Source: Pseudomonas frederiksbergensis (GTDB lineage Bacteria > Pseudomonadota > Gammaproteobacteria > Pseudomonadales > Pseudomonadaceae). From it: a stretch of DNA of 64,000 nucleotides. A model generated the notes under the pieces. The model was not told where the DNA came from, did no database searches, and saw nothing but the letters and a program-made list of their open reading frames with translations. Numbering within the stretch: the first letter of the stretch is position 1; every line of letters starts with the position of its first letter. This document shows positions 1 to 64,000 of the stretch, piece by piece. The stretch covers positions 1-64,000 of the forward strand of contig NZ_MOBM01000012.1 of NCBI RefSeq assembly GCF_003732275.1, written 5' to 3'. The position numbers and the translations under genes are program-made.

Positions 1-163
1 GAATTATAGACTTCCAGAATCTGCCGTCAACCCCTGATTACGCTTTTCTATCAGGATGTTCAAAATCCCTGCTTATATATAGACGCGCCTGCAACTAATG
101 CGCAGTATATTGCCCAACACATAAAACAATACTCTCGCTTGCTACTTCGGACGATGCCACGCA

Positions 164-1051
164 ATGAATGACCACCCCCGCAGCCTTGCCTCGACCCTGT
201 TCTCGGTTGGTCTGCTCTTGATAGCCATGGCGTCGATCCAGTCCGGAGCTTCCCTGGCCAAAAGCATGTTCCCGGTTATCGGTGCTCAAGGAACGACCAC
301 CCTGCGACTGATTTTTGCCAGTGTGATCATGCTGCTGCTATTGCGCCCGTGGCGAGCGAAGCTGACCGCGAAATCCCTGCGCACCGTTATCGTCTACGGG
401 ATGGCGTTAGGCGGCATGAACTTCCTCTTCTATATGTCCTTGCGCACCGTTCCTCTGGGTATCGCCGTAGCCCTGGAGTTCACCGGCCCATTGGCAGTCG
501 CAATTTATGCCTCACGTCGAGCGATCGATTTTCTGTGGATCACTCTGGCAGCCTTAGGTTTACTGCTATTGATTCCGACAGGCGCCACAAGCGCAGGCAT
601 CGATCTGGTCGGCGCCGGCTATGCCCTTGGTGCTGGTGTCTGCTGGGCGTTGTACATTCTGTTCGGCCAGAAGGCCGGTGCTGATAATGGGGTGCAGACC
701 GCAGCATTGGGCGTGATGATTGCCGCACTGTTCGTAGCGCCCATCGGCATTGTCCACGCTGGTGCCGCGTTACTGACACCCTCGTTGATTCCCGTGGCCA
801 TCGGGGTCGCCATTCTGTCCACCGCCCTGCCCTATACCCTGGAGATGGTAGCCCTTACACGGATTCCAGCCCGGACCTTCGGCACATTGATGAGCATCGA
901 ACCTGCGATCGGCGCGCTGTCTGGCCTGTTGTTCCTCCAGGAACACCTTTCCCTGTCACAGTGGATGGCTATCTTGTGCATCATTCTGGCTTCCGTCGGC
1001 GCGACCCTGACCATGGGGAGTACCGCCAAGCCTGTGGTCGCAGCGGATTGA
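164..1051 (+). CDS. rhtA: EamA/DMT-family exporter, RhtA-like
   Basis: A 295-residue, very hydrophobic protein with about ten predicted membrane segments in two EamA repeats, the length and fold of drug/metabolite transporters. The N-terminal repeat resembles the threonine/homoserine exporter RhtA, including the stretch from MSLRTVPLGIAVALEFTGPL. Known RhtA proteins export threonine and homoserine across the inner membrane. The substrate here is inferred from overall resemblance only. The gene stands alone, with about 160 bases of AT-richer upstream DNA. A second ATG four bases downstream (168) is out of frame, so 164 is kept as the start. Confidence 0.75.
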   Translation: MNDHPRSLASTLFSVGLLLIAMASIQSGASLAKSMFPVIGAQGTTTLRLIFASVIMLLLLRPWRAKLTAKSLRTVIVYGMALGGMNFLFYMSLRTVPLGIAVALEFTGPLAVAIYASRRAIDFLWITLAALGLLLLIPTGATSAGIDLVGAGYALGAGVCWALYILFGQKAGADNGVQTAALGVMIAALFVAPIGIVHAGAALLTPSLIPVAIGVAILSTALPYTLEMVALTRIPARTFGTLMSIEPAIGALSGLLFLQEHLSLSQWMAILCIILASVGATLTMGSTAKPVVAAD

Positions 1052-1220
1052 AACGAGATTTGACGAAGGTCTGGTATTTGCCGCTCAATTAGGCCATGTT
1101 TAGGCGACGTAACTCAGTGTCAGACATGGATTTTTTCAGACAGGGATATCAGAGCGCTTCAAGCAAAAGCGAATGCAGGCAGACCCAGGCACAGATCCGG
1201 GGCCGCTATTAAGGACAGCA

Positions 1221-1502
1221 ATGAAACGAATTTTGATACTGATCGCCGTACTTGCAATTGCGGGCTGCGCGGCGACCTCGAAACCCCAGATAAAACACGG
1301 CAAGAAAGGACTGCATATCAACTGTTCGGGACTCTCGTCCTCGTGGGACAAGTGTTACACCAGCGCCGCCAATTCGTGCGCACCCAAGGGTTACAAGGTC
1401 ATCGCCAAGTCAGGAGATGCGGTGGAAGAGCCTGGTGACTATCCGTTCGGCCTCAACCCTGCCGGCTATACCAGCCGTAGCATGATCGTCATCTGCAAGT
1501 AA
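1221..1502 (+). CDS. Small secreted lipoprotein, unknown function
   Basis: A 93-residue protein starting MKRILILIAVLAIAGCAATS, a clear lipoprotein signal with lipobox IAGC and a lipidated Cys near residue 16. An AAGGA Shine-Dalgarno sits directly before this ATG, so the longer upstream frame beginning at 1173 is not used. The mature part has four further cysteines, which could form disulfides in the periplasm. It has no enzymatic motif that I recognise. A perfect hairpin follows the stop. Confidence 0.7.
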   Translation: MKRILILIAVLAIAGCAATSKPQIKHGKKGLHINCSGLSSSWDKCYTSAANSCAPKGYKVIAKSGDAVEEPGDYPFGLNPAGYTSRSMIVICK

Positions 1503-1512
1503 CCCTCCCTTT

Positions 1513-1537
1513 CTATCGGGCTTGCGTAGCCCGATAG
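1513..1537. terminator. Hairpin after the lipoprotein gene
   Basis: A perfect 10-bp stem (CTATCGGGCT / AGCCCGATAG) with a 5-base loop lies 10 bases after the lipoprotein stop. It is followed by TCGCTTC rather than a U-run, so it is at best a weak intrinsic terminator. Confidence 0.45.
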
Positions 1538-1600
1538 TCGCTTCGCCCCGATGCTGCTAACGTTCGTCAGTCAATGACCGTTCAGCAAAGGGCGATATCC

Positions 1601-2341
1601 ATGACCACCGCTATCAATAACAAGAACATCGTATTGGTCGTCGGCGCAGGCGATGCCACCGGCGGCGCCATCGCCAAACGTTTTGCCCGTGAAGGGTATG
1701 TCGCCTGCGTCACACGTCGCAGCGCAGACAAACTTCAGCCACTGGTAGAGTCCATCACAGCCAGTGGCGGCGAGGCTCACGGTTTTGCCTGCGATGCGCG
1801 CAATGAAGAAGACGTGATAGCGCTCATCGAGCAGATCGAAACCGAGATCGGCCCCATTGAAGCGTTCGTCTTCAATATCGGCGCCAATGTACCGTGCAGC
1901 ATCCTCGAAGAAACCGCCCGCAAGTATTTCAAGATTTGGGAAATGGCCTGTTTCTCAGGTTTTCTCAACGCCCGTGAAGTGGCCAAGCGCATGGTCACCC
2001 GCCAACGAGGCACGATCCTGTTCACCGGCGCCACTGCTGGTTTGCGCGGCGCCGCAGGTTTCGCCGCTTTCGCTGGTGCCAAGCACGGGATTCGCGCCTT
2101 GGCGCAAAGCATGGCCCGCGAACTGGGACCGATGAACATCCATGTCGCCCACGTCGTGGTTGATGGCGCCATCGACACCGATTTTATCCGCGACAATTTT
2201 CCGGAGAAATACGCGACCAAGGATCAGGACGGCATCCTCAATCCCGAGCACATCGCCGACAACTATTGGTACCTGCACAGCCAGCCACGGGACGCCTGGA
2301 CCTTCGAGCTGGATCTGCGCCCCTGGAACGAACGCTGGTAA
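1601..2341 (+). CDS. Short-chain dehydrogenase/reductase
   Basis: A 246-residue Rossmann-fold SDR. The N-terminal nucleotide-binding segment is VLVVGAGDATGGAIAKRF, a variant of TGxxxGxG, and the active-site region holds the family lysine a few residues after an AGAKH stretch, in place of the usual YxxxK. The missing canonical Tyr and the VGAGDATG loop suggest an atypical SDR, so catalysis is uncertain. I chose the ATG at 1601, preceded by AAAGGGCG, over the in-frame 1574 start. It is followed at 36 bases by a DsbA-fold isomerase gene on the same strand, suggesting a two-gene unit for an unidentified substrate. Confidence 0.75.
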   Translation: MTTAINNKNIVLVVGAGDATGGAIAKRFAREGYVACVTRRSADKLQPLVESITASGGEAHGFACDARNEEDVIALIEQIETEIGPIEAFVFNIGANVPCSILEETARKYFKIWEMACFSGFLNAREVAKRMVTRQRGTILFTGATAGLRGAAGFAAFAGAKHGIRALAQSMARELGPMNIHVAHVVVDGAIDTDFIRDNFPEKYATKDQDGILNPEHIADNYWYLHSQPRDAWTFELDLRPWNERW

Positions 2342-2377
2342 GCCCTCCCCTACCATAATAAGAAGAGCACATCGACC

Positions 2378-2974
2378 ATGAGCAAAACCGTGGAGTTCTT
2401 TTTCGACCTCGGCAGCCCTGCCACTTACCTGGCCTATACCCAACTGCCGAAGATCTGCAAACAGACCGATAGTCAGCTGATCTACAGACCGATGCTGCTG
2501 GGTGGCGTCTTCAAAGCTACCGGCAATGCTTCCCCCATCACCGTACCGGCCAAGGGTCGCTACATGTTTCAGGACCTGGACCGCTATGCCGAACGCTATG
2601 GTGTGCAACTGAAGTTCAACCCGCACTTTCCCATCAATACCCTGATGCTGATGCGCGCCGTCATGGGTATGCAACTGCGTCATTCCGAACGCTTTCAGGC
2701 GTTTATTGATTGCCTGTTTCACGCCCTTTGGGTTGAAGGATGCAGCCTCGATGATCCAGCGACCGTCGTCGCCGTGTTGACGCAAAATGGCTTTGATCCG
2801 AACGAAGTGCTGGCGCTGACCGCCGATGAGGACGTCAAAGCCGCCCTCAAGAAAAACACCGAGGAAGCGGTGCAACGCGGTGTATTCGGTGCGCCGAGCA
2901 TGTTTGTCGGTGATCAGCTGTTCTTCGGCCAGGATCGGCTGGACTTCGTCCTTGAAGCCCTGCGTGCGCAATAA
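2378..2974 (+). CDS. DsbA-fold 2-hydroxychromene-2-carboxylate isomerase family
   Basis: A 198-residue thioredoxin-fold protein of the HCCA isomerase / kappa-class GST type. It starts KTVEFFFDLGSPATYLAY, where a Ser-Pro pair replaces the CxxC of true DsbA oxidoreductases, and it ends with the family segment FGAPSMFVGDQLFFGQDRL. Family members are glutathione-dependent isomerases of aromatic degradation intermediates or general GSTs. The substrate cannot be read here. It is probably co-transcribed with the SDR just upstream. Confidence 0.8.
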   Translation: MSKTVEFFFDLGSPATYLAYTQLPKICKQTDSQLIYRPMLLGGVFKATGNASPITVPAKGRYMFQDLDRYAERYGVQLKFNPHFPINTLMLMRAVMGMQLRHSERFQAFIDCLFHALWVEGCSLDDPATVVAVLTQNGFDPNEVLALTADEDVKAALKKNTEEAVQRGVFGAPSMFVGDQLFFGQDRLDFVLEALRAQ

Positions 2975-2997
2975 CCAGCGCCGCCTATGACATGAGC

Positions 2998-3019
2998 CAG
3001 GCGCTGGAAACAGCGCCTG
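2998..3019. terminator. Hairpin between convergent genes
   Basis: CAGGCGCTG-gaaa-CAGCGCCTG forms a strong 9-bp stem between the convergent isomerase and aminopeptidase genes. There is no clear U-run on either strand, so terminator function is tentative. Confidence 0.4.
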
Positions 3020-3031
3020 AACTCAAACCGC

Positions 3032-4840
3032 TCAAATAGCCGCGGTTCGGGTGTTCAACCATTCAAGGGCCGCGCCGTCAAGCAACGGGCTCAAGCGTTC
3101 ACGCACCTCGGCGTGATAGCCGTTGAACCATTGTTTCTCATCTTCGGTCAGCAGCGACGGTTCCAGGCAACGGGTGTCGATCGGGCACAGGGTCAGGGTT
3201 TCGAATTTCAGAAACTCACCGAATTCGCTCTTGCCCGCCTCACGATTCAACACCAGATTCTCGATCCGCACACCCCAGCGACCCGGACGGTAAGTGCCCG
3301 GCTCGATGGACGTGATCATGCCCGGCTGCATCGCAGTTTGCGGTGCCGCCGCGGCCTGATAGGCGATGACTTGCGGGCCTTCGTGAACATTGAGGAAGTA
3401 GCCGACGCCATGACCGGTGCCATGGCCGTAGTCGACGCTTTCGGCCCAGATCGGGGCGCGGGCAATAGCGTCCAGCAACGGTGACAGAATGCCTCGTGGG
3501 AACTGAGCACGGGAAAGTGCAATCACGCCTTTGAGCACTCGGGTGCAATCGCGCTTCTGCTCGGCAGTCGGCGTACCCACCGGCACCATTCGGGTGATGT
3601 CGGTGGTACCGCCCAGGTATTGGCCGCCGGAGTCGATCAGCAACAGGCCGTCACCCTCGATCACCGCATGTTCTTCTTCGGTGGCGTGATAGTGCGGCAT
3701 GGCGCCATTGGCGTTAAACGCGGCAATCGTGTTGAAGCTCAGCGACACATAATCCGGACGCCGGGTACGCGCCGCGGTCAGGTGTTCGTCGATGGTCAGT
3801 TCGGTGATGCGCTCACGCCCCAAGGCCACTTCCAGCCAGGCGAAGAATTCGCACAGCGCCGCGCCGTCCTGCTCCATGACCCGACGTATGTGCTCGGCAT
3901 CAGCCAGGCTTTTCTGCGACTTGGCAAGAGTGGTCGGATTCAGGCCTTCGAGCAGTTTCACGCCGCTGTCCAGGTTATCCAGCAGACCGGCCGTGACCCG
4001 CGCCGGATCGACTTGCAGGCTCTCGCCGCTCGGCACAGCGCGCAAGGCGTCGGCCACTTCGCTGTAATCGCGCAGGGTCACGCCGTCCTGTTCGAGAATG
4101 GCGCGCAGCTCGGCGCTCACTTTGCTCAGGGCCACGAACAAGGTGGCCTGCTGCTGGCTGATCAGGGCGAAGGACACAAACACCGGATTGAACGATACAT
4201 CGCCGCCGCGCAGGTTGAACAGCCAGGCGATGTCATCGAGGGTAGCGATGAAGTGCCAGTCGGCACCGCGCTCTTTCAGCACCTCACGCAGTTTGGCGAG
4301 TTTTTCGCCACGGCTGACCGTCGCCTGAGGCGGCAAGTGTTGGTAGATCGGCTCGTTCGGAAGACTCGGACGGTTACTCCAGACTTCACTCAGCAGATCG
4401 ATGTCGGTGCGCAGACGTGCGCCGCGCTCTTCGAGTTTGCTGCTCAACGTACGCGCGGAGGCCACGGCCATCACCGCGCCATCGACTGCGACGACACCGC
4501 CTTCAGGGGTTTGCTCGGCCAGCCAATCGAGCGGGCCGGGTTGACCCGGTTGCAGCTTGACCAGTTCGATGCCGCTGCCCTTGAGCTCCTTGCTCGCTTG
4601 TTCCCAATAGCGGCTGTCGGCCCAGACACCGGCAAAATCCGGCGTGACGATCAGCGTGCCCACCGAACCATGAAAACCCGACAGCCACTGCCGTCCCTGC
4701 CAATAGCCCGGCAGGTATTCCGACAGGTGCGGGTCGGCCGACGGCACCAGCAGAGCATGAATGCCCTCCCGGCTCATCAGCTCGCGGGTTTGCGCCAGGC
4801 GCTGGGGTACCAATCCATTGGTCAAAGGCTGTGTACTCAT
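3032..4840 (-). CDS. Xaa-Pro aminopeptidase (M24B family)
   Basis: A 602-residue three-domain aminopeptidase P: two creatinase-like N-terminal domains and a C-terminal pita-bread metallopeptidase. Dinuclear metal ligands are visible: Asp in LLIDSGGQY and TDITR, His in GHGTGHGVG, and Glu in SIEPG and IENLV. It removes the N-terminal residue from peptides with proline in position 2. The length fits the long, eukaryote-like aminopeptidase P class rather than E. coli PepP (about 440). The start at 4840 is chosen for its AGGAG ribosome site; the frame stays open to 4927. It lies 55 bases downstream of the cysteine desulfurase gene on the same strand. Confidence 0.9.
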   Translation of the reverse strand: MSTQPLTNGLVPQRLAQTRELMSREGIHALLVPSADPHLSEYLPGYWQGRQWLSGFHGSVGTLIVTPDFAGVWADSRYWEQASKELKGSGIELVKLQPGQPGPLDWLAEQTPEGGVVAVDGAVMAVASARTLSSKLEERGARLRTDIDLLSEVWSNRPSLPNEPIYQHLPPQATVSRGEKLAKLREVLKERGADWHFIATLDDIAWLFNLRGGDVSFNPVFVSFALISQQQATLFVALSKVSAELRAILEQDGVTLRDYSEVADALRAVPSGESLQVDPARVTAGLLDNLDSGVKLLEGLNPTTLAKSQKSLADAEHIRRVMEQDGAALCEFFAWLEVALGRERITELTIDEHLTAARTRRPDYVSLSFNTIAAFNANGAMPHYHATEEEHAVIEGDGLLLIDSGGQYLGGTTDITRMVPVGTPTAEQKRDCTRVLKGVIALSRAQFPRGILSPLLDAIARAPIWAESVDYGHGTGHGVGYFLNVHEGPQVIAYQAAAAPQTAMQPGMITSIEPGTYRPGRWGVRIENLVLNREAGKSEFGEFLKFETLTLCPIDTRCLEPSLLTEDEKQWFNGYHAEVRERLSPLLDGAALEWLNTRTAAI

Positions 4841-4895
4841 CGTGTCTCCTGCTAACCACTCATCATTATTATTCGGTGCCGATCGGAGTCGGCGC

Positions 4896-6062
4896 TTAAG
4901 GACCTGTCGCCCAGAATGCCGGAGCACTGGCGCAAGTTGCTTTAATCAGGTGTACCGCTTGATCGATATCCTGCTCGGTGGTGAAACGCCCCAGGCTCAA
5001 GCGAATGGTGCGACTGGCCGAGCGTGCGTCATGCCCCAGGGCCAGCAGCACATGGGACGGCGCATTGCTGGCGGAATTACAGGCCGAGGTCGCGGAAAAC
5101 GCGATCGAGGCGCTCAACGCCGCGGAACTGAACTCGCCTTCGTTGAAAGTCAGGCTCAGGGTATGGGGAATGCGCTGGGTCGGGCTGCCATTGAGGCGCA
5201 CGCCGGGAATGCTCAGCAGCGGCTCGAGCAAGCGTTCACGCAGACGCGCAATGGTGGCTTTTTCTTCATCGAACGAGGTGGCCGCCAACGCGAAGGCTGC
5301 CCCCATTGCGGCAATCTGGTGCGTCGCCAGCGTGCCGGAACGCAACCCGCCCTCGTGACCGCCGCCGTGGATCTGCGCCTGCAGACGCTGCTGCGCACGA
5401 GGACCGACATACAGCGCGCCGATGCCTTTGGGACCGTAGACCTTGTGCGCCGAAAACGACATCAAGTCCACCGGCCACCGGGCCAGATCGATCAGCACTT
5501 TGCCCGCGCCCTGAGCCGCATCAACGTGGAACAACGCATCGCGATCACGCACCACCTGGCCGATGGCCGGGATGTCGTTGACGGTGCCCAGCTCGTTATT
5601 GACCAGCATCACCGACACCAGAAAGGTGTCCTCACGCATCGCTTCACTGACCGCTTGCGGGGTAACCATGCCATCGGCATCGGGCACCAGATACGTCACC
5701 GCAACGCCTGCGTCCTGCAACTGTTTTGCAGTGTCGAGAATCGCTTTGTGTTCGATCTGGCTGGTGATGATGTGGCCGCCGGATACACCGCGGGCCTGGG
5801 CCACGCCCTTGAGGGCAAGGTTGTTGGACTCGGTGGCGCCGGAGGTCCAGACGATCTGCTCCGCCTGGGCGCCTACCAATTCGGCGACCTGGCGCCGTGC
5901 TTGCTCAACCGATTGCCGGGCCTGTTGGCCGAAGGCGTGGGAACTGGACGCTGGATTGCCGAAGTTACCTGTGAACCCCAGACACTCGACCATGACCTTG
6001 ATGACCCGCTCATCCACCGGCGTGGTGGCGGCGTAGTCGAAATACAACGGACGTTTATTCAT
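4896..6062 (-). CDS. Cysteine desulfurase, NifS/IscS-like
   Basis: A 388-residue PLP-dependent class V aminotransferase. It shows the N-terminal YFDYAATTP, the PLP region WTSGATESNN, the His before the cofactor in QIEHKA, the Schiff-base lysine in SFSAHKVYGPKG, and the C-terminal catalytic loop Cys in SACNSASNAPS. It would deliver persulfide sulfur from cysteine. It stands outside an isc or suf operon, with no iscU, hscA or fdx nearby, so it is probably an accessory desulfurase rather than the housekeeping IscS. It may be co-transcribed with the aminopeptidase gene downstream. Confidence 0.88.
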   Translation of the reverse strand: MNKRPLYFDYAATTPVDERVIKVMVECLGFTGNFGNPASSSHAFGQQARQSVEQARRQVAELVGAQAEQIVWTSGATESNNLALKGVAQARGVSGGHIITSQIEHKAILDTAKQLQDAGVAVTYLVPDADGMVTPQAVSEAMREDTFLVSVMLVNNELGTVNDIPAIGQVVRDRDALFHVDAAQGAGKVLIDLARWPVDLMSFSAHKVYGPKGIGALYVGPRAQQRLQAQIHGGGHEGGLRSGTLATHQIAAMGAAFALAATSFDEEKATIARLRERLLEPLLSIPGVRLNGSPTQRIPHTLSLTFNEGEFSSAALSASIAFSATSACNSASNAPSHVLLALGHDARSASRTIRLSLGRFTTEQDIDQAVHLIKATCASAPAFWATGP

Positions 6063-6267
6063 AAAAGACTCGCAGAGCGTGTTCCGGGATCAGGAAGCTC
6101 GTCACTGGAAGTTTCAAAGCGCCGCCTCATGAGCGACGCCGAATTTTCAGAACGACAGCAATACCTGATCGGAAGCCATTAAAGAAGAACAACTTCATTT
6201 AAAAGTGCGTAGGAACGCTCCTGAAGTCGAGCTTAACAGGCATCGGGCCACCGGATGAAGCAATGCG

Positions 6268-6882
6268 TCAGCTAAAACTTTCGAGTAACAACGGATACAT
6301 CGAAGCCACCAACAATAAGGCCATACCCCAGTTGAACAGCCGCAACCAGCGGCGATCGCGCAGCACATTGCGCAACAGCGTGCCGCAGCCGGCCCACACC
6401 CCGACGCTTGGCAGGTTGATCAAGGCGAAGACTGCGGCAATCACAATCACATTGGTGAAATAGCCTTGCATCGGCGTGTAGGTGCTGATGGCGCCGATGG
6501 CCATGATCCAGGCCTTCGGGTTGACCCACTGAAAGGCTGCCGCGCCCAAATAACTGATCGGCTTGCCCTCGCCCTGCTCTCCCTCGGCTACCGGCCCGGA
6601 ATGAGCAATCTTCCACGCCAGGTACAGCAAATACGCCGCGCCGACATAGCGCAAGACGGTGTAAAGCATTGGATAGGTTTGAAATACCGTGCCCAGGCCG
6701 AAACCGACAGCGACCACCAGGACAAAGAAGCCGCAGGTGATGCCCAGCATGTGGGGAATGGTGCGCTGAAAGCCGAAATTCACGCCCGAGGCCAGCAACA
6801 TGGTGTTGTTCGGGCCGGGGGTGATCGAGGTGACAAGGGCAAACAGGGCAAAGCCCAGCAGCAGGTCGAGCGAGAGTGTCAT
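6268..6882 (-). CDS. LysE/RhtB-family exporter
   Basis: A 204-residue inner-membrane protein with about six hydrophobic segments and the LysE-family signature near the N terminus (ITPGPNNTMLLASG) plus FQWVNPKAWIMA in the middle. Members export amino acids or related metabolites. The substrate here is unknown. It is a single gene, separated by about 200 bases from the desulfurase. Confidence 0.85.
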   Translation of the reverse strand: MTLSLDLLLGFALFALVTSITPGPNNTMLLASGVNFGFQRTIPHMLGITCGFFVLVVAVGFGLGTVFQTYPMLYTVLRYVGAAYLLYLAWKIAHSGPVAEGEQGEGKPISYLGAAAFQWVNPKAWIMAIGAISTYTPMQGYFTNVIVIAAVFALINLPSVGVWAGCGTLLRNVLRDRRWLRLFNWGMALLLVASMYPLLLESFS

Positions 6883-6983
6883 GGGTGGCAGTCCATCAGG
6901 GTCAGTCAGGTGTTGACCCTATCGCACGCCTTGAGGGAATCCCATGGACAGTTGCGTGAAAGTTCGAGCGGTACAGTCGCCGC

Positions 6984-7253
6984 TCAACTTGGGCGACCGT
7001 GCAGCTGTACTGCGCGTTCGGCGTTCATCTCCCCTTGTTTGTCGAAACTGAACGATTTTGCCGGCTGGCCGAGCAATTCGGCTTTCTTCGCGTGGTACTC
7101 CTCGAAGGACAAGCCACGACGATTCAGGGCCTCCAGCGCCAGTTCCCGGGTTTCTTCAGCGGTGTAGGGCCGCAATTCCGGTGAAACATGGCTGGCACAT
7201 CCGGCGAGAACGGAGATGGCGAGCAACAAGAAAGTGGCGAGTAGAGATTTCAT
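6984..7253 (-). CDS. Small lipoprotein with SHOCT-like segment
   Basis: An 89-residue protein from MKSLLATFLLLAISVLAGCA, with a perfect LAGC lipobox (Cys near residue 19). The mature part contains LNRRGLSFEEYHAKKAELL, which resembles the short C-terminal oligomerisation (SHOCT) motif. I chose the internal Met at 7253 because it begins the signal peptide; the upstream extension to 7292 does not. Function unknown. Confidence 0.65.
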   Translation of the reverse strand: MKSLLATFLLLAISVLAGCASHVSPELRPYTAEETRELALEALNRRGLSFEEYHAKKAELLGQPAKSFSFDKQGEMNAERAVQLHGRPS

Positions 7254-7349
7254 TTCGGGCGTCCGGTGATCTGTGTTCGGGGCAATGAACACAGGCTACC
7301 CGTGCCGCTCGAAGGGTAGAAATCAACGCTCTCGATAGTGGGTATCGGA

Positions 7350-7377
7350 TCAAAAGATCGCAGCCTTCGACAGCTCC
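7350..7377. repeat. Single arm of an AAAAGATCGCAG-type repeat
   Basis: This stretch (TCAAAAGATCGCAGCC and following bases) matches one arm of the inverted repeat found right after pvdL at 30601-30681. Here no second arm is present, so it looks like a solitary or decayed copy. Confidence 0.5.
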
Positions 7378-7475
7378 CACACCAGCCTTATATCTCTAAA
7401 TTGCATATAAATATTAATTTAATGTCTTTTGAGTAATAACAAATAGCCTTTATAAACAACTCCATCGCCTCACGC

Positions 7476-7510
7476 ACTGTTGCCCACGCAACTGTTTGCC
7501 TGGCAACAGT
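7476..7510. promoter_or_regulatory. Inverted repeat, candidate SfnR enhancer site
   Basis: ACTGTTGCC (7476-7484) and GGCAACAGT (7502-7510) form a perfect 9-bp inverted repeat around a 17-base spacer that itself contains GCAAC and TTTGCC half-site-like words. It lies about 83 bases upstream of the sigma54 promoter, the usual distance for an enhancer-binding protein. Assignment to SfnR is inferred from the operon content. Confidence 0.6.
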
Positions 7511-7592
7511 CAATCAACAAACAGCCGGTCCAATCGAACAGTGCCTGCCAGCAATTGCGCTGAAAGCCACGGAAAACGGGGCTCCCAAGGAT

Positions 7593-7608
7593 TGGTACAG
7601 CTCTTGCT
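7593..7608 (+). promoter_or_regulatory. Sigma54 (-24/-12) promoter of msuE
   Basis: TGGTACAGCTCTTGCT matches the RpoN consensus TGGYACRNNNNTTGCW at every defined position, with correct GG-to-GC spacing. Transcription would start near 7619, about 45 bases before the msuE ATG. The operon encodes its own sigma54 activator (SfnR), which supports the call. Confidence 0.85.
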
Positions 7609-7663
7609 CAACTCCGGTGACTCATCACTGCTCGCTGAGCAACTGTTTAAAAAGGAACTGATC

Positions 7664-8227
7664 ATGTCGCGTCCATTGAAAGTCGTTGCCCTCTCCGGCG
7701 GTACCTGGCGTCCGTCTCGCACTTTGGTGTTGACCCAAGCGTTGTTGGCCGAACTGGCCGAGCAGTTACCGATCGAGAGCAAGCTGATCGAACTGGGCGA
7801 CATCGCCCGACCACTGGGCGCCGCGCTGTCGCGTCAGGAACTGAGCGCCGATATCGAAGCCGAGCTGCAAGCGATCGAAAGCGCCGACTTGCTGATCGTC
7901 GCCGCGCCGGTTTATCGCGGCTCCTACCCTGGCCTGCTCAAGCACCTGTTCGACCTGATCGACCTCAACGCACTGATCGACACGCCGGTGCTGCTGGCTG
8001 CCAGCGGTGGCAGCGAACGTCACGCGCTGGTGCTCGATCATCAGTTGCGGCCGCTGTTCAGTTTCTTCCAGGCCCTGACCTTGCCGATTGGCGTCTATGC
8101 CACCGAAGCCGACTTCTCCAATTATCAAATAACCAGTGAGCCCTTGAGGGCCCGCATTCGTCTTGCTGCAGAACGCGCGGCGCCGTTATTCGGCGTGTCT
8201 CCCAAAAATCTGCTGAAAATTGCTTAA
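7664..8227 (+). CDS. msuE: NAD(P)H-dependent FMN reductase of the methanesulfonate operon
   Basis: A 187-residue flavodoxin-like FMN reductase. The phosphate-binding loop is [12 protein letters not shown] at the N terminus and the family segment [23 protein letters not shown] is near the middle. It supplies FMNH2 to MsuC and MsuD. The ATG at 7664, preceded by AAAGGAA, is chosen; the frame is open to 7496, but that extension would cover the sigma54 promoter. First gene of msuE-msuD-msuC-sfnR, with 10 bases to msuD. Expression is probably sigma54/SfnR-dependent under sulfate limitation. Confidence 0.9.
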
Positions 8228-8237
8228 GGATCTCTTC

Positions 8238-9383
8238 ATGGATGTTTTCTGGTTTCTGCCCACCCACGGCGACGGCCATTACCTGGGCACCACTCAGGGC
8301 GCGCGCCCAGTGACGCTCAACTATTTGAAGCAAGTGGCCCAGGCTGCCGACAGTCTGGGTTACCACGGCGTGCTGATTCCTACCGGGCGTTCCTGCGAGG
8401 ATTCGTGGGTGATCGCCTCGGCCCTGGTGCCGTTGACCGAACGCCTGCGGTATCTGGTCGCGATCCGTCCGGGGATTATTTCACCGACGGTCTCGGCACG
8501 GATGGCCGCGACGCTGGATCGACTGTCTGGTGGCCGCTTGCTGATCAATGTGGTAACCGGCGGCGACCCGGATGAAAACCGTGGCGACGGCAGTTTTCTC
8601 GATCACAGCGAACGCTACGAAGTCACCGACGAATTCCTGAAGATCTGGCGTCGGGTGCTGCAAGGCGAATCGGTGGATTTCGAAGGCAAACACCTGCGGG
8701 TGCAGAACGCCAAAGCGTTGTATCCACCGGTGCAGAAACCTTATCCGCCGCTGTATTTCGGTGGCTCGTCCGAGGCCGCTCATGACCTGGCTGCCGAGCA
8801 GGTCGACGTATACCTGACGTGGGGCGAACCGCCTGCCGCTGTAGCTGAAAAACTGGCCGATGTTCGAGAGCGTGCGGCGCGAAACGGTCGCACGGTGAAG
8901 TTTGGGATTCGCCTGCATGTGATCGTGCGCGAGACGGCCGAAGAGGCCTGGAAAGCTGCGGACAAACTCATCGAGCACATCAGCGACGAGACCATTGCTG
9001 CCGCGCAAAAGTCGTTCTCGCGATTTGATTCCGAAGGCCAGCGACGCATGGCGGCGCTGCATGATGGACGCCGCGACAACCTGGAAATTTCGCCCAATCT
9101 CTGGGCTGGTGTCGGTCTGGTGCGCGGCGGTGCCGGGACTGCGCTGGTGGGTGACCCGCAACAAGTGGCGGCGCGGATCAAGGAATACGCGGACTTGGGA
9201 ATCGAGAGTTTCATCTTCTCCGGCTACCCGCATCTCGAAGAGGCTTATCGCTTTGCCGAACTGGTGTTCCCGCTGCTGCCCGAGCCGTATGCCAGCCTGG
9301 CCGGACGTGGCGTCACCAACCTCACCGGGCCGTTTGGCGAAATGATTGCCAATGATGTGCTGCCGGCCAAAGCCACGGCCTGA
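8238..9383 (+). CDS. msuD: FMNH2-dependent methanesulfonate monooxygenase
   Basis: A 381-residue luciferase-like monooxygenase closely resembling MsuD/SsuD: N-terminal [20 protein letters not shown], then [14 protein letters not shown] and [14 protein letters not shown]. It cleaves the C-S bond of alkanesulfonates to an aldehyde and sulfite using FMNH2 and O2. MsuD rather than SsuD is inferred because the neighbours are msuE, an MsuC-like flavoprotein and sfnR, and no ssuABC transporter is adjacent. The ATG at 8238 is preceded by TTAAGGATC; an upstream start at 8220 is less likely. Confidence 0.88.
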
Positions 9384-9411
9384 AAACCGCTCTCCTGTGG
9401 ATCCGCAAACC

Positions 9412-9543
9412 TGTGGCGAGGGAGCTTGCTCCCGCTGGACTGCGAAGCAGTCCCATAACCGGTGAGCGCGGATCTTCTGAAAAACCGCGCGAGCCGATTT
9501 ACGACTGCTTCGCAGCCGAGCGGGAGCAAGCTCCCTCGCCACA
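9412..9543. repeat. Paired inverted REP (REPIN), GTGGCGAGGGAGC type
   Basis: Two perfect 25-bp arms, TGTGGCGAGGGAGC... (9412-9436) and its reverse complement (9519-9543), enclose about 80 bases with a further GACTGC/GCAGTC inner match. This REP family differs in sequence from the GTGGGAGCGAGC family elsewhere in the window. It fills most of the msuD-msuC gap. Confidence 0.85.
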
Positions 9544-9595
9544 AAAGCCCCCATTCCCCCAGGAAACTTGAGATGAGTCCCAAGAGGAACCCCGC

Positions 9596-10783
9596 GTGAC
9601 TGCCAAGCCGATAAGCGCCCTGTTGTCCCCCGTGCAGACCGCCCGCCAGCTGGCCGCCGAGTTTGCCCTGACCGCTGTCGAGCGCGATGAACGCGGCGGT
9701 ACGCCAAAAGCCGAACGTGATGCCTTGCGCCACAGCGGCCTGCTCGCTTTAAGCATTCCCGTCCAGTACGGCGGCCTCGGCGCCAGCTGGAGTGAAACCC
9801 TGAACATCGTGCGCGAGTTCGCCAAGGTCGACAGTTCGATCGCCCATGTCTTCGGCTTTCATCACCTGATGCTCGCCACCGTGCGCCTGTTCGCCCGGCC
9901 CGAACAATGGCAACCGTGGTTTGAACAGACGGCTCGCAAGAACTGGTTCTGGGGCAACGCCCTCAATCCGTTGGACACTCGTACCGTGGTGAAAGACCTC
10001 GGAGGCTGGCGCGAGTTTTCCGGCAAAAAGAGCTTCTGCTCCGGCGCCAGCGACTCGGAAATGCTGATCGCCTCGGCCGTCGATGAAAGTGCCGGCGGCA
10101 AGTTGTTGATCGCCGCGATTCCCAGCGGACGCAGCGGTATAACGCTGCACAACGACTGGAACAGCATGGGTCAGCGCCAGACCGACAGCGGCAGCGCCAC
10201 GTTTGAACGGGTGCGGGTTGAAGAGTCGGAACTGCTGCTCGACCCCGGTCCGTTGAGCACGCCGTTCGCCTGCCTGCGTCCCTTGATCGCCCAGCTGACG
10301 TTCACCCATATGTTTCTTGGCATTGCCGAGGGCGCCTTTGAAGAGGCGCGGCAATACACCCTCACCGAAACCCGTCCATGGCATAAATCCAGTGCTCTGG
10401 ATGTGCGGCAGGATCCTTACGTGCTCGGCCATTACGGCGAATTCTGGGTGGCACTGGAAGGTGTTCGATTGCTGGTGCAACGCGCCGCCGAGTTGCTCGA
10501 CAAAGCCTGGGCCAAGGGGCCGACTCTGAGCGCCGAGGAACGCGGACATCTGGCCACCGCCATCGCCACCGCCAAAGTCGCCGCCACCCGTAATGGCCTG
10601 GAGCTGTGCAGCCGTTTGTTCGAAGTAACCGGCGCCCGTTCGACTCACGCCTCACTGCGGCTGGACCGCCACTGGCGCAACTTGCGTACGCAAACCCTGC
10701 ACGACCCGGTGGATTACAAACTCCATGAACTGGGTGACTGGGCGCTGAACCAGTCCCTGCCGATCCCGACCTTCTATTCATAG
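9596..10783 (+). CDS. msuC: MsuC-like FMNH2-dependent monooxygenase, acyl-CoA dehydrogenase fold
   Basis: A 395-residue acyl-CoA-dehydrogenase-fold flavoprotein starting at GTG 9596 after AAGAGGAA. It has the family order: N-terminal helical domain, central beta domain with SGKKSFCSGASDSEM, and a C-terminal helical bundle ending near FEVTGARST, THASLRLDRHWRN and LHDPVDYK. Such proteins (MsuC, SfnC) act as monooxygenases; MsuC oxidises methanesulfinate to methanesulfonate with FMNH2. The role follows from position between msuD and sfnR. The REP pair upstream may affect the processing or stability of the operon transcript. Confidence 0.85.
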   Translation: MTAKPISALLSPVQTARQLAAEFALTAVERDERGGTPKAERDALRHSGLLALSIPVQYGGLGASWSETLNIVREFAKVDSSIAHVFGFHHLMLATVRLFARPEQWQPWFEQTARKNWFWGNALNPLDTRTVVKDLGGWREFSGKKSFCSGASDSEMLIASAVDESAGGKLLIAAIPSGRSGITLHNDWNSMGQRQTDSGSATFERVRVEESELLLDPGPLSTPFACLRPLIAQLTFTHMFLGIAEGAFEEARQYTLTETRPWHKSSALDVRQDPYVLGHYGEFWVALEGVRLLVQRAAELLDKAWAKGPTLSAEERGHLATAIATAKVAATRNGLELCSRLFEVTGARSTHASLRLDRHWRNLRTQTLHDPVDYKLHELGDWALNQSLPIPTFYS

Positions 10784-10807
10784 CCTTCCACTCATGGAGC
10801 CTGCCCC

Positions 10808-11911
10808 ATGCAACTGCTGACCTTACCGCCCTCGCCCGCGTTGGCCACCTCGATTCGCGCCACGGCACAGGTGTTCGAAGACCCGAAATCCCAAGCCCTG
10901 CTGGCGCACTTGCAGCAGGTCGCGCCAAGTGAAGCCAGCGTGCTGATCATCGGTGAAACCGGCACCGGCAAGGAGCTGGTGGCGCGGCACATCCACAACC
11001 TCAGCGCCCGGCGCAACCGGCCGTTCGTGGCGGTGAACTGCGGTGCATTCTCCGAATCCCTGGTGGAGGCCGAGCTGTTCGGCCATGAAAAAGGTGCTTT
11101 CACTGGCGCGCTGAGTGCCAAGGCCGGTTGGTTCGAAGAGGCCGATGGCGGCACCTTGTTCCTCGACGAAATCGGCGATTTGCCAATGGCGATTCAGGTG
11201 AAATTGCTGCGGGTGTTGCAGGAGCGCGAAGTGGTGCGCCTGGGTTCGCGCAAGAGCATTCCCATCGATGTGCGCGTGCTGGCAGCGACCAACGTGCAAC
11301 TGGAAAAAGCCATCAATGCGGGGCACTTTCGCGAGGATCTGTATTACCGCCTCGACGTGGTCAGCCTGGAACTGAGCCCGTTGCGCGAGCGCCCCGGCGA
11401 CATCCTGCCGCTGACCCGGCACTTCGTCGAAGCCTACAGCCGGCGTTTGGGTTACGGCAGCATCACCATCAGCAAGGAGGCCGAGCACAAACTGCGCAGC
11501 TACGGCTGGCCGGGCAATATCCGCGAACTGGAAAACGTCATTCACCACACGCTGTTGATCTGCCGCAATGGTGTGATCGAGCGCGATGACTTGCGGCTGT
11601 CGAACATGCGCATCGAGCGTCAGGACGACTACCACGCCAACGTCGATGACTCACCGGAAGCCTTGCTCGATCGGGCCTTTCAAAAGCTCTTCGAGGAACA
11701 GGCCGGCGCGCTGCACGAGAAAGTCGAAGATGCGTTGTTGCGGGCGGCTTACCGCTTCAGTCATTACAACCAGGTTCACACTGCTGCCCTGCTGGGGCTG
11801 AGCCGCAACGTAACCCGCACTCGGCTGATCAAGATCGGCGAACTGGCGGTGAATAAACGCCGACCCACGGAGAACCTGCAGGGTGAACGCTTGATGCAAT
11901 TGTCGATCTAG
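10808..11911 (+). CDS. sfnR: Sigma54-dependent transcriptional activator SfnR
   Basis: A 367-residue enhancer-binding protein made of an AAA+ domain with Walker A GETGTGKE (about residue 50), the sigma54-contact GAFTGA loop in [11 protein letters not shown], Walker [13 protein letters not shown], and a C-terminal HTH near [15 protein letters not shown]. There is essentially no N-terminal sensory domain, as in known SfnR proteins, which are controlled mainly by their level. It would activate the msu promoter at 7593 through the inverted repeat at 7476. It ends overlapping by 4 bases the convergent monooxygenase gene. Confidence 0.88.
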
Positions 11912-12273
11912 CCGATCAGCGTGCAGTGCAGCGCGTTGTCGTGACTAAGCGCCAGGCTATGCAGCACCTGGAAAGAGCCGAAGGTCACGGTTTTCGCCCT
12001 ATGGGTTTGAATCAGTTGCCAGAGATCCTGCTCGCCGCTTTCGAAGCTCTGAAAGGCCGCTTCTCCGGCTTCGCGGGATTGCCATTGCAGGTAATTGAGC
12101 ACCCGTCGGCCATCGTCGCTGGCCTGGATGCTGGCACTCAGAAAACCTGTATAACCTTGGGCCAGACGTTCGGTGTGCGCCGCCAGTGCCGACACCAGCG
12201 CGGCCTGCTGACGGGGCTCGATCTCGAATTCAATCAGTTGGGTAAAGCTGCGATTCTTCTCTGGCGCGTGCAT
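11908..12273 (-). CDS. ABM-domain monooxygenase, SoxR-regulated
   Basis: A 121-residue antibiotic-biosynthesis-monooxygenase-fold protein (FTQLIEFEIEP, then GFLSASIQASDDGRRVLNYLQW). It is divergent from soxR and its start is 50 bases from a SoxR box placed in a MerR-type promoter reading toward it. In P. aeruginosa the gene next to soxR (PA2274) is a monooxygenase of the SoxR regulon; the same role is inferred. The substrate is probably a redox-active small molecule but is not shown by sequence. Confidence 0.75.
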   Translation of the reverse strand: MHAPEKNRSFTQLIEFEIEPRQQAALVSALAAHTERLAQGYTGFLSASIQASDDGRRVLNYLQWQSREAGEAAFQSFESGEQDLWQLIQTHRAKTVTFGSFQVLHSLALSHDNALHCTLIG

Positions 12274-12322
12274 GAATAGTCCCCACTCACTGTAAGCCGG
12301 ATCTTGCGATACGAAGGCCTGC

Positions 12323-12353
12323 AGGGTAAAACCTCCAGTTAACTAGAGGTCAA
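12323..12353 (-). promoter_or_regulatory. SoxR-controlled promoter with SoxR box
   Basis: Reading leftward, a -35 TTGACC (12348-12353) and -10 TACCCT (12323-12328) are separated by 19 bp, the long spacer typical of MerR-family promoters. The spacer region carries CCTCCAGTTAACTAGAGG (12332-12349), a near-perfect SoxR dyad around GTTAAC. It should drive the ABM monooxygenase when SoxR is oxidised. Confidence 0.88.
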
Positions 12354-12367
12354 GGGGCATTTTTTAA

Positions 12368-12835
12368 ATGATCACCTCGCAAAACCTGCATAAAGAACTG
12401 ACCGTCGGCCAAGTGGCCGCCCGCAGTGGTGTGGCGGTCACGGCGCTGCATTTCTATGAGTCCAAGGGCCTGATCAAAAGCAATCGCAATCAGGGCAATC
12501 AGCGACGTTATCCGCGAGAAGTGTTGCGCCGGGTGGCGCTGATCAAAGTGGCTCAGCGTTTGGGGATTGCGCTGGCGGAGATTGGCGAGGCGTTGAAATC
12601 CCTGCCGGACAACCATGCACCGACGGCGGCGGACTGGAAAGTGTTGTCGGCGCAGTGGAGCCGGGATCTGGATGAACGGATCAATCAACTGACTCTGCTG
12701 CGGGACAGGCTCAATGGCTGTATCGGGTGTGGATGTTTGTCGATGGAGGCGTGTCCGCTGCGTAACTTTGGTGATGTGCTGGGTGAGCAAGGGCCGGGGG
12801 CGCAGCTGCTTGAGTCGGGGGTTGATCGGAAATAG
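12368..12835 (+). CDS. soxR: Redox-sensitive regulator SoxR
   Basis: A 155-residue MerR-family activator. It has an N-terminal winged HTH ([26 protein letters not shown]), a dimerisation helix, and the [2Fe-2S] cluster motif Cx2CxCx5C in [12 protein letters not shown] near residue 120. Oxidation of the cluster by redox-cycling compounds activates transcription from the 19-bp spacer promoter between this gene and the divergent ABM monooxygenase. Pseudomonads usually lack soxS, and none is seen here. Confidence 0.95.
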
Positions 12836-12845
12836 CGGTGCGGCC

Positions 12846-12940
12846 TTCGCGAGCAAGCCCGCTCCCACATTGGATCTGTTTTCAGACCCAATTCTCGTTC
12901 ACGACACAAAACTACTGTGGGAGCGAGCCTGCTCGCGATG
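12846..12940. repeat. REPIN, GTGGGAGCGAGC family
   Basis: Inverted arms TTCGCGAGC...CCCACA (about 12846-12869) and TGTGGGAGC...GCGATGG (from 12916) flank a short unrelated middle. The left arm has the GCAAGCCCGC variant and the right arm GAGCCTGC. It sits downstream of soxR. Confidence 0.85.
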
Positions 12941-13081
12941 GCGTCCTGCCAGTCGATGGAGGTTTGGGAAGTAATCTGCTGCTCGTCGGGCACTCGGTCG
13001 CGGGGAAAGGGCTGACCTATAGTTATTCGACCGGAAATCGGCGAAGGAACACCTTAACCCCACAACAAAAGGAGAACCGTC

Positions 13082-13540
13082 ATGAGCGTAAAACCTATTC
13101 CAGAGGGTTATCACAGCATCACCCCTTATCTGGGCATTCAGAAAGCTGCCGAAGCCATCGACTTCTACAAAAAAGCCTTTGGTGCCACCGAAGTCATGCG
13201 CCTGGCCATGCCCGATGGCGGCATCGGTCACGCCGAGCTGCGTATCGGCGACTGCCCGATCATGCTTGGCACGCCATGTGACCAGGGACCATTGAGCAAC
13301 CCGGACAAGTCGCCATCCGTGGGGCTGCATCTGTATGTGAACAATGTGGACAAGTCCTTTAAACAGGCAATCGAGGCCGGCGCCACGCAGGTGTCCGAGG
13401 TCAAGGATCAGTTTTATGGCGACCGTTCGGGGACTTTGAAGGATCCCTACGGGCATCTGTGGTTTCTGGCCACGCGCAAGGAGGATTTGACTCAGGAACA
13501 GATCGAACAGCGGGCGAAGGAGATGTTTAAGCAGGGGTGA
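13082..13540 (+). CDS. VOC-family (glyoxalase/PhnB-like) protein
   Basis: A 152-residue vicinal-oxygen-chelate protein with two beta-alpha-beta-beta-beta modules: SITPYLGIQKAAEAIDFYKKAFGATEV at the start, and DQFYGDRSGTLKDPYGHLWFLATR at the end. Metal-ligand-like residues are present (His in IGHAEL, Glu/His near the C terminus), but substrate and activity cannot be told. AAGGAGAAC precedes the ATG. REP pairs flank it on both sides. Confidence 0.85.
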   Translation: MSVKPIPEGYHSITPYLGIQKAAEAIDFYKKAFGATEVMRLAMPDGGIGHAELRIGDCPIMLGTPCDQGPLSNPDKSPSVGLHLYVNNVDKSFKQAIEAGATQVSEVKDQFYGDRSGTLKDPYGHLWFLATRKEDLTQEQIEQRAKEMFKQG

Positions 13541-13894
13541 GGACTTCAGTGTCTGATCCGGCCTCATCGCGAGCAGGCTCGCTCCCACAGTTGATCGGTG
13601 TTGAACGCACATTATGTGTACGCCGCCGATCCAGTGTGGGAGCGAGCCTGCTCGCGATGGGGTCATTGCATTCAACTTCAATGTCGACTGTCAGGCCCCA
13701 TTCACGAGCAAACCCTCCCAAGACAGAAACACGAAACATTTACTTTCATATCCCCTTTCGGGATTTCCGATGCTCATACGTCTTATTTAGATGCAGTCGG
13801 TCGCGTAGGCAAAAGCCACGGCCGGACTTTTTACGGAGCGCAACGCTGGGAAGCCCACAGCAGCGCTCCTCTCATCGAAACAAGACCTTTAATC
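13541..13894. other. Gap before fpvG: REPIN and leader
   Basis: Besides the REPIN, this gap holds about 235 bases of fpvG leader. It contains a small hairpin ATCCC-ctttc-GGGAT (about 13750-13764). I found no perfect PvdS box. The best candidate, TTATT at 13783-13787 followed 16 bases later by CGT at 13804-13806, has two mismatches in the -35 element and is not claimed. Confidence 0.55.
13566..13658. repeat. REPIN, GTGGGAGCGAGC family
   Basis: Two perfect 24-bp inverted arms, ATCGCGAGC...CCCACA (13566-13589) and its complement (13635-13658), with a 45-base spacer. Confidence 0.9.
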
Positions 13895-15100
13895 ATGTCG
13901 AAGAAATCCCGCTCAAAACTCTGGTTTCTGGTCCATAGCTGGCTGGCGCTGCCCATCTGGTTCTTTGTATTGATCGTCTGTGTGACTGGCACGCTGGCGG
14001 TGGTCAGTCAGGAGATTGTCTGGCTCGCCAATCCGCAAATGCGTGCCAGCCCGCCTTCGGACGATACGCCGCGGCTCAATTATGACGAGATCATTGCCGC
14101 CATCAAAAAGGCCGAACCCCAGACACTGGTCCAGGGCATCAGTCGCCCCGACGAGTCGCATTTCGCACTCGACGTGGACGTCAGTTACCCGGACGGGCGC
14201 TCGGTGACGGTCTATGTAAACCCCTACAGCGGGGTGATTCAGGGCACCGCTCCCCAATTCAACTTCAAGGCGTTCACCCGCGCACTGCATGGCTGGTGGC
14301 TGGTGCCGTTCACAAACGGCTACAGCTGGGGCTGGTATCTGGTGTCGTTCCTCGCGCTGCCGATGCTGGCGTCGCTGGTGACCGGGCTGGTGGTCTACAA
14401 ACGGTTCTGGAAAGGCTTCTTCCGACCGACCCTGCGCATTCGCCATGGCGCGCGGATTTTCTGGGGCGACTTTCACCGGCTCAGCGGCATCTGGTCGATC
14501 TGGTTCATTGCGGTGATCTCGATCACCGGTGTCTGGTTCCTGATCAAGGCGATTCTGTTCGACAACCAGATTTCGATTACCACGGAACCGGTGGTGTCGG
14601 TCATCTCGCGTGAAAGCGTGCCGCTGACCAGCACTGGCAAGCTGGCTCCGATGATCAGCCTGGAACAGGCGATCAAGGTCGCTCAAGAGCAAATCCCCGG
14701 ACTTGACGCCAGTTTTGTCTCCTTGCCGGGCAACGCCTACGGCCACCTGTCAGTGGGCGGTCGAAGCTGGTATCCGCTGATGTTCCAGACGGCCGAGGTC
14801 AACCCGTATAACGGCGATATCGCCAGCACGCGGTTGCTGACCGATCGCACCGGTCTGGAGTTCGTGACCGAGTCGATGCGTCCGTTGCATACCGGTGACT
14901 TTGGCGGGATCTGGATCAAGCTGATCTGGTTCTTCTTCGGTTTGCTGCTGAGCATGATGGTGCTCAGCGGGTTGCTGATCTGGACCAAACGCACTGCCCT
15001 GGCCACCGCCAATGCGTTCAAGCGCAGCAACAAGGCCCCGCGCCCGGTGTCGAGACCGCAAACGGTCATGAACCAACAGACTCCGGAGGGCAACCTGTGA
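13895..15100 (+). CDS. fpvG: PepSY-domain inner-membrane ferri-pyoverdine reductase FpvG
   Basis: A 401-residue PepSY-associated membrane protein. Its first membrane helix is near residues 8-35 (LWFLVHSWLALPIWFF), followed by a periplasmic PepSY region, helices near 150, 205 and 350, and His-rich helix edges suited to haem or flavin electron transfer (ALHGWW, LHTGDFGG). In P. aeruginosa FpvG (PA2403) is the reductase that converts ferri-pyoverdine to Fe2+ in the periplasm. Identity rests on family plus the complete eight-gene order that follows. The start at 13895 begins the first helix; the upstream open frame runs through the REPIN and is not used. Confidence 0.85.
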   Translation: MSKKSRSKLWFLVHSWLALPIWFFVLIVCVTGTLAVVSQEIVWLANPQMRASPPSDDTPRLNYDEIIAAIKKAEPQTLVQGISRPDESHFALDVDVSYPDGRSVTVYVNPYSGVIQGTAPQFNFKAFTRALHGWWLVPFTNGYSWGWYLVSFLALPMLASLVTGLVVYKRFWKGFFRPTLRIRHGARIFWGDFHRLSGIWSIWFIAVISITGVWFLIKAILFDNQISITTEPVVSVISRESVPLTSTGKLAPMISLEQAIKVAQEQIPGLDASFVSLPGNAYGHLSVGGRSWYPLMFQTAEVNPYNGDIASTRLLTDRTGLEFVTESMRPLHTGDFGGIWIKLIWFFFGLLLSMMVLSGLLIWTKRTALATANAFKRSNKAPRPVSRPQTVMNQQTPEGNL

Positions 15101-15639
15101 GCAAGACGATCACTGCATCGCCGCCTTCGCGGGCGAGCCTGCTTTGGCGCAAATGGCGCTTGCACATCAACATTCTCTTGCTGTTGATCCCTTTGGGCTT
15201 CATGCCCAAATACTTGGCCGACGCCTCGCTGTTTCGCGGCGACAGCGGACTGGGGGAGCGAGAGATCGGCGAAATCGAGGTCGGTCCCTGGAGCCTGCAA
15301 CTGGCCGAACTGCGCAACGAAGCGCCACGATTGACTGGCCCCGCCGGCTACATGAAAGGCTTCAACGCAGCGCTGTGCGAACGCTGTCGCGATCAGGTCA
15401 AGGCAACTTACCTGCGCATCGGCAAACCCCGCAGCCTGCGCGCGGCCGGGGCGATTTTCTTCGGTACGCCGTACCACATGGGCGCGATGCTGCCGGTGCC
15501 TGAAAAGACCAAAACCGACGCCGAGCTGTGGATCACCATGGAAGGCTGGGACGGCGCCATGCATCAAGCGTCCGTCCCTCTGAGCCAGGCATCCCCGGCC
15601 ACTCTCGCATGGCTGAACAAACAAGGAGGCAAACCATGA
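15097..15639 (+). CDS. fpvH: FpvH-like protein of the ferri-pyoverdine iron-release operon
   Basis: A 180-residue protein with one N-terminal membrane anchor (NILLLLIPLGFMPKYL, about residues 26-42) and a periplasmic domain with a CERC pair. Its GTG start overlaps the fpvG stop (GTGA), indicating translational coupling. P. aeruginosa FpvH (PA2404) sits in the same position and assists FpvG in iron release. Assignment is by position and size, since no enzymatic motif is visible. Confidence 0.75.
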   Translation: MSKTITASPPSRASLLWRKWRLHINILLLLIPLGFMPKYLADASLFRGDSGLGEREIGEIEVGPWSLQLAELRNEAPRLTGPAGYMKGFNAALCERCRDQVKATYLRIGKPRSLRAAGAIFFGTPYHMGAMLPVPEKTKTDAELWITMEGWDGAMHQASVPLSQASPATLAWLNKQGGKP

Positions 15640-15956
15640 TCAACGCTTTTCGCCCCGTTTTATTGATGCTCTGCGCCACCTTCAGCACCAGTGCCCTGGC
15701 CCATAACCCGATGTGTGAATGCAAGGCCATCGACGCCGAACAGATTCAATGCACCGGCGGTTTTTCCGACGGCAGTGGCGCGCCGGGAGTGACCCTGGAT
15801 GTAATCGGCTATGACGAAACCATTCTGGTACCGGGCAAGCTCGGTGCCGATTCGACCCTGACGTTCAAGAAGCCCGGCGCCGAGTTCTATGTGCTATTCG
15901 ACGCCGGTCCCGGCCATGTCGTCGAGATCGACCAAGCCGACATCGAGGCGCCCTGA
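15636..15956 (+). CDS. fpvJ: FpvJ-like periplasmic protein
   Basis: A 106-residue protein with a cleavable signal peptide (MINAFRPVLLMLCATFSTSALA, likely cut after ALA) and a small mature domain with three cysteines (MCECKAIDAEQIQCTGG). Its ATG overlaps the upstream TGA. It holds the place of FpvJ (PA2405) in the fpv operon. A metal- or siderophore-related periplasmic role is inferred only from context. Confidence 0.72.
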   Translation: MINAFRPVLLMLCATFSTSALAHNPMCECKAIDAEQIQCTGGFSDGSGAPGVTLDVIGYDETILVPGKLGADSTLTFKKPGAEFYVLFDAGPGHVVEIDQADIEAP

Positions 15957-15958
15957 AC

Positions 15959-16540
15959 GTGAGCATGACGTCGCCCACCACCCAAGTTGTTCGCCCGGCC
16001 GGTGCCGGCCATGAAACCCTTTATGTGTTGCTGTTGTGCCTGATGATCCTGGCGGTTGCCGGCTCGGTGGTCGCCTGGCGTGGCGAGGCTCAGGAAGTGA
16101 GCAGCGTTGGCAGCCATCAACTGGATGCCCGCCGTGATCTGAGCGCATCCGAGCAAGGTATTTACGCCGACCTGCGGGTCACGCTGGATGAAATTCATCT
16201 GTTGCGTCAGGAACAGCAAGCACTGCCCACACCCGCCACCCTCGCCGATGACGGTTTTGCGCCGTTTGCCCAGGACGCCAGTTCTGTCAGCCGCGGCGGC
16301 CATGCCTGGCAGTTGCTGGACGCCAAGGCGTACTTCGGCCAGAGCCAGAGCCCGACCGTTGCCGGTTCGTTTTTGATGCGTTTGACCGCTGAAGACGACT
16401 CGGCGCCAGACATCTGGCTCAACCGTGGCAGCGCCCTCCCCGCTCCAAACGATCTCACCGACGCTGCGCTTAATGGCGCCGGCTGGCAGCAGATCGTCGC
16501 GCAATTCGATGCCGGCGTCACCCGCCAGCATCGGCATTGA
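15959..16540 (+). CDS. fpvK: FpvK-like protein (DUF6162 type)
   Basis: A 193-residue protein with one membrane segment near residues 20-40 (TLYVLLLCLMILAVAGSVVAW) and a periplasmic C-terminal domain. A GTG at 15959 lies two bases after the fpvJ stop; the ATG two codons later is an equally good start. It matches FpvK (PA2406) in place and size. FpvJ and FpvK are reported to take part in inner-membrane complexes with FpvG and FpvH; the sequence itself gives no catalytic clue. Confidence 0.7.
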   Translation: MSMTSPTTQVVRPAGAGHETLYVLLLCLMILAVAGSVVAWRGEAQEVSSVGSHQLDARRDLSASEQGIYADLRVTLDEIHLLRQEQQALPTPATLADDGFAPFAQDASSVSRGGHAWQLLDAKAYFGQSQSPTVAGSFLMRLTAEDDSAPDIWLNRGSALPAPNDLTDAALNGAGWQQIVAQFDAGVTRQHRH

Positions 16541-16575
16541 ACCCTCGCCTTCACCCGAGAGAAGACCGCTTTCCC

Positions 16576-17505
16576 ATGCCTAGTTCATCTCAACGTCAGT
16601 CCTTTTTTCGCCTGCTGCTGGTCGGCCTGTTTGCCTGTTTGCTGACACCTTTGGCCAGTGCAGACGAAGCCAAGCGCCTGCGAATTGGTATCACCCTGCA
16701 CCCTTATTACAGTTACGTGGCGAACATCGTCGGCGACAAGGCCGAAGTGGTGCCGCTGATCCCGGCCGGTTTCAACCCCCATGCCTACGAGCCGCGGGCC
16801 GAAGACATCAAACGCATCAGCGCTCTGGACGTGGTCGTGCTCAACGGTGTGGGCCATGACGACTTCGCCGACCGCATGATCGCCGCCAGCGAAACCCCGA
16901 ACATCAAGGTGATCGAAGCCAACGAAAACGTGCCCCTGCTGGCCGCAACCGGTGTTGCTGCCCGCGGTGCCGGCAAGGTGGTCAACCCGCACACATTCCT
17001 GTCGATCAGCGCTTCCATTGCCCAGATCAACAACATCGCCCGGGAACTGGGCAAGCTCGACCCGGCCAATGCCAAAACCTATACACAAAACGCCCGCGCC
17101 TATGGCAAACGCCTGCGGCAGATGCGCGCCGACGCCCTGGCAAAACTCACCCAGGCGCCGAACGCCGAGCTGCGCGTGGCCACGGTGCATGCCGCCTACG
17201 ACTATTTGCTGCGCGAGTTTGGCCTGGAAGTGACTGCCGTGGTCGAGCCGGCCCACGGTATTGAACCGAGCCCTAGCCAGCTGAAAAAGACCATCGATCA
17301 ACTGCGGGAACTGGACGTGAAGGTGATCTTCTCGGAGATGGATTTCCCGTCCACTTACGTCGAGACCATCCAGCGTGAATCCGGGGTGAAGCTGTACCCG
17401 CTGTCACACATTTCCTATGGCGAATACACCGCCGACAAGTACGAAAAAGAAATGACCGGCAACCTCAACACCGTGGTCCGGGCGATTCAGGAGTCCGGCG
17501 CATGA
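16576..17505 (+). CDS. fpvC: Periplasmic metal-binding protein FpvC (ZnuA/TroA fold)
   Basis: A 309-residue cluster A-1 solute-binding protein with a signal peptide ending near ASADEA. Metal-ligand regions are present: HPYYSYVANIVGD, FNPHAYEPRAEDI, VNPHTFLS, and the C-terminal FSEMDFPSTYVE. It looks like a zinc or manganese binding protein, but in the fpv operon it is the FpvC (PA2407) Fe2+ chaperone. The start at 16576 opens the signal peptide; a TTG at 16537 overlapping the fpvK stop is also possible. Confidence 0.82.
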   Translation: MPSSSQRQSFFRLLLVGLFACLLTPLASADEAKRLRIGITLHPYYSYVANIVGDKAEVVPLIPAGFNPHAYEPRAEDIKRISALDVVVLNGVGHDDFADRMIAASETPNIKVIEANENVPLLAATGVAARGAGKVVNPHTFLSISASIAQINNIARELGKLDPANAKTYTQNARAYGKRLRQMRADALAKLTQAPNAELRVATVHAAYDYLLREFGLEVTAVVEPAHGIEPSPSQLKKTIDQLRELDVKVIFSEMDFPSTYVETIQRESGVKLYPLSHISYGEYTADKYEKEMTGNLNTVVRAIQESGA

Positions 17506-18350
17506 CGGCTCAAGAAACCATCAGCCCGACCACCCCCGAGTCCCCTGTGGGAGCGAGCCTGCTCGCGAAAGCGTCCCGTCAGTCAACATCATCGTTAAAT
17601 GACACACCGCATTCGCGAGCAGGCTCACTCCCACAGGTTTCGGGGCCGACCCTGGATTTCGCCGAGGTCAGCCTGACGCTGGGTCGCACGACGATCCTCG
17701 ACAAGGTGACCTTTCAGATTCAGCCCGGCAGCGTGCATGCACTGGTCGGTCCTAACGGTGGCGGCAAGAGTTCGCTGATCAAGACCCTGCTGGGGCAAAT
17801 GCCGCATCAGGGTCGCCTGAGCCTGCAATGGCCAGGTGAACCGGGGACCATCGGCTACGTGCCCCAGGCGCTGGAGTTCGATCGCGGTTTACCGATGACT
17901 GTCGATGACTTCATGGCCGCCATGTGTCAGCGACGCCCGGCATTCCTCGGGTTGAGCAAGCATTATGCAGCGGCGATCGCTGAAGCGCTGGAGCGGGTCG
18001 GCATGCAGGACAAGCGCAAGCGGCGCATGGGCGCCCTCTCCGGCGGTGAGCGTCAGCGTGTTTTGTTGGCCCAGGGATTGATTCCGTCGCCGCAACTGCT
18101 GGTGCTCGACGAACCGATGTCAGCCCTCGATGAGGCCGGCATTCAGGTGTTCGAACGGCTGCTGGGCGACTGGCGCCAGAGCGGCATCACCGTGCTGTGG
18201 ATCGAGCATGATCTGGAAGCGGTCGGGCGTCTGGCGGACCGGGTTACCGGCCTCAATCGCTGGGTGCTGTTCGATGCCACGCCGAAACAGGCACTGACCC
18301 CGGAGCGACTGCTGACCCTGTTCTCGACCCATCCCCGGAGCGCTGCCTGA
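17502..18350 (+). CDS. fpvD: ABC transporter ATPase FpvD with a translated REPIN near its N terminus
   Basis: A 282-residue ABC ATPase. Walker A GPNGGGKSS, Q-loop VPQALEF, signature LSGGERQR, Walker B LLVLDEPMSALDE and the H-loop in WIEHDLE are all intact. Its ATG overlaps the fpvC stop (ATGA). Codons 15-45 are a complete REP pair, so about 30 residues (PVGASLLAKA...HSRAGSLPQ) of repeat-derived sequence sit between the start and the first conserved strand (LDFAEVSLTLG). The insert is exactly 90 bases, so the frame is kept. No alternative start after the insert leaves a full nucleotide-binding domain. It is the partner of FpvE. Confidence 0.87.
   Translation: MTAQETISPTTPESPVGASLLAKASRQSTSSLNDTPHSRAGSLPQVSGPTLDFAEVSLTLGRTTILDKVTFQIQPGSVHALVGPNGGGKSSLIKTLLGQMPHQGRLSLQWPGEPGTIGYVPQALEFDRGLPMTVDDFMAAMCQRRPAFLGLSKHYAAAIAEALERVGMQDKRKRRMGALSGGERQRVLLAQGLIPSPQLLVLDEPMSALDEAGIQVFERLLGDWRQSGITVLWIEHDLEAVGRLADRVTGLNRWVLFDATPKQALTPERLLTLFSTHPRSAA
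17546..17635. repeat. REPIN inside fpvD coding sequence
   Basis: Arms TGTGGGAGCGAG... (17546-17569) and its complement (17612-17635) pair over 24 bp with one mismatch (CTCACTC for CTCGCTC). Total length is 90 bases, a multiple of three, with no in-frame stop. Confidence 0.92.
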
Positions 18351-19249
18351 TGAGCTATGAAGCCTTTCGATTGATGGTCCAGGGATGGGCCTCGTCGGGT
18401 TACCTGCCGGAAGCACTGGCCTATGGTTTTGTGGTCAACGCCCTGCTCGCCGGGCTGTTGATCGGCCCGGTGCTGGGCGGCTTGGGTACGCTGGTGGTGG
18501 TCAAGCGTTTCGCGTTTTTCTCCGAAGCCGTGGGTCACGCGGCACTGACCGGCGTGGCCATAGGCATTCTGCTCGGTGAACCCTACACCGGGCCTTATGG
18601 CAGCCTGTTCGGTTACTGCCTGCTGTTCGGCATTCTGCTCAACTATTTACGCAACCGTACGGGGCTGGCGCCGGATACTTTGATCGGTGTGTTTCTCTCC
18701 GTATCATTGGCGCTGGGTGCGAGCCTGCTGCTGATTCTGGCCGGCAAGATCAACGTACACATTCTGGAAAACGTGCTGTTCGGTTCGGTGCTGACGGTCA
18801 ACGGCAATGACCTGCTGGTGTTGGCCATCGTTGGTTCGCTGGTGATGGCGCTGGCTCTGCCGCTGTACAACCGCATCATGCTCGCCAGTTTCAATCCGCA
18901 ATTGGCGGCGGTACGCGGTGTGGCGGTGAAGACCCTGGATTATCTGTTCGTGATTCTGGTGACCCTGATCACGGTGGCGGCGGTGAAAGTCATCGGCGCG
19001 ATTCTGGTCGGCGCCCTATTGGTAATTCCAGCAGCGGCCGCGCGCTTGCTCAGCCAGTCGCTGAAGGGTTTCTTCTGGTGTTCGGTGCTGATTGCCACGG
19101 TGAGCACGCTGTGCGGAATTCTCGCGCCGATTGTCTTTGACCTGCCTATCCCCTCCGGTGCCGCGATCATTTTGGTGGCCGGTATCGCCTTCGCTCTGGC
19201 CGCCATAGCTCGCGGCATCGTTCCAAGTCTGAAAGGGAACCTCGGATAA
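18350..19249 (+). CDS. fpvE: Metal ABC transporter permease FpvE
   Basis: A 299-residue ZnuB/TroC-family permease with eight or so hydrophobic segments and the family stretch KRFAFFSEAVGHAALTGVA near residue 50. The ATG shares its A with the fpvD stop codon. With FpvC, FpvD and FpvF it is thought to handle Fe2+ released from pyoverdine, carrying it across the inner membrane. The family also includes zinc and manganese permeases; the operon decides the assignment. Confidence 0.85.
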   Translation: MSYEAFRLMVQGWASSGYLPEALAYGFVVNALLAGLLIGPVLGGLGTLVVVKRFAFFSEAVGHAALTGVAIGILLGEPYTGPYGSLFGYCLLFGILLNYLRNRTGLAPDTLIGVFLSVSLALGASLLLILAGKINVHILENVLFGSVLTVNGNDLLVLAIVGSLVMALALPLYNRIMLASFNPQLAAVRGVAVKTLDYLFVILVTLITVAAVKVIGAILVGALLVIPAAAARLLSQSLKGFFWCSVLIATVSTLCGILAPIVFDLPIPSGAAIILVAGIAFALAAIARGIVPSLKGNLG

Positions 19250-20221
19250 ATGTCTTTTTCTCTGCGTCAATTGACCCTGGCGGTGACCGTGTGTGTGCCA
19301 GCCTCCTTCAACGCATTCGCCACCGACACCTTCGAACCGATGCGTCTGATGGCCAATCACGGTGTGGGTAACACCGCGCTCTTCGCCTCGACTTCCACTC
19401 AAAAAGTGCTGGTCCTGGCGGCGTTGCCTGTGACCTACGGTCTGGGTGCCCTGCTGCTGGAGGGTACCGATGTCAGCCTTGAGCGCGCCGCACCGGCCAA
19501 CCTGCCAGGCAGTCGGCAGACCGCTTACTTCACCGGCCGTGGTGCTCCGGCGCTAAGTAAGCTGGCGATCGACGCCGATGCGGTCATCGGCCTGCGCTCA
19601 CTGTGGCCGGACGATCCGCTGTACCCGAACGCCCGTCGCAGCAATATCCGCATCATTGAAATCGACGCCGCCCGCCCGGTGGACGGCGCACTGCCCGGCA
19701 TCGCCGTGAAGCCTGGCAGCAAGGTTGACGGTTTGAACAGTCAGCCTTGGTTGGCCAGTAATAACATGGGGCGCATGGCGGATGTGATGGCGGCAGACCT
19801 GATGCGCTTGGCCCCAGCGGCGAAACCGAAGATCGACGCCAACCTGGCAGCGCTCAAACAGCGCCTGCTCAAGCTCAGCGCCGACAGCGAGTCACGGTTG
19901 GCGAATGCCGACAATCTGAGCGTGATGAGCCTGAGCGATCATTTCAGCTACCTGATCGGCGGCCTCAACCTGGAGCTGATTGGCCTTGATGCACGACCGG
20001 ATGCCGAATGGACACCGCAGGCGCTCAAACAACTGGGTGCGACGCTCAAGGGCAATGATGTGGCGGTGGTGTTGCATCATCGCCAGCCGTCGGACCCGGT
20101 GAAAGCGGTGATTGCCGAGGCTGGCAGCCGGCTGGTGGTGTTGAGTGTCGATGCGGCGGATCCGGTGGCCGAACTGGAAGGGAATGTGGATTTGGTGATC
20201 AAGGGGTTGAGCGGGGTGTAA
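19250..20221 (+). CDS. fpvF: Periplasmic binding protein FpvF
   Basis: A 323-residue periplasmic solute-binding protein with a signal peptide cut near FNAFA. It begins directly after the fpvE stop. The mature part is a second cluster A-1-like binding protein but lacks the full set of His ligands seen in FpvC. P. aeruginosa FpvF (PA2410) binds ferri-pyoverdine and interacts with FpvC. This is the last gene of the operon; a REPIN and a bidirectional terminator follow. Confidence 0.8.
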   Translation: MSFSLRQLTLAVTVCVPASFNAFATDTFEPMRLMANHGVGNTALFASTSTQKVLVLAALPVTYGLGALLLEGTDVSLERAAPANLPGSRQTAYFTGRGAPALSKLAIDADAVIGLRSLWPDDPLYPNARRSNIRIIEIDAARPVDGALPGIAVKPGSKVDGLNSQPWLASNNMGRMADVMAADLMRLAPAAKPKIDANLAALKQRLLKLSADSESRLANADNLSVMSLSDHFSYLIGGLNLELIGLDARPDAEWTPQALKQLGATLKGNDVAVVLHHRQPSDPVKAVIAEAGSRLVVLSVDAADPVAELEGNVDLVIKGLSGV

Positions 20222-20246
20222 CGTCAGTTAGACCGCGTTATCGTTC

Positions 20247-20339
20247 ATCGCGAGCAGGCTCGCTCCCACAGTGGATTTGTGCCGATCACAGACTCTGTGA
20301 TCGCCACCGATCAAATGTGGGAGCGAGCCTGCTCGCGAT
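20247..20339. repeat. REPIN with extra central hairpin
   Basis: 24-bp arms (20247-20270 and 20316-20339) are perfect complements. The middle carries its own perfect 8-bp stem GATCACAG-act-CTGTGATC (20284-20302). Confidence 0.9.
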
Positions 20340-20376
20340 GGCGGCCTGACACGCGACACAAATTCCAAACAAAAAA

Positions 20377-20408
20377 AAGCCCGCTGACCTTACCGGTTCA
20401 GCGGGCTT
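20377..20408. terminator. Bidirectional intrinsic terminator between fpvF and the MbtH-like gene
   Basis: An 11-bp stem AAGCCCGCTGA / TCAGCGGGCTT with a 10-base loop has an A-run on its left and a TTCTTTTT run on its right. It can end both the fpv transcript (rightward) and the MbtH-like transcript (leftward). Confidence 0.85.
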
Positions 20409-20424
20409 CTTTTTGGGCGGTGAC

Positions 20425-20652
20425 TCAGTGAGCCACAGCCGCCTGTTCTTCCATTTTCTGGCGCAAGCTCAGTGGACGCATGTCGGTCCAGACCTCCTCA
20501 ATGTAAGCCAGGCATTCCTTTTTCAGGCCACTCTTGCCCACGGTGCGCCAGCCTTGTGGCACGGCTTTGTAGTCGGGCCAGATCGAGTATTGCTCTTCGT
20601 GGTTGACCACGACCTGAAAGAGGATGTCCTCGCGGTCGAATACTGACGTCAT
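20425..20652 (-). CDS. MbtH-like protein of pyoverdine synthesis
   Basis: A 75-residue MbtH-family protein with the hallmark [10 protein letters not shown] and [12 protein letters not shown] and the C-terminal VWTDMRP. Such proteins bind and stabilise NRPS adenylation domains. Here the likely partners are PvdL and the other pyoverdine synthetases outside this window (P. aeruginosa counterpart PA2412). GGAGAGA precedes the ATG at 20652. Its own PvdS box lies 61 bases upstream, overlapping the end of pvdH. Confidence 0.93.
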
Positions 20653-20712
20653 GCTGTCTCTCCATCGCTGTAGGGTGGGCTGCACGCCGTGCGCAGCCGT
20701 TATGTAGAAGGA

Positions 20713-20736
20713 ACGTTCAAGGCACCAGAAAATTTA
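20713..20736 (-). promoter_or_regulatory. PvdS (iron-starvation) box of the MbtH-like gene
   Basis: Leftward, TAAAT (20732-20736) and CGT (20713-20715) are separated by exactly 16 bases, the PvdS consensus. The TAA of TAAAT is also the stop codon of pvdH. Confidence 0.85.
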
Positions 20737-22146
20737 GAGGCTGGCGGTGGCGGCGGCCATGGCCCTGCCGAAAATGTCGGCCACCCGATCGATTTCTGTG
20801 GCAGTGATCACCAGCGGCGGCAGGAAACGCACAACACCGCCGTGACGCCCGCCCAGCTCAAGGATCAACCCGCGCTTGAGGCATTCACGCTGTACCAGCG
20901 GCGCCAGACGACCGAATATCGGTGGATGGCCCTGAGCATCCGGCATGCCGGTCGGGTCGACCAGCTCGACGCCCAGCATCAAGCCACGTCCGCGAATATC
21001 GCCCAGTTGCGGGAACTCTCGTTGCAGGATGTGCAGGTGTTCACTCAAGCGTTCGCCCATGGCGGCGGCGTGCTCGCACACCTTGTGCTCAGTCAGGTAG
21101 CGCATCACCGCAGAGCCTGCGGCCATCGCCATCTGATTACCACGGAAGGTCCCGGCATGGGCGCCAGGCAGCCAGGTGTCGAGCCAGTCGCGATAGACCA
21201 CCACCGCCAGCGGCAGGCTGCCGCCGATGGCTTTGGACAGCACCACCACGTCTGGAATGATCCCGGCGTGCTCGAAGGCGAACATCTTGCCGGTGCGGGC
21301 AAAACCGCTCTGGATTTCATCGACGATCAGCGCTACGCCGGCCTTCTCGGTGATGCGTCGCAAGCCGCGCAACCAGTCGAGATCAGCCGGAATCACCCCG
21401 CCCTCACCCTGCACCGCTTCGACGATCACCGCAGCGGGCAATTGCACGCCGGCCTCTGGATCATTCAGCAGGTTTTCCAGGTAATTCAGGTTCACCTGCA
21501 CCCCCTGCGCGCCGCCGAGCCCGAACGGGCAACGATAATCGTAGGGATACGGCATGAACTGCACGCCACTGCTGAGCAACGCGCCCAACGGCTTTTTCGG
21601 CCCCAAACTGCCCATCAGGCTAAGCGCGCCCTGGCTCATGCCGTGGTAACCGCCCTGGAACGACAACACCGTGCTGCGCCCGGTGGCGGTGCGCACCAGT
21701 TTGAGCGCGGCTTCCACCGCATCGGTGCCGGTGGGGCCGCAGAACTGAATTTTGGCTTCAGCGGCCAATGCCGGCGGCAACAGACCGAACAGGTCCTGAA
21801 CAAACTGATCCTTGACCGGCGTGGTCAGGTCGAGTGTGTGCAGCGGCAGTTCATCGGTCAGCACTTGCTGGATCGCCTCGATCACCACCGGATGGTTGTG
21901 CCCCAGGGCCAGAGTCCCCGCACCGGCCAGGCAATCGATGAAACTGCGGCCTTCGACATCTTCGACATAAATGCCCTTGGCGCGCTTGAGTGCCAGGGGA
22001 ATGCGTCGCGGGTAGCTGCGAGCATTCGATTCCTGCAGGCGTTGGCGGGCCAGCAATGGCGATTCGTTGAACTGATAAAGCGTCTCGGCAGGCGTCGAGA
22101 TGATCCGGGCCGGCTGATCTTCGATAAGGCTGGTAGCGACTGACAT
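20734..22146 (-). CDS. pvdH: L-2,4-diaminobutyrate:2-oxoglutarate aminotransferase
   Basis: A 470-residue class III PLP aminotransferase. Visible features are FIDCLAGAGTLALGHNHP, GPTGTDAVEAALKL, the PLP Asp in LIVDEIQSGFARTG, and the Schiff-base Lys in VVLSKAIGGSLPLA. It makes the 2,4-diaminobutyrate incorporated by PvdL. I take the ATG at 22146 as start; an in-frame TTG lies at 22182. A perfect PvdS box is about 100 bases upstream. P. aeruginosa PvdH (PA2413) also neighbours an MbtH-like gene and the fpv genes. Confidence 0.92.
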   Translation of the reverse strand: MSVATSLIEDQPARIISTPAETLYQFNESPLLARQRLQESNARSYPRRIPLALKRAKGIYVEDVEGRSFIDCLAGAGTLALGHNHPVVIEAIQQVLTDELPLHTLDLTTPVKDQFVQDLFGLLPPALAAEAKIQFCGPTGTDAVEAALKLVRTATGRSTVLSFQGGYHGMSQGALSLMGSLGPKKPLGALLSSGVQFMPYPYDYRCPFGLGGAQGVQVNLNYLENLLNDPEAGVQLPAAVIVEAVQGEGGVIPADLDWLRGLRRITEKAGVALIVDEIQSGFARTGKMFAFEHAGIIPDVVVLSKAIGGSLPLAVVVYRDWLDTWLPGAHAGTFRGNQMAMAAGSAVMRYLTEHKVCEHAAAMGERLSEHLHILQREFPQLGDIRGRGLMLGVELVDPTGMPDAQGHPPIFGRLAPLVQRECLKRGLILELGGRHGGVVRFLPPLVITATEIDRVADIFGRAMAAATASL

Positions 22147-22248
22147 CTCTCGATCCCTCAATACGCTGTTGATAGTGACCAAAACTGCACACCGGGCAGG
22201 TGCGCGTTCCGGTCACGGGGCGCACTTGCAGGTTTTCCTGTTCTGGAA

Positions 22249-22272
22249 ACGCATCAGGACCTCAAGGATTTA
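22249..22272 (-). promoter_or_regulatory. PvdS box of pvdH
   Basis: Leftward, TAAAT (22268-22272), 16 bases, CGT (22249-22251): an exact iron-starvation box. It continues CTAAATCCT, as in other fluorescent pseudomonads. Confidence 0.87.
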
Positions 22273-22289
22273 GACCCTCGATCAGCTTT

Positions 22290-22775
22290 CTATGAAGGTG
22301 GCGACAGTGTCTTATGCATGGGAATGGCGTGGAGTCCCGCCACGATGAAGGTTTCGGCGCAAGCCCGGTAACCCAGACGGTGGTAAAACGCCTCGCCGGT
22401 ACGGGTGCTGTTGAGCCGCGCCTGAGGCAACCCCTGAGCGATCAACCACATCTCGAGGTCCTGCACCAGCGCTTGTCCGGCGCCTCGCCGAAACCATTCC
22501 GGTTGCACATAACAAAACGCGACCTTGCCGCTGATCGCCGCCATGGCAACGCCGATCGGCTTGTCCTGCAGCAGGGCGATGTTCAGGTACAACCGCGGGT
22601 CGACCAGCCAGGGCTGCACGTGTTCGATGGTTTTGTTGTGAGTCCAGGTGGCGACAGTTCGCGGATCGTTGCGGTGGTCGAGCGCGCAGCCGACGCGAAT
22701 GGAGCGCTCGACGATCCGGCTGATGATCCCGGCGTCGGCAGGTGTTGCCTTGCAGATGTGTATCGATGCATCCAT
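22290..22775 (-). CDS. GNAT-family N-acetyltransferase
   Basis: A 161-residue GNAT protein. The acetyl-CoA-binding segment is PEWFRRGAGQALVQDLEMWL around residue 100, followed by LNSTRTGEAFYHRLGYRACAETF. The target is unknown. It lies upstream of the pvdH promoter on the same strand. It has no PvdS box of its own that I can see, so a tie to pyoverdine is not supported. Confidence 0.82.
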   Translation of the reverse strand: MDASIHICKATPADAGIISRIVERSIRVGCALDHRNDPRTVATWTHNKTIEHVQPWLVDPRLYLNIALLQDKPIGVAMAAISGKVAFCYVQPEWFRRGAGQALVQDLEMWLIAQGLPQARLNSTRTGEAFYHRLGYRACAETFIVAGLHAIPMHKTLSPPS

Positions 22776-22930
22776 GGCGCTGTTACCTCAATCCATTGAG
22801 TCAAAGCTGCCGGGGACGATAACGCTGTGGGAGGCTGGGTGGCTAATGGAGAGACGTTACATTTGGTGTGCAACACAGAACAAATGTGGGAGCAACTGTC
22901 TTGGTTTATCTGGGAAACCGAGTCGCCACT

Positions 22931-23022
22931 ATCGCGAGCAGGCTCGCTCCCACAGTGGTTTTGTGTTGATCACAGAACCTGTGGCTACCCCGACCAAATG
23001 TGGGAGCGAGCCTGCTCGCGAT
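22931..23022. repeat. REPIN, GTGGGAGCGAGC family, with nearby remnant
   Basis: 24-bp arms at 22931-22954 and 22999-23022. A solitary fragment, ATGTGGGAGCAACTG, lies just before it (about 22884-22898) and looks like a decayed arm. Together they fill most of the gap between the GNAT and sensor-kinase genes. Confidence 0.87.
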
Positions 23023-23073
23023 TGCGGCAACACATTCCACAATGATGTGACTAACAGCCCGCGCCAAAAACCA

Positions 23074-24399
23074 TCACACCGGTTGCAAAGGCATCGTCAA
23101 CTCAACCCGCAAACCATCCGGGCGGCTGTCGAAATGCAGAGTGCAGCCGCAGCGCTGGACGATGGCCTGGACAATCGCCAGTCCAAGGCCGCAACCGGTG
23201 CTCTGGCCGTTGCGCCAGAAGCGTTGGGTCAGGTGTTGCAGGTCGTCTTCGGCAATCCCCGGGCCGTGGTCGCGGACCAAAAAACGCACGCGATTGTCGG
23301 TGGTTTCCAGGCTCAGCTCCACTGCCCCATCGCCCAGGGTATGGCGCAGGGCGTTGTCGAGCAAATTGCGCAACGCAGCAATCGACAGCACCGCGGGCAT
23401 TTGCAGCGGCGCATCGGAGGATTTGGCCGGCATCTGAAACTTGATCCGCTGACGATCACCACTGGCTGCATCCTGAATCGCCAGTTTCGCCACCTGCTCG
23501 GCGCTGCATTGCACGCCATCATCGAACGACAGACTGCCCTCGACGCGCGCCAGCAGCAGCAATTGTTCAAGCGTGCGGTGCAGCCGGTCGGCGCCCTCTT
23601 CAGCCCGCGCCAAGGACTGATCCCGGGCACTGCCTTCGGTCATGCGCGCCACTTGCAGGTGGGTTTTGATGGCGGTCAGCGGGCTGCGCAACTCGTGCGC
23701 GGCATCACCAGTCAGGCGCCGTTCGCGCTCGATGGTCTTGCCGATGCGCAGGAACAACTGATTCTGGGTTTCCAGCAGCGGTTGCAGCTCGCTGGGCAAT
23801 GGCTGGATTTGCAACGGTTCCAGAGAATCGGCACTGCGCCGCATCAACGCATCGCGCATACGATTGAGCGGTGCCAGCCCCTGACCGATGCCGAGCCACA
23901 ACAGGCACAGGCAACCCAGCAGCGCCACGCCGACCGGCACCGAGGCCGCCAGCAGAATGGACATGTTCAGTGCTTCGCGCTCGATCTGGCGGTCGGCAGT
24001 GGTAATGCGCACATCACCGCGCGCCAGGGTGAAGCTGCGCCACGGTGCGCCGTCGATCATTTGATCGTGAAAGCCCATTTTCTCGGCTTCCAGCGTTTGT
24101 TCGGGATGACTATGACTGCGGGCCAGGATTTCACCGCGCAACGAGCTGACCTGGCAGGCCATGCCGCCAGGAATACTTAGCTGCTCTGCACTGAAATGAG
24201 TGCCTTCGCCCTTGCTCGGCAACGCCGGCAGTTGCTCCAGCAGCCCGGCCACCATCCGCGCCGATGCCACCAGCCGCTGGTCGAGGGAAAACATCATCTG
24301 GTTGCGCAGATCACTGAGCATCCAGGCGGCGGCCAGGGCCCAGATCAGCGCAAACGCGGCGCCGAGGGTCAGGCTCAGCCGCAAACGCAGGCTCATCAC
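23074..24399 (-). CDS. dsbS: Sensor histidine kinase, DsbS-like
   Basis: A 441-residue membrane kinase: two N-terminal helices (about residues 8-28 and 150-172) enclosing a periplasmic sensor region, a HAMP-like linker, H-box GDAAHELRSPLTAIKTHL near 250, N-box ALRNLLDNALRHT, and G boxes VRDHGPGIAEDDL and GCGLGLAI. Its start overlaps the end of the response-regulator gene (ATGA-type). The pair beside dsbD-tlpA-dsbG matches the P. aeruginosa PA2479-PA2480 (DsbRS) locus, reported as copper-responsive. Naming is by context; QseC-like is the broader family. Confidence 0.78.
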   Translation of the reverse strand: MMSLRLRLSLTLGAAFALIWALAAAWMLSDLRNQMMFSLDQRLVASARMVAGLLEQLPALPSKGEGTHFSAEQLSIPGGMACQVSSLRGEILARSHSHPEQTLEAEKMGFHDQMIDGAPWRSFTLARGDVRITTADRQIEREALNMSILLAASVPVGVALLGCLCLLWLGIGQGLAPLNRMRDALMRRSADSLEPLQIQPLPSELQPLLETQNQLFLRIGKTIERERRLTGDAAHELRSPLTAIKTHLQVARMTEGSARDQSLARAEEGADRLHRTLEQLLLLARVEGSLSFDDGVQCSAEQVAKLAIQDAASGDRQRIKFQMPAKSSDAPLQMPAVLSIAALRNLLDNALRHTLGDGAVELSLETTDNRVRFLVRDHGPGIAEDDLQHLTQRFWRNGQSTGCGLGLAIVQAIVQRCGCTLHFDSRPDGLRVELTMPLQPV

Positions 24400-25076
24400 T
24401 TCGATTGTTCTCCGCCATCGGCCGGCCCCAGGCGATAGCCCAGGCCGCGCACGGTTTCGACGATGCCGTTGCCGAGTTTACGCCGCAGGTGATGGATATG
24501 GACGTTAAGGGCGTTGCTTTCCAGTTCGTCGTTAAAACCGTAGACGCTGTCCTTCAGTTGCTCGGTGGACAGCACCCGGCCACGGTTATGTAGCAAGGCT
24601 TGCAACAGCGATTGCTCGCGGCGCGACAAATCCACCGATTGGCCGCCGAGCAGGGTTTCGCGGCTGCTCGGGTCGTAGGTCAAACGACCGTGCTCGATCA
24701 GATTGACGCTGCGCCCCGCCACTCGTCGCAACAAGGTGTGCAGGCGCGCGGCAAGTTCGCGCAGGTCGAACGGTTTGAGCAAGTAGTCGTCGGCACCGGC
24801 TTGCAGGCCGTCGACCCGATCGGTGACCGAATCCCGCGCGGTGAGGATCAGCACCGGGATTTCCAGGCCTTGGTGACGCAATTGCTGCAACAGCTTCAGA
24901 CCGTCTTCATCGGGCAGGCCCAGGTCCAGCACCATCACGTCAAATTCGGCGACCTTGAGCATCGCCCGAGCCTTAGAGGCGGTGGCGACGTGCTCGACGG
25001 TCAGGCCTTGAGCGGTCAACCCGGCAACGATGCCGCTAGCGATCAACTCATCGTCTTCACAAACCAGTACGTGCAT
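24396..25076 (-). CDS. dsbR: OmpR-family response regulator, DsbR-like
   Basis: A 226-residue regulator with a receiver domain (acidic pair in VCEDDEL, phospho-Asp in VMVLDLGLPDEDG near 51, Lys in LLKPFDL near 102) and a winged-helix OmpR output domain (LSRREQSLLQALLHNRG, then SNALNVHIHHLRRKLG). I choose the Met at 25076 (MHVLVCEDDE) over the longer frame to 25130. It likely controls the dsbD-tlpA-dsbG genes, now about 1.2 kb away across the hemopexin-like gene. Confidence 0.82.
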   Translation of the reverse strand: MHVLVCEDDELIASGIVAGLTAQGLTVEHVATASKARAMLKVAEFDVMVLDLGLPDEDGLKLLQQLRHQGLEIPVLILTARDSVTDRVDGLQAGADDYLLKPFDLRELAARLHTLLRRVAGRSVNLIEHGRLTYDPSSRETLLGGQSVDLSRREQSLLQALLHNRGRVLSTEQLKDSVYGFNDELESNALNVHIHHLRRKLGNGIVETVRGLGYRLGPADGGEQSK

Positions 25077-25402
25077 GGGGGCTCCGTGAGCATAAAAAGA
25101 CGAGTCAAACAGAGAAGGATTAAGCCGCAATTATGGCAAGGCCAATCACCGACGAGAAGCAGGGCCTTGCACTCAGCTATCGCACCAGCGTATCAGATGA
25201 GTATTTGATAATCGCCGCGTCCTTTAAGTATTCGCTTAACTGGCGTAAACACCACAGTTTCAAACCGAAACAAACATCCTATGAAAATCGTACAAAACAG
25301 CATTACATCGCGATAATCCAAATCCGCTATCAACCCAACTAACCAACCACTTCGAAACAGCCATTCAATTATTGAACACACCTGACTGAAAGGAATCAGA
25401 TC
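25077..25402. other. AT-rich gap before the hemopexin-like gene
   Basis: This 326-base stretch is visibly richer in A and T than the flanks, especially 25195-25400, and joins the equally AT-rich hemopexin-like gene. No box, repeat or small gene could be supported in it. An AAAGGAATC ribosome site lies at its end. Confidence 0.6.
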
Positions 25403-26098
25403 ATGCCAACATTCAAGAACTTTGTTGCCGTCGATTGGCGAGCAGGAAAAGATAAAATTTACTTCTTCTTCAAGGACACCAATCAATATTCCCGATTTGA
25501 TCTCGATGAAAACAAGGTTGAAGAGGGATACCCTGCCGATATTACCGCCCATAACTGGGGAGGCTTTCACGCTTACGCCAAGAACCTGCGTTTTGGATTT
25601 ACCTCCAGTGCACTGGGCGGTTCCTGGGGCGAGGGGGACGACATCTTATGGCTATTCTATTATGTTGGCGATACTCCAATGGTCTGTAAGTATGATCAGG
25701 ACCTTGACAAGGTGACGGGAAACGATCGTGTTGAAAATTCATTATGGCGTTCACTACTTCCCTACTTTGATCGCATCGTTGCCGGCACGTGGTGGGAAAC
25801 TGCTGGATTAAATTCCGTATTCAAATCCCTGACAAACGATGGCTACTACATTACTTTCAATTACGAAACAAAGAAAACCACTTACAGCCCCATAACATCA
25901 AGCTCCTGGCCTGGATTATACCGCTATAAAAACCGAATCATAACAGCGGTGCAAAACGACGCCCCTCTTATTGACACTTACTATTATATTTTCTTGACCA
26001 ACAATGAATACATAAGATACGACCTGAAAAATAACAGGGCAGAGACCGGCCCGATAAAGGTCAATGACACCTCCTGGCCAGGACTGATGGGAGACTGA
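25403..26098 (+). CDS. Hemopexin-repeat protein
   Basis: A 231-residue protein without signal peptide or membrane segment, rich in Tyr, Trp, Asp and Asn. At least three hemopexin-like blades are visible: KIYFFFKDTNQYSRFDLDE followed by EEGYPADI and WGGF (about 15-52), a block ending SSSWPGLY (about 140-175), and IFLTNNEYIRYDLKNNR with SWPGL (about 195-228). Residues 70-130 look like a diverged blade, giving a possible four-bladed propeller. Bacterial relatives include photopexins of Photorhabdus. Ligand and role are unknown. Base composition is much more AT-rich than the neighbours, suggesting transfer. Confidence 0.75.
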   Translation: MPTFKNFVAVDWRAGKDKIYFFFKDTNQYSRFDLDENKVEEGYPADITAHNWGGFHAYAKNLRFGFTSSALGGSWGEGDDILWLFYYVGDTPMVCKYDQDLDKVTGNDRVENSLWRSLLPYFDRIVAGTWWETAGLNSVFKSLTNDGYYITFNYETKKTTYSPITSSSWPGLYRYKNRIITAVQNDAPLIDTYYYIFLTNNEYIRYDLKNNRAETGPIKVNDTSWPGLMGD

Positions 26099-26261
26099 AA
26101 ATTCACCGAGGTGCGGCGCCCCGGCATCGCACCTCGCCCTTCTCGACAGTGCATACACCCCCTCTGCTTCTGTCAGGGCAAGTCCCCATGGACGCGGTTA
26201 ATCATCGGTTAATCGCCGCCCGCCACTGTGCATCCCACTTACACAGGGGCAAGGCTTACCC

Positions 26262-27998
26262 ATGCGTCGATTGTTTTTATTCTTTGTTCTGTTGATCTCG
26301 GGTGTGGCCCAGGCAGGAACGAATCCGTTCGAAACCAAACCCGATTTTCTCCCGGTGGAAAAAGCGTTCATCTTCACCTCCGAACGCCTTGAATCCGGGG
26401 AAACCCAGCTCTATTGGCAAATTTCCGACAATTATTACCTGTATCAGAAACGCCTGAAATTCGACGGGCTGGCCCCGGAGCAAGTGCCGGTTCTGCCCGA
26501 GGGCGAATCCCATAGCGACGAGTTCTTCGGCGAACAGCAGGTCTATCGCCAGGGCCTGGAGCTGAAGATTCCGGCCGGAGCCACTGGTCAAATCAAAGTA
26601 GGCTTCCAGGGCTGCGCCGATGCCGGTTTGTGTTATCCGCCGCAGACTCAAGTGGTCGACCTTGGCGCAAGTAACGTCCTTACCGCGTTTAATGAAGAAG
26701 CGCCCGACCAGGCCCTGGCCAGCGGCCTTCAGCAACGGGCGTTGGGCTGGAGCCTGCTGGTGTTCTTCGGCTTGGGGCTGCTGTTGGCGTTCACGCCTTG
26801 TTCGTTGCCGATGCTGCCGATTCTGGCCGGGTTGATCGTTGGCAGCGGCGCCACGCCCAAACGCGGTTTTGCCCTGGCCGGCAGTTACGTGATCAGCATG
26901 GCGCTGGTGTATGCGGCGATGGGCGTTCTGGCTGCGCTGCTTGGGGCGAACCTTCAGGCGCTGCTGCAAAATCCATGGCTGTTGGGCAGCTTTGCGGCGG
27001 TGTTCGTGCTGCTGGCCTTGCCGATGTTCGGTTTCTTCGAGCTTCAATTGCCGGTGGCCGTGCGAGATCGGCTGGAACATGTTTCGCGTAATCAGCGCGG
27101 TGGCAGCCTGATCGGTGCCGGTGTACTCGGGGCTTTGTCCGGCCTGTTGGTAGGTCCGTGCATGACCGCCCCATTGGCGGGTGCCCTGCTCTATATCGCC
27201 CAGAGCGGCAATGCGCTGCACGGCGGGCTGATTCTGTTCGCCTTGGGTATCGGCATTGGTATGCCGCTGTTGTTGCTGGTGACTGTCGGCAATCGTTTCC
27301 TGCCCAAACCCGGTGCGTGGATGAACCTGCTCAAGGCTGTGTTCGGTTTCCTGTTCCTCGCCACCGCGCTGCTGATGCTGCGCCCGGTGCTGGATGAATC
27401 GCTGTGGCTGGGTTTGTGCGGTGCCTTGCTGTTGATTGCGGCTTACAGCGCCTGGAAACAGTCCGAAGGTTTTGGCCGCGTCGCACAGTTGTTTGGCGCC
27501 AGCTCGCTCTTGTTGGGACTGTGGGGCAGCCTGCTGGTGGTGGGTGCGGCGGGCGGCAGTGACGATCCGTATCAGCCGTTGCAGGTGTACAGCGCCGACC
27601 GTGCCGGCGCTGCCGCGCCAAGCGCTCATGATGCCTTCACTACGATCAAGGAGCCCGCCGTGCTGCAACGCGAACTCGACGCGGCCAAGGCTGAGGGTCA
27701 GTGGGTACTGCTGGATTATTACGCCGACTGGTGTGTGTCGTGCAAAGTCATGGAAAAACAGGTCTTCGGCAAACCGCTGGTCCTGGAAGCGCTCAGCGAT
27801 GTGCGCTTGCTACGGCTGGACGTCACCGCCGACAATGCCGCCAGCCGCGAACTGCTCGGCCGCTATAAAGTGCCGGGGCCGCCAAGCCTGCTGTGGATCG
27901 GCCCTGAAGGTGAAGAGCGTCGCAGCCAGCGCATCACCGGTGAGGTCGATGCCGGCACCTTCCTGCAACGCTGGACCACCACCCGAGACGCTCGTTAA
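26262..27998 (+). CDS. dsbD: Thiol:disulfide interchange protein DsbD
   Basis: A 578-residue three-part electron carrier. It has a signal peptide ending near VAQA, an N-terminal periplasmic domain with the redox pair in GCADAGLCYPP (about 115-122), a membrane domain of eight segments with the key cysteines in FTPCSLPML and LVGPCMTAPL, and a C-terminal thioredoxin domain with CVSC in DYYADWCVSCKVMEK (about 490). It moves reducing power from cytoplasmic thioredoxin to periplasmic partners, here most likely DsbG and the TlpA protein encoded just downstream. Confidence 0.93.
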   Translation: MRRLFLFFVLLISGVAQAGTNPFETKPDFLPVEKAFIFTSERLESGETQLYWQISDNYYLYQKRLKFDGLAPEQVPVLPEGESHSDEFFGEQQVYRQGLELKIPAGATGQIKVGFQGCADAGLCYPPQTQVVDLGASNVLTAFNEEAPDQALASGLQQRALGWSLLVFFGLGLLLAFTPCSLPMLPILAGLIVGSGATPKRGFALAGSYVISMALVYAAMGVLAALLGANLQALLQNPWLLGSFAAVFVLLALPMFGFFELQLPVAVRDRLEHVSRNQRGGSLIGAGVLGALSGLLVGPCMTAPLAGALLYIAQSGNALHGGLILFALGIGIGMPLLLLVTVGNRFLPKPGAWMNLLKAVFGFLFLATALLMLRPVLDESLWLGLCGALLLIAAYSAWKQSEGFGRVAQLFGASSLLLGLWGSLLVVGAAGGSDDPYQPLQVYSADRAGAAAPSAHDAFTTIKEPAVLQRELDAAKAEGQWVLLDYYADWCVSCKVMEKQVFGKPLVLEALSDVRLLRLDVTADNAASRELLGRYKVPGPPSLLWIGPEGEERRSQRITGEVDAGTFLQRWTTTRDAR

Positions 27999-28864
27999 TG
28001 CTGACTTTTACCCTCGGCACCTTTGCCATCGCGCTTAATCACCTGCTGCTGATCAGTGCCTTGGCGCTGGCGACCTTTGTCGGCTGGCGGGTGGCCAAGC
28101 GTGGTGGCGAGAACCCGGAGTCGGTGCTATTCAGCCTGTTCCTGCTGGGCATGCTGGCGGCCCGGGTCGGTTTCGTGATCGCCTACTGGGCGCAGTATCG
28201 CCACGATCCATGGCAGATAATCGACCTGCGTGACGGTGGTTTTCTCGCCTGGCCCGGGGTGGTCGTGCTGTTGCTCGCCACCTTGTATCTAGGCTGGCGT
28301 CGCCCGGGCCTGCGCCGACCGTTGGGCTTTGGCGTGGTCAGTGGTCTGGCATTCTGGTTGCTGGCGACGTTCTCCCTGAGTATTTACGAACAAGGCACGC
28401 GTTTGCCCCAGATCACCCTGCGCAACGCCGCCGGCCAGACCGTGCAGCTCAGCGACTACCAGGGCGGTCCGCTGGTCATCAATCTTTGGGCCACCTGGTG
28501 CCCGCCGTGCCGCCGGGAAATGCCGGTGCTGGAAAACGCCCAGCAACAGCGTCCGGACCTGACCTTTCTGTTCGTCAATCAAGCCGAAAGCATGCAGAGC
28601 GTCAGCACCTTTCTCGAAACCCAGGGCCTGAGCCTGACTAACGTGCTGTTCGATGGCAGCGGTCGATTGGGTCAGGCCGTGGGCTCCATGGCATTGCCGA
28701 CTACGCTGTTCTATAGCCCCGACGGGCACCTGCTGGGCAGCCACCTGGGCGAACTCTCTGAAGCCAGCCTGGCCCGCGCCCTGGAAAACTTCGACACCCC
28801 GAACCCGGCCACCTCGGCCATGCCCTCAAGGAAATTGCCATGCTCCGCCTCCGCCACCTGCTGA
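27998..28864 (+). CDS. Membrane-anchored TlpA/DsbE-like thioredoxin
   Basis: A 288-residue protein with about four N-terminal membrane segments (residues 5-125) of the prolipoprotein-transferase-like type, then a periplasmic thioredoxin domain with active site WATWCPPCRREMP near 167 and the cis-Pro region SMALPTTLFYSPDG. Its ATG shares its A with the dsbD stop (TAATG), and its end overlaps dsbG by 25 bases. It is probably reduced by DsbD. The P. aeruginosa counterpart is PA2477. Confidence 0.87.
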   Translation: MLTFTLGTFAIALNHLLLISALALATFVGWRVAKRGGENPESVLFSLFLLGMLAARVGFVIAYWAQYRHDPWQIIDLRDGGFLAWPGVVVLLLATLYLGWRRPGLRRPLGFGVVSGLAFWLLATFSLSIYEQGTRLPQITLRNAAGQTVQLSDYQGGPLVINLWATWCPPCRREMPVLENAQQQRPDLTFLFVNQAESMQSVSTFLETQGLSLTNVLFDGSGRLGQAVGSMALPTTLFYSPDGHLLGSHLGELSEASLARALENFDTPNPATSAMPSRKLPCSASATC

Positions 28865-29607
28865 CGTTGACCCTGGGTGCCGCCCTGCTGCACTTGCCGT
28901 CGGTACAGGCCGAAGAATTGCCTGAAGCGATCAAGAAGATCGAAGCCAAGGGCGCCAAAATTGTCGGCACTTTCGACGCGCCCGACGGCCTGCGCGGTTA
29001 TGCAGCGCAGTACCAGAACCGTGGTATGGCGTTGTACCTGACCCCGGACGGCAAACATGTACTGCTGGGTAATTTGTACGATGCCCAAGGCAATGACCTG
29101 AGCAGCGCGCCGTTGCAGAAACTGGTCTACGCACCGATGGCCAAGGAAGTCTGGGGCAAGATGGAAGCGAGCAACTGGATCGGTGACGGCAACAAGGACG
29201 CACCGCGAATCGTCTATCTGTTCAGCGACCCGAATTGCCCGTACTGCAACATGTTCTGGGAACAGGCGCGGCCGTGGGTCAAGGCTGGCAAAGTGCAATT
29301 GCGGCACATCATGGTCGGCATCATTCGCGAAGACAGCCCGGGCAAATCCGCCGCGCTGCTGGCCGCCAAGGACCCGCAGAAAGCGTTGGAAGAGCACGAG
29401 AAATCCGGCAAGGACAGCTCGCTCAAAGCGTTGAAAGACGTGCCGCCGGCCATTCAGGCGAAATTCGCGGCGAACATGCAGTTGATGGAAGACCTGGAAC
29501 TGGCTGCCACCCCGGCGATTTTCTATATGGATGACAAGGGCCAGCTGCAACAGCAGCAAGGCGCGCCGACGCCAGACAAGTTGGTGAAGATTCTGGGACC
29601 CAAGTAA
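28840..29607 (+). CDS. dsbG: Thiol:disulfide interchange protein DsbG
   Basis: A 255-residue DsbC/DsbG-family protein with a signal peptide ending near SVQAEE, an N-terminal dimerisation domain, and a catalytic thioredoxin domain with CPYC in FSDPNCPYCNMFW (about 130) and cis-Pro in AATPAIFYMDD. It protects or isomerises periplasmic cysteines using electrons from DsbD. The start overlaps the TlpA-like gene. A REPIN follows the stop. Confidence 0.9.
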   Translation: MLRLRHLLTLTLGAALLHLPSVQAEELPEAIKKIEAKGAKIVGTFDAPDGLRGYAAQYQNRGMALYLTPDGKHVLLGNLYDAQGNDLSSAPLQKLVYAPMAKEVWGKMEASNWIGDGNKDAPRIVYLFSDPNCPYCNMFWEQARPWVKAGKVQLRHIMVGIIREDSPGKSAALLAAKDPQKALEEHEKSGKDSSLKALKDVPPAIQAKFAANMQLMEDLELAATPAIFYMDDKGQLQQQQGAPTPDKLVKILGPK

Positions 29608-29620
29608 TCCCACCGCCCCC

Positions 29621-29684
29621 ATCGCGAGCAGGCTCGCTCCCACAGGGATATGCGATCACCTGTGGGAGCGAGCCTGCTCGCGAT
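29621..29684. repeat. Short REPIN after dsbG
   Basis: 24-bp inverted arms at 29621-29644 and 29661-29684 with only a 16-base spacer, between the convergent dsbG and alpha/beta hydrolase genes. The transcript would fold as one long hairpin. Confidence 0.9.
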
Positions 29685-29701
29685 GAGGCCATCAAAATCG
29701 G

Positions 29702-30514
29702 CTAATTCCTCACGCCTAGAAATTTCAACAGCGCATCCGTGACAAACTGCGGGTTCTCCAGATTGGAGATATGCCCCGCCTCCGGCACCAGCACATACGG
29801 GCAACCAATCAACTCGGCCATTTCTTCGGTTTCCGACGGCGGTCGCGGTTTGTCCTGATCGCCGCACATCAACAGCGTGGTTTCAGGGTTCAGTTCACCC
29901 AGACGCGGCAGCAAATCATCACGACCAAAGGTAATCCGCCCCATCGGCACGATGCTTTGACGCAGGCGGTCAGCTGGCAGCGCAGCCAATTTTGCGCGGA
30001 AATCCTGATACAGCGCCGATTGCGGATCGATGCCCGGACGGAAGAAGATCGGCACAATAATGTCGAGCAACTGCGGCGAGATCACACCGCTGTCTTCGAT
30101 CTGCTTGAACAGCGAGAAATAGTATTGGCGAGTCGGTTCAGGTTCGACGCCGACATAGGTGTCCATCAGCACCAGGCCGTTGAGCCGTTGCGGCGCTGAC
30201 AGCGCCAGTCGAACACCCCACATGGCACCGACCGAAAGACCGACCAGCGTGACACGATCGACGTCCAGATGATCGAGTAATGCCAGTGCCTGGCGCGCCA
30301 CGTCATCCAGCGACGTCATGCACTCGGGCATCCGCCCGGACTCGCCATGGCCCCACAGGTCCAGGGCGATGACCCGATAATGCTGCGACAGCGCCGCAAT
30401 CTGTGGCGCCCACATGGCTTGGTCCCACAGGTAACTGCCGGCCAGCAGAACCGCAGGGCCTGTGCCTTGATCTGTGTAGTGAAGCGCTTGTCCATCAACC
30501 GTTACGAAGGGCAT
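29702..30514 (-). CDS. Alpha/beta-fold hydrolase
   Basis: A 270-residue alpha/beta hydrolase. The nucleophile elbow is GLSVGAM (Ser near residue 94), the oxyanion region LLAGSYLWDQAMW, a late acid candidate CGDQDKPRP, and the final His in EAGHISNLENP. It resembles enol-lactonase/pimeloyl-ester hydrolase types. It lies downstream of pvdL on the same strand but is not a PvdG-type thioesterase, so a pyoverdine role is not shown. The start at 30514 has GGGAGA before it; the frame extends to 30604. Confidence 0.8.
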   Translation of the reverse strand: MPFVTVDGQALHYTDQGTGPAVLLAGSYLWDQAMWAPQIAALSQHYRVIALDLWGHGESGRMPECMTSLDDVARQALALLDHLDVDRVTLVGLSVGAMWGVRLALSAPQRLNGLVLMDTYVGVEPEPTRQYYFSLFKQIEDSGVISPQLLDIIVPIFFRPGIDPQSALYQDFRAKLAALPADRLRQSIVPMGRITFGRDDLLPRLGELNPETTLLMCGDQDKPRPPSETEEMAELIGCPYVLVPEAGHISNLENPQFVTDALLKFLGVRN

Positions 30515-30600
30515 CGACTGTCTCCCTGGGGAAATCGGATCCATTAAAAAAGCACAGGAAGACTGAGCCGCATGGGACCGGCAGTCAACCGGATTGAAGA

Positions 30601-30681
30601 TCAAAAGATCGCAGGCTTCGCCAGCGCCTGCATGGGCTCGGCGGACACCTGCAGGAGCTGCCGCAGGCTGCGATCTTTTGA
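30601..30681. repeat. Inverted repeat directly after pvdL
   Basis: TCAAAAGATCGCAG (30601-30614) and CTGCGATCTTTTGA (30668-30681) are perfect complements, with GC-rich inner sequence (GCAGGAGCTGCCGC). The element ends two bases from the pvdL stop. It could terminate or protect the 13-kb pvdL mRNA. One arm also occurs at 7350. Confidence 0.8.
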
Positions 30682-30683
30682 CT

Positions 30684-33600
30684 TTAAAGCCCCTCCAACT
30701 CCGCCATCAGGTCATTCAACCGATCCACCTTCTCCCCGGTAATGTCGCTCGCCGCCAACCCATCAATGTACTCGGCCAGCTCCGCCACCGTGCTGCACTC
30801 GAACATCGCCCGCAGCGGCACGTTGCGTTGCAGGGCTTTTTGCACCCGCGAGGCGATCTGTGTGGCCAGCAACGAATGCCCGCCGAGTTCGAAGAAGTTG
30901 TCACGCACGCCGACCTTCTCGACCTTCAACACCTCGGCCCAAATATCCGCCAGGGTCTGTTCCAGCTCATTGCGTGGCGCCTGATAGTCCTGGCTCTGCA
31001 ACTGGCCGATTTCCAGCACCGGCAAGGCCTTGCGATCGAGTTTGCCGTTGGCGTTGAGCGGCAGCTTGTCGAGCCACAACCAGTGCAGCGGCACCATGTA
31101 TTCCGGCAATTCGGCGCGCAGACGTTGCTTGATACGCTCCAGCCGTTCGTTCGGATTCAGCACCGAATCCGCTGCAACCAGATAGCCGACCAAATGCTTG
31201 CCGTTGACGCCCTCCTGCACACCCACCGCTGCATCGCGAACTTCCGGCTGTTCGTGCAGACGGGCCTCGATTTCTCCCAGTTCGATACGGTAACCGCGAA
31301 TTTTCACTTGATGATCGATACGCCCAACGTATTCCAGCACGCCGTCACTGCGACGTCGGGCCAGGTCGCCGGTGCGATACAAGCGATCCCCCGACGCACC
31401 GAACGGGTTCGGCACAAACACCTGCGCAGTGCGCAACGGATCGCTCACATAACCACGACCCACGCCGGTGCCGGCCACGCACAACTCACCCACCGCTCCC
31501 AACGGCACCAGTTCCAGCGCGCCATCGAGCAAGTACAAACAGTTGTTGTCGGTCGGCGTGCCAATCGGCAGATAACTGCCGCGCGTCGAAGCCAGGTCGA
31601 CGCGGAAGAACGCCACATCGTCCGAGCATTCCGCCGGGCCATAGGCGTTCACCAAACCAATCTCCGGGTAACGCAACAACCATTGATGCGCCAGCTCCGG
31701 CGGCATCGCTTCACCGGTCGGCAGCATCCAGCGCAGGCCATCGAGGCTCATGCGGTCCTGGGCGAGCATGCCCTGAATCAGCGACGGCACGCTTTCCAGC
31801 ACGGTAATGCCCTGGCTCTGAACATGGGCCAACAAGCCTTGCGGATCGTGGGCGATGCTGTTCGGCACAATGTCGACCCGAGCGCCGAACAATGGCGCCG
31901 CGAGGAACTGCCAGACCGAAATATCGAAGCTTTGCGAAGCGGTCTGAGCGATCACATCAGCCTCGCTCAATTTCAGGTACGGCGCCTTGCTCAACTGGTT
32001 ATTGAGCATGCCGCGCTGCTCGACCATCACGCCCTTCGGCAAGCCGGTGGAACCCGAGGTGTAGATCACATAGGCGAGGCTGTCCGGGCCGCTATAAATG
32101 CCCGGATTGGCCACCGAAACAGCGCTCGCCTGCACCTCTTCCCAAACCAGCAATCGAGGCCGGTTGGCACAACCGAACTCTTCCAGCAGCGCGAGGGCTT
32201 GTTCACGACACGCCTGGGTGCAGACCAGCAACGGCGTACGACTCAGGTCGATGATCCGGCTCAGACGCTGACTCGGCAGGCCCGGGTCCAGCGGCAGGTA
32301 ACCGGCACCGGCCTTGAAGCTGCCAATGATCATGCCCAACAGATCGAGGTTACGTTCGGCGAGCAGCGCCACCGGTTGATCCAGGCCGACGCCGGCCGCA
32401 ATCAGCGCATGACCGAGACGGTTGCTGCGCTGGTTCAGCTCAACATAGCTGTGCTGCTGATCCAGACAACTGGCAGCAATTCGCTGCGGATGCTCGGCGA
32501 CCTGCGCTTCGAACAATGAGACATAGCTCTGCTCCAGCGGGTAGTCGTGTTCGCTCTGGTTGCAGCCATGGATCAGGAAGTCCTGCTCTTCATTGCCCAG
32601 CAGCGGCAGATCCGCCATGTCGCCATGGAAGCCTTCGACCAGCGCCAGCAGCAGGCGCTTGAATTCACCAAGCATGCGCTCGACCGTGGATTCGTCGAAA
32701 TAACGCTGGTCGTAAGACAGGTGCAAGCCCAGGTCATCGCCCGGATAACACACCGCCGTCAACGGGAAGTTGGTGTGGGTGCGGCCCGAATCCGAGGTGG
32801 CGTTGAGGCTCTGCGCACGATCCAGCACCGAGACTTCCACCGGCGCGTTTTCGAACACGAACAGGCTGTCGAACAGCGGCTGGCCTTTAGGCAGTTCGCT
32901 GTTTTCCTGGATGCTCACCAGCGGCAGGTATTCGTACTCGCGCAGTTGCATGTTGCTGTCGAGCAAACTGCTGAGCCACTGCCGAACACTGCAACGCTGA
33001 TCGTCCTCGGGCATTTTCACTCGCAGGGCGATGCTGTTGATGAACAGCCCGACTGTGCGTTGCATCTCCGGCATCTCCACCGGCCGCCCGGCCACCGTGA
33101 CGCCGAACAGCACGTCGCGATCACCGCTCAAGCGACGCAGCACCAGCGCCCACGCCGCTTGGGCGAAGGTGTTGATGGTCAGCTGATGGGCCTGGGCCAG
33201 TTCGCGCAGTTGTACGCCATCCCGGGCATCGAGCCGGGTGTAGCAGTCACCGACAATCATGCCGCCGCTGTCGCCGGCATGTTCACGCAGGAACGGTCGA
33301 TCGCTCGGAATCGGCGTGGTGCGCTCGAAACCTCGCAGGTTCTGCTGCCACCACTGCCGCGCTTCGGCCAGGCTCTGGCGTTGCAGCCAGCCGATGTAAT
33401 CGCGATAACGCGGCGGCACAGCCAGTTGCGCTTCGCGGCCTTCGCCGAGGACGGTGTAGATCTCGAAGAAATCGTTCATCAGCAGCGAACGGCACCAGGC
33501 ATCGATGAGGATGTGGTGGTTACTCATCATGAACCAGTAACGCGCCGCGCCCACGCGGATCAAGCGCAGGTGGAACGGTGCCTGATTGAGCAAATCGAAC

Positions 33601-36600
33601 CCGGCCTCACGCTCGCTTTTCAGCAGCGCCTGCAACTTCGGCTCTTGCTCGGTTTCGGCAACCGCGCTCCAGTCCAGATATTCGATCGGCGTGCTGCCCG
33701 GTTTGTGGATCACTTGCAGCATGTCTTCGCCGACGTTCCAGCAGAACGATGCGCGCAAGGCTTCGTGACGGGCGATCACCGCTTGCCAGGCCTGAGCGAA
33801 ACGTTGCGGGTCGAGCTCGCTGTTGATGCGGTAGCGATCCTGCATGTAATAGAGGCCGGTGCCCGGTTCGAGCAAGGTGTGCAGCAGCATGCCTTCCTGC
33901 ATCGGGGTCAGCGGGTAGACATCTTCAATCATCGCCGCAGGCACTGGCAGCGCATCGAGTTGCGGCTGAGTCAGTCTGGCCAGCGGGAAGTCCGACGGCG
34001 TCAGCCCGCCCGCGTTGTCGCTCAGGCAATGCTGGATCAGGCTTTGCAATTCGCCCAGATACGCCTCTGCCAGTTCAGTGATGGTTTGCAGATCGTGACG
34101 TTCGGCGCTGAAGGTCCAGCGCAGCACCAACTCACCGCCATACACCTGACTGTCGACGCTCAGCTCGTTGGGCAGCGGCGCATGTGGATCATGGGCCGCG
34201 CCCACCGGTTCATCGAGCGGACGGAACAGCGCATCGCTGCCGAAACTCTGATCGAACTGTCCCAGGTAGTTGAAGGTGATCGGCGCCACCGGCAACGCCG
34301 CCATGGTCTGACGGCACACACCGTCGGCCAGGTAACGCAGCACGCCATAACCCAAGCCTTTGTGCGGCACCGCGCGCAGCTGCTCCTTGATCGCCTTGAT
34401 CGAGGCACTCTGTTCACTCATGGGTGTGAGGCGCAGCGGATAGGCGCTGGTGAACCAGCCCACGGTGCGGGTCAGGTCGATCTCGTCGAACAGGGTTTCG
34501 CGACCGTGGCCTTCGAGTTGAATCAACGCCGACTCATGACCGCTCCAGCGGCACACCACACGGGCCAATGCGGTCAACAGCAGGTCATTGACCTGAGTGC
34601 GATAGGCTGTCGGCGCCTGTTGCAGCAGTTGGCGGGTGCGCTCGCTGTCGAGGCGCACGCTGACGGTTTGCGCGTGACGATTTTGCTGACCACCCTGCGG
34701 ACGATCACAGGGCAATTCAGCGCTTGGGCCGGCCAGTTGCGTCTGCCACCAGCTCAATTCTTCACGCAGGGATTCGCTGCCGGCGTAAGCCTGCAACCGT
34801 GCGGCCCAGTCCTTGAAGCCGCTGGTTTTCGCCGGCAGTTTTACCGACTGCAGGGACTCGAGTTGACGATAAACCGTTTGCAGATCGTCCAGCAGCACCC
34901 GCCACGACACCCCGTCCACCACCAAGTGGTGAATGGCGATAAACAGCCGTTGTTGCCCCTCAGAATCATCCACCAGCAGCGCCCGCATCAGCGGCCCTTG
35001 CTCAAGGTCGAGGCTGCGTTGGGCATCGGCGAACAGCGCCACGCATTTGTCCATGGCTGGCACATGTACCTGCCACAGCACGGCGGCGGCGGAAACCGCC
35101 TGGTGCTCGGCCTGCCAATGGCCGGCGACTTCGGTAAAGCGCAGGCGCAAGGCGTCGTGCTGTTCGATCACCGCCAGCAGCGCTTGCTCCAGACGATGCG
35201 GCTCCAGCGCCACTGTTGGTTCCAGCAGCAACGCCTGGTTCCAGTGTTGACGCTGCGCGATTGCAGTGTCGAAGAACCAGTGCTGAATCGGCGTCAAACG
35301 CGATTCACCGCTCAGCAAACCTTGCTCGGCCGTGACCTGCTCGGTGCGGGTCGCGACGGCGGCCAGGGTCTGCACGGTCTGGTGCTGGAACAGGTCCCGT
35401 GGGCTGAAATGGATGCCCTGCTGCCGCGCACGGCTGACCACCTGGATCGACAGAATCGAATCGCCGCCCAGTTCGAAGAAGTTGTCGTTGAGGCCAACCT
35501 GCTGGACGTTCAGCACTTCACAACAGATGCCGGCCAGGGTCAGCTCAAGTTCGTTGCTCGGCGCCACGTACTGCTGACGATTCAACTCCGGGTCCGGCGC
35601 CGGCAGCGCGCGGCGGTCGAGCTTGCCGTTGGCGGTCAGCGGCATGCTGGCCAGCAGGATCAAGTACGTCGGCACCATGTAATCCGGCAACTGCGATTTG
35701 AGGTGCGCCTTCAACGCTTCGCGCAATGTAGTTTGTTGCGCTTCATCCTGTTCGGCGACGCTGGTGACCAGATAGCCGACCAACTGCTTGCCGCTCGGTG
35801 CATCGAAGGCCAGCACCACCGCTTCACGCACGGATTCGTGTTCCAGCAAACGGGTTTCGATCTCGCCCAGTTCAATGCGGAAACCACGGATCTTCACTTG
35901 ATGATCGATTCGGCCGAGGTACTCGACCAGACCATCGGCGCGCTGACGGACAAGGTCGCCGGTTCGGTACAGACGTCCGCCGTTCACTGCAAAAGGATCA
36001 GCGACAAACCGTTCGGCGGTCATGCCCGGGCGCTGGTGATACCCCTGCGCCAGACCGGCACCGCCGACATACAACTCGCCCGTCGCCCCTTGCGGCACCA
36101 ACGCCAGATCGGCGTCGAGGATGTAAGCGACGCGAGCACCGATCACGCTGCCGATCGGCACACTGCCCAGCCCTTCTTCCAGTTGCTCGGGTGCCAGACT
36201 GGCGAGCGGCATGACTACGGTTTCGGTCGGGCCGTAGGCGTTGAAAAACAGGCTCGGTTTGAATGCCGCGCGAATCCGTTGCAAGTGTTCGCCGGTCAGC
36301 GCCTCGCCGCCGGTGATGCACATGCGCACCGGCAGGGTTTCACCCTGGGTTGCCAGCCATTGCGCCAATTGGCTGCCGTAGCTTGGGGTGAAACCTAGAA
36401 TGTTGATGTTGTGCCGACGAATCAGCCCGCAGATTTCTTGCGCGTCCCACTGGCCTTGCGCACGCAGCACAACCTGCGCGCCGCTCAACAGCGGCACCAG
36501 CAGACGTTCGGTCGCGGCATCGAAGTTGATCGAATAGAAGTGCAACTCACAGTCGTCGGGTCGCATGGCGAAACGTTCGATCACCGCGCGGCAATGCATG

Positions 36601-39600
36601 GCGATTTCACCGTGGGACACCACCACGCCTTTCGGTTTACCGGTGGAGCCGGAGGTGTAAATCAGGTACGCATGATGTTGCGGCAGGCTGATAAACGGCA
36701 GTTCGTTGGCCGGGTAGTTGGCCAGTGCAGCAGCGTCTTCTTCCAGGCACCAGCGGCCGACGCTGGCCGGCAGTTCACCGAGGGCCACGAACATCGCCGC
36801 ATCACTGAGCAGCAGACTGATGCCGCTGTCTTCGATCATGTAGTGCAAGCGGTCCAGCGGGTATTCCGGGTCCAGCGGCACATAGGCACCGCCCGCCTTG
36901 AGAATCGCCAGCAGGCCGACGACCATCTCCAGCGAACGCGCAAGCATAAGGCCGACCCGAACCTGCGGCCCGACACCGCGCTCGCGCAGCATCCAGGCCA
37001 GACGATTGGCGCGGTTGTCGAGCTCGGCGTAGCTCAAGGTTTGCCCGGCGAAGGTCAGGGCCGGTGCGTCCTTGCGCACCAGCGCCTGTTCGCTGAACAG
37101 GTGATGGATGCATTGATCGAGGCGATGTTCGCCCGGCTCGATGCCAAGGCTGTCGAGCAGGTTTTGCTGTTCAGTGGCTTCCAGCAACGGCAGTTCGCTG
37201 AGGCGTAGTTGCGGATCGGCGAGCAACGCTTCCAACAGGTTGCGCCAGTGCCCGGCCATGCGCGCAATGCGTGGCTCGTCGAACAAATCGGTGCTGTAAG
37301 TCAGGCAGCAACCCAGGCGATGGTCGAGGTCGGTGACTTCCAGGTTGAGGTCGAACTTGGTCGCTCGCGCATCGTTGGCCAGGTACTCGACGGTCATCCC
37401 GGCCAGGGTGCGACTCTGCTGGAATTCCCAACGCTGCACATTGCACATCACCTGGAACAGCGGGTTGTAAGCCGCACTGCGGGTTGGTTGCAAGGCTTCC
37501 ACCAGATGATCGAATGGCAGGTCCTGATGGGACTGGCCTTCGATCACGGTGTGGCGAACCTGCTCGAACAACTCGCTGACGGACATCTGCCCGTCGAGCT
37601 GGCAACGCAGCACTTGAGTGTTGAGGAACGCGCCGATCAGCCCTTCGCTTTCCGGGCGAATGCGGTTGGCCACTGGCGCACCGATGCGCAGATCGGTCTG
37701 GCCACTGTAGCGATAAAGCAGCACCGCCAGCGCGGCCGTCATGGTCATGAACAGGGTCAGACCGTTTTGGGCGTTGAAGGCACGAACCCGCGCCGCGAGG
37801 TCATCGCTCAGGTCGAAACGGAACAGTTCGCCCTGATGGCTTTGCACCGGCGGACGCGGGCGATCGGCCGGCAGTTCCAGCAGCGGATGTTCGCGGCCCA
37901 GTTGCGCGGTCCAGTAATCGAGTTGGCGCTGACGTTCTCCGGATTCCAGCCACCGACGCTGCCACACGCTGTAATCCAGGTACTGCACCGGCAGTGGTTG
38001 CAACGGTGATTCGCGGTCATCGACGAACGCTTCATAGAACGCGCTCAGTTCCCGGGCGAAGATGTCCATCGCCCAGCCTTCGGTGACGATATGGTGCAAG
38101 GTCAGGACGAAGTAGTGCTCCTGCTCGGCGGTCTTGACCAGGCACGCACGCAGCAGCGGCCCGATTTCCAGATCGAAAGGCTTATGGGCTTCGTCGTCGG
38201 CCAGTTGCTGGACCTGCCATTCGCGCCCATCGGCATCCAGCGTGGTGAAATCCTTCCAGTCCATGCGCAGGCGGGTGTCTGGATGAACCTGTTGCCGGGC
38301 CACGCCGTCGACGCTCGGGAACGTCGTACGCAAAGTTTCGTGACGCATGATCAGCGCTTGCAGCGCCGCTTCGAAACGCCCGACATCCAGCACGCCGCGC
38401 AACCGCGCCATGCCGCCGACGTTGTAGGCCGGGCTGTCCGGTTCCATCTGCCAGAGGAACCACATGCGCTGCTGGGAATAGGACAGTGGTACCGGTTGGC
38501 TGCGGTCGACCTTCTTGATCGGCGGCTGTTTGTTGGTTTTGCCGCTGGCCTGGATCAAGCGAACCTGCTCGGCAAAAGCGCCCAGCTCACTGGCCTCGAA
38601 CAGCGCCCGCAATGGCAACTCGACGTCGCAGGCCTGGCGGGTGCGGGAAATGATTTGCGTGGCCAACAGCGAGTGGCCACCGAGGGCGAAGAAGTCGTCG
38701 TGCAGGCCGATCTGCGCTTGGCCCAGCACTTCACGCCAGATGCCGGCGATTTGTTGCTCAAGGGCAGTGACTGGTTCGACGTGCTCACGGACCTGCCACT
38801 GAGGTTCCGGCAAGGCGCGACGGTCGAGTTTTCCGCTCGGACTCAGGGGCATTTCATCCAGACGCATGAGTTGCGCCGGGACCATGTATTCCGGCAGCTC
38901 AGCGGCCAGCGCGCTTTTCAGGCGTGTGGTTTGAGCATCGATGGTTTCGCTGGTTTCAGTGGCGGTGTAGTAACCGATCAACTGTCCGCCGGCCGCCGTT
39001 TCGCGCACCAGTACCACCGCTTGGGCGACGCCAGACTGCGCCAACAGACGCGCTTCGATTTCTTCCGGCTCGACACGAAAACCGCGCAGTTTGACTTGCT
39101 GATCGAGACGACCGAGGTACTCGATCACGCCGTCGGCGGTCCAGCGAGCACGGTCGCCGGTGCGGTACAGACGTGCGCCCTGCTCGTCCAGTGGATCGAC
39201 CACAAAGCGTTCGGCGGTCAGACTTGGGCGCCCCAGATAGCCTCGGGCCAAACCGATACCGCTGATGCACAGTTCACCCGGTACACCGGCCGGCACCGGG
39301 TTGAGATCGCTGTCGAGCACGCGGCACAACACGTTGCCCAATGGCCGGCCAATCGGCGAGCGCTCGCCATCGGCGGTTGTGCAGTGCCAGTGGGTGACGT
39401 TGATCGCCGTTTCGGTCGGGCCATAGCGGTTGTGCAGTTGCACTGCCGGCAAGTGTTCCAGCACGCGATTACGCAGTTCAGCGGGCAACGCTTCACCACC
39501 GGAGAACAGTCGGCGCAGGCTGGTGCATTCGGCGCTGAGCGGTTCGTCGATGAACAACGCCAGCATCGGCGGTACGAAGTGCAGCGTGGTCACACCGTAT

Positions 39601-42600
39601 TGCTGGACCAGTTGCGCGATGCGATGCGGATCGCGGTGTTCGCCGGGGCCGGCGAGTAACAGACGGCACCCGGTAATCAACGGCCAGAAGCATTCCCATA
39701 CCGACACGTCGAAACTGATCGGCGCTTTTTGCATCAGCACGTCGGTTTGGTCCAGGCGGTAGGTGGCTTGCATCCATTGCAGGCGTTCAGCGAGGGCCGC
39801 GTGAGTGTTGCCAACGCCCTTCGGTTGACCGGTGGAACCGGAGGTATAAATCACGTAGGCCAGGTTGTCGCCGTGCAGGTGCAAGCCCGGCGCATGGCTC
39901 GGCCAGTTCTCCAGATGCAGGGCGTCCATGGCAATCACGCTGACGCCGTCGGTGGCCGGCAAGCGATCGAGCAATTCGGTTTGGGTCAGCAGCAGCTCGA
40001 CGCCACTGTCGCTGAGCATGTAGGCCAGGCGCTCGGCCGGATAGTCCGGGTCCAACGGCACATAAGCGCCGCCGGCCTTGATGATCGCCAACAAGCCGAT
40101 CAGCAACTGCGGCGAACGCTCGGCGGCGATGGCCACGCACACATCCGGGCCGACGCCTTTGTCCCGCAAGTAATGCGCCAGGCGGTTGGCCTGGGCGTGC
40201 AGTTCGGCGAAATCCAGGCTGCCGCCGTCCCACAGCAGCGCGGTGCGCTCAGGAGTCTGGCGCGCTTGTTCGTTGAGCAACTCAGGTAGCCATTGATTGG
40301 CGGGTGTACACGGTGCGGCGCTCCAGACGGATTGCTGATCGAGCTCGCCCGGGGTCAACAGTTGCAGGTCGCCGATGGCGGTCGTCGGTTGTTCGCAGAC
40401 AGCTCGCAGCAGATTGGCGAAATGCTCGGCAAGACGCTCGATAGTCGCCACGTCAAACAACTCGCTGGCGTAGTCGAACGACAGGCTCAGGCGACCATTG
40501 CGGTCTTCTTCGCTGTGCAGTTGCAAGTCGAACTTGGCTTCGCGACTGTGCCACGGCAGCTCTTCGGCGAGCAGTCCCGGCAAGCGACGCAGCGCAGTGA
40601 GATCCCGTTGCTGATGGTTGAACATCACCTGGAACAAGCCCTGCTCGCGGGCCTGCGGGAAGGCTTCGAGCAGTTGTTCGAACGGCAGATCCTGATGCGC
40701 TTGCGCACCCAATGCGGCTTGACGGGTTTGCGCCAGCAACTCAACGAACGGCAGTCGCGAATCCACCTCGGCACGCAGCACCTGGGTATTGATGAAGAAG
40801 CCGATCAGCCCTTGGGTTTCCAGACGCGGACGGTTGGCATTTGGCACGCCGATGCGGATGTCGCGTTGGCCGCTGTAGCGATGCAGCAGGCTCTGGAATG
40901 CCGCGAGCAACAGCATGAACGGCGTCGAGTCATGAGCCTGGGCGGTCTGGCGAATGGCATCGCTCAGGCTCGCGTCCAAACGCAGCGTGTGGCGGGCGGC
41001 GCTGTGAAAGTGTTGCGCCGAACGCGGATGATCGGTGGCCAGGTTCAGGGTCGGGTGATCAACGCCCAACTGCTCTTTCCAGTAAGCGAGTTGACGCTCA
41101 CCCTCCCCTTGCGCCAACCACTGGCGCTGCCAACTGCCGTAGTCGGCGTATTGAGTCAGCAACGCTGGAAGGATGGCGCTCTGGCCTTGGGAGGCCGCCG
41201 CATACAGGCACGAAAATTCGTCGATCAACACGTTCAGCGACCAGCCGTCGGCGATGATGTGGTGCATGGTCACCAGCAGTTGATGGTCCTCATCGCCGAG
41301 GCGCACCAGCGTCACCCACAGCAGCGGGCCTTTTTCCAGATCGAACCGGGTACGGGCTTCGTCCTCGCGGATTTGCTGCGCGCGGGCTTCACGCTCGGCA
41401 GCTGGCAGATCGCTGATGTCGATCACCTGCAGGCTGAATTCACCGGCAGCAATGACCTGTTGCAGGGCTACGCCATCACGCTCGAAAAACCGTGTGCGCA
41501 AGGATTCGTGACGTTCGATCAGTTGCTGGAAACTGGCGCGCAAGGCCTCTTCATCCAGTTCGCCGCGCAGGCGCAAGGCACCGGGAATGTTGTAGGCGCT
41601 GCTCTGCGGGTCGAGTTGCCAGGTGATCCACAAACGGTTTTGCGCCAGGGATTGCGGCATGGCTTCGCTGCGCGCCAAGGACATGATCGCACCTTGGGCC
41701 ACACCGCCATCCTGTTGTTGCCGGATGACCGCGGCAGCGAATGCGCCGAGAGTTGGCGCTTCGAACAGCAAACGCAGATTCAGCTCCAGCCCCAACTCTT
41801 CACGCAGGCGCGCGACCACTTGCGTGGCGGCGATGGAGTTGCCGCCGAGCAGGAAGAAGTGATCGTCGGCGTTGACCTGCTTGACCTGCAATTGCTCACA
41901 CCAGATCTGGCCGATCAGGGTTTGCAGCTCTGAGCCGGTGTTGGTTTCAGACGTGTTTGCGATGTCTGCCGACGGGAATAGCGCATAGCTGTCGAGGCTG
42001 CCATCGGCCAGGCGATTGCGGCAGGCGGAGCGTTGCAACTTGCCGCTGGACGTCTTCGGCAGCGCTCCCGGATGGAGCAATACCACCACACTCGGTGCTT
42101 GCTGATACGCCTCGGCCACCGCTTGACGGATGGCTTTGATCAACGACTCGGGTGGCAGGATTTTCTGCACGCTGCGGCTGATTTCCGCAGCGATGCCGAT
42201 GCCCTCCTGACCCTCGATGTTGACTGCGAATGCCGCCACGCGACCTTTGCGCACCACCTCCACTTCACGCTCGATGGTCTGCTCGATGTCCTGCGGATAG
42301 AGGTTGTGACCGCGAACGATCAGCATGTCTTTCAGGCGCCCGGTGATGAACAGCTCACCGTCACGCAAAAAGCCCAGGTCGCCGGTGCGCAGCCAGGTGC
42401 GTCCGGCGTGCTGGACGAACGTCTTGGCCGTGGCTTCGGGGTTGCGCCAGTAGCCATGGGCGATGCTCGGCCCGGTGGCCCAGACTTCACCGACCACGTT
42501 GTCGGCGAGTTCTTCGAGCGATACGGCATCGACAATCAGCACCGCGTGATCCGGCTGGCCGATGCCGCAACTCATGATCGGGCTGCCATCGCCCGGCTCG

Positions 42601-43667
42601 GCACGGTTCTGCGCCAGGGCTTGATCATCCACGTGCAACGATGGAATGCCCTGGCCGCGCGGGCTGCCGGCAACGAACAGCGTGGCTTCCGCCAGACCGT
42701 AAGAGGCCATGAAGCTGTCCGAGGTAAAGCCACACGCAGCGAACTTCTCGGCGAAGCGTTCCAGGGTGTCGAGGCGAATCGGTTCGGAACCGGAATACGC
42801 CACGCGCCAGCCACTCAGGTCGAGGCGTTCCAGCGCCGATTCGCTGACCCGGTCGCTGCACAGTCGGTAGGCGAAGTCCGGCCCGCCGCTGATGGTGCCG
42901 CCGTATTCGCTGATCGCTTCCAGCCAGCGCAATGGCCGACCGAGGAAGTACGCCGGCGACATCAACACGCATGGCACACCGCTGAAAATCGGCTGCAACA
43001 GGCCGCCGATCAGGCCCATGTCGTGGTACAGCGGCAGCCAGCTGACGATCACGTCGTCGGGGTTCAAATCGATGCCGAATCCGTGACGAATCAGCAGTTC
43101 GTTGGCCACCAGGTTGCCGTGGCTGACTTGCACACCTTTAGGCAACGCCGTGGAGCCGGAGGTGTATTGCAGGAAGGCAATGTGATCGCCGTGCAAGTCC
43201 GGGGCGACCCAGCGTTCGGCCAGGGCGCTATCGAGAGTGTCGACACACAGCAGCGGCGGCGCCTCGTTGATTTGCAGCAACGCGTCGCGCAGGTCGGCGC
43301 TGGTCAATAGCAAGCGCGGCTCGGCATCGCTAATGATCGACAGCAGACGTTCCTGGTGATGACGACGGGTCGATTCAGGCGGATAGGCCGGCACTGCAAT
43401 TACACCTGCGTACAGACAGCCAAAAAACGCCGCGACGTAATCCGGGCCGCTGGGAAACAGCAGCACCGCGCGATCACCGAACGACGTCTCGGCCTGCAAT
43501 GCACCGGCGATGGTTCGCGCCCGTTGATCGAGCTCACGATAACTGAGCACCACAGCCTGATCCTGGGTTTCGGCGAGAAAACGCAAGGCCACCCGGTCCG
43601 GCGTCAGGGCCGCGCGGCGCTGAAGGGCTTGGACCAGTGTGCTAGGGAGTTCGAACGCGTCGGTCAT
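30684..43667 (-). CDS. pvdL: Pyoverdine chromophore non-ribosomal peptide synthetase PvdL
   Basis: A 4327-residue NRPS, close to the roughly 4340 of P. aeruginosa PvdL. Domain order by landmark residues: fatty-acyl-AMP ligase ([11 protein letters not shown] about 168) and carrier (LGGNS about 606); C (HHIIADG about 802), A1 (about 1280), T (LGGHS about 1660); C (HHIVTEG about 1858), A2 (about 2337), T (LGGDS about 2735), epimerase (HHLVVDG about 2915); C (HHILIDA about 3388), A3 (about 3870), T (about 4265). There is no thioesterase, so the chain passes to another synthetase. Read-off specificity residues are DVWHFGRIN, DAEGIGAVM and DIWELTADD, assigned to Glu, D-Tyr and Dab by family. The start at 43667 has AGGAAA before it. 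Confidence 0.96.
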
Positions 43668-43821
43668 GAGGTTTCCTGCCTGAATTCGGCTTGCAAGTGG
43701 AATCGGTTTTCGTATGTCACGCCCGTTCATGGACATGCAGGACGCGGTCTTCGCCGACCGCGCAAGGCTTGGGAATGCTGGTTTGGCCGGGGCTTGCGCC
43801 CGCAGCCATTCACCAATGAGA

Positions 43822-43845
43822 ACGGATGAGGTCTTCAAATAATTA
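43822..43845 (-). promoter_or_regulatory. PvdS-box variant of pvdL
   Basis: Leftward, TAATT (43841-43845), 16 bases, CGT (43822-43824): one mismatch from TAAAT-N16-CGT. It is the only near match upstream of pvdL and would give a leader of roughly 150 bases. Confidence 0.6.
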
Positions 43846-43946
43846 GTCGCCAAGCTAGAGCGCCAGCAGGCTTGAGGTCGGTAGGTGAGTCAGCGTGTCG
43901 CAGCTCTCACTCTGCTCTTTCGAGGAGCATTAATTCTCCTTCTCAA

Positions 43947-43975
43947 TTGACAATCATTATCATTCAACATAATTT
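43947..43975 (+). promoter_or_regulatory. Fur-controlled pvdS promoter
   Basis: A perfect -35 TTGACA (43947-43952), 17-bp spacer and -10-like TAATTT (43970-43975). The spacer is a Fur box: GACAATCATTATCATTCAA at 43949-43967, matching most of the GATAAT-type hexamers. Iron-loaded Fur would block polymerase directly. Transcription would start near 43982. Confidence 0.87.
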
Positions 43976-44047
43976 GTCGCTCGATGTGTAGGACGACTCC
44001 GATCCCCCCGTCGTCCCACGACCCTATTTGCAGCAAGGTGATTTCCA

Positions 44048-44596
44048 ATGACGGAACAAGTATCCACAAGCAGGTGCGATTCACCGCTACTTCAGGCCTT
44101 CGTCGACAACCGACTGATTCTGGTCAAGATTGCCGCCCGCATTACCGGTTGCCGATCACGCGCTGAAGATGTGGTGCAGGATGCGTTCTTCCGGCTGCAA
44201 TCGGCGCCGCAGATCACGTCGTCAATCAAGGCTCAGCTCAGTTACCTGTTCCAGATCGTGCGTAACCTGGCGATCGATCATTACCGCAAGCAGGCGCTGG
44301 AGCAGAAGTATTCGGGCCCGGAAGAGGAAGGTCTGAACGTGGTGATTCAGGGCGCTTCGCCGGAAACCTCGCACATGAATTTCTCGACCCTGGAAAACAT
44401 CGCCGATGCGCTGACGGAGCTGCCCAGCCGCACCCGTTACGCCTTCGAGATGTACCGCCTGCACGGCGTGCCGCAAAAAGACATCGCCAAGGAACTCGGC
44501 GTCTCGCCAACCCTGGTGAACTTCATGATTCGTGATGCGCTGGTGCATTGCCGCAAGGTGTCGGGCAATCGTGCGGATACCTTTGCTCGTCGCTGA
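44048..44596 (+). CDS. pvdS: Iron-starvation ECF sigma factor PvdS
   Basis: A 182-residue ECF sigma factor. Region 2 includes ITGCRSRAEDVVQDAFFRLQ and YLFQIVRNLAIDHYRKQ; region 4 is LPSRTRYAFEMYRLHGVPQKDIAKELGVSPTLVNF with its HTH. It directs RNA polymerase to TAAAT-N16-CGT promoters of pyoverdine genes, four of which are in this window. AAGGTGA precedes the ATG. It is divergent from pvdL and expressed from the Fur-boxed promoter. A membrane anti-sigma factor (FpvR) is not in the window. Confidence 0.95.
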   Translation: MTEQVSTSRCDSPLLQAFVDNRLILVKIAARITGCRSRAEDVVQDAFFRLQSAPQITSSIKAQLSYLFQIVRNLAIDHYRKQALEQKYSGPEEEGLNVVIQGASPETSHMNFSTLENIADALTELPSRTRYAFEMYRLHGVPQKDIAKELGVSPTLVNFMIRDALVHCRKVSGNRADTFARR

Positions 44597-44612
44597 AATT
44601 TGCGGCGCTCCA

Positions 44613-44705
44613 TTCGCGAGCAAGCCCGCTCCCACATTGGATCTTCTGTGAACACACTATTGACGGGCACTGCAGATCAACTGTGGGAGCGGGCTTGCTC
44701 GCGAA
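44613..44705. repeat. REPIN, GCAAGCCCGC variant
   Basis: 24-bp perfect inverted arms TTCGCGAGCAAGCCCGC... (44613-44636) and complement (44682-44705) between the convergent pvdS and pvdY-like genes. Confidence 0.9.
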
Positions 44706-44744
44706 GACTGACTCAAGATCGCCACAGACCTTGAGCCATACACC

Positions 44745-45758
44745 TCAGACCAACGAACACCGATCAAAAAACCGCTCACGCCCCAGCATCATCAGCGCCG
44801 CGCGCTTGTGCGGGAAGTCGAACTCTTTTTCGCAGTGGAAACACTGATTGTGCATATGCCCGATCATCTTCGCGTTGTCGGCGCGAGGCTCGGCGACCAC
44901 CCGTTGAGTGCGTGGATCATCGAGAAACAAGTAATGCACCAGCGCCGATAGCCAGCTCGCCACCTTGTGCGGGCCGCGGTGATGTTCTTCGCCCACCAGC
45001 ATGTGAATGCCACGGTCGTAATCACCGGCATCATAGAACGGCGCAATGCGATCCTCCTTGGCCCAATAGGCTTCGAAATAGGCGAACGGCTGATCATCGA
45101 AGCAACCGATCAGCGTCAAGGTGTGCGGGTCGGCTTCGAGCTTGCTCAGGTATTCACGATGCTTCTCGAGACTGCCCTCCTCCTGCCAGAAACTCGCCAC
45201 CCGCGGGCTGTTCTGCCAGCGGTTGAAACGCGCCAGGTCATGCTCGATTTCTACCGTGCGCAGGGAGACCCACGCACCGAGCCGCGCATCGAAGCGTCGA
45301 TACACCTCACCACGGGGTTTCACCGCACGCAATGGATGGCGCTTGCCGCCGCTGATGACCATTTGCTGCGGATAGCTGCCAGTGCGCGATTCACCCAGCC
45401 AAGACTGGGGCAGCTGCCAGAACAGCATGCGTTCGCAGCGATACTGACCGGTGACGTCGGTCGCGATCAACAACCCGCTGAGCAAGGCTTCGGTGGGCAC
45501 GTCATCGAGGTGCCAGGTCAGACGCTGACAAGCCGCGTCACGGGCAAACAGCCAATAACAGGCCGCCCAGAATGCCTGACCGTCAGGGCGACCGAAGCGC
45601 TCCTCCAGCCGCAGATGCAACTCGGGCTCGCGGGTCAGCCGCAGCTCGATCAACGCCTGCCCTTGCAGGCTGAGGCTCAGGCGGCTGGCGGTTTCATCGG
45701 CTACAAGACAGTTGCCTGACGGCAAGGCCAGGGTGGTCAGGTCATTCAGATTGGACAT
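44745..45758 (-). CDS. pvdY: Siderophore-type GNAT acetyltransferase, PvdY-like
   Basis: A 337-residue protein whose C-terminal half is an IucB/AlcB-type acyltransferase: DLARFNRWQNSPRVASFW, ADPHTLTLIGCFDDQPFAYFEAYW, DRGIHMLVGEEHHRGPHKV, and DDPRTQRVVAEPRADN. The N-terminal 150 residues are a variable domain. In pyoverdine loci such proteins (PvdYII in P. aeruginosa) are proposed to acetylate hydroxyornithine. A perfect PvdS box about 40 bases upstream places it in the pyoverdine regulon. The exact acyl donor is not readable. Confidence 0.82.
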   Translation of the reverse strand: MSNLNDLTTLALPSGNCLVADETASRLSLSLQGQALIELRLTREPELHLRLEERFGRPDGQAFWAACYWLFARDAACQRLTWHLDDVPTEALLSGLLIATDVTGQYRCERMLFWQLPQSWLGESRTGSYPQQMVISGGKRHPLRAVKPRGEVYRRFDARLGAWVSLRTVEIEHDLARFNRWQNSPRVASFWQEEGSLEKHREYLSKLEADPHTLTLIGCFDDQPFAYFEAYWAKEDRIAPFYDAGDYDRGIHMLVGEEHHRGPHKVASWLSALVHYLFLDDPRTQRVVAEPRADNAKMIGHMHNQCFHCEKEFDFPHKRAALMMLGRERFFDRCSLV

Positions 45759-45798
45759 GGGTGGGGCTCACGGTAATCGTCGACAGTTCAACGATGTG

Positions 45799-45822
45799 AC
45801 GTGAGCCGGAGCAGGAAATTTA
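45799..45822 (-). promoter_or_regulatory. PvdS box of the pvdY-like gene
   Basis: Leftward, TAAAT (45818-45822), 16 bases, CGT (45799-45801): an exact consensus match, 41 bases before the start codon. Confidence 0.86.
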
Positions 45823-45870
45823 AGCGCAGTCACCAAATGCGCGTCTCATGGCACTAATCAGGGGCACGAT

Positions 45871-46668
45871 TCAGGGTTTTCCCACCGGCACCAGAGCAAT
45901 TTTGTAGGGATCGAAAATCTTCAGCATCTGGCCGTTGTTTCGCAGGCCTTGCAGCAACTTGCCAAATGCTTCGCCGGTAATCGGCGCCTGCGGGCGAATC
46001 AACGCGTAATGGTGATAGACCTGATCGATGCGTTGCGACACCAGCAATTGCTCGCCGACTTTCTCGTTACGCAGCAGGTAATCGCTCAGATAGGAGCGTG
46101 TCACCAAGGCAATGTCCGCTCGCCCACGCAGCACCATCAGCAGGTTGCTGTCATGGGAATAGGTCAGCGTGGCCTTGTAGGCGTCGGCCAGATACTTGGG
46201 ATCGGCATTGAAATTGGCAAATTCGTAGTGATAGCCGCTGTACAGCGCCAGGCGCTTGCCCGTCAGGTCCTTGAAGTAATTCTCATCGCGATCGGGTTTC
46301 TTTTGCGCGACAAAGATTTCTGCATCTTCCAGGCCCATGTCGACGAGGGTGTGCGGGATGTCCTTCCACCCCCAGTCCGGGTTCTCGAAAATCGCCATGT
46401 CGACCCGGCCTTCCTTGAAATCGTTGAAACGTCGAGGAATCGAGGTGGGCACCAGCTCAAACCGATAGTCGGTTTGCAACTGATTCAATGCTTCCACCAG
46501 TTGCGGCAACAAACCGGTGTCGGCACCGGACTCCGGGCGCACGGTATAGGGTGGAAAATGCGCGGCACCGACCCGCACCAACTGTGCAGCCTGAGACGGC
46601 AACACGCAGCACACAGCAAGCGCCGCCAGCAAAAGCCGAGACACTGTTCGAATTGGTGAAGACATCAA
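45871..46668 (-). CDS. Periplasmic solute-binding protein, family 3
   Basis: A 265-residue SBP-bac-3-type protein with a signal peptide (RLLLAALAVCCVLPSQA) and typical start LVRVGAAHFPPYTVRPESGADTGLLPQLVEAL. Later segments include YRFELVPTSIPRRFNDFKEGRVDMAIFE. No permease or ATPase gene is adjacent, so it may be an orphan amino-acid binding protein or a signalling sensor. A second Met is one codon in. No PvdS box. Confidence 0.82.
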   Translation of the reverse strand: MMSSPIRTVSRLLLAALAVCCVLPSQAAQLVRVGAAHFPPYTVRPESGADTGLLPQLVEALNQLQTDYRFELVPTSIPRRFNDFKEGRVDMAIFENPDWGWKDIPHTLVDMGLEDAEIFVAQKKPDRDENYFKDLTGKRLALYSGYHYEFANFNADPKYLADAYKATLTYSHDSNLLMVLRGRADIALVTRSYLSDYLLRNEKVGEQLLVSQRIDQVYHHYALIRPQAPITGEAFGKLLQGLRNNGQMLKIFDPYKIALVPVGKP

Positions 46669-46758
46669 AACAGCCTACTCCCCAAAAAAAATATCAATCA
46701 ATGCATTCAAGCTAGGCGGTTTCGCCAACTTAGCCAGTTTCTTGCCGAGATAGACGGC

Positions 46759-47385
46759 TCACTGCCGTTCTTCAAGCACCAGAATCAACGCCTCATCGGC
46801 CAATTGATCGAGGCTCATGCTGCCATCGGCACGAAACCAGGTGGTGGTCCAGGACAACGCGCCCGTCAGGAAACGGCGGGTGATGAACACGTCACCACGG
46901 ATAAAACCGGCGTCCTTGGCTTCGCCCAGCACCTGCAGCCAGATGTCTTCATAAATATCACGCAGCGCCAGAACCTGCGCCTGGCCTTCCGCTGACAGCG
47001 AACGCCACTCATACACCAGCACCGCCATGGCTTCGCCGCTGCCGCCCATGATCGACTGCAATTCGCAGCGAATCAGCGCCAAAACCCGCTCGCGCACACT
47101 GCCGGCCTCGGCCAGGGCTGCGCGCATCAATGCGGTGTTGTAGCGAATGGTCTCTTCCATCACTGCCCGCAAGATCTCATCCTTGCTTTTGAAGTGGTGA
47201 AAAATACTGCCTGATTGAATGCCGACCGCACCGGCCAGATCGCGCACGGTGGTACGTTCATAACCTTTATTACGAAACAGGTGAGCGGCCACTTGCAGCA
47301 GTTTGCCGCGGGCGCTGTCCGGGTCGGTCAATTGGCCGCTGTCGACCAATTCGCGCATCACCCTCAGGGCTTTTTGCTCGTCCAC
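46759..47385 (-). CDS. atuR: TetR-family repressor AtuR
   Basis: A 208-residue TetR regulator with N-terminal [50 protein letters not shown] and an all-helical ligand domain. I use the GTG at 47385, six bases after AGGAGAGA, rather than the ATG at 47409. It is divergent from atuA, and two complementary 17-bp palindromic sites lie between them. AtuR of P. aeruginosa represses the acyclic terpene utilisation operon; the ligand is presumably a pathway acyl-CoA. Confidence 0.88.
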
Positions 47386-47472
47386 CCGTTCTCTCCTACA
47401 GTCGATCAATCAATTGCGCCGCTGGCCGCTAAAACAGCGGGGTTGCGCGGGCAATTTAAGCTGGCGGGGGCG

Positions 47473-47489
47473 ACCAAGCAAGCGCTTGG
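47473..47489. promoter_or_regulatory. AtuR operator, left site
   Basis: ACCAAGCAAGCGCTTGG contains the perfect palindrome CAAGCGCTTG and is the exact reverse complement of the site at 47517-47533. The operator role is inferred from its position between atuR and atuA. Confidence 0.75.
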
Positions 47490-47516
47490 GCAGAAGATAT
47501 TTCAGTCGTTTACAAA

Positions 47517-47533
47517 CCAAGCGCTTGCTTGGT
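47517..47533. promoter_or_regulatory. AtuR operator, right site
   Basis: CCAAGCGCTTGCTTGGT mirrors the left site with 27 bases between them. It ends 30 bases before the atuA ATG, so a bound repressor would cover the start region of both promoters. Confidence 0.75.
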
Positions 47534-47563
47534 AGTCTCGAAGCACTTCTGTCGGAGGTGGTT

Positions 47564-49363
47564 ATGGAATTGGCTGCGCCCAAAACAATCCGCATCGGTT
47601 GCGCCAGCGCATTCTGGGGCGACACCTCGACCGCCGCCGAGCAACTGGTGGAAGGCGGGCGGCTGGACTATCTGGTGTTCGATTATCTGGCCGAGATCAC
47701 GATGTCGATCATGGCCGGGGCGCGGATGAAAGATCCGGGGGCCGGCTTCGCCAGCGACTTCATCGAAGTCCTCAGCCCCCTCCTCAACCAGCTCGCGGAA
47801 CAGAAGATCCACGTCATCAGCAATGCCGGTGGCGTCAATCCACAGGCTTGCGCCGCGGCCCTGCAAACGGCCTGCGACAAGGCCGGAGTGGCGCTGAAGA
47901 TCGCCGTGCTATCGGGTGACGATCTGCAACCGCAGTTCAAACGCCTGAGCAGCCTTGGCCTCCATGAGATGTTCAATGGCACGCCCCTGCCGCCGATGTG
48001 CGTGTCGACCAACGCCTACCTCGGCGCGCCGGGCATCGTCGAAGCCCTGCGTCTGGGCGCCGACATTGTGATTACCGGGCGCGTGGTCGACAGCGCCGTG
48101 GTCAGCGCCGCGCTGGTGCATGAGTTCGGCTGGTCGTGGCACGACTACGACAAACTCGCCCAGGCTGCATTGGCCGGGCACCTTATTGAATGTGGCGCCC
48201 AATGCACCGGCGGCAATTTTACCGATTGGCACGACGTGCCCGATTACGAACACATCGGTTTTCCGATCGTCGAGGTCGGCGCCGACGGCCAGTTTATCGT
48301 CAGCAAACCCGATGGTTCCGGCGGTCTGGTCACGCCCCTGACCGTTGGCGAGCAGATGCTTTATGAAATCGGCGACCCGCAGGCCTATCTGCTGCCCGAT
48401 GTGGTGTGCGATTTCAGTCAGGTCAAACTCGTGCAGCAAGGCAAAAACGCGGTGCAGGTGCATGGCGCAAAAGGCTTGCCGCCGACCGATCACTACAAGG
48501 TCAGCGCCACGTATCCGGACGGTTTCCGCTGTACCGCCAGCTGCCTGATCGCCGGGATCGATGCCGTGGCCAAGGCCCGACGGGTCAGCCAGGCGATCAT
48601 CAACAAGACCTCGGAAATCTTCAGCCAGCGCGGCTGGGCGCCCTACAGCGAAGTGAACATCGAACTGCTGGGCAGCGAAGCCACTTATGGCCCTCATGGC
48701 CAGCGCCAGGACAGCCGCGAAGTGGTGATCAAACTCGCCGTGCGCCACCCAAGCAGACAGGCCTTGATTCTGTTCTCCCGGGAAATCGCCCAGGCCGCCA
48801 CCGGCATGGCGCCGGGGTTGACCGGGATCGTCGGCGGGCGGCCGACGGTGTACCCGCTGATCCGGCTGTTTTCATTCCTGATCGACAAAACTGCCTGCAC
48901 CCTGGAAATCGACCTCGCCGGTGAGCGCCACCCGTGCGCCCTGCCCGCCCTCGATGTACTCGATCCGGATGACTTGCCATTACCGTTCGATCCGCCCCAA
49001 CCCACAGAACGGGCCGACGCCAGCGTGGCCCTGATCAAACTCGCCGTGGCGCGCTCCGGCGACAAGGGCAATCACAGCAATATCGGCGTCATGGCCCGTC
49101 AACCCGACTACCTGCCGTGGATCGCCGAAGCGTTGACACCTGCGGTAATGGTCGACTGGATGAGCCATGTCCTCGATCCGATCCACGGACGCGTCGAACG
49201 CTGGTATTTACCCGGCACTCAGAGCTTTAATTTTCTTCTGGAGAACGCGCTCGGCGGCGGTGGCGTGGCCAGCCTGCGGATCGATCCGCAAGGCAAGGCG
49301 TTCGCTCAACAACTGCTGGAGATCCAGATTCCGGTGCCGCAGCGCATCGCCGATCAGGTCTAG
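47564..49363 (+). CDS. atuA: Acyclic terpene utilisation protein AtuA
   Basis: A 599-residue AtuA-family (DUF1446) protein: N-terminal [50 protein letters not shown], and a C-terminal part beginning near [23 protein letters not shown]. It is required for citronellol/geraniol growth in P. aeruginosa; its chemical step is unsettled. The ATG at 47564 follows GGAGG; the frame is open to 47303. The stop codon TAG is made by the left end of the MITE-like element; without it the stop would be TAA at the same place, so the protein is unchanged. Confidence 0.9.
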
Positions 49364-49629
49364 GGGGCGTTCTCAATTAGTTTCCCCGCCGCGCCGGGTC
49401 TGCTGTTGTGCAGGGCAAGGCGCGAGAAGCGTAGTTTGGTCATTCCAAATAAGCTTCGAGCAACACAGCCCTGCACAACAGCAGGCCCGGCCCTTCGGGT
49501 TGTGCCTTAAAGCGGGCCAGGCTGCGTTGCAGGCCTTGAAAGGGAGCTACCATTCCCAGCGGCCTGCGCCTTGCCTGGCCCGCTTTAAGGCGACAACGCG
49601 GCAGGGAAACTAATTGAGAACACCCCCTA
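49361..49629. mobile_element. MITE-like element between atuA and atuB
   Basis: About 269 bases with 33-bp terminal inverted repeats (49361-49393 and 49597-49629; mismatches only at positions 8 and 27) beginning TAGGGGG. Inside are two long hairpins: arms 49394-49416/49468-49490 (23 bp, one mismatch; apex TTTGG-tcatt-CCAAA) and 49504-49522/49573-49591 (19 bp, perfect; apex GGGA...TCCC). There is no coding frame, and TA dinucleotides flank it. Removing it with one TA would leave GTC-TAA-GAGGACCGTCGCC-ATG, a compact operon junction. Its TA flanks suggest a Tc1/IS630-type origin; no transposase gene lies in the window. Confidence 0.85.
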
Positions 49630-49643
49630 AGAGGACCGTCGCC

Positions 49644-50558
49644 ATGGCTTATGACTCGATTTACAAACCCGACCTGTTCGCTGGCCAAAACATCATCGTC
49701 ACCGGCGGCGGCAGCGGCATCGGTCGTTGCACCGCTCACGAGCTCGCAGCCCTCGGCGCGCATGTGCTGCTGGTGGGACGTAATACCGAGAAACTGAAAA
49801 AGGTCGCCGCTGAAATCACCGAAGACGGGGGTGAAGCCAGTTGGCAGGTCTGCGATATCCGCGATGAAGACGCCGTCACGCAACTGGTCAGCGAATTGAT
49901 CCGCAAACACGGGCCGATTCATGGGCTGGTCAACAATGCTGGCGGGCAATATCCCTCGCCCCTGGCGTCGATCAATCAGAAAGGTTTCGAAACCATACTG
50001 CGCACCAATCTGGTGGGTGGTTTTCTGATGGCCCGTGAGGTGTTCAATCAATCGATGAGCAAGCACGGCGGCGCCATCGTCAACATGCTCGCCGACATGT
50101 GGGGCGGCATGCCCGGCATGGGTCACTCGGGCGCGGCGCGCTCGGGCATGGACAACTTCACCAAGACCGCCGCGTTTGAATGGGGCTATGCCGGCGTGCG
50201 GGTCAACGCCGTCGCGCCAGGCTGGGTCGCCTCCAGCGGCATGGACACCTACGAAGGTGCATTCCGGGCCGTGATCCCGACCCTGTGCGAACACGTACCG
50301 CTCAAGCGCATCGGCACCGAATCGGAAATCAGCGCGGCGATTGTTTTCCTGCTCAGCCCGGCAGCCGCTTTTGTCAGCGGCAGCACGTTGCGCATCGACG
50401 GCGCCGCCAGCCTCGGCGGGCGGGCCTGGCCGATGCACAAGGCGCAGAACAGCCACTCGTACAACGGCTTTCACCGCGCCTATTTACCCGAAGTACTCAG
50501 ACCCGACGCGCTCAAACCCGACGCATCCAAACCAGACGAGCTCAAGGACAAGGAGTAA
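49644..50558 (+). CDS. atuB: SDR-family protein AtuB
   Basis: A 304-residue classical-type SDR with cofactor motif VTGGGSGIGRC and LVNNAGGQ. The catalytic-Tyr position is replaced: the usual YxxxK region reads SGAARSGMDNF, as in trans-2-enoyl-CoA reductase-like SDRs. The C-terminal tail (after YLPEVL) is a run of near repeats RPDALKPDASKPDELK. It acts in terpene catabolism, with an exact reaction not established. GAGGA precedes the ATG. It is separated from atuA by the MITE-like element and lies two bases from atuC. Confidence 0.88.
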   Translation: MAYDSIYKPDLFAGQNIIVTGGGSGIGRCTAHELAALGAHVLLVGRNTEKLKKVAAEITEDGGEASWQVCDIRDEDAVTQLVSELIRKHGPIHGLVNNAGGQYPSPLASINQKGFETILRTNLVGGFLMAREVFNQSMSKHGGAIVNMLADMWGGMPGMGHSGAARSGMDNFTKTAAFEWGYAGVRVNAVAPGWVASSGMDTYEGAFRAVIPTLCEHVPLKRIGTESEISAAIVFLLSPAAAFVSGSTLRIDGAASLGGRAWPMHKAQNSHSYNGFHRAYLPEVLRPDALKPDASKPDELKDKE

Positions 50559-50560
50559 CC

Positions 50561-52177
50561 ATGCCGGTCATCCAGTCCCAGGTAGATCCGTTCAGCGAAG
50601 CGTTCGCCCGCAACCGGGCGGCCATGCTGGCCGGCATTGAGCAAGTCCGTCAGCTCGAACAGAACCTGCTGAGCAAAGCCGCCGAAGCCAAGCCCAGGTT
50701 CGACAAGCGCGGGCAGCTGCTGCCCCGGGAGCGGCTTAACCTGCTGCTCGACCCCGGCGCGCCGTTCCTCGAGCTGGCGAGCCTGGCCGGCTACAAGCTG
50801 CACGACGACAAGGACGGCAGCTCGGCCGGCGGCGGTTTGATCGCTGGTATCGGTTACGTATCCGGCGTACGGGTATTGGTGGTGGCGAACAACAGCGCGA
50901 TCAAGGGTGGAACCATTTCCCCCAGCGGTTTGAAAAAGTCCCTGCGCCTGCAACAGATCGCCATGGAAAACAAACTGCCGGTAATCACCCTCGCGGAAAG
51001 CGGAGGCGCCAACCTCAATTATGCGGCGGAGATTTTCGTCGAAGGCGCGCGCAGCTTTGCCAATCAGGCGCGGATGTCGGCCATGAGCTTGCCGCAAATT
51101 ACTGTGGTCCATGGCTCGGCCACGGCGGGCGGTGCTTATCAGCCGGGGTTGTCGGATTACGTGGTGGTGGTGCGCGGCAAGGCCAAGCTGTTTCTCGCCG
51201 GGCCGCCGCTGCTCAAGGCTGCCACTGGTGAAGTCGCCACCGATGAAGAACTGGGCGGCGCCGAGATGCACGCGCAAACCGCCGGCACCGCCGAATACCT
51301 GGCCGAGAACGATGCCGATGGCGTGCGCCAGGTGCGCGAAATCATGAGCCTGTTGCCGTGGAACGATCAGCTGCCATGGTTACCCGAACGTCAGTGGGAA
51401 GAACCGCTCTACCCCATCGACGAACTGCTGGGTCTGATCCCGGATGACCCGAAAAAACCCTATGACGTGCGTGAAATCATCGCCCGGATTGCCGACGCTT
51501 CGAACTTCCTTGAATTCAAGGGCGAGTTCGACCAGCAAACAATCTGCGGGCATTTGCAGATTCAGGGTCGGGCCTGCGGCTTCATCGGCAACAACGGCCC
51601 GATTACACCCAAAGGTGCGAGCAAGGCTGCACAGTTCATTCAGCTCTGCGACCAGAGCCAGACGCCCCTGCTGTTTTTCCACAACACCACCGGTTTCATG
51701 GTCGGCACCGAGTCGGAACAACAAGGCGTGATCAAGCACGGCGCCAAAATGATTCAAGCGGTGGCCAATGCCCGGGTGCCTAAATTGACGATCGTCGTCG
51801 GCGGTTCCTATGGTGCCGGCAACTATGCGATGTGCGGCCGTGGCCTCGACCCGCGTTTCATCTTCGCCTGGCCCAACAGCCGCACCGCGGTGATGGGCGG
51901 CGCCCAGGCCGGTAAAGTGTTGCGGATCGTCACCGAAGCCAAACAGCTCAAGGACGGGTTGGTGCCCGACCCGAAAATGCTCGACATGCTGGAACAGGTC
52001 ACCGCGCAGAAACTCGACAGCCAGTCCACCGCGCTGTATGGCAGCGCCAATCTGTGGGACGACGGGCTGATCGATCCACGGGACACCCGCACGTTGCTCG
52101 GGTATTTGCTGGATATCTGTCATGAGGCCGAAGTTCGTTCGCTGCAATCCAACAGTTTCGGCGTAGCCCGCTTCTAA
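50561..52177 (+). CDS. atuC: Geranyl-CoA carboxylase beta subunit
   Basis: A 538-residue carboxyltransferase of the acyl-CoA carboxylase beta type. Carboxybiotin and acyl-CoA binding regions include ESGGANLNYAAEIF, HGSATAGGAYQPGLSD, and IVVGGSYGAGNYAMCGRG followed by FAWPNSRTAVMGG. With AtuF it carboxylates cis-geranyl-CoA to isohexenylglutaconyl-CoA. It is distinguished from the methylcrotonyl-CoA enzyme (liu) by gene context. ATG at 50561 after AAGGAG. Confidence 0.92.
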   Translation: MPVIQSQVDPFSEAFARNRAAMLAGIEQVRQLEQNLLSKAAEAKPRFDKRGQLLPRERLNLLLDPGAPFLELASLAGYKLHDDKDGSSAGGGLIAGIGYVSGVRVLVVANNSAIKGGTISPSGLKKSLRLQQIAMENKLPVITLAESGGANLNYAAEIFVEGARSFANQARMSAMSLPQITVVHGSATAGGAYQPGLSDYVVVVRGKAKLFLAGPPLLKAATGEVATDEELGGAEMHAQTAGTAEYLAENDADGVRQVREIMSLLPWNDQLPWLPERQWEEPLYPIDELLGLIPDDPKKPYDVREIIARIADASNFLEFKGEFDQQTICGHLQIQGRACGFIGNNGPITPKGASKAAQFIQLCDQSQTPLLFFHNTTGFMVGTESEQQGVIKHGAKMIQAVANARVPKLTIVVGGSYGAGNYAMCGRGLDPRFIFAWPNSRTAVMGGAQAGKVLRIVTEAKQLKDGLVPDPKMLDMLEQVTAQKLDSQSTALYGSANLWDDGLIDPRDTRTLLGYLLDICHEAEVRSLQSNSFGVARF

Positions 52178-52202
52178 GCGGCGATCAGGAGAACAATAAA
52201 AA

Positions 52203-53360
52203 ATGATCTTCACCCAGGAACACGAAGCACTGCGCCGCACCGTCCGTCAATTCGTCGATCACGAGATCAATCCTCATGTCGAGGAATGGGAAAAGGCCGG
52301 GCGCTTTCCGATCCATGAGATCTTCCGCAAGGCCGGCGACCTCGGTCTGCTGGGGATTTCCAAACCGGAAAAATTCGGCGGCATGGGGCTCGATTACAGC
52401 TATTCGATTGTGGCTGCCGAAGAATTCGGCACCATTCATTGCGGCGGTATTCCGATGTCCATCGGCGTGCAGACCGACATGTGTACCCCGGCCCTGGCGC
52501 GTTTCGGCTCCGATGAGTTACGCGAAGAATTCCTCCGCCCCGCGATCACCGGCGAGCAGGTTGGCTGCATCGGCGTCTCCGAAGTCGGTGCCGGCTCCGA
52601 CGTAGCAGGTTTGAAAACCACCGCCCGCAAGGACGGCGACGACTACGTGATCAACGGCAGCAAGATGTGGATCACCAACTCGCCGAGCGCCGATTTCATT
52701 TGCCTGCTGGCCAACACTTCGGACGACAAACCGCACATCAACAAGTCGCTGATCATGGTGCCGATGAACAGCCCCGGCATCAGCCTCAGCTCGCACCTGG
52801 ACAAGCTCGGCATGCGCAGCTCGGAAACCGCCCAGGTGTTTTTCGACCATGTGCGCGTACCGCAACGCAACCGCATCGGCCACGAAGGCGCGGGGTTCAT
52901 GATGCAGATGCTGCAGTTCCAGGAAGAACGATTGTTCGGCGCGGCGAACATGATCAAAGGCCTGGAACACTGCGTCGACAGCACCATCGAGTACTGCAAG
53001 GAGCGCAAAACCTTCGGCAATGCGCTGATCGACAATCAGGTCATTCATTTCCGCCTGGCCGAACTGCAAACCGAAATCGAATGCCTGCGGGCGCTGGTCT
53101 ATCAGGCCACCGAGCAATACATCAAAGGCCAGGACGTTACCCGTCTGGCGTCCATGGCCAAACTCAAGGCCGGGCGACTCGGTCGGGAAGTCAGCGACAG
53201 TTGCCTGCAATATTGGGGCGGCATGGGTTTCATGTGGGACAACCCGGTGGCCCGGGCTTATCGCGACGTGCGGCTGGTGTCGATCGGCGGCGGTGCCGAC
53301 GAAATCATGCTGGGGATCATCTGCAAACTCATGGGCATCCTGCCGGGGAAAAAGAAATGA
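52203..53360 (+). CDS. atuD: Citronellyl-CoA dehydrogenase
   Basis: A 385-residue acyl-CoA dehydrogenase: GCIGVSEVGAGSDVAGLKTTA in the beta domain, WITNSPSADF, and a C-terminal helical domain with LQYWGGMGFMWDNPVARAYRDVR. It oxidises citronellyl-CoA to cis-geranyl-CoA with FAD. The ATG at 52203 follows AGGAGAAC. Its stop overlaps the atuE start (ATGA). Substrate from cluster context. Confidence 0.92.
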   Translation: MIFTQEHEALRRTVRQFVDHEINPHVEEWEKAGRFPIHEIFRKAGDLGLLGISKPEKFGGMGLDYSYSIVAAEEFGTIHCGGIPMSIGVQTDMCTPALARFGSDELREEFLRPAITGEQVGCIGVSEVGAGSDVAGLKTTARKDGDDYVINGSKMWITNSPSADFICLLANTSDDKPHINKSLIMVPMNSPGISLSSHLDKLGMRSSETAQVFFDHVRVPQRNRIGHEGAGFMMQMLQFQEERLFGAANMIKGLEHCVDSTIEYCKERKTFGNALIDNQVIHFRLAELQTEIECLRALVYQATEQYIKGQDVTRLASMAKLKAGRLGREVSDSCLQYWGGMGFMWDNPVARAYRDVRLVSIGGGADEIMLGIICKLMGILPGKKK

Positions 53361-54154
53361 GCACCCTCCCCGTTTGTCAGACCCTGTTGCTCGAACGGCA
53401 TAACGGCGTCCTGCACATCACCCTCAATCGCCCCGACAGTCGCAACGCCATGAGCCTGCAAATGGTCGCCGAGCTGCGGGCGGTGCTGGCGGCGGTGCGG
53501 GATGACCGGCAGGTTCGCGCGTTGGTGATTGGTGGTGCCGGCGGGCATTTTTGTGCCGGTGCCGACATCAAGGACATGGCCAATGCCCGCGCTCAAGGCG
53601 CGACCGCCTACCGCGAATTGAACCGTGCGTTCGGCGCCTTGCTGGAAGAAGCTCAGCATGCGCCGCAAGTGGTCATCACGGTGCTGCAAGGCGCGGTGCT
53701 TGGCGGCGGCTTTGGTCTGGCCTGCGTCAGCGATATCGCGATGGCCGATCATCAGGCGCAATTCGGCCTGCCGGAAACCAGCCTCGGCCTGTTGCCGGCG
53801 CAGATCGCGCCGTTCGTGGTGCAGCGCATCGGCCTGACCCAGGCCCGCCGACTGGCCCTGACCGCCGCACGGTTCGATGGCACCCAGGCGCGGCGCATGG
53901 GACTGGTGCATTTTGTCGAGCATGACCCGCAAGCCTTGGCCGAACGCCTCGATGAGGTGCTGGCCCATGTGTTGTGTTGCGCACCGGGGGCGAATGCGGC
54001 GACAAAAAAACTCTTGCTGGCGAGTGCGGTGCAATTCTCGGATGGCCTGCTGGACCAAGCGGCCAAGTGGTTCAGTGAGGCAGTGACCGGGGATGAAGGG
54101 GTCGAGGGGACGATGGCCTTTGTGCAGAAGCGTAAACCGGGTTGGGCTATTTAA
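53357..54154 (+). CDS. atuE: Isohexenylglutaconyl-CoA hydratase
   Basis: A 265-residue crotonase-fold hydratase: LHITLNRPDSRNAMSLQM, the oxyanion hole GGAGGHFCAGADIKDM, and GAVLGGGFGLACVSDIAMAD with FGLPETSLGLLPAQ. It hydrates isohexenylglutaconyl-CoA, the product of the AtuCF carboxylase. ATGA overlap with atuD implies coupled translation. Confidence 0.9.
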   Translation: MSTLPVCQTLLLERHNGVLHITLNRPDSRNAMSLQMVAELRAVLAAVRDDRQVRALVIGGAGGHFCAGADIKDMANARAQGATAYRELNRAFGALLEEAQHAPQVVITVLQGAVLGGGFGLACVSDIAMADHQAQFGLPETSLGLLPAQIAPFVVQRIGLTQARRLALTAARFDGTQARRMGLVHFVEHDPQALAERLDEVLAHVLCCAPGANAATKKLLLASAVQFSDGLLDQAAKWFSEAVTGDEGVEGTMAFVQKRKPGWAI

Positions 54155-54158
54155 AAGC

Positions 54159-54218
54159 ATCGCGAGCAGGCTCCACAGGGGAATGCATTTCAAATGTGGG
54201 AGCGAGCCTGCTCGCGAT
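54159..54218. repeat. Decayed REPIN between atuE and atuF
   Basis: The right arm (54195-54218) is a full 24-bp GTGGGAGCGAGC copy. The left arm (54159-54177) has lost five bases (GGCTCCACA in place of GGCTCGCTCCCACA). The pair still forms a hairpin with a bulge. Confidence 0.87.
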
Positions 54219-54257
54219 GGGGCCATCACATTCACCGCAATACAAAGGGAACAACCC

Positions 54258-56219
54258 ATGCCCGCCTTCAGCAAAATCCTGATCGCCAACCGCGGTGAAA
54301 TCGCCTGCCGCATCCAGCGCACCGCGCAAGCGCTGGGCTACCGCACCGTCGCCGTGTTCAGCGATGCCGACGCCGATGCCTTGCATGTGCAGATGGCCGA
54401 CGAAGCCGTGAACATCGGCCCGGCCCCGGTGCAACAGTCTTACCTGAACATCCCGGCAATCATCGACGCCGCCCGGCGCACCGGTGCCGATGCGATCCAC
54501 CCCGGTTACGGCTTCCTCTCGGAAAACACAGAATTCGCCCTCGCCTGCCAACAGGCCGGCATCCTCTTCATCGGCCCCAGCCCCGAAGCCATCGAACTGA
54601 TGGGCAGCAAACGTCTGTCGAAACTTGCCATGATCAAAGCGGGCGAGCCCTGCATCAAAGGCTATCAGGGCAGCGAACAGGACGACGCGACTTTGCGCCG
54701 CGAAGCCGAACGCATCGGCTACCCGCTGATGATCAAGGCCAGCGCCGGCGGTGGCGGTCGTGGCATGCGCCTGGTACACAGTGCCGCCGAGTTGCTGGAG
54801 CAACTCCGTACCGCACGCTCCGAAGCGCTGCATGGGTTTGGCAGCGACGAACTGATCCTCGAGCAAGCCTTGATCGACCCGCGTCACGTCGAGGTTCAGG
54901 TGTTCGGCGATCAGCACGGCAACCTGATCTACCTTGGCGAGCGCGACTGTTCGATCCAGCGCCGTCACCAGAAAATCATCGAAGAAGCACCCTGCCCGGT
55001 AATGACCGCCGAGTTGCGCCAGGCCATGGGCGAAGCCGCGCTCAAGGCGGGGCGCGCGGTGAATTACGTCGGCGCCGGCACTGTGGAATTCCTGCTGGAT
55101 GCTCGCGGCCAGTTTTACTTCCTGGAGATGAACACTCGGCTGCAAGTGGAACACCCCGTGACAGAGCTGATCACCGGCCTCGATCTGGTGGCCTGGCAGT
55201 TACACGTTGCCGAAGGACTGCCACTGCCATTGCGACAGGAGCAGGTGCAGCTCAACGGGCATGCCATGGAGGTGCGCCTGTACGCCGAAGATCCAGCCCA
55301 GGGATTTGTGCCGCAAACCGGGCGAATCGCAGCCTGGGAGCCCGCGTTGCAAGGCGGCGTGCGGATCGACCACGGTCTGATCGAAGGCCAGTCTGTCAGC
55401 CCGTTCTATGACCCGATGCTGGGCAAGCTCATCGCCCACGGCGCCACCCGCGAAGAAGCCCGGCGCAAGTTGTTGCGGGCGGTGCGGGACAGCGTGCTGC
55501 TGGGCGTGCAAAGCAATCAGCGCTTGCTCTCCAGCCTGCTGGAACATCCACAGTTCATCAGCGGCGAGTTCAGCACCGGGTTCATCCCCACGTACTTTGC
55601 CGATCATCCTTGTCTGCATCTCCATGTGCCGAGCGCCGAAGAACTGGCCATCGCCGCGGCGCTGTTTTATCAAGCGTCGGCACAGGCTCACCGCGCCCCG
55701 CTAGCCGGTTGGCGCAACAACGCCTGCGTGCCTTTGCACTACCGAATCGGCCTGGAGGATCAGGATTGGCCGGTGGAATTGAACGCTGAACCTGGCAAAC
55801 CCTACCGTGCTCAGATTGGCGCTTGCACCCTCGAACTGAAAATCATCGGGTGCGACGGGCACTGGGCTACCCTGGAAATCGACGGCATCCGCCAACGCCA
55901 TGCCTACCGCCTCGAAGCCGGGCAACTGTGGTTGTTCACGCGCCCCGGCAGCCTGCGGCTGGTCGATCGGACCCAGGCGCTGGTCAACGGCCAGGTCAGT
56001 GTCAGTTCCGGCACGCTCAAGGCGCCGATGGACGGGGCGATCGTCGATGTATTGGTCAGTGAGGGCAGCCCGGTCAGCAAAGGTCAGCTACTGGTAGTGC
56101 TTGAAGCAATGAAAATGGAGCATCCGCTCAAATCGGGTATCGACGGCGTGCTCAAACGGTTGCAGATCAAGGTAGGCGATCAGGTCAAAAATCGTCAGAT
56201 TTTGTTGGAGGTCGAATAA
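54258..56219 (+). CDS. atuF: Geranyl-CoA carboxylase alpha subunit (biotin-containing)
   Basis: A 653-residue biotin carboxylase/carrier subunit: ILIANRGEIACRI at the start, ATP-grasp loop KASAGGGGRGMR, ERDCSIQRRHQKIIEEAP, and the biotin attachment motif EAMKMEHP about 35 residues from the C terminus. It pairs with AtuC. The start at 54258 (MPAFSKI) follows AAAGGGAAC. atuG and atuH, present after atuF in P. aeruginosa, are absent here. Confidence 0.92.
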   Translation: MPAFSKILIANRGEIACRIQRTAQALGYRTVAVFSDADADALHVQMADEAVNIGPAPVQQSYLNIPAIIDAARRTGADAIHPGYGFLSENTEFALACQQAGILFIGPSPEAIELMGSKRLSKLAMIKAGEPCIKGYQGSEQDDATLRREAERIGYPLMIKASAGGGGRGMRLVHSAAELLEQLRTARSEALHGFGSDELILEQALIDPRHVEVQVFGDQHGNLIYLGERDCSIQRRHQKIIEEAPCPVMTAELRQAMGEAALKAGRAVNYVGAGTVEFLLDARGQFYFLEMNTRLQVEHPVTELITGLDLVAWQLHVAEGLPLPLRQEQVQLNGHAMEVRLYAEDPAQGFVPQTGRIAAWEPALQGGVRIDHGLIEGQSVSPFYDPMLGKLIAHGATREEARRKLLRAVRDSVLLGVQSNQRLLSSLLEHPQFISGEFSTGFIPTYFADHPCLHLHVPSAEELAIAAALFYQASAQAHRAPLAGWRNNACVPLHYRIGLEDQDWPVELNAEPGKPYRAQIGACTLELKIIGCDGHWATLEIDGIRQRHAYRLEAGQLWLFTRPGSLRLVDRTQALVNGQVSVSSGTLKAPMDGAIVDVLVSEGSPVSKGQLLVVLEAMKMEHPLKSGIDGVLKRLQIKVGDQVKNRQILLEVE

Positions 56220-56290
56220 GCCGCTAGGCGGATCCGCCGGCTTTGGCTACGCTCAAGCCCTATCAGGACGCGGATACCAGGAACCCTGCG

Positions 56291-56839
56291 ATGCCTCACT
56301 GGTTGGTCATTGATCTGGAAGCCACCACCGATGAGGGTGGCTGGCCAGTAACGGAAATGGAAATCATCGAAATCGGTGCCACCCTCGTGGACCGCAAGGG
56401 CCAGGAACTGGATCACTTCCAGTGCTTCGTGCGCCCGTTGCGCCGGCCCTTGCTGACGCCTTTTTGCCGGGAACTGACCCACATCACCCAGGCCAATATC
56501 AATGCCGCACAGCCGCTCACCGACATCTGGCCGTTGTTCGAACGCTGGCTCGGTCAACATCACGCGCGCCTGGAAGGCTGGGCCAGTTGGGGCGATTACG
56601 ACCGCAAACAACTGCTTCAAGACTGGCAGCGCCTGCAACTCGACAGCGCCCTGAGCCGGGTGCCGCACATGAACCTCAAGCAACGTTTCGCCAAGGCTCG
56701 TCGGCTGGAGCGCCCGCTGGGGCTCAATGGAGCCCTGCAACTGGCGGGCCTGCAGTTCAACGGTCAGCAGCATCGGGCGCTGGAAGACGCGCGCAATACT
56801 GCACGTTTGTTACCGCTGGTTTTCCCCGCTAATCCTTGA
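56291..56839 (+). CDS. DEDD-family 3'-5' exonuclease
   Basis: A 182-residue exonuclease of the ERI-1/KapD type. The four acidic ligands are visible: Asp and Glu in [11 protein letters not shown], Asp in [13 protein letters not shown], and Asp with His in [14 protein letters not shown] (DEDDh). Substrate is unknown; relatives trim RNA ends. The ATG at 56291 after AGGAA is preferred to an upstream TTG. Confidence 0.85.
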
Positions 56840-56913
56840 GTGCAGGAGGTGACGCCTATCGACACCTTGTGCATACTGGCCGGCCCTTTTTAGCCCTTTT
56901 CGAGGAACCGCCC

Positions 56914-57198
56914 ATGTTTAAAGTCAACGAGTACTTCGACGGCACCGTCAAGTCGATCGCCTTTGGCACCGCTGAAGGTCCAGCGACCATCGGCGTCATG
57001 GCACCGGGCGAATACGAATTCGGCACCAGCCAGCGTGAAATCATGCACGTGGTGTCCGGCGCCCTGACCGTCAAACTGCCTGACAGCGACACTTGGGAAA
57101 CCTTTGCCGCCGGCAGCCAGTTCAACGTACCCGCCAACAGCAAGTTCCAGCTGAAAGTGGCCGTCGACACCGCTTACCTGTGCGAATACCGCGACTAA
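56914..57198 (+). CDS. ppnP: Pyrimidine/purine nucleoside phosphorylase PpnP
   Basis: A 94-residue cupin (DUF1255/YaiE). The whole family pattern is present: [39 protein letters not shown] and [13 protein letters not shown]. It cleaves nucleosides with phosphate. The ATG at 56914 follows CGAGGAACC. A strong bidirectional terminator follows. Confidence 0.93.
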
Positions 57199-57224
57199 AC
57201 CCGCGGGTTTTCACGGCGAAAAAA

Positions 57225-57253
57225 ATGCCCGTGTCCAAAAAGGACACGGGCAT
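57225..57253. terminator. Bidirectional intrinsic terminator
   Basis: A 12-bp perfect stem ATGCCCGTGTCC / GGACACGGGCAT, loop AAAAA, with an A-run before it and TTTTT after. It ends ppnP rightward and the MOSC gene leftward. Confidence 0.95.
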
Positions 57254-57272
57254 TTTTCATTTTGAAGGGCTT

Positions 57273-58076
57273 TTATTCGAGGATCGTCACCGGCATGCCG
57301 ACTTCGAGCCTGCCGTTACCGTCATTGACCAGGTTCTGACCGAACATCGCGCCGTCTTCCTGGGCCCGGTATTTCTGCAAGGTCGCCAAAGGTTCGCGAT
57401 CTTCGCTGCGTTCGCCGGTCTGTGGGTCGATGGTGGTCAGAATGCAGCGTGAACAGGACTTGACCACGCGGAACTCGACATCGCCAATGCGGATGCGCTT
57501 CCAGCTATCTTCGGCATACGCTTCACTGCCCTCGATCACCAGATTGGGCCGAAAGCGCAACATCTCCAGCGGCCGCCCGACCCGTTGCGACAAATCTTCC
57601 AGCGACGCCTGACCAATCAGCAACAACGGAAAGCCGTCGGCAAAAGCTACCTGATCATCGTCCTTGCCGTAGCCGGCCTGGGTGGTCCGCGCGCGATCAA
57701 GCGGCACTTGCACCAAACGCGTTGGCTTGCCGATGAACTCACTGACCCAGGCACCCGCCGCATCGCCGGCATCGGGAACGCGCAGGGTGTCGCGCCAGAT
57801 GGTCACCCCGCGCAGATCGGCCTCACCGTCAGGCAACGCAATATCGATCGGTGAATGGTCCGGAGCACTGAGGGTCAAGCCGCCATCGGCATTCCACAAC
57901 GCCGACAGCTGACTCATTTTCGCGACCGCGCGCTGGGTCAGAAAACGCCCACTGGCCTCATCCACCAACATCCAGCGTCGATCACCGTCCAGTCCCAGCT
58001 TGTCCAGGCTGACCTGATTGAGGGTCTCACCCTTGCCGGATTTCAACGGAAAACGATAAAGCGCGCTCAGACGCAT
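57273..58076 (-). CDS. MOSC-domain protein, YcbX-like
   Basis: A 267-residue MOSC protein: N-terminal beta-barrel domain (LSALYRFPLKSGKGE, DGDRRWMLVDE) and C-terminal MOSC domain with the conserved Cys in KSCSRCILTTIDPQTGERS. Family members bind molybdenum cofactor and reduce N-hydroxylated compounds. The start at 58076 follows GGGAG. Same strand as cheV upstream. Confidence 0.87.
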   Translation of the reverse strand: MRLSALYRFPLKSGKGETLNQVSLDKLGLDGDRRWMLVDEASGRFLTQRAVAKMSQLSALWNADGGLTLSAPDHSPIDIALPDGEADLRGVTIWRDTLRVPDAGDAAGAWVSEFIGKPTRLVQVPLDRARTTQAGYGKDDDQVAFADGFPLLLIGQASLEDLSQRVGRPLEMLRFRPNLVIEGSEAYAEDSWKRIRIGDVEFRVVKSCSRCILTTIDPQTGERSEDREPLATLQKYRAQEDGAMFGQNLVNDGNGRLEVGMPVTILE

Positions 58077-58164
58077 GGCCAGCTCCCTGGTGGGTAAAAA
58101 CGCCACCCTATACGAGCTTGATTGCCGAATCAAAGGCTGATGTCAGACCAGCCCCCTAGTGATG

Positions 58165-59100
58165 TCAGGCAGGGACTGCGTCGAGCATCAGGCGCTGGCG
58201 CACGACGTCGACGAGTTTGTCCGGCTGGAACTTGGAGAGAAAGTTGTCGCAGCCGACCTTCTTGACCATCGAGTCGTTGAAGCTACCCGACAGCGAGGTA
58301 TGCAAGACCACATAAAGGCCGCGCAAACGGGGGTCATTACGGATTTCGGTAGTCAGGCGATAGCCGTCCATTTCCGGCATTTCCGCATCGGTAAAGATCA
58401 TCAGCAGCTTGTCGGTCATGACTTCGCCCGTATCGGCCCAGGCCTTGAGCATGTTCAGCGCCTTCAAGCCATCGCTGGCGATGTGCATCTTCACGCCCAG
58501 TTGACCCAACGTGTCGCGCAATTGCGACAGGGCCACGTTCGAGTCATCCACCAGCAGCACTTCACGGCCACGAGCACGCTCCAGAACCGGATCGTCGAGT
58601 TTGTCGCGCGATACCTTGGCGTTGTATGGAACGATTTCGGCCAAGACTTTTTCAACGTCGATGATTTCCACCAACTGGTCATCGACCTTGCTGATGGCGG
58701 TCAGGTAATGCTGGCGACCGGCACTGGTCGGCGGCGGCAGAATGGCTTCCCAGTTCATGTTGACGATGCGGTCCACGCCACCGACCAAAAACGCCTGCAC
58801 CGAACGGTTGTACTCGGTGACGATGATGGTACTGGTGGGGCTTGGTACCAGCGGGCGCATGCCGATGGCCTGGGACAGGTCGATCACCGGCAGCGTCTGG
58901 CCACGCAGGTTGACCACTCCGCAAACAAAGGGATGGCGTTGGGGCATCAGGGTCAGCTTCGGCAGCTGCAGCACTTCCTGGACCTTGAAGACATTGATCG
59001 CGAACAATTGTCGTCCGGCCAGCCGGAACATGAGAATTTCCAGGCGATTCTCACCCACCAGTTGCGTGCGTTGGTCTACCGTGTCGAGAATGCCGGCCAT
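58165..59100 (-). CDS. cheV: Chemotaxis protein CheV
   Basis: A 311-residue CheW-receiver fusion. The CheW domain runs from about 20 to 165 (FRLAGRQLFAINVFKVQEVL, GVVNLRGQTLPVIDL). The receiver follows from VLLVDDSNVALSQL with phospho-Asp in IFTDAEMPEMDG and Lys in FLSKF. It couples chemoreceptors to CheA and can buffer phosphoryl flow. The ATG at 59100 has AGGAG before it; the frame runs to 59133. Confidence 0.92.
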   Translation of the reverse strand: MAGILDTVDQRTQLVGENRLEILMFRLAGRQLFAINVFKVQEVLQLPKLTLMPQRHPFVCGVVNLRGQTLPVIDLSQAIGMRPLVPSPTSTIIVTEYNRSVQAFLVGGVDRIVNMNWEAILPPPTSAGRQHYLTAISKVDDQLVEIIDVEKVLAEIVPYNAKVSRDKLDDPVLERARGREVLLVDDSNVALSQLRDTLGQLGVKMHIASDGLKALNMLKAWADTGEVMTDKLLMIFTDAEMPEMDGYRLTTEIRNDPRLRGLYVVLHTSLSGSFNDSMVKKVGCDNFLSKFQPDKLVDVVRQRLMLDAVPA

Positions 59101-59565
59101 TAATGACTCCTGGGCTTGTTCTGATGAATTCACTAAAGGAAGTTATCGGCTGTTTTTGCCGGACCTTGACCCCCAGACAAAATGTCACGATCAGGCATTG
59201 ATGTCACATTAACATCATGTTTTACTGAGTCCGTGATTTCTCATCTGCTTTTATTCCCTGCGGCGCGACCTCGGTTTGCACGTTAGGTTCCCCTGCGTAA
59301 GGGATTCCCCTAGTAACAATCAGGCCCAACCTGATATTCGCAATATCCAATAGCCATTAATGTGACGCCATTCTCATTGCATGAACGGAGTCAGGCTTTT
59401 GTGTGCGATCGCAGGTCAGTGGCCATCCACCCTCTCGAGTTCCCCAGCTGGCGCTCAAACCTGCCAGAGCGCGATCTCACGAAGGCTTGCCAGCGCCGAG
59501 ACACTTATGGTTCTCGTCGGCACACACGACATTCCCTCATTTGACATGACGTTGTGGAGATAAGC
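59101..59565. other. Gap between cheV and the next gene
   Basis: No gene found. A small inverted repeat TGATGT-N7-ACATCA lies at 59199-59217, next to repeated ATGTCAC words (59182 and 59201), and may be a regulator site for the divergent genes. The rest shows nothing I can name. Confidence 0.5.
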
Positions 59566-60033
59566 ATGCCGAACGACACCAAAGAGTGGGCTCAGCGATT
59601 TCCGGAGTTTCTCGTCGAGGCTGAAACACTCTTGGCCAAATCCGAGGAGTGCCTGAGTCATTTGCAATTGATCAGCAATGACAAGGACGCCATCGATTGC
59701 ATGCTCAGCACCCTTCTCAAGCTGTCCAGCAAGGCCGATGCCCTGGCACTGGTGGCGGTCTCGGAGTTCTCGTTGCATATTCATGGATTACTGAGCCAGG
59801 CGCAGAACCACATGGACTTGCACGACCAAGCCCTGGACGCGCTCCAGGACTGCTTCACATTAATGGCCTGGCAACTCGAACTCATCGATCAGGCTACCGG
59901 CCAGCTCGGTCTCGATGACAGTGAACAGACCTCGCTGATTGAAGCGTTTGCGTTTCAAGTGGGACAAAGTCAGTTTCAGCCGCCCAGCCACTCTAGACCG
60001 TTCAGGCTCGTTTTGTTCTCGGAACGGCAAGCT
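59566..60033 (+). CDS. Small unknown protein, possible degenerate Hpt domain
   Basis: A 155-residue helical protein from MPNDTKEWAQRFPEFLVEAE, preceded by GTGGAGATAAGC. The region around residues 30-75 (DAIDCMLSTLLKLSSKADALAL and following) has the spacing of an Hpt four-helix bundle, but the phospho-His motif HxxKG is absent. It lies between cheV and a two-component pair, so a signalling role is possible. I do not recognise a named family. The stop codon ends within a few bases of 60036. Confidence 0.55.
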
Positions 60034-60036
60034 TAA

Positions 60037-60519
60037 AATTCACCAGCACCTGGCCGTGCTGCGCTGTTTTATCGCCATGACGCTGCCTTATAACTTGATG
60101 CGCTCATGTCGCGATTGAATATTCATACCAGTCGACGACCGCTCGAAACACATAGTTATTTCTGTCTCGCCTTCAGGTAGTGCCAGTCAATAAAAACAAA
60201 ATACTGGCAAACGATATGTTCCTACGATAAGACTCGAAAGTTTTTTCCATTATGGAGCTACCGTCCACACACCCTATTTACTGCCTGTACAGAGCTATAT
60301 ATCCGAACGCGACCAACGGTATCTTAAGTGGTATTATGCCGACCATTAGTTGACGTCAATTAATGACAGAGTGACTCCAGGCGAGCCCATTGAAGGCTGT
60401 ATTTCGAATACTGCACCGCAGCCATTGAAGGCGACTTTCACACAACGACTTCCACACAGAGACCCGTCAGCCCTTATGGCCGGTCTACCCGCAGCGAACA
60501 TCCATTGGCTCCATCCGCT
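60037..60519. other. AT-richer gap before the sensor kinase
   Basis: About 480 bases, AT-richer than the surroundings between about 60100 and 60360. Short overlapping frames exist, but none has a ribosome site or recognisable product. It probably carries the promoter of the kinase-regulator pair; no consensus box was clear. Confidence 0.5.
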
Positions 60520-61413
60520 ATGTACGCCAGCCTCAAGTCAATTACCCAGTGGCCACCCTCCCGAAAAAACGCGCGCCGGTTCACGCTATTACTGTGCATC
60601 TGCTCGGCGCTTGGCAGCCTGCTGGTCTACAGCTTGTCCATGCCACTGCCAGTGAGTCTGCTGGTGCTCAACAGTGCAGCGCTGACCTGTGTCTGGGTGG
60701 GACATTGCCTCTCGCGCAAATCGATAAAGTTTCAACCTCAAGAACTGGCTGACCGTCTGCTGGAAGTGCAGGAAAACGAACGCCACCGGCTCAGTCGGGA
60801 ACTGCATGATGACATCGGTCAATTGTTGACCGCCGCAAAACTTCAAAGTGAATGGCTCAAACGTCGACTGCCCGAAGAACTGCAGGGTCAGTGCTCGGTA
60901 CTCTGCGATACGCTGGACGAAACCCTGACCAAGGTTCGTGACGTCTCGGCCATCCTCAATCCGCGGCAACTGACCAGTCTCGGGCTGGAAGCCAGTCTGC
61001 GTGCACATTTACTCAGGACCCTGGCCAATACCTCCGTGAACTGGAGCCTGGAATGCCATCAACGCCTGACGGGCATACCTGAGGAAATGGCGGTGGCAGC
61101 CTTTCGAATCACTCAAGAAGCAGTTACCAATATACTGCGTCACGCCGAGGCCAAAAATCTGTTGGTTCGCCTGCAACGCCTGCCTCAGGGCCTGACGCTG
61201 TTGATCAGCGACGATGGCCTGGGTTTCACGCCAGCGGCAGATCCTGCTCGCGAGGGGCAACGCGGAATGGCCGGGATGTCTGAACGGATCGATCAGTTAG
61301 GTGGCACACTGACCGTGACCAGCGAACCAGGCAAAGGCACTCAAATAGAAGCACTCCTCCCCTGGGCGCCCCGTGCGCTAGAACGGGCCAGTACGAATAA
61401 GGTTATGCATTGA
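60520..61413 (+). CDS. NarL-type sensor histidine kinase (HisKA_3)
   Basis: A 297-residue kinase with two N-terminal membrane helices (about residues 22-40 and 45-60), no large sensor domain, then the HisKA_3 phosphoacceptor in QENERHRLSRELHDDIGQLL (His about 102) and an ATPase domain with ITQEAVTNILRHA, ISDDGLGF and GQRGMAGMSERI. The start is uncertain: ATG at 60520 is used, with TTG at 60505 possible; neither has a good Shine-Dalgarno. Its stop overlaps the regulator start by four bases. Signal unknown. Confidence 0.85.
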   Translation: MYASLKSITQWPPSRKNARRFTLLLCICSALGSLLVYSLSMPLPVSLLVLNSAALTCVWVGHCLSRKSIKFQPQELADRLLEVQENERHRLSRELHDDIGQLLTAAKLQSEWLKRRLPEELQGQCSVLCDTLDETLTKVRDVSAILNPRQLTSLGLEASLRAHLLRTLANTSVNWSLECHQRLTGIPEEMAVAAFRITQEAVTNILRHAEAKNLLVRLQRLPQGLTLLISDDGLGFTPAADPAREGQRGMAGMSERIDQLGGTLTVTSEPGKGTQIEALLPWAPRALERASTNKVMH

Positions 61414-62069
61414 TTTGTAACTTACTTCTGGTGGACGACCACTCGCTGATCAGGGCTGGCGTGCGCGCTCTGGTGCTGGATATTCCCGGCTATGCAGTAA
61501 TCGGGGAGGCTAATGACGGCTCGCAGTTGGTCGAGATGGTCGAGCAGCTGTCCCCGGACATCATTCTGCTGGATATTTCCATGAAGGAAACCGGTGGCCT
61601 TGAAGCCTTGCAGCGACTCAAGCGAGTACGCCCACAGTGCAAAGTACTCATCCTGTCGATGCACACCGACCCGGCGCTCATCATGCAGGCACTGGAATCA
61701 GGGGCTCATGGCTACCTGCTCAAGGACACCACGGCCACCGAACTCGAACATGCCCTGGATGCCTTGCGCAATAACGAACGCTACCTGAGCCCGGCCATTG
61801 CCCATACGGTCATCAACCAGGCGCTGACCCGAACCCAGAAAAATCAGACGCAAACCCAGGATTCGCACAACCTGACGGCACGCCAGCTGGAAATCCTGCG
61901 ACTGATTGTTCGCGGAAAATCCACCCGGGAAATCGCCAATGGGCTGGGTCTGAGTATCAAGACCGTCGAAACCCACCGCTCGCAAATCATGAAACGCTTG
62001 CAGATCTACGATGTGGCCGGCCTGGTGCTGTTCGCCGTGCGCGAGCAAATCATCAGTCTGGACGATTAG
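61410..62069 (+). CDS. LuxR/NarL-family response regulator
   Basis: A 219-residue regulator. Receiver: LLVDDHSLIRAGVRAL, phospho-Asp in IILLDISMKETGG (about 54), Lys in GYLLKDTT. Output: LuxR HTH in LTARQLEILRLIVRGKSTREIANGLGLSI. TTG start overlaps the kinase stop (TTGA), coupling the two. It is the partner of the kinase upstream. Its 3' end overlaps the convergent lipid-kinase gene by 17 bases. Confidence 0.9.
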   Translation: MICNLLLVDDHSLIRAGVRALVLDIPGYAVIGEANDGSQLVEMVEQLSPDIILLDISMKETGGLEALQRLKRVRPQCKVLILSMHTDPALIMQALESGAHGYLLKDTTATELEHALDALRNNERYLSPAIAHTVINQALTRTQKNQTQTQDSHNLTARQLEILRLIVRGKSTREIANGLGLSIKTVETHRSQIMKRLQIYDVAGLVLFAVREQIISLDD

Positions 62070-62970
62070 CTGGATTCGAGACACTCAGCAGCGGCGAGCC
62101 CTCGGGCAAATGCACACGCAATGCCGCCGGGCGCGCCGAGAAACGCAGACTATCGCCCTCCAGAGGTTCACCATCAAGGTTGATATAAAGGCCCTCCGAG
62201 ACTTTGATCTCGACCCATGGCAAGCGAGCTCGCACAAACATGTTGTCGATTCCGAAGCCATCGGTCAGCAAGTCTTTCAAGGTGCCGACCACTTCCTGTG
62301 GCGCGGGCAAAATGCTGATATCCAGCAAACCATCGTCAGCCAGCGCCTGTGGGCACAACACATGACCACCGCCAGCCTGTCGGCCATTGCCAATGCCCAA
62401 TGCCAACAATTCGCCGCTCCAGTGAAAATCCGGCCCCTGCAACTCGCCATAGGCCGCATGCAACTCACTGAAGCGCGATAAACCCGTGAAGAGATAAGCG
62501 GCGCCTCCGAGAATTTTTTTCAGATCCTCTGAGGTATTGGCCGTGACCTGGCTGCCAAAACCGCCAGTGGCCATGTTCAGAAAAACCTGCCCGCCGACTT
62601 CTCCCAGATCGATGGCTCGCGGGGCAGCCTCCAGTAGGTCCAACGCCTGAGCGGGTTCCAGAGGCACACCGGCAGCGCGAGCAAAATCGTTGGCGGTGCC
62701 CAAGGGCAACAGCACCAGACTGGCCTGCGTCGAATGCGCCGCCATGGCTTCGGCGATATCACGCAAGGTACCATCGCCGCCGCCGGCAATCAGCTGCGTA
62801 TAGCCTGCCGTCAGCGCTTCCTCTACCAACCGCTGCGCATCACCGGCCTCCCAGGTCAGTCGAACAGCCAGTTTCCAGCCCTGCTGGCGCTTGCCTTCGA
62901 CGGCTGCACGGACCTCCTCGTTGAGTGCCTGCTTGCCATGCAGAATCAACAGCGCCTTGCGCTCGCTCAT
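62053..62970 (-). CDS. YegS-type lipid kinase
   Basis: A 305-residue diacylglycerol-kinase catalytic-domain protein: KALLILHGKQA at the N terminus, LIAGGGDGTLRDIAEAM as nucleotide-binding loop (about 65), and LLPLGTANDFARAAGVP. YegS phosphorylates phosphatidylglycerol in vitro. The ATG at 62970 follows GGAGTGG; the open frame continues to 63120. Confidence 0.9.
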   Translation of the reverse strand: MSERKALLILHGKQALNEEVRAAVEGKRQQGWKLAVRLTWEAGDAQRLVEEALTAGYTQLIAGGGDGTLRDIAEAMAAHSTQASLVLLPLGTANDFARAAGVPLEPAQALDLLEAAPRAIDLGEVGGQVFLNMATGGFGSQVTANTSEDLKKILGGAAYLFTGLSRFSELHAAYGELQGPDFHWSGELLALGIGNGRQAGGGHVLCPQALADDGLLDISILPAPQEVVGTLKDLLTDGFGIDNMFVRARLPWVEIKVSEGLYINLDGEPLEGDSLRFSARPAALRVHLPEGSPLLSVSNPANRPD

Positions 62971-63285
62971 TTGTGCCACTCCCATATCCGTAATTCCATG
63001 GGATATGTTGACCTCGCAGCCCCTCATAAAAGTCGAATTATTTCCAAGGGCAGGAAACGTGAGTCCTACAGAGCGGTATTTTTTCTTACAAAACGTGAGG
63101 AATCGGCTCAATTGACCCACCCGGGTAATTGGTACACCGTTGTGCCTCGGTTATCAGTCATCACCCGTTAAATTTACACAGGGATGTGAAAACAATGAAT
63201 GGAACCCGCTTAAGGGCCTCAAAAAGCGCGAGCAACAACGGCATCGACCACTCGAATGGTTTTAACGCGAGGAGCCAGTTACTCC
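62971..63285. other. Gap before the small membrane protein
   Basis: A 315-base divergent gap. No small gene, repeat or box could be supported. Confidence 0.5.
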
Positions 63286-63594
63286 ATGCAAAGCCATGAC
63301 CTCAGACTACCGGTAACTCCGGTCGCGCCGTTCACCGAAAATCGCGCCAATCATCAGGCTGAACTCAAAAACAGTGCAAAGCCCGCCGGAGAAGTTGATA
63401 TGGAACCTCGCGTCATTGAATTGGAAACACACCTCAAGTACATCCGAAGAGACATGGATGAAGTCCGGGGCGACGTCAAGTCCATCAAGCACAGGCTTGC
63501 CTATTCAGCTGGCGGAACAGCCGTGATCCTGGGACTTCTGGCCTGGATCGCCAACAGCCGCTTCGACCAGGTCGTGACACTTCTGGCACATTAA
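63286..63594 (+). CDS. Small membrane-anchored coiled-coil protein
   Basis: A 102-residue protein with a charged helical stretch (EPRVIELETHLKYIRRDMDEVRGD and onward) and a single C-terminal membrane segment (AGGTAVILGLLAWIA). The pattern resembles short XhlA/hemolysin-like holin accessories, but function is unknown. The start is uncertain: 63286 (MQSHDL) or 63400 (MEPRVIE), the latter with a better GGAGAAG site. Confidence 0.65.
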   Translation: MQSHDLRLPVTPVAPFTENRANHQAELKNSAKPAGEVDMEPRVIELETHLKYIRRDMDEVRGDVKSIKHRLAYSAGGTAVILGLLAWIANSRFDQVVTLLAH

Positions 63595-63661
63595 GGAATG
63601 GTCATTGCACGCAGGCCCAATGCGATCAACCGGGCTTGCGTGACAAAAACCAGAGCCTGTA

Positions 63662-64000
63662 TCAGCTCAAGACTTCACTCAACGGGATGAAGCTCACACA
63701 ATCACCCTCGATCAGCGTACGGTCCTCCAGCACTTCAACCAGACCGTCAGCCCAGGCAGCACTGCGCAGCACGCCAGAGCTCTGATTCCTGTAGAGGATC
63801 GCCCGGCCATTCTCCAGACGTCCGCGCAAGTATTCACGTCGGTTGCCAGCCTTTGGCCAGACAAACCCTGCCGACACCTGAAACTTCATGGGCTCAACCT
63901 CTTTTACGCCTTGGCGGCGCAAGAGGTAGGGCCTTGCCAACAGAGCAAAAGTCACCAGGGTCGATGCCGGATTGCCGGGTAAACCAATCACAGGCACGCC
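63662..64000 (-). CDS. moeA: Molybdopterin molybdenumtransferase MoeA, 3' part
   Basis: The C-terminal 112 or so residues of MoeA: PVIGLPGNPASTLVTFALLARPYLL (the conserved GLPGNP segment), then the C-terminal domain with GRLENGRAILYRNQSSGVLRS. It inserts molybdate into molybdopterin. The gene runs off the right edge of the window, so the 5' part is missing here and the entry is partial. Confidence 0.88.
   Translation of the reverse strand, partial: GVPVIGLPGNPASTLVTFALLARPYLLRRQGVKEVEPMKFQVSAGFVWPKAGNRREYLRGRLENGRAILYRNQSSGVLRSAAWADGLVEVLEDRTLIEGDCVSFIPLSEVLS

Follow-up and report, generated by a model that had tools for sequence, protein, structure and literature searches.

Gene content of the fpv region and anatomy of the REPIN in fpvD

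The 64,000-nt stretch of Pseudomonas DNA analysed here (the window) contains an fpv-type iron-transport cluster, identified by comparing its gene order with that given in the excerpts of PMC6954188 drawn on here. The fpv names follow gene order alone because an NCBIfam scan gave no family above cut-off for FpvC, FpvD or FpvE; three other scanned ORFs had no match. The genes all lie on the forward strand. The first, fpvC (16576–17505, starting at ATG 16576, with a longer TTG start also present in the ORF list), encodes a metal-type periplasmic binding protein with a below-cut-off match to an AztC/MntC-like family. It is followed by fpvD (17502–18350), an ABC ATPase ORF of 282 residues with a Pfam ABC_tran domain at residues 66–206, by the permease gene fpvE (18350–19249; AztB-like, again below cut-off), and by fpvF (19250–20221), a second binding protein that is named by position only and found no NCBIfam match. 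Taken together, the Pfam and NCBIfam domain matches fit a putative metal ABC transporter. The stop codon of fpvC and the start codon of fpvD overlap as ATGA, and a Shine–Dalgarno sequence, AGGAG (17489–17493, forward strand), ends 8 nt before the fpvD ATG.

An inverted-repeat search and REP motif matches confirm that a complete REPIN of 90 nt lies inside fpvD at 17546–17635, where an earlier note on this DNA had placed it, extending from the last base of codon 15 into codon 45. The 5′ REP arm (17546–17569, forward strand; alignment columns 1–24) matches the genome-wide REP motif exactly and encodes VGASLLAK (residues 16–23), while the 3′ arm (17612–17635) is an inverted copy with one mismatch to the motif and encodes SRAGSLPQ (residues 38–45). 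Between the arms as drawn lies a spacer of 42 nt (17570–17611), to which one base of each arm was added to give the 44-nt spacer of the spacer comparisons below. The full inverted repeat, which is also the RNA hairpin, spans 17544–17637, with 17544–17587 being 82% complementary to 17594–17637.

The repeat matches the Pseudomonas REP family, and its REP unit is present in high copy in its own genome: at up to two mismatches the motif has 1491 matches and a reversed control pattern has none, although 1491 is an inflated count as contig C1 looks like an inverted duplication. REPIN places on that contig occur in mirror pairs with coordinates summing to 1421355, probably as an assembly artefact, and the assembly has a listed contamination of 9.64. 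The same genome holds three Y1_Tnp matches, one of which (C2:334850–335146) is a RAYT-like Y1 transposase with REP matches on both sides, the flanking REP pairs being of the same type as the fpvD copy; the other two have no REP within the locus. The fpvD copy is thus an inverted REP pair with a short spacer, foldable as one hairpin, drawn from a high-copy family in a genome that has a Y1 transposase with REPs beside it, but it is not extragenic. We still call it a REPIN on its anatomy because REPINs are usually but not always extragenic, exceptions being on record (PMC3116915, PMC3733652, in the parts of each used here).

Elsewhere in 464 kb of the same contig there are 28 other REPINs in the same orientation, 22 of them equal in length to the fpvD copy, five shorter by one base and one by three. 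A census of these 464 kb counted 63 REP units, 28 of which fall within some mechanically called ORF of at least 100 aa (43 ORFs), and a Pfam scan of seven of the 43 REP-containing ORFs found domains in FpvD and in one KdpA ORF, where the REP precedes the domain. The description of a gene interior as an unusual place for a REPIN fits both this partial census and Pseudomonas fluorescens SBW25, whose REPINs are described in the sections of PMC3116915 drawn on here as primarily extragenic, with 14 of 1067 REP 16-mers overlapping genes.

Reading frame and start codon

The 282-residue ORF runs through the repeat, which is a multiple of three without an in-frame stop, as the earlier note had stated. 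The note further stated that no usable start lies beyond the repeat; in the window copy the in-frame ATG, GTG or TTG codons before the conserved core are ATG 17502 and a single GTG within the 5′ arm. The choice of the ATG that overlaps the fpvC stop is borne out by conservation, as AGGAG within 20 nt together with ATGA is found in 61 of 62 insert-bearing loci and in 47 of 48 others, and insert-free homologues have the same start codon and then lead straight into the first strand.

Among 60 insert-bearing loci the REPIN is 90 bases long in 45 and 105 bases long in 13, the longer copies containing a 15-base module within one arm, and two copies (L048 and L061) are too decayed and were left unmeasured. 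All 58 measured in-gene copies are multiples of three, and the frame is kept in 61 of 62. In L062 (genome G034) the frame is broken by a stop in the repeat and by two indels of one base each around it; a sequencing error is possible or the gene is broken, the assembly being listed as 95% complete. In L067 (G046), which has a shortened trace of the repeat, the frame of the fpvD core does not match that of the usual ATG and offers no ATG, GTG or TTG of its own; this could be a broken gene, an unusual start or a sequence error. The conserved start, its use by empty homologues and the 90- and 105-base copies all argue for about 30 repeat-derived residues in frame in FpvD, as originally proposed, and we infer that FpvD is translated through the REPIN in vivo.

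Distribution and descent of the insertion

A search of the genus matched 303 of 398 Pseudomonas genomes, of which the best-scoring 110 loci were studied, such that more diverged insert-bearing loci could be missed. Among the 109 of these best-scoring fpvD loci that were classified, 62 have the REPIN and with it the repeat-derived N-terminal residues, six have traces, and 41 have neither, showing a short N-terminus behind the same start. This comparison excludes the case in which the same extension occurs in all homologues without REP-like DNA, which the earlier note had named as contrary to its reading. The trace class, shortened or gapped, consists of L067–L070, L085 and L092, the repeat region of L092 being a run of N. 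The one unplaced locus is L110 (G351): its fpvC-to-fpvD junction could not be located, about 970 bases separating the ATPase core from the frame stop assigned to fpvC. Among the names on records that are identical to insert-bearing loci are P. farris, P. frederiksbergensis, P. migulae, P. umsongensis and P. botevensis.

In a midpoint-rooted tree of the locus, built from fpvC, the core of fpvD and the sequence that follows, a group of 86 rows with support 96 holds all 62 insert loci, the six traces and 18 empty loci, and the presence or absence of the insert requires about 10 changes on this tree. FpvD residue 4 is linked to the insert, being K or R in 57 of 62 insert alleles, K in all six traces and neither in any of the 41 empty alleles; it is Q in the window copy and in L005. 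These patterns suggest one insertion allele with later recombination of empty alleles between species, and several gains are possible. The in-gene insertion is most likely old and has been kept across dozens of Pseudomonas species (at least 62).

The spacer of the window copy is 0.95–0.98 identical to the spacers of its three nearest in-gene relatives, versus 0.70 at best to equal-length spacers among the 28 other REPINs of its own genome. The in-gene spacer has 44 bases in all 57 cases recovered, and most of those checked have a close in-gene relative. By this comparison the fpvD copy behaves as one orthologous locus, and its spacer is, as far as sequence comparison goes, vertically inherited. 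In L041 (G254) a segment from the end of fpvC to the start of fpvD, REPIN included, is present as two tandem copies that differ in their spacers and are both of the genome's dominant arm type, which suggests recombination between two alleles rather than plain duplication.

REP arms and the resident REP population

Four REP types were counted in the 62 insert-bearing genomes, the comparison below using types A and B only and dropping 11 of 62 loci for the 5′ arm and 16 of 62 for the 3′ arm, where module M (see below) or other changes make the type positions unreadable. B-like in-gene 5′ arms are found in nine of 15 B-dominant versus one of 36 A-dominant genomes (two-by-two table 9, 1; 6, 35), and B-like 3′ arms in 10 of 15 versus one of 31 (10, 1; 5, 30). 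A PGLS regression of in-gene base on genome REP frequency, which fits binary states with a linear model, covered six arm columns (three pairs, 46–61 rows each; the GTAGG test had 61 rows, L041 missing) and gave p-values of 9e-8 and 1e-12 for columns 11 and 80, 3e-9 and 3e-7 for columns 14 and 77, and 3e-5 and 0.011 for columns 4 and 87. The in-gene copy is itself part of the genome REP counts, a point of importance only where a genome has few REPs. The stricter independent-pairs test gave a mean of 5.0 to 0.5 for the 5′ arm (median p 0.22, not significant) and of 6.1 to 0 for the 3′ arm (median p 0.03, a modest result). The association is incomplete: the 15 B-dominant genomes keep an A-like 5′ arm in six cases and a non-B 3′ arm in five, and at columns 11 and 80 the 40 loci with both arms scored comprise 28 that are A-like in both, seven that are B in both and five that are mixed, the existence of mixed arms making stepwise mutation possible.

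The sharpest pair is L035 and copy 1 of L041: one of 44 spacer bases differs between them, but none of the four type positions agrees, and the A:B counts are 356:1 for the genome of L035 and 41:1013 for that of L041. At the protein level the change of type reads as VGASLL to VGAGLL and AGSLPQ to ASPLPQ. The window's own in-gene copy keeps CGCGAA, whereas most copies examined in its own genome read CGCGAT, so that any conversion would have to be short. In general, then, the in-gene arms tend in a statistical sense to follow the genome's common REP type while the spacer stays put.

Module M (15 bases, GGTGCGACGATTCGAC-like) follows another pattern. It lies in one REP arm of 13 of the 58 measured copies (L004, L010, L013, L023, L031, L033, L036, L050–L052, L054, L055 and L058), on either side and once inverted (L058), and part of it is present in L067. 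It is common in the fpvD copy and rare genome-wide, with 0–59 exact copies in 25 genomes, and the genomes that carry it in fpvD are not clearly rich in M, which simple sampling from the resident REPs does not explain.

Rates of change also differ between the parts of the gene. Over 59 insert-bearing sequences (L033, L041 and L062 were left out), the fpvD core has dS 0.653, dN 0.04 and dN/dS 0.06, the spacer dS 0.56, dN 0.36 and dN/dS 0.64, and the two arms dS 0.158 and 0.199 with dN 0.07 and 0.16. This pattern implies that the spacer residues matter little, that the frame matters, and that the nucleotide sequence of the arms is held more constant than their coding role requires.

Proposed explanation: a tolerated insertion edited by its own repeat family

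The explanation that we favour, and think probable, is that the insertion is old, tolerated and translated, and that its arms undergo concerted evolution with the REPs of the same genome, probably through conversion of short tracts. The REPIN would have inserted in frame, probably once, in the ancestor of a large Pseudomonas clade, at a variable linker between the FpvD start codon and the first beta strand, and would most likely have been translated ever since as an unstructured tail of some 30 residues. Selection on the transporter would remove most frameshifts and stops and care little about the residues themselves. The REP arms, meanwhile, would be kept and would switch type in concert with each genome's REP population, the most probable route being short-tract conversion or RAYT-associated strand exchange at REPs, such that when the dominant REP type changes the FpvD residues would change along with it.

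Conversion of single arms by resident REPs would account at once for the conservation of the arms, their agreement with each other, their tracking of the genome and the untouched spacer. With tracts of about 20 bases, long-tract recombination would be a less likely route than a process specific to REPs, for example template switching or strand exchange associated with a RAYT. Counting against the explanation as a whole are the mixed arms, the B-dominant genomes with non-B arms, the CGCGAA of the window copy, the genome-wide rarity of module M, the roughly 10 presence–absence changes on the locus tree, and the broken frames of L062 and L067. The fuller claim, in which a selfish-repeat population edits a host protein in place by converting it arm by arm to the resident type, leaving the spacer, while the host mainly polices the frame, is one that we advance more tentatively, at slightly under an even chance.

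Competing explanations

The main rival, which we consider rather unlikely on its own and which may work together with conversion, holds that the hairpin is a selected mRNA element behind fpvC, the arms being kept by selection on pairing. By analogy, such an element could protect the upstream fpvC mRNA or slow early fpvD translation, yielding a high ratio of FpvC to FpvDE. The model for this is the REP between malE and malF, a stabiliser of mRNA, the mark of which would be a changed ratio of upstream to downstream transcript. The fpvD hairpin sits between binding-protein and ATPase genes, it is very stable (−104.8 kcal/mol for the RNA fold of 17480–17670, z −10.4 versus shuffles), and the dS of the arms is far below that of the core. 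Over 45 equal-length copies, 94% of cells are paired and 24 cells are changed on both sides versus 9.3 in shuffles, a value that none of 500 shuffles reached; however, the five pairs with both-side changes were matched by 99 of 500 shuffles, and in both counts the shuffles ignore relatedness. Moreover, pairing selection alone does not predict that arm type follows genome REP type, the hairpin has been lost or shortened in L067–L070 and L085 and eroded in L026, L033, L048 and L061, and it falls in a presumably translated stretch.

The earlier note also placed the hairpin just after the start codon and held that it could damp FpvD translation. The strength of the fold stands, but its position does not, as it begins at nucleotide 43 of the fpvD ORF. 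The usual initiation footprint reaches about +19, short of the hairpin, so that elongation or the decay of the mRNA would be the likelier step to be affected, if any; damping of translation is a possible outcome.

A second rival, a hot spot at which entire REPINs insert or are replaced time and again so that each copy reflects the current family, is improbable. In its favour stands the intergenic REPIN directly 3′ of fpvF (20247–20339), which served as a comparison site and where several unlike spacers among relatives mark a possible turnover hot spot. Two or more REP matches occur at alignable sites of 20 relatives in four of six cases at 12848, six of 11 at 13568, 14 of 20 at 20247 and eight of 17 at 22931, as compared with 17 of 20 at the fpvD site, these genomes having been chosen for having the fpvD copy. 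The 13 REPINs extracted at 20247 have spacers of 19–47 bases and of several unlike kinds, with some near-matches (L213 resembles the window, L217 equals L220, and L225 resembles L226), while the single REPIN extracted at 22931 (L216) has a spacer resembling that of the window. Judged from these spacers, intergenic REPINs can sometimes be inherited too, among close relatives, and stability is greater for the copy in fpvD than for the closest intergenic one, at 20247. Also in favour of this rival are the in-gene spacers of L011 and L049, which have no close in-gene relative and reach only 0.77 and 0.68 identity to their best in-gene match. Against replacement of whole elements stand the close in-gene relatives of most spacers, their uniform length, the linkage of residue 4 with the insert, and near-identical spacers that nonetheless have differing arms between loci.

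Domestication of the extension for protein function is less probable still: its long retention would be expected, but the spacer residues are only weakly constrained, empty and deleted alleles persist in the same clade, and residues 1–44 are not confidently folded in a structure prediction that is a poor model overall (mean pLDDT 52.5). Least probable of all is a downstream start that would leave the repeat as 5′ untranslated sequence, as Di Nocera et al. suspect of many N-terminal REPs in the portions of PMC3733652 consulted. Some ATG, GTG or TTG occurs between six codons before the core start and 10 codons beyond it in 28 of 62 loci, in 21 of which it is TTG only, but the other 34 of 62 lack any such codon, and the conserved Shine–Dalgarno and ATGA, the shared start of empty homologues and the lengths of all measured copies, each a multiple of three, argue for the upstream ATG.

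Significance and relation to known repeats

REPINs are commonly regarded as extragenic, and there is no settled account of what keeps the copies in one genome similar. In the fpvD copy the spacer reports descent and the arms report homogenisation, which makes conversion, re-insertion and selection separable. If the explanation favoured here is true, the state of a repeat population would determine residues of a conserved transporter, and under the fuller claim the orthologous fpvD copy would offer a natural means of observing how REPs convert one another. In 1988 Higgins and colleagues reportedly asked whether REPs evolve by gene conversion; what is added here is comparative evidence at one orthologous copy inside coding sequence. 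While in-gene REPs were already known, the age of the insertion, its wide sharing and the tracking of genome REP type by its arms were not anticipated by the earlier note, and a search of titles and abstract openings in mostly open-access literature found no account of the fpvD REPIN or of arm tracking in a coding copy.

The closest relatives by description are the REPINs of SBW25 (PMC3116915, as represented in the sections used), which likewise comprise two inverted REPs and a spacer, a high-copy REP family and a RAYT-like gene; the fpvD copy differs from them in lying inside an ORF and in being one orthologous copy common to many species. Di Nocera et al. (2013; PMC3733652, in the excerpts drawn on here) describe intragenic GTAG and CGTC REPs, whose dimers and groups encode 20–30 residues. 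Like the fpvD REPIN these occur inside genes, with N-terminal cases noted, many of which are suspected to be non-coding. Unlike the present analysis, those excerpts report no tracking of genome REP type and make limited comparison between species. The classic parallel is offered by the Rickettsia palindromic elements (PMC10969869, as outlined in the parts used), which, like the fpvD REPIN, are palindromic repeats in frame in host proteins. The likeness is one of description, as these are longer elements of another family, in another phylum class.
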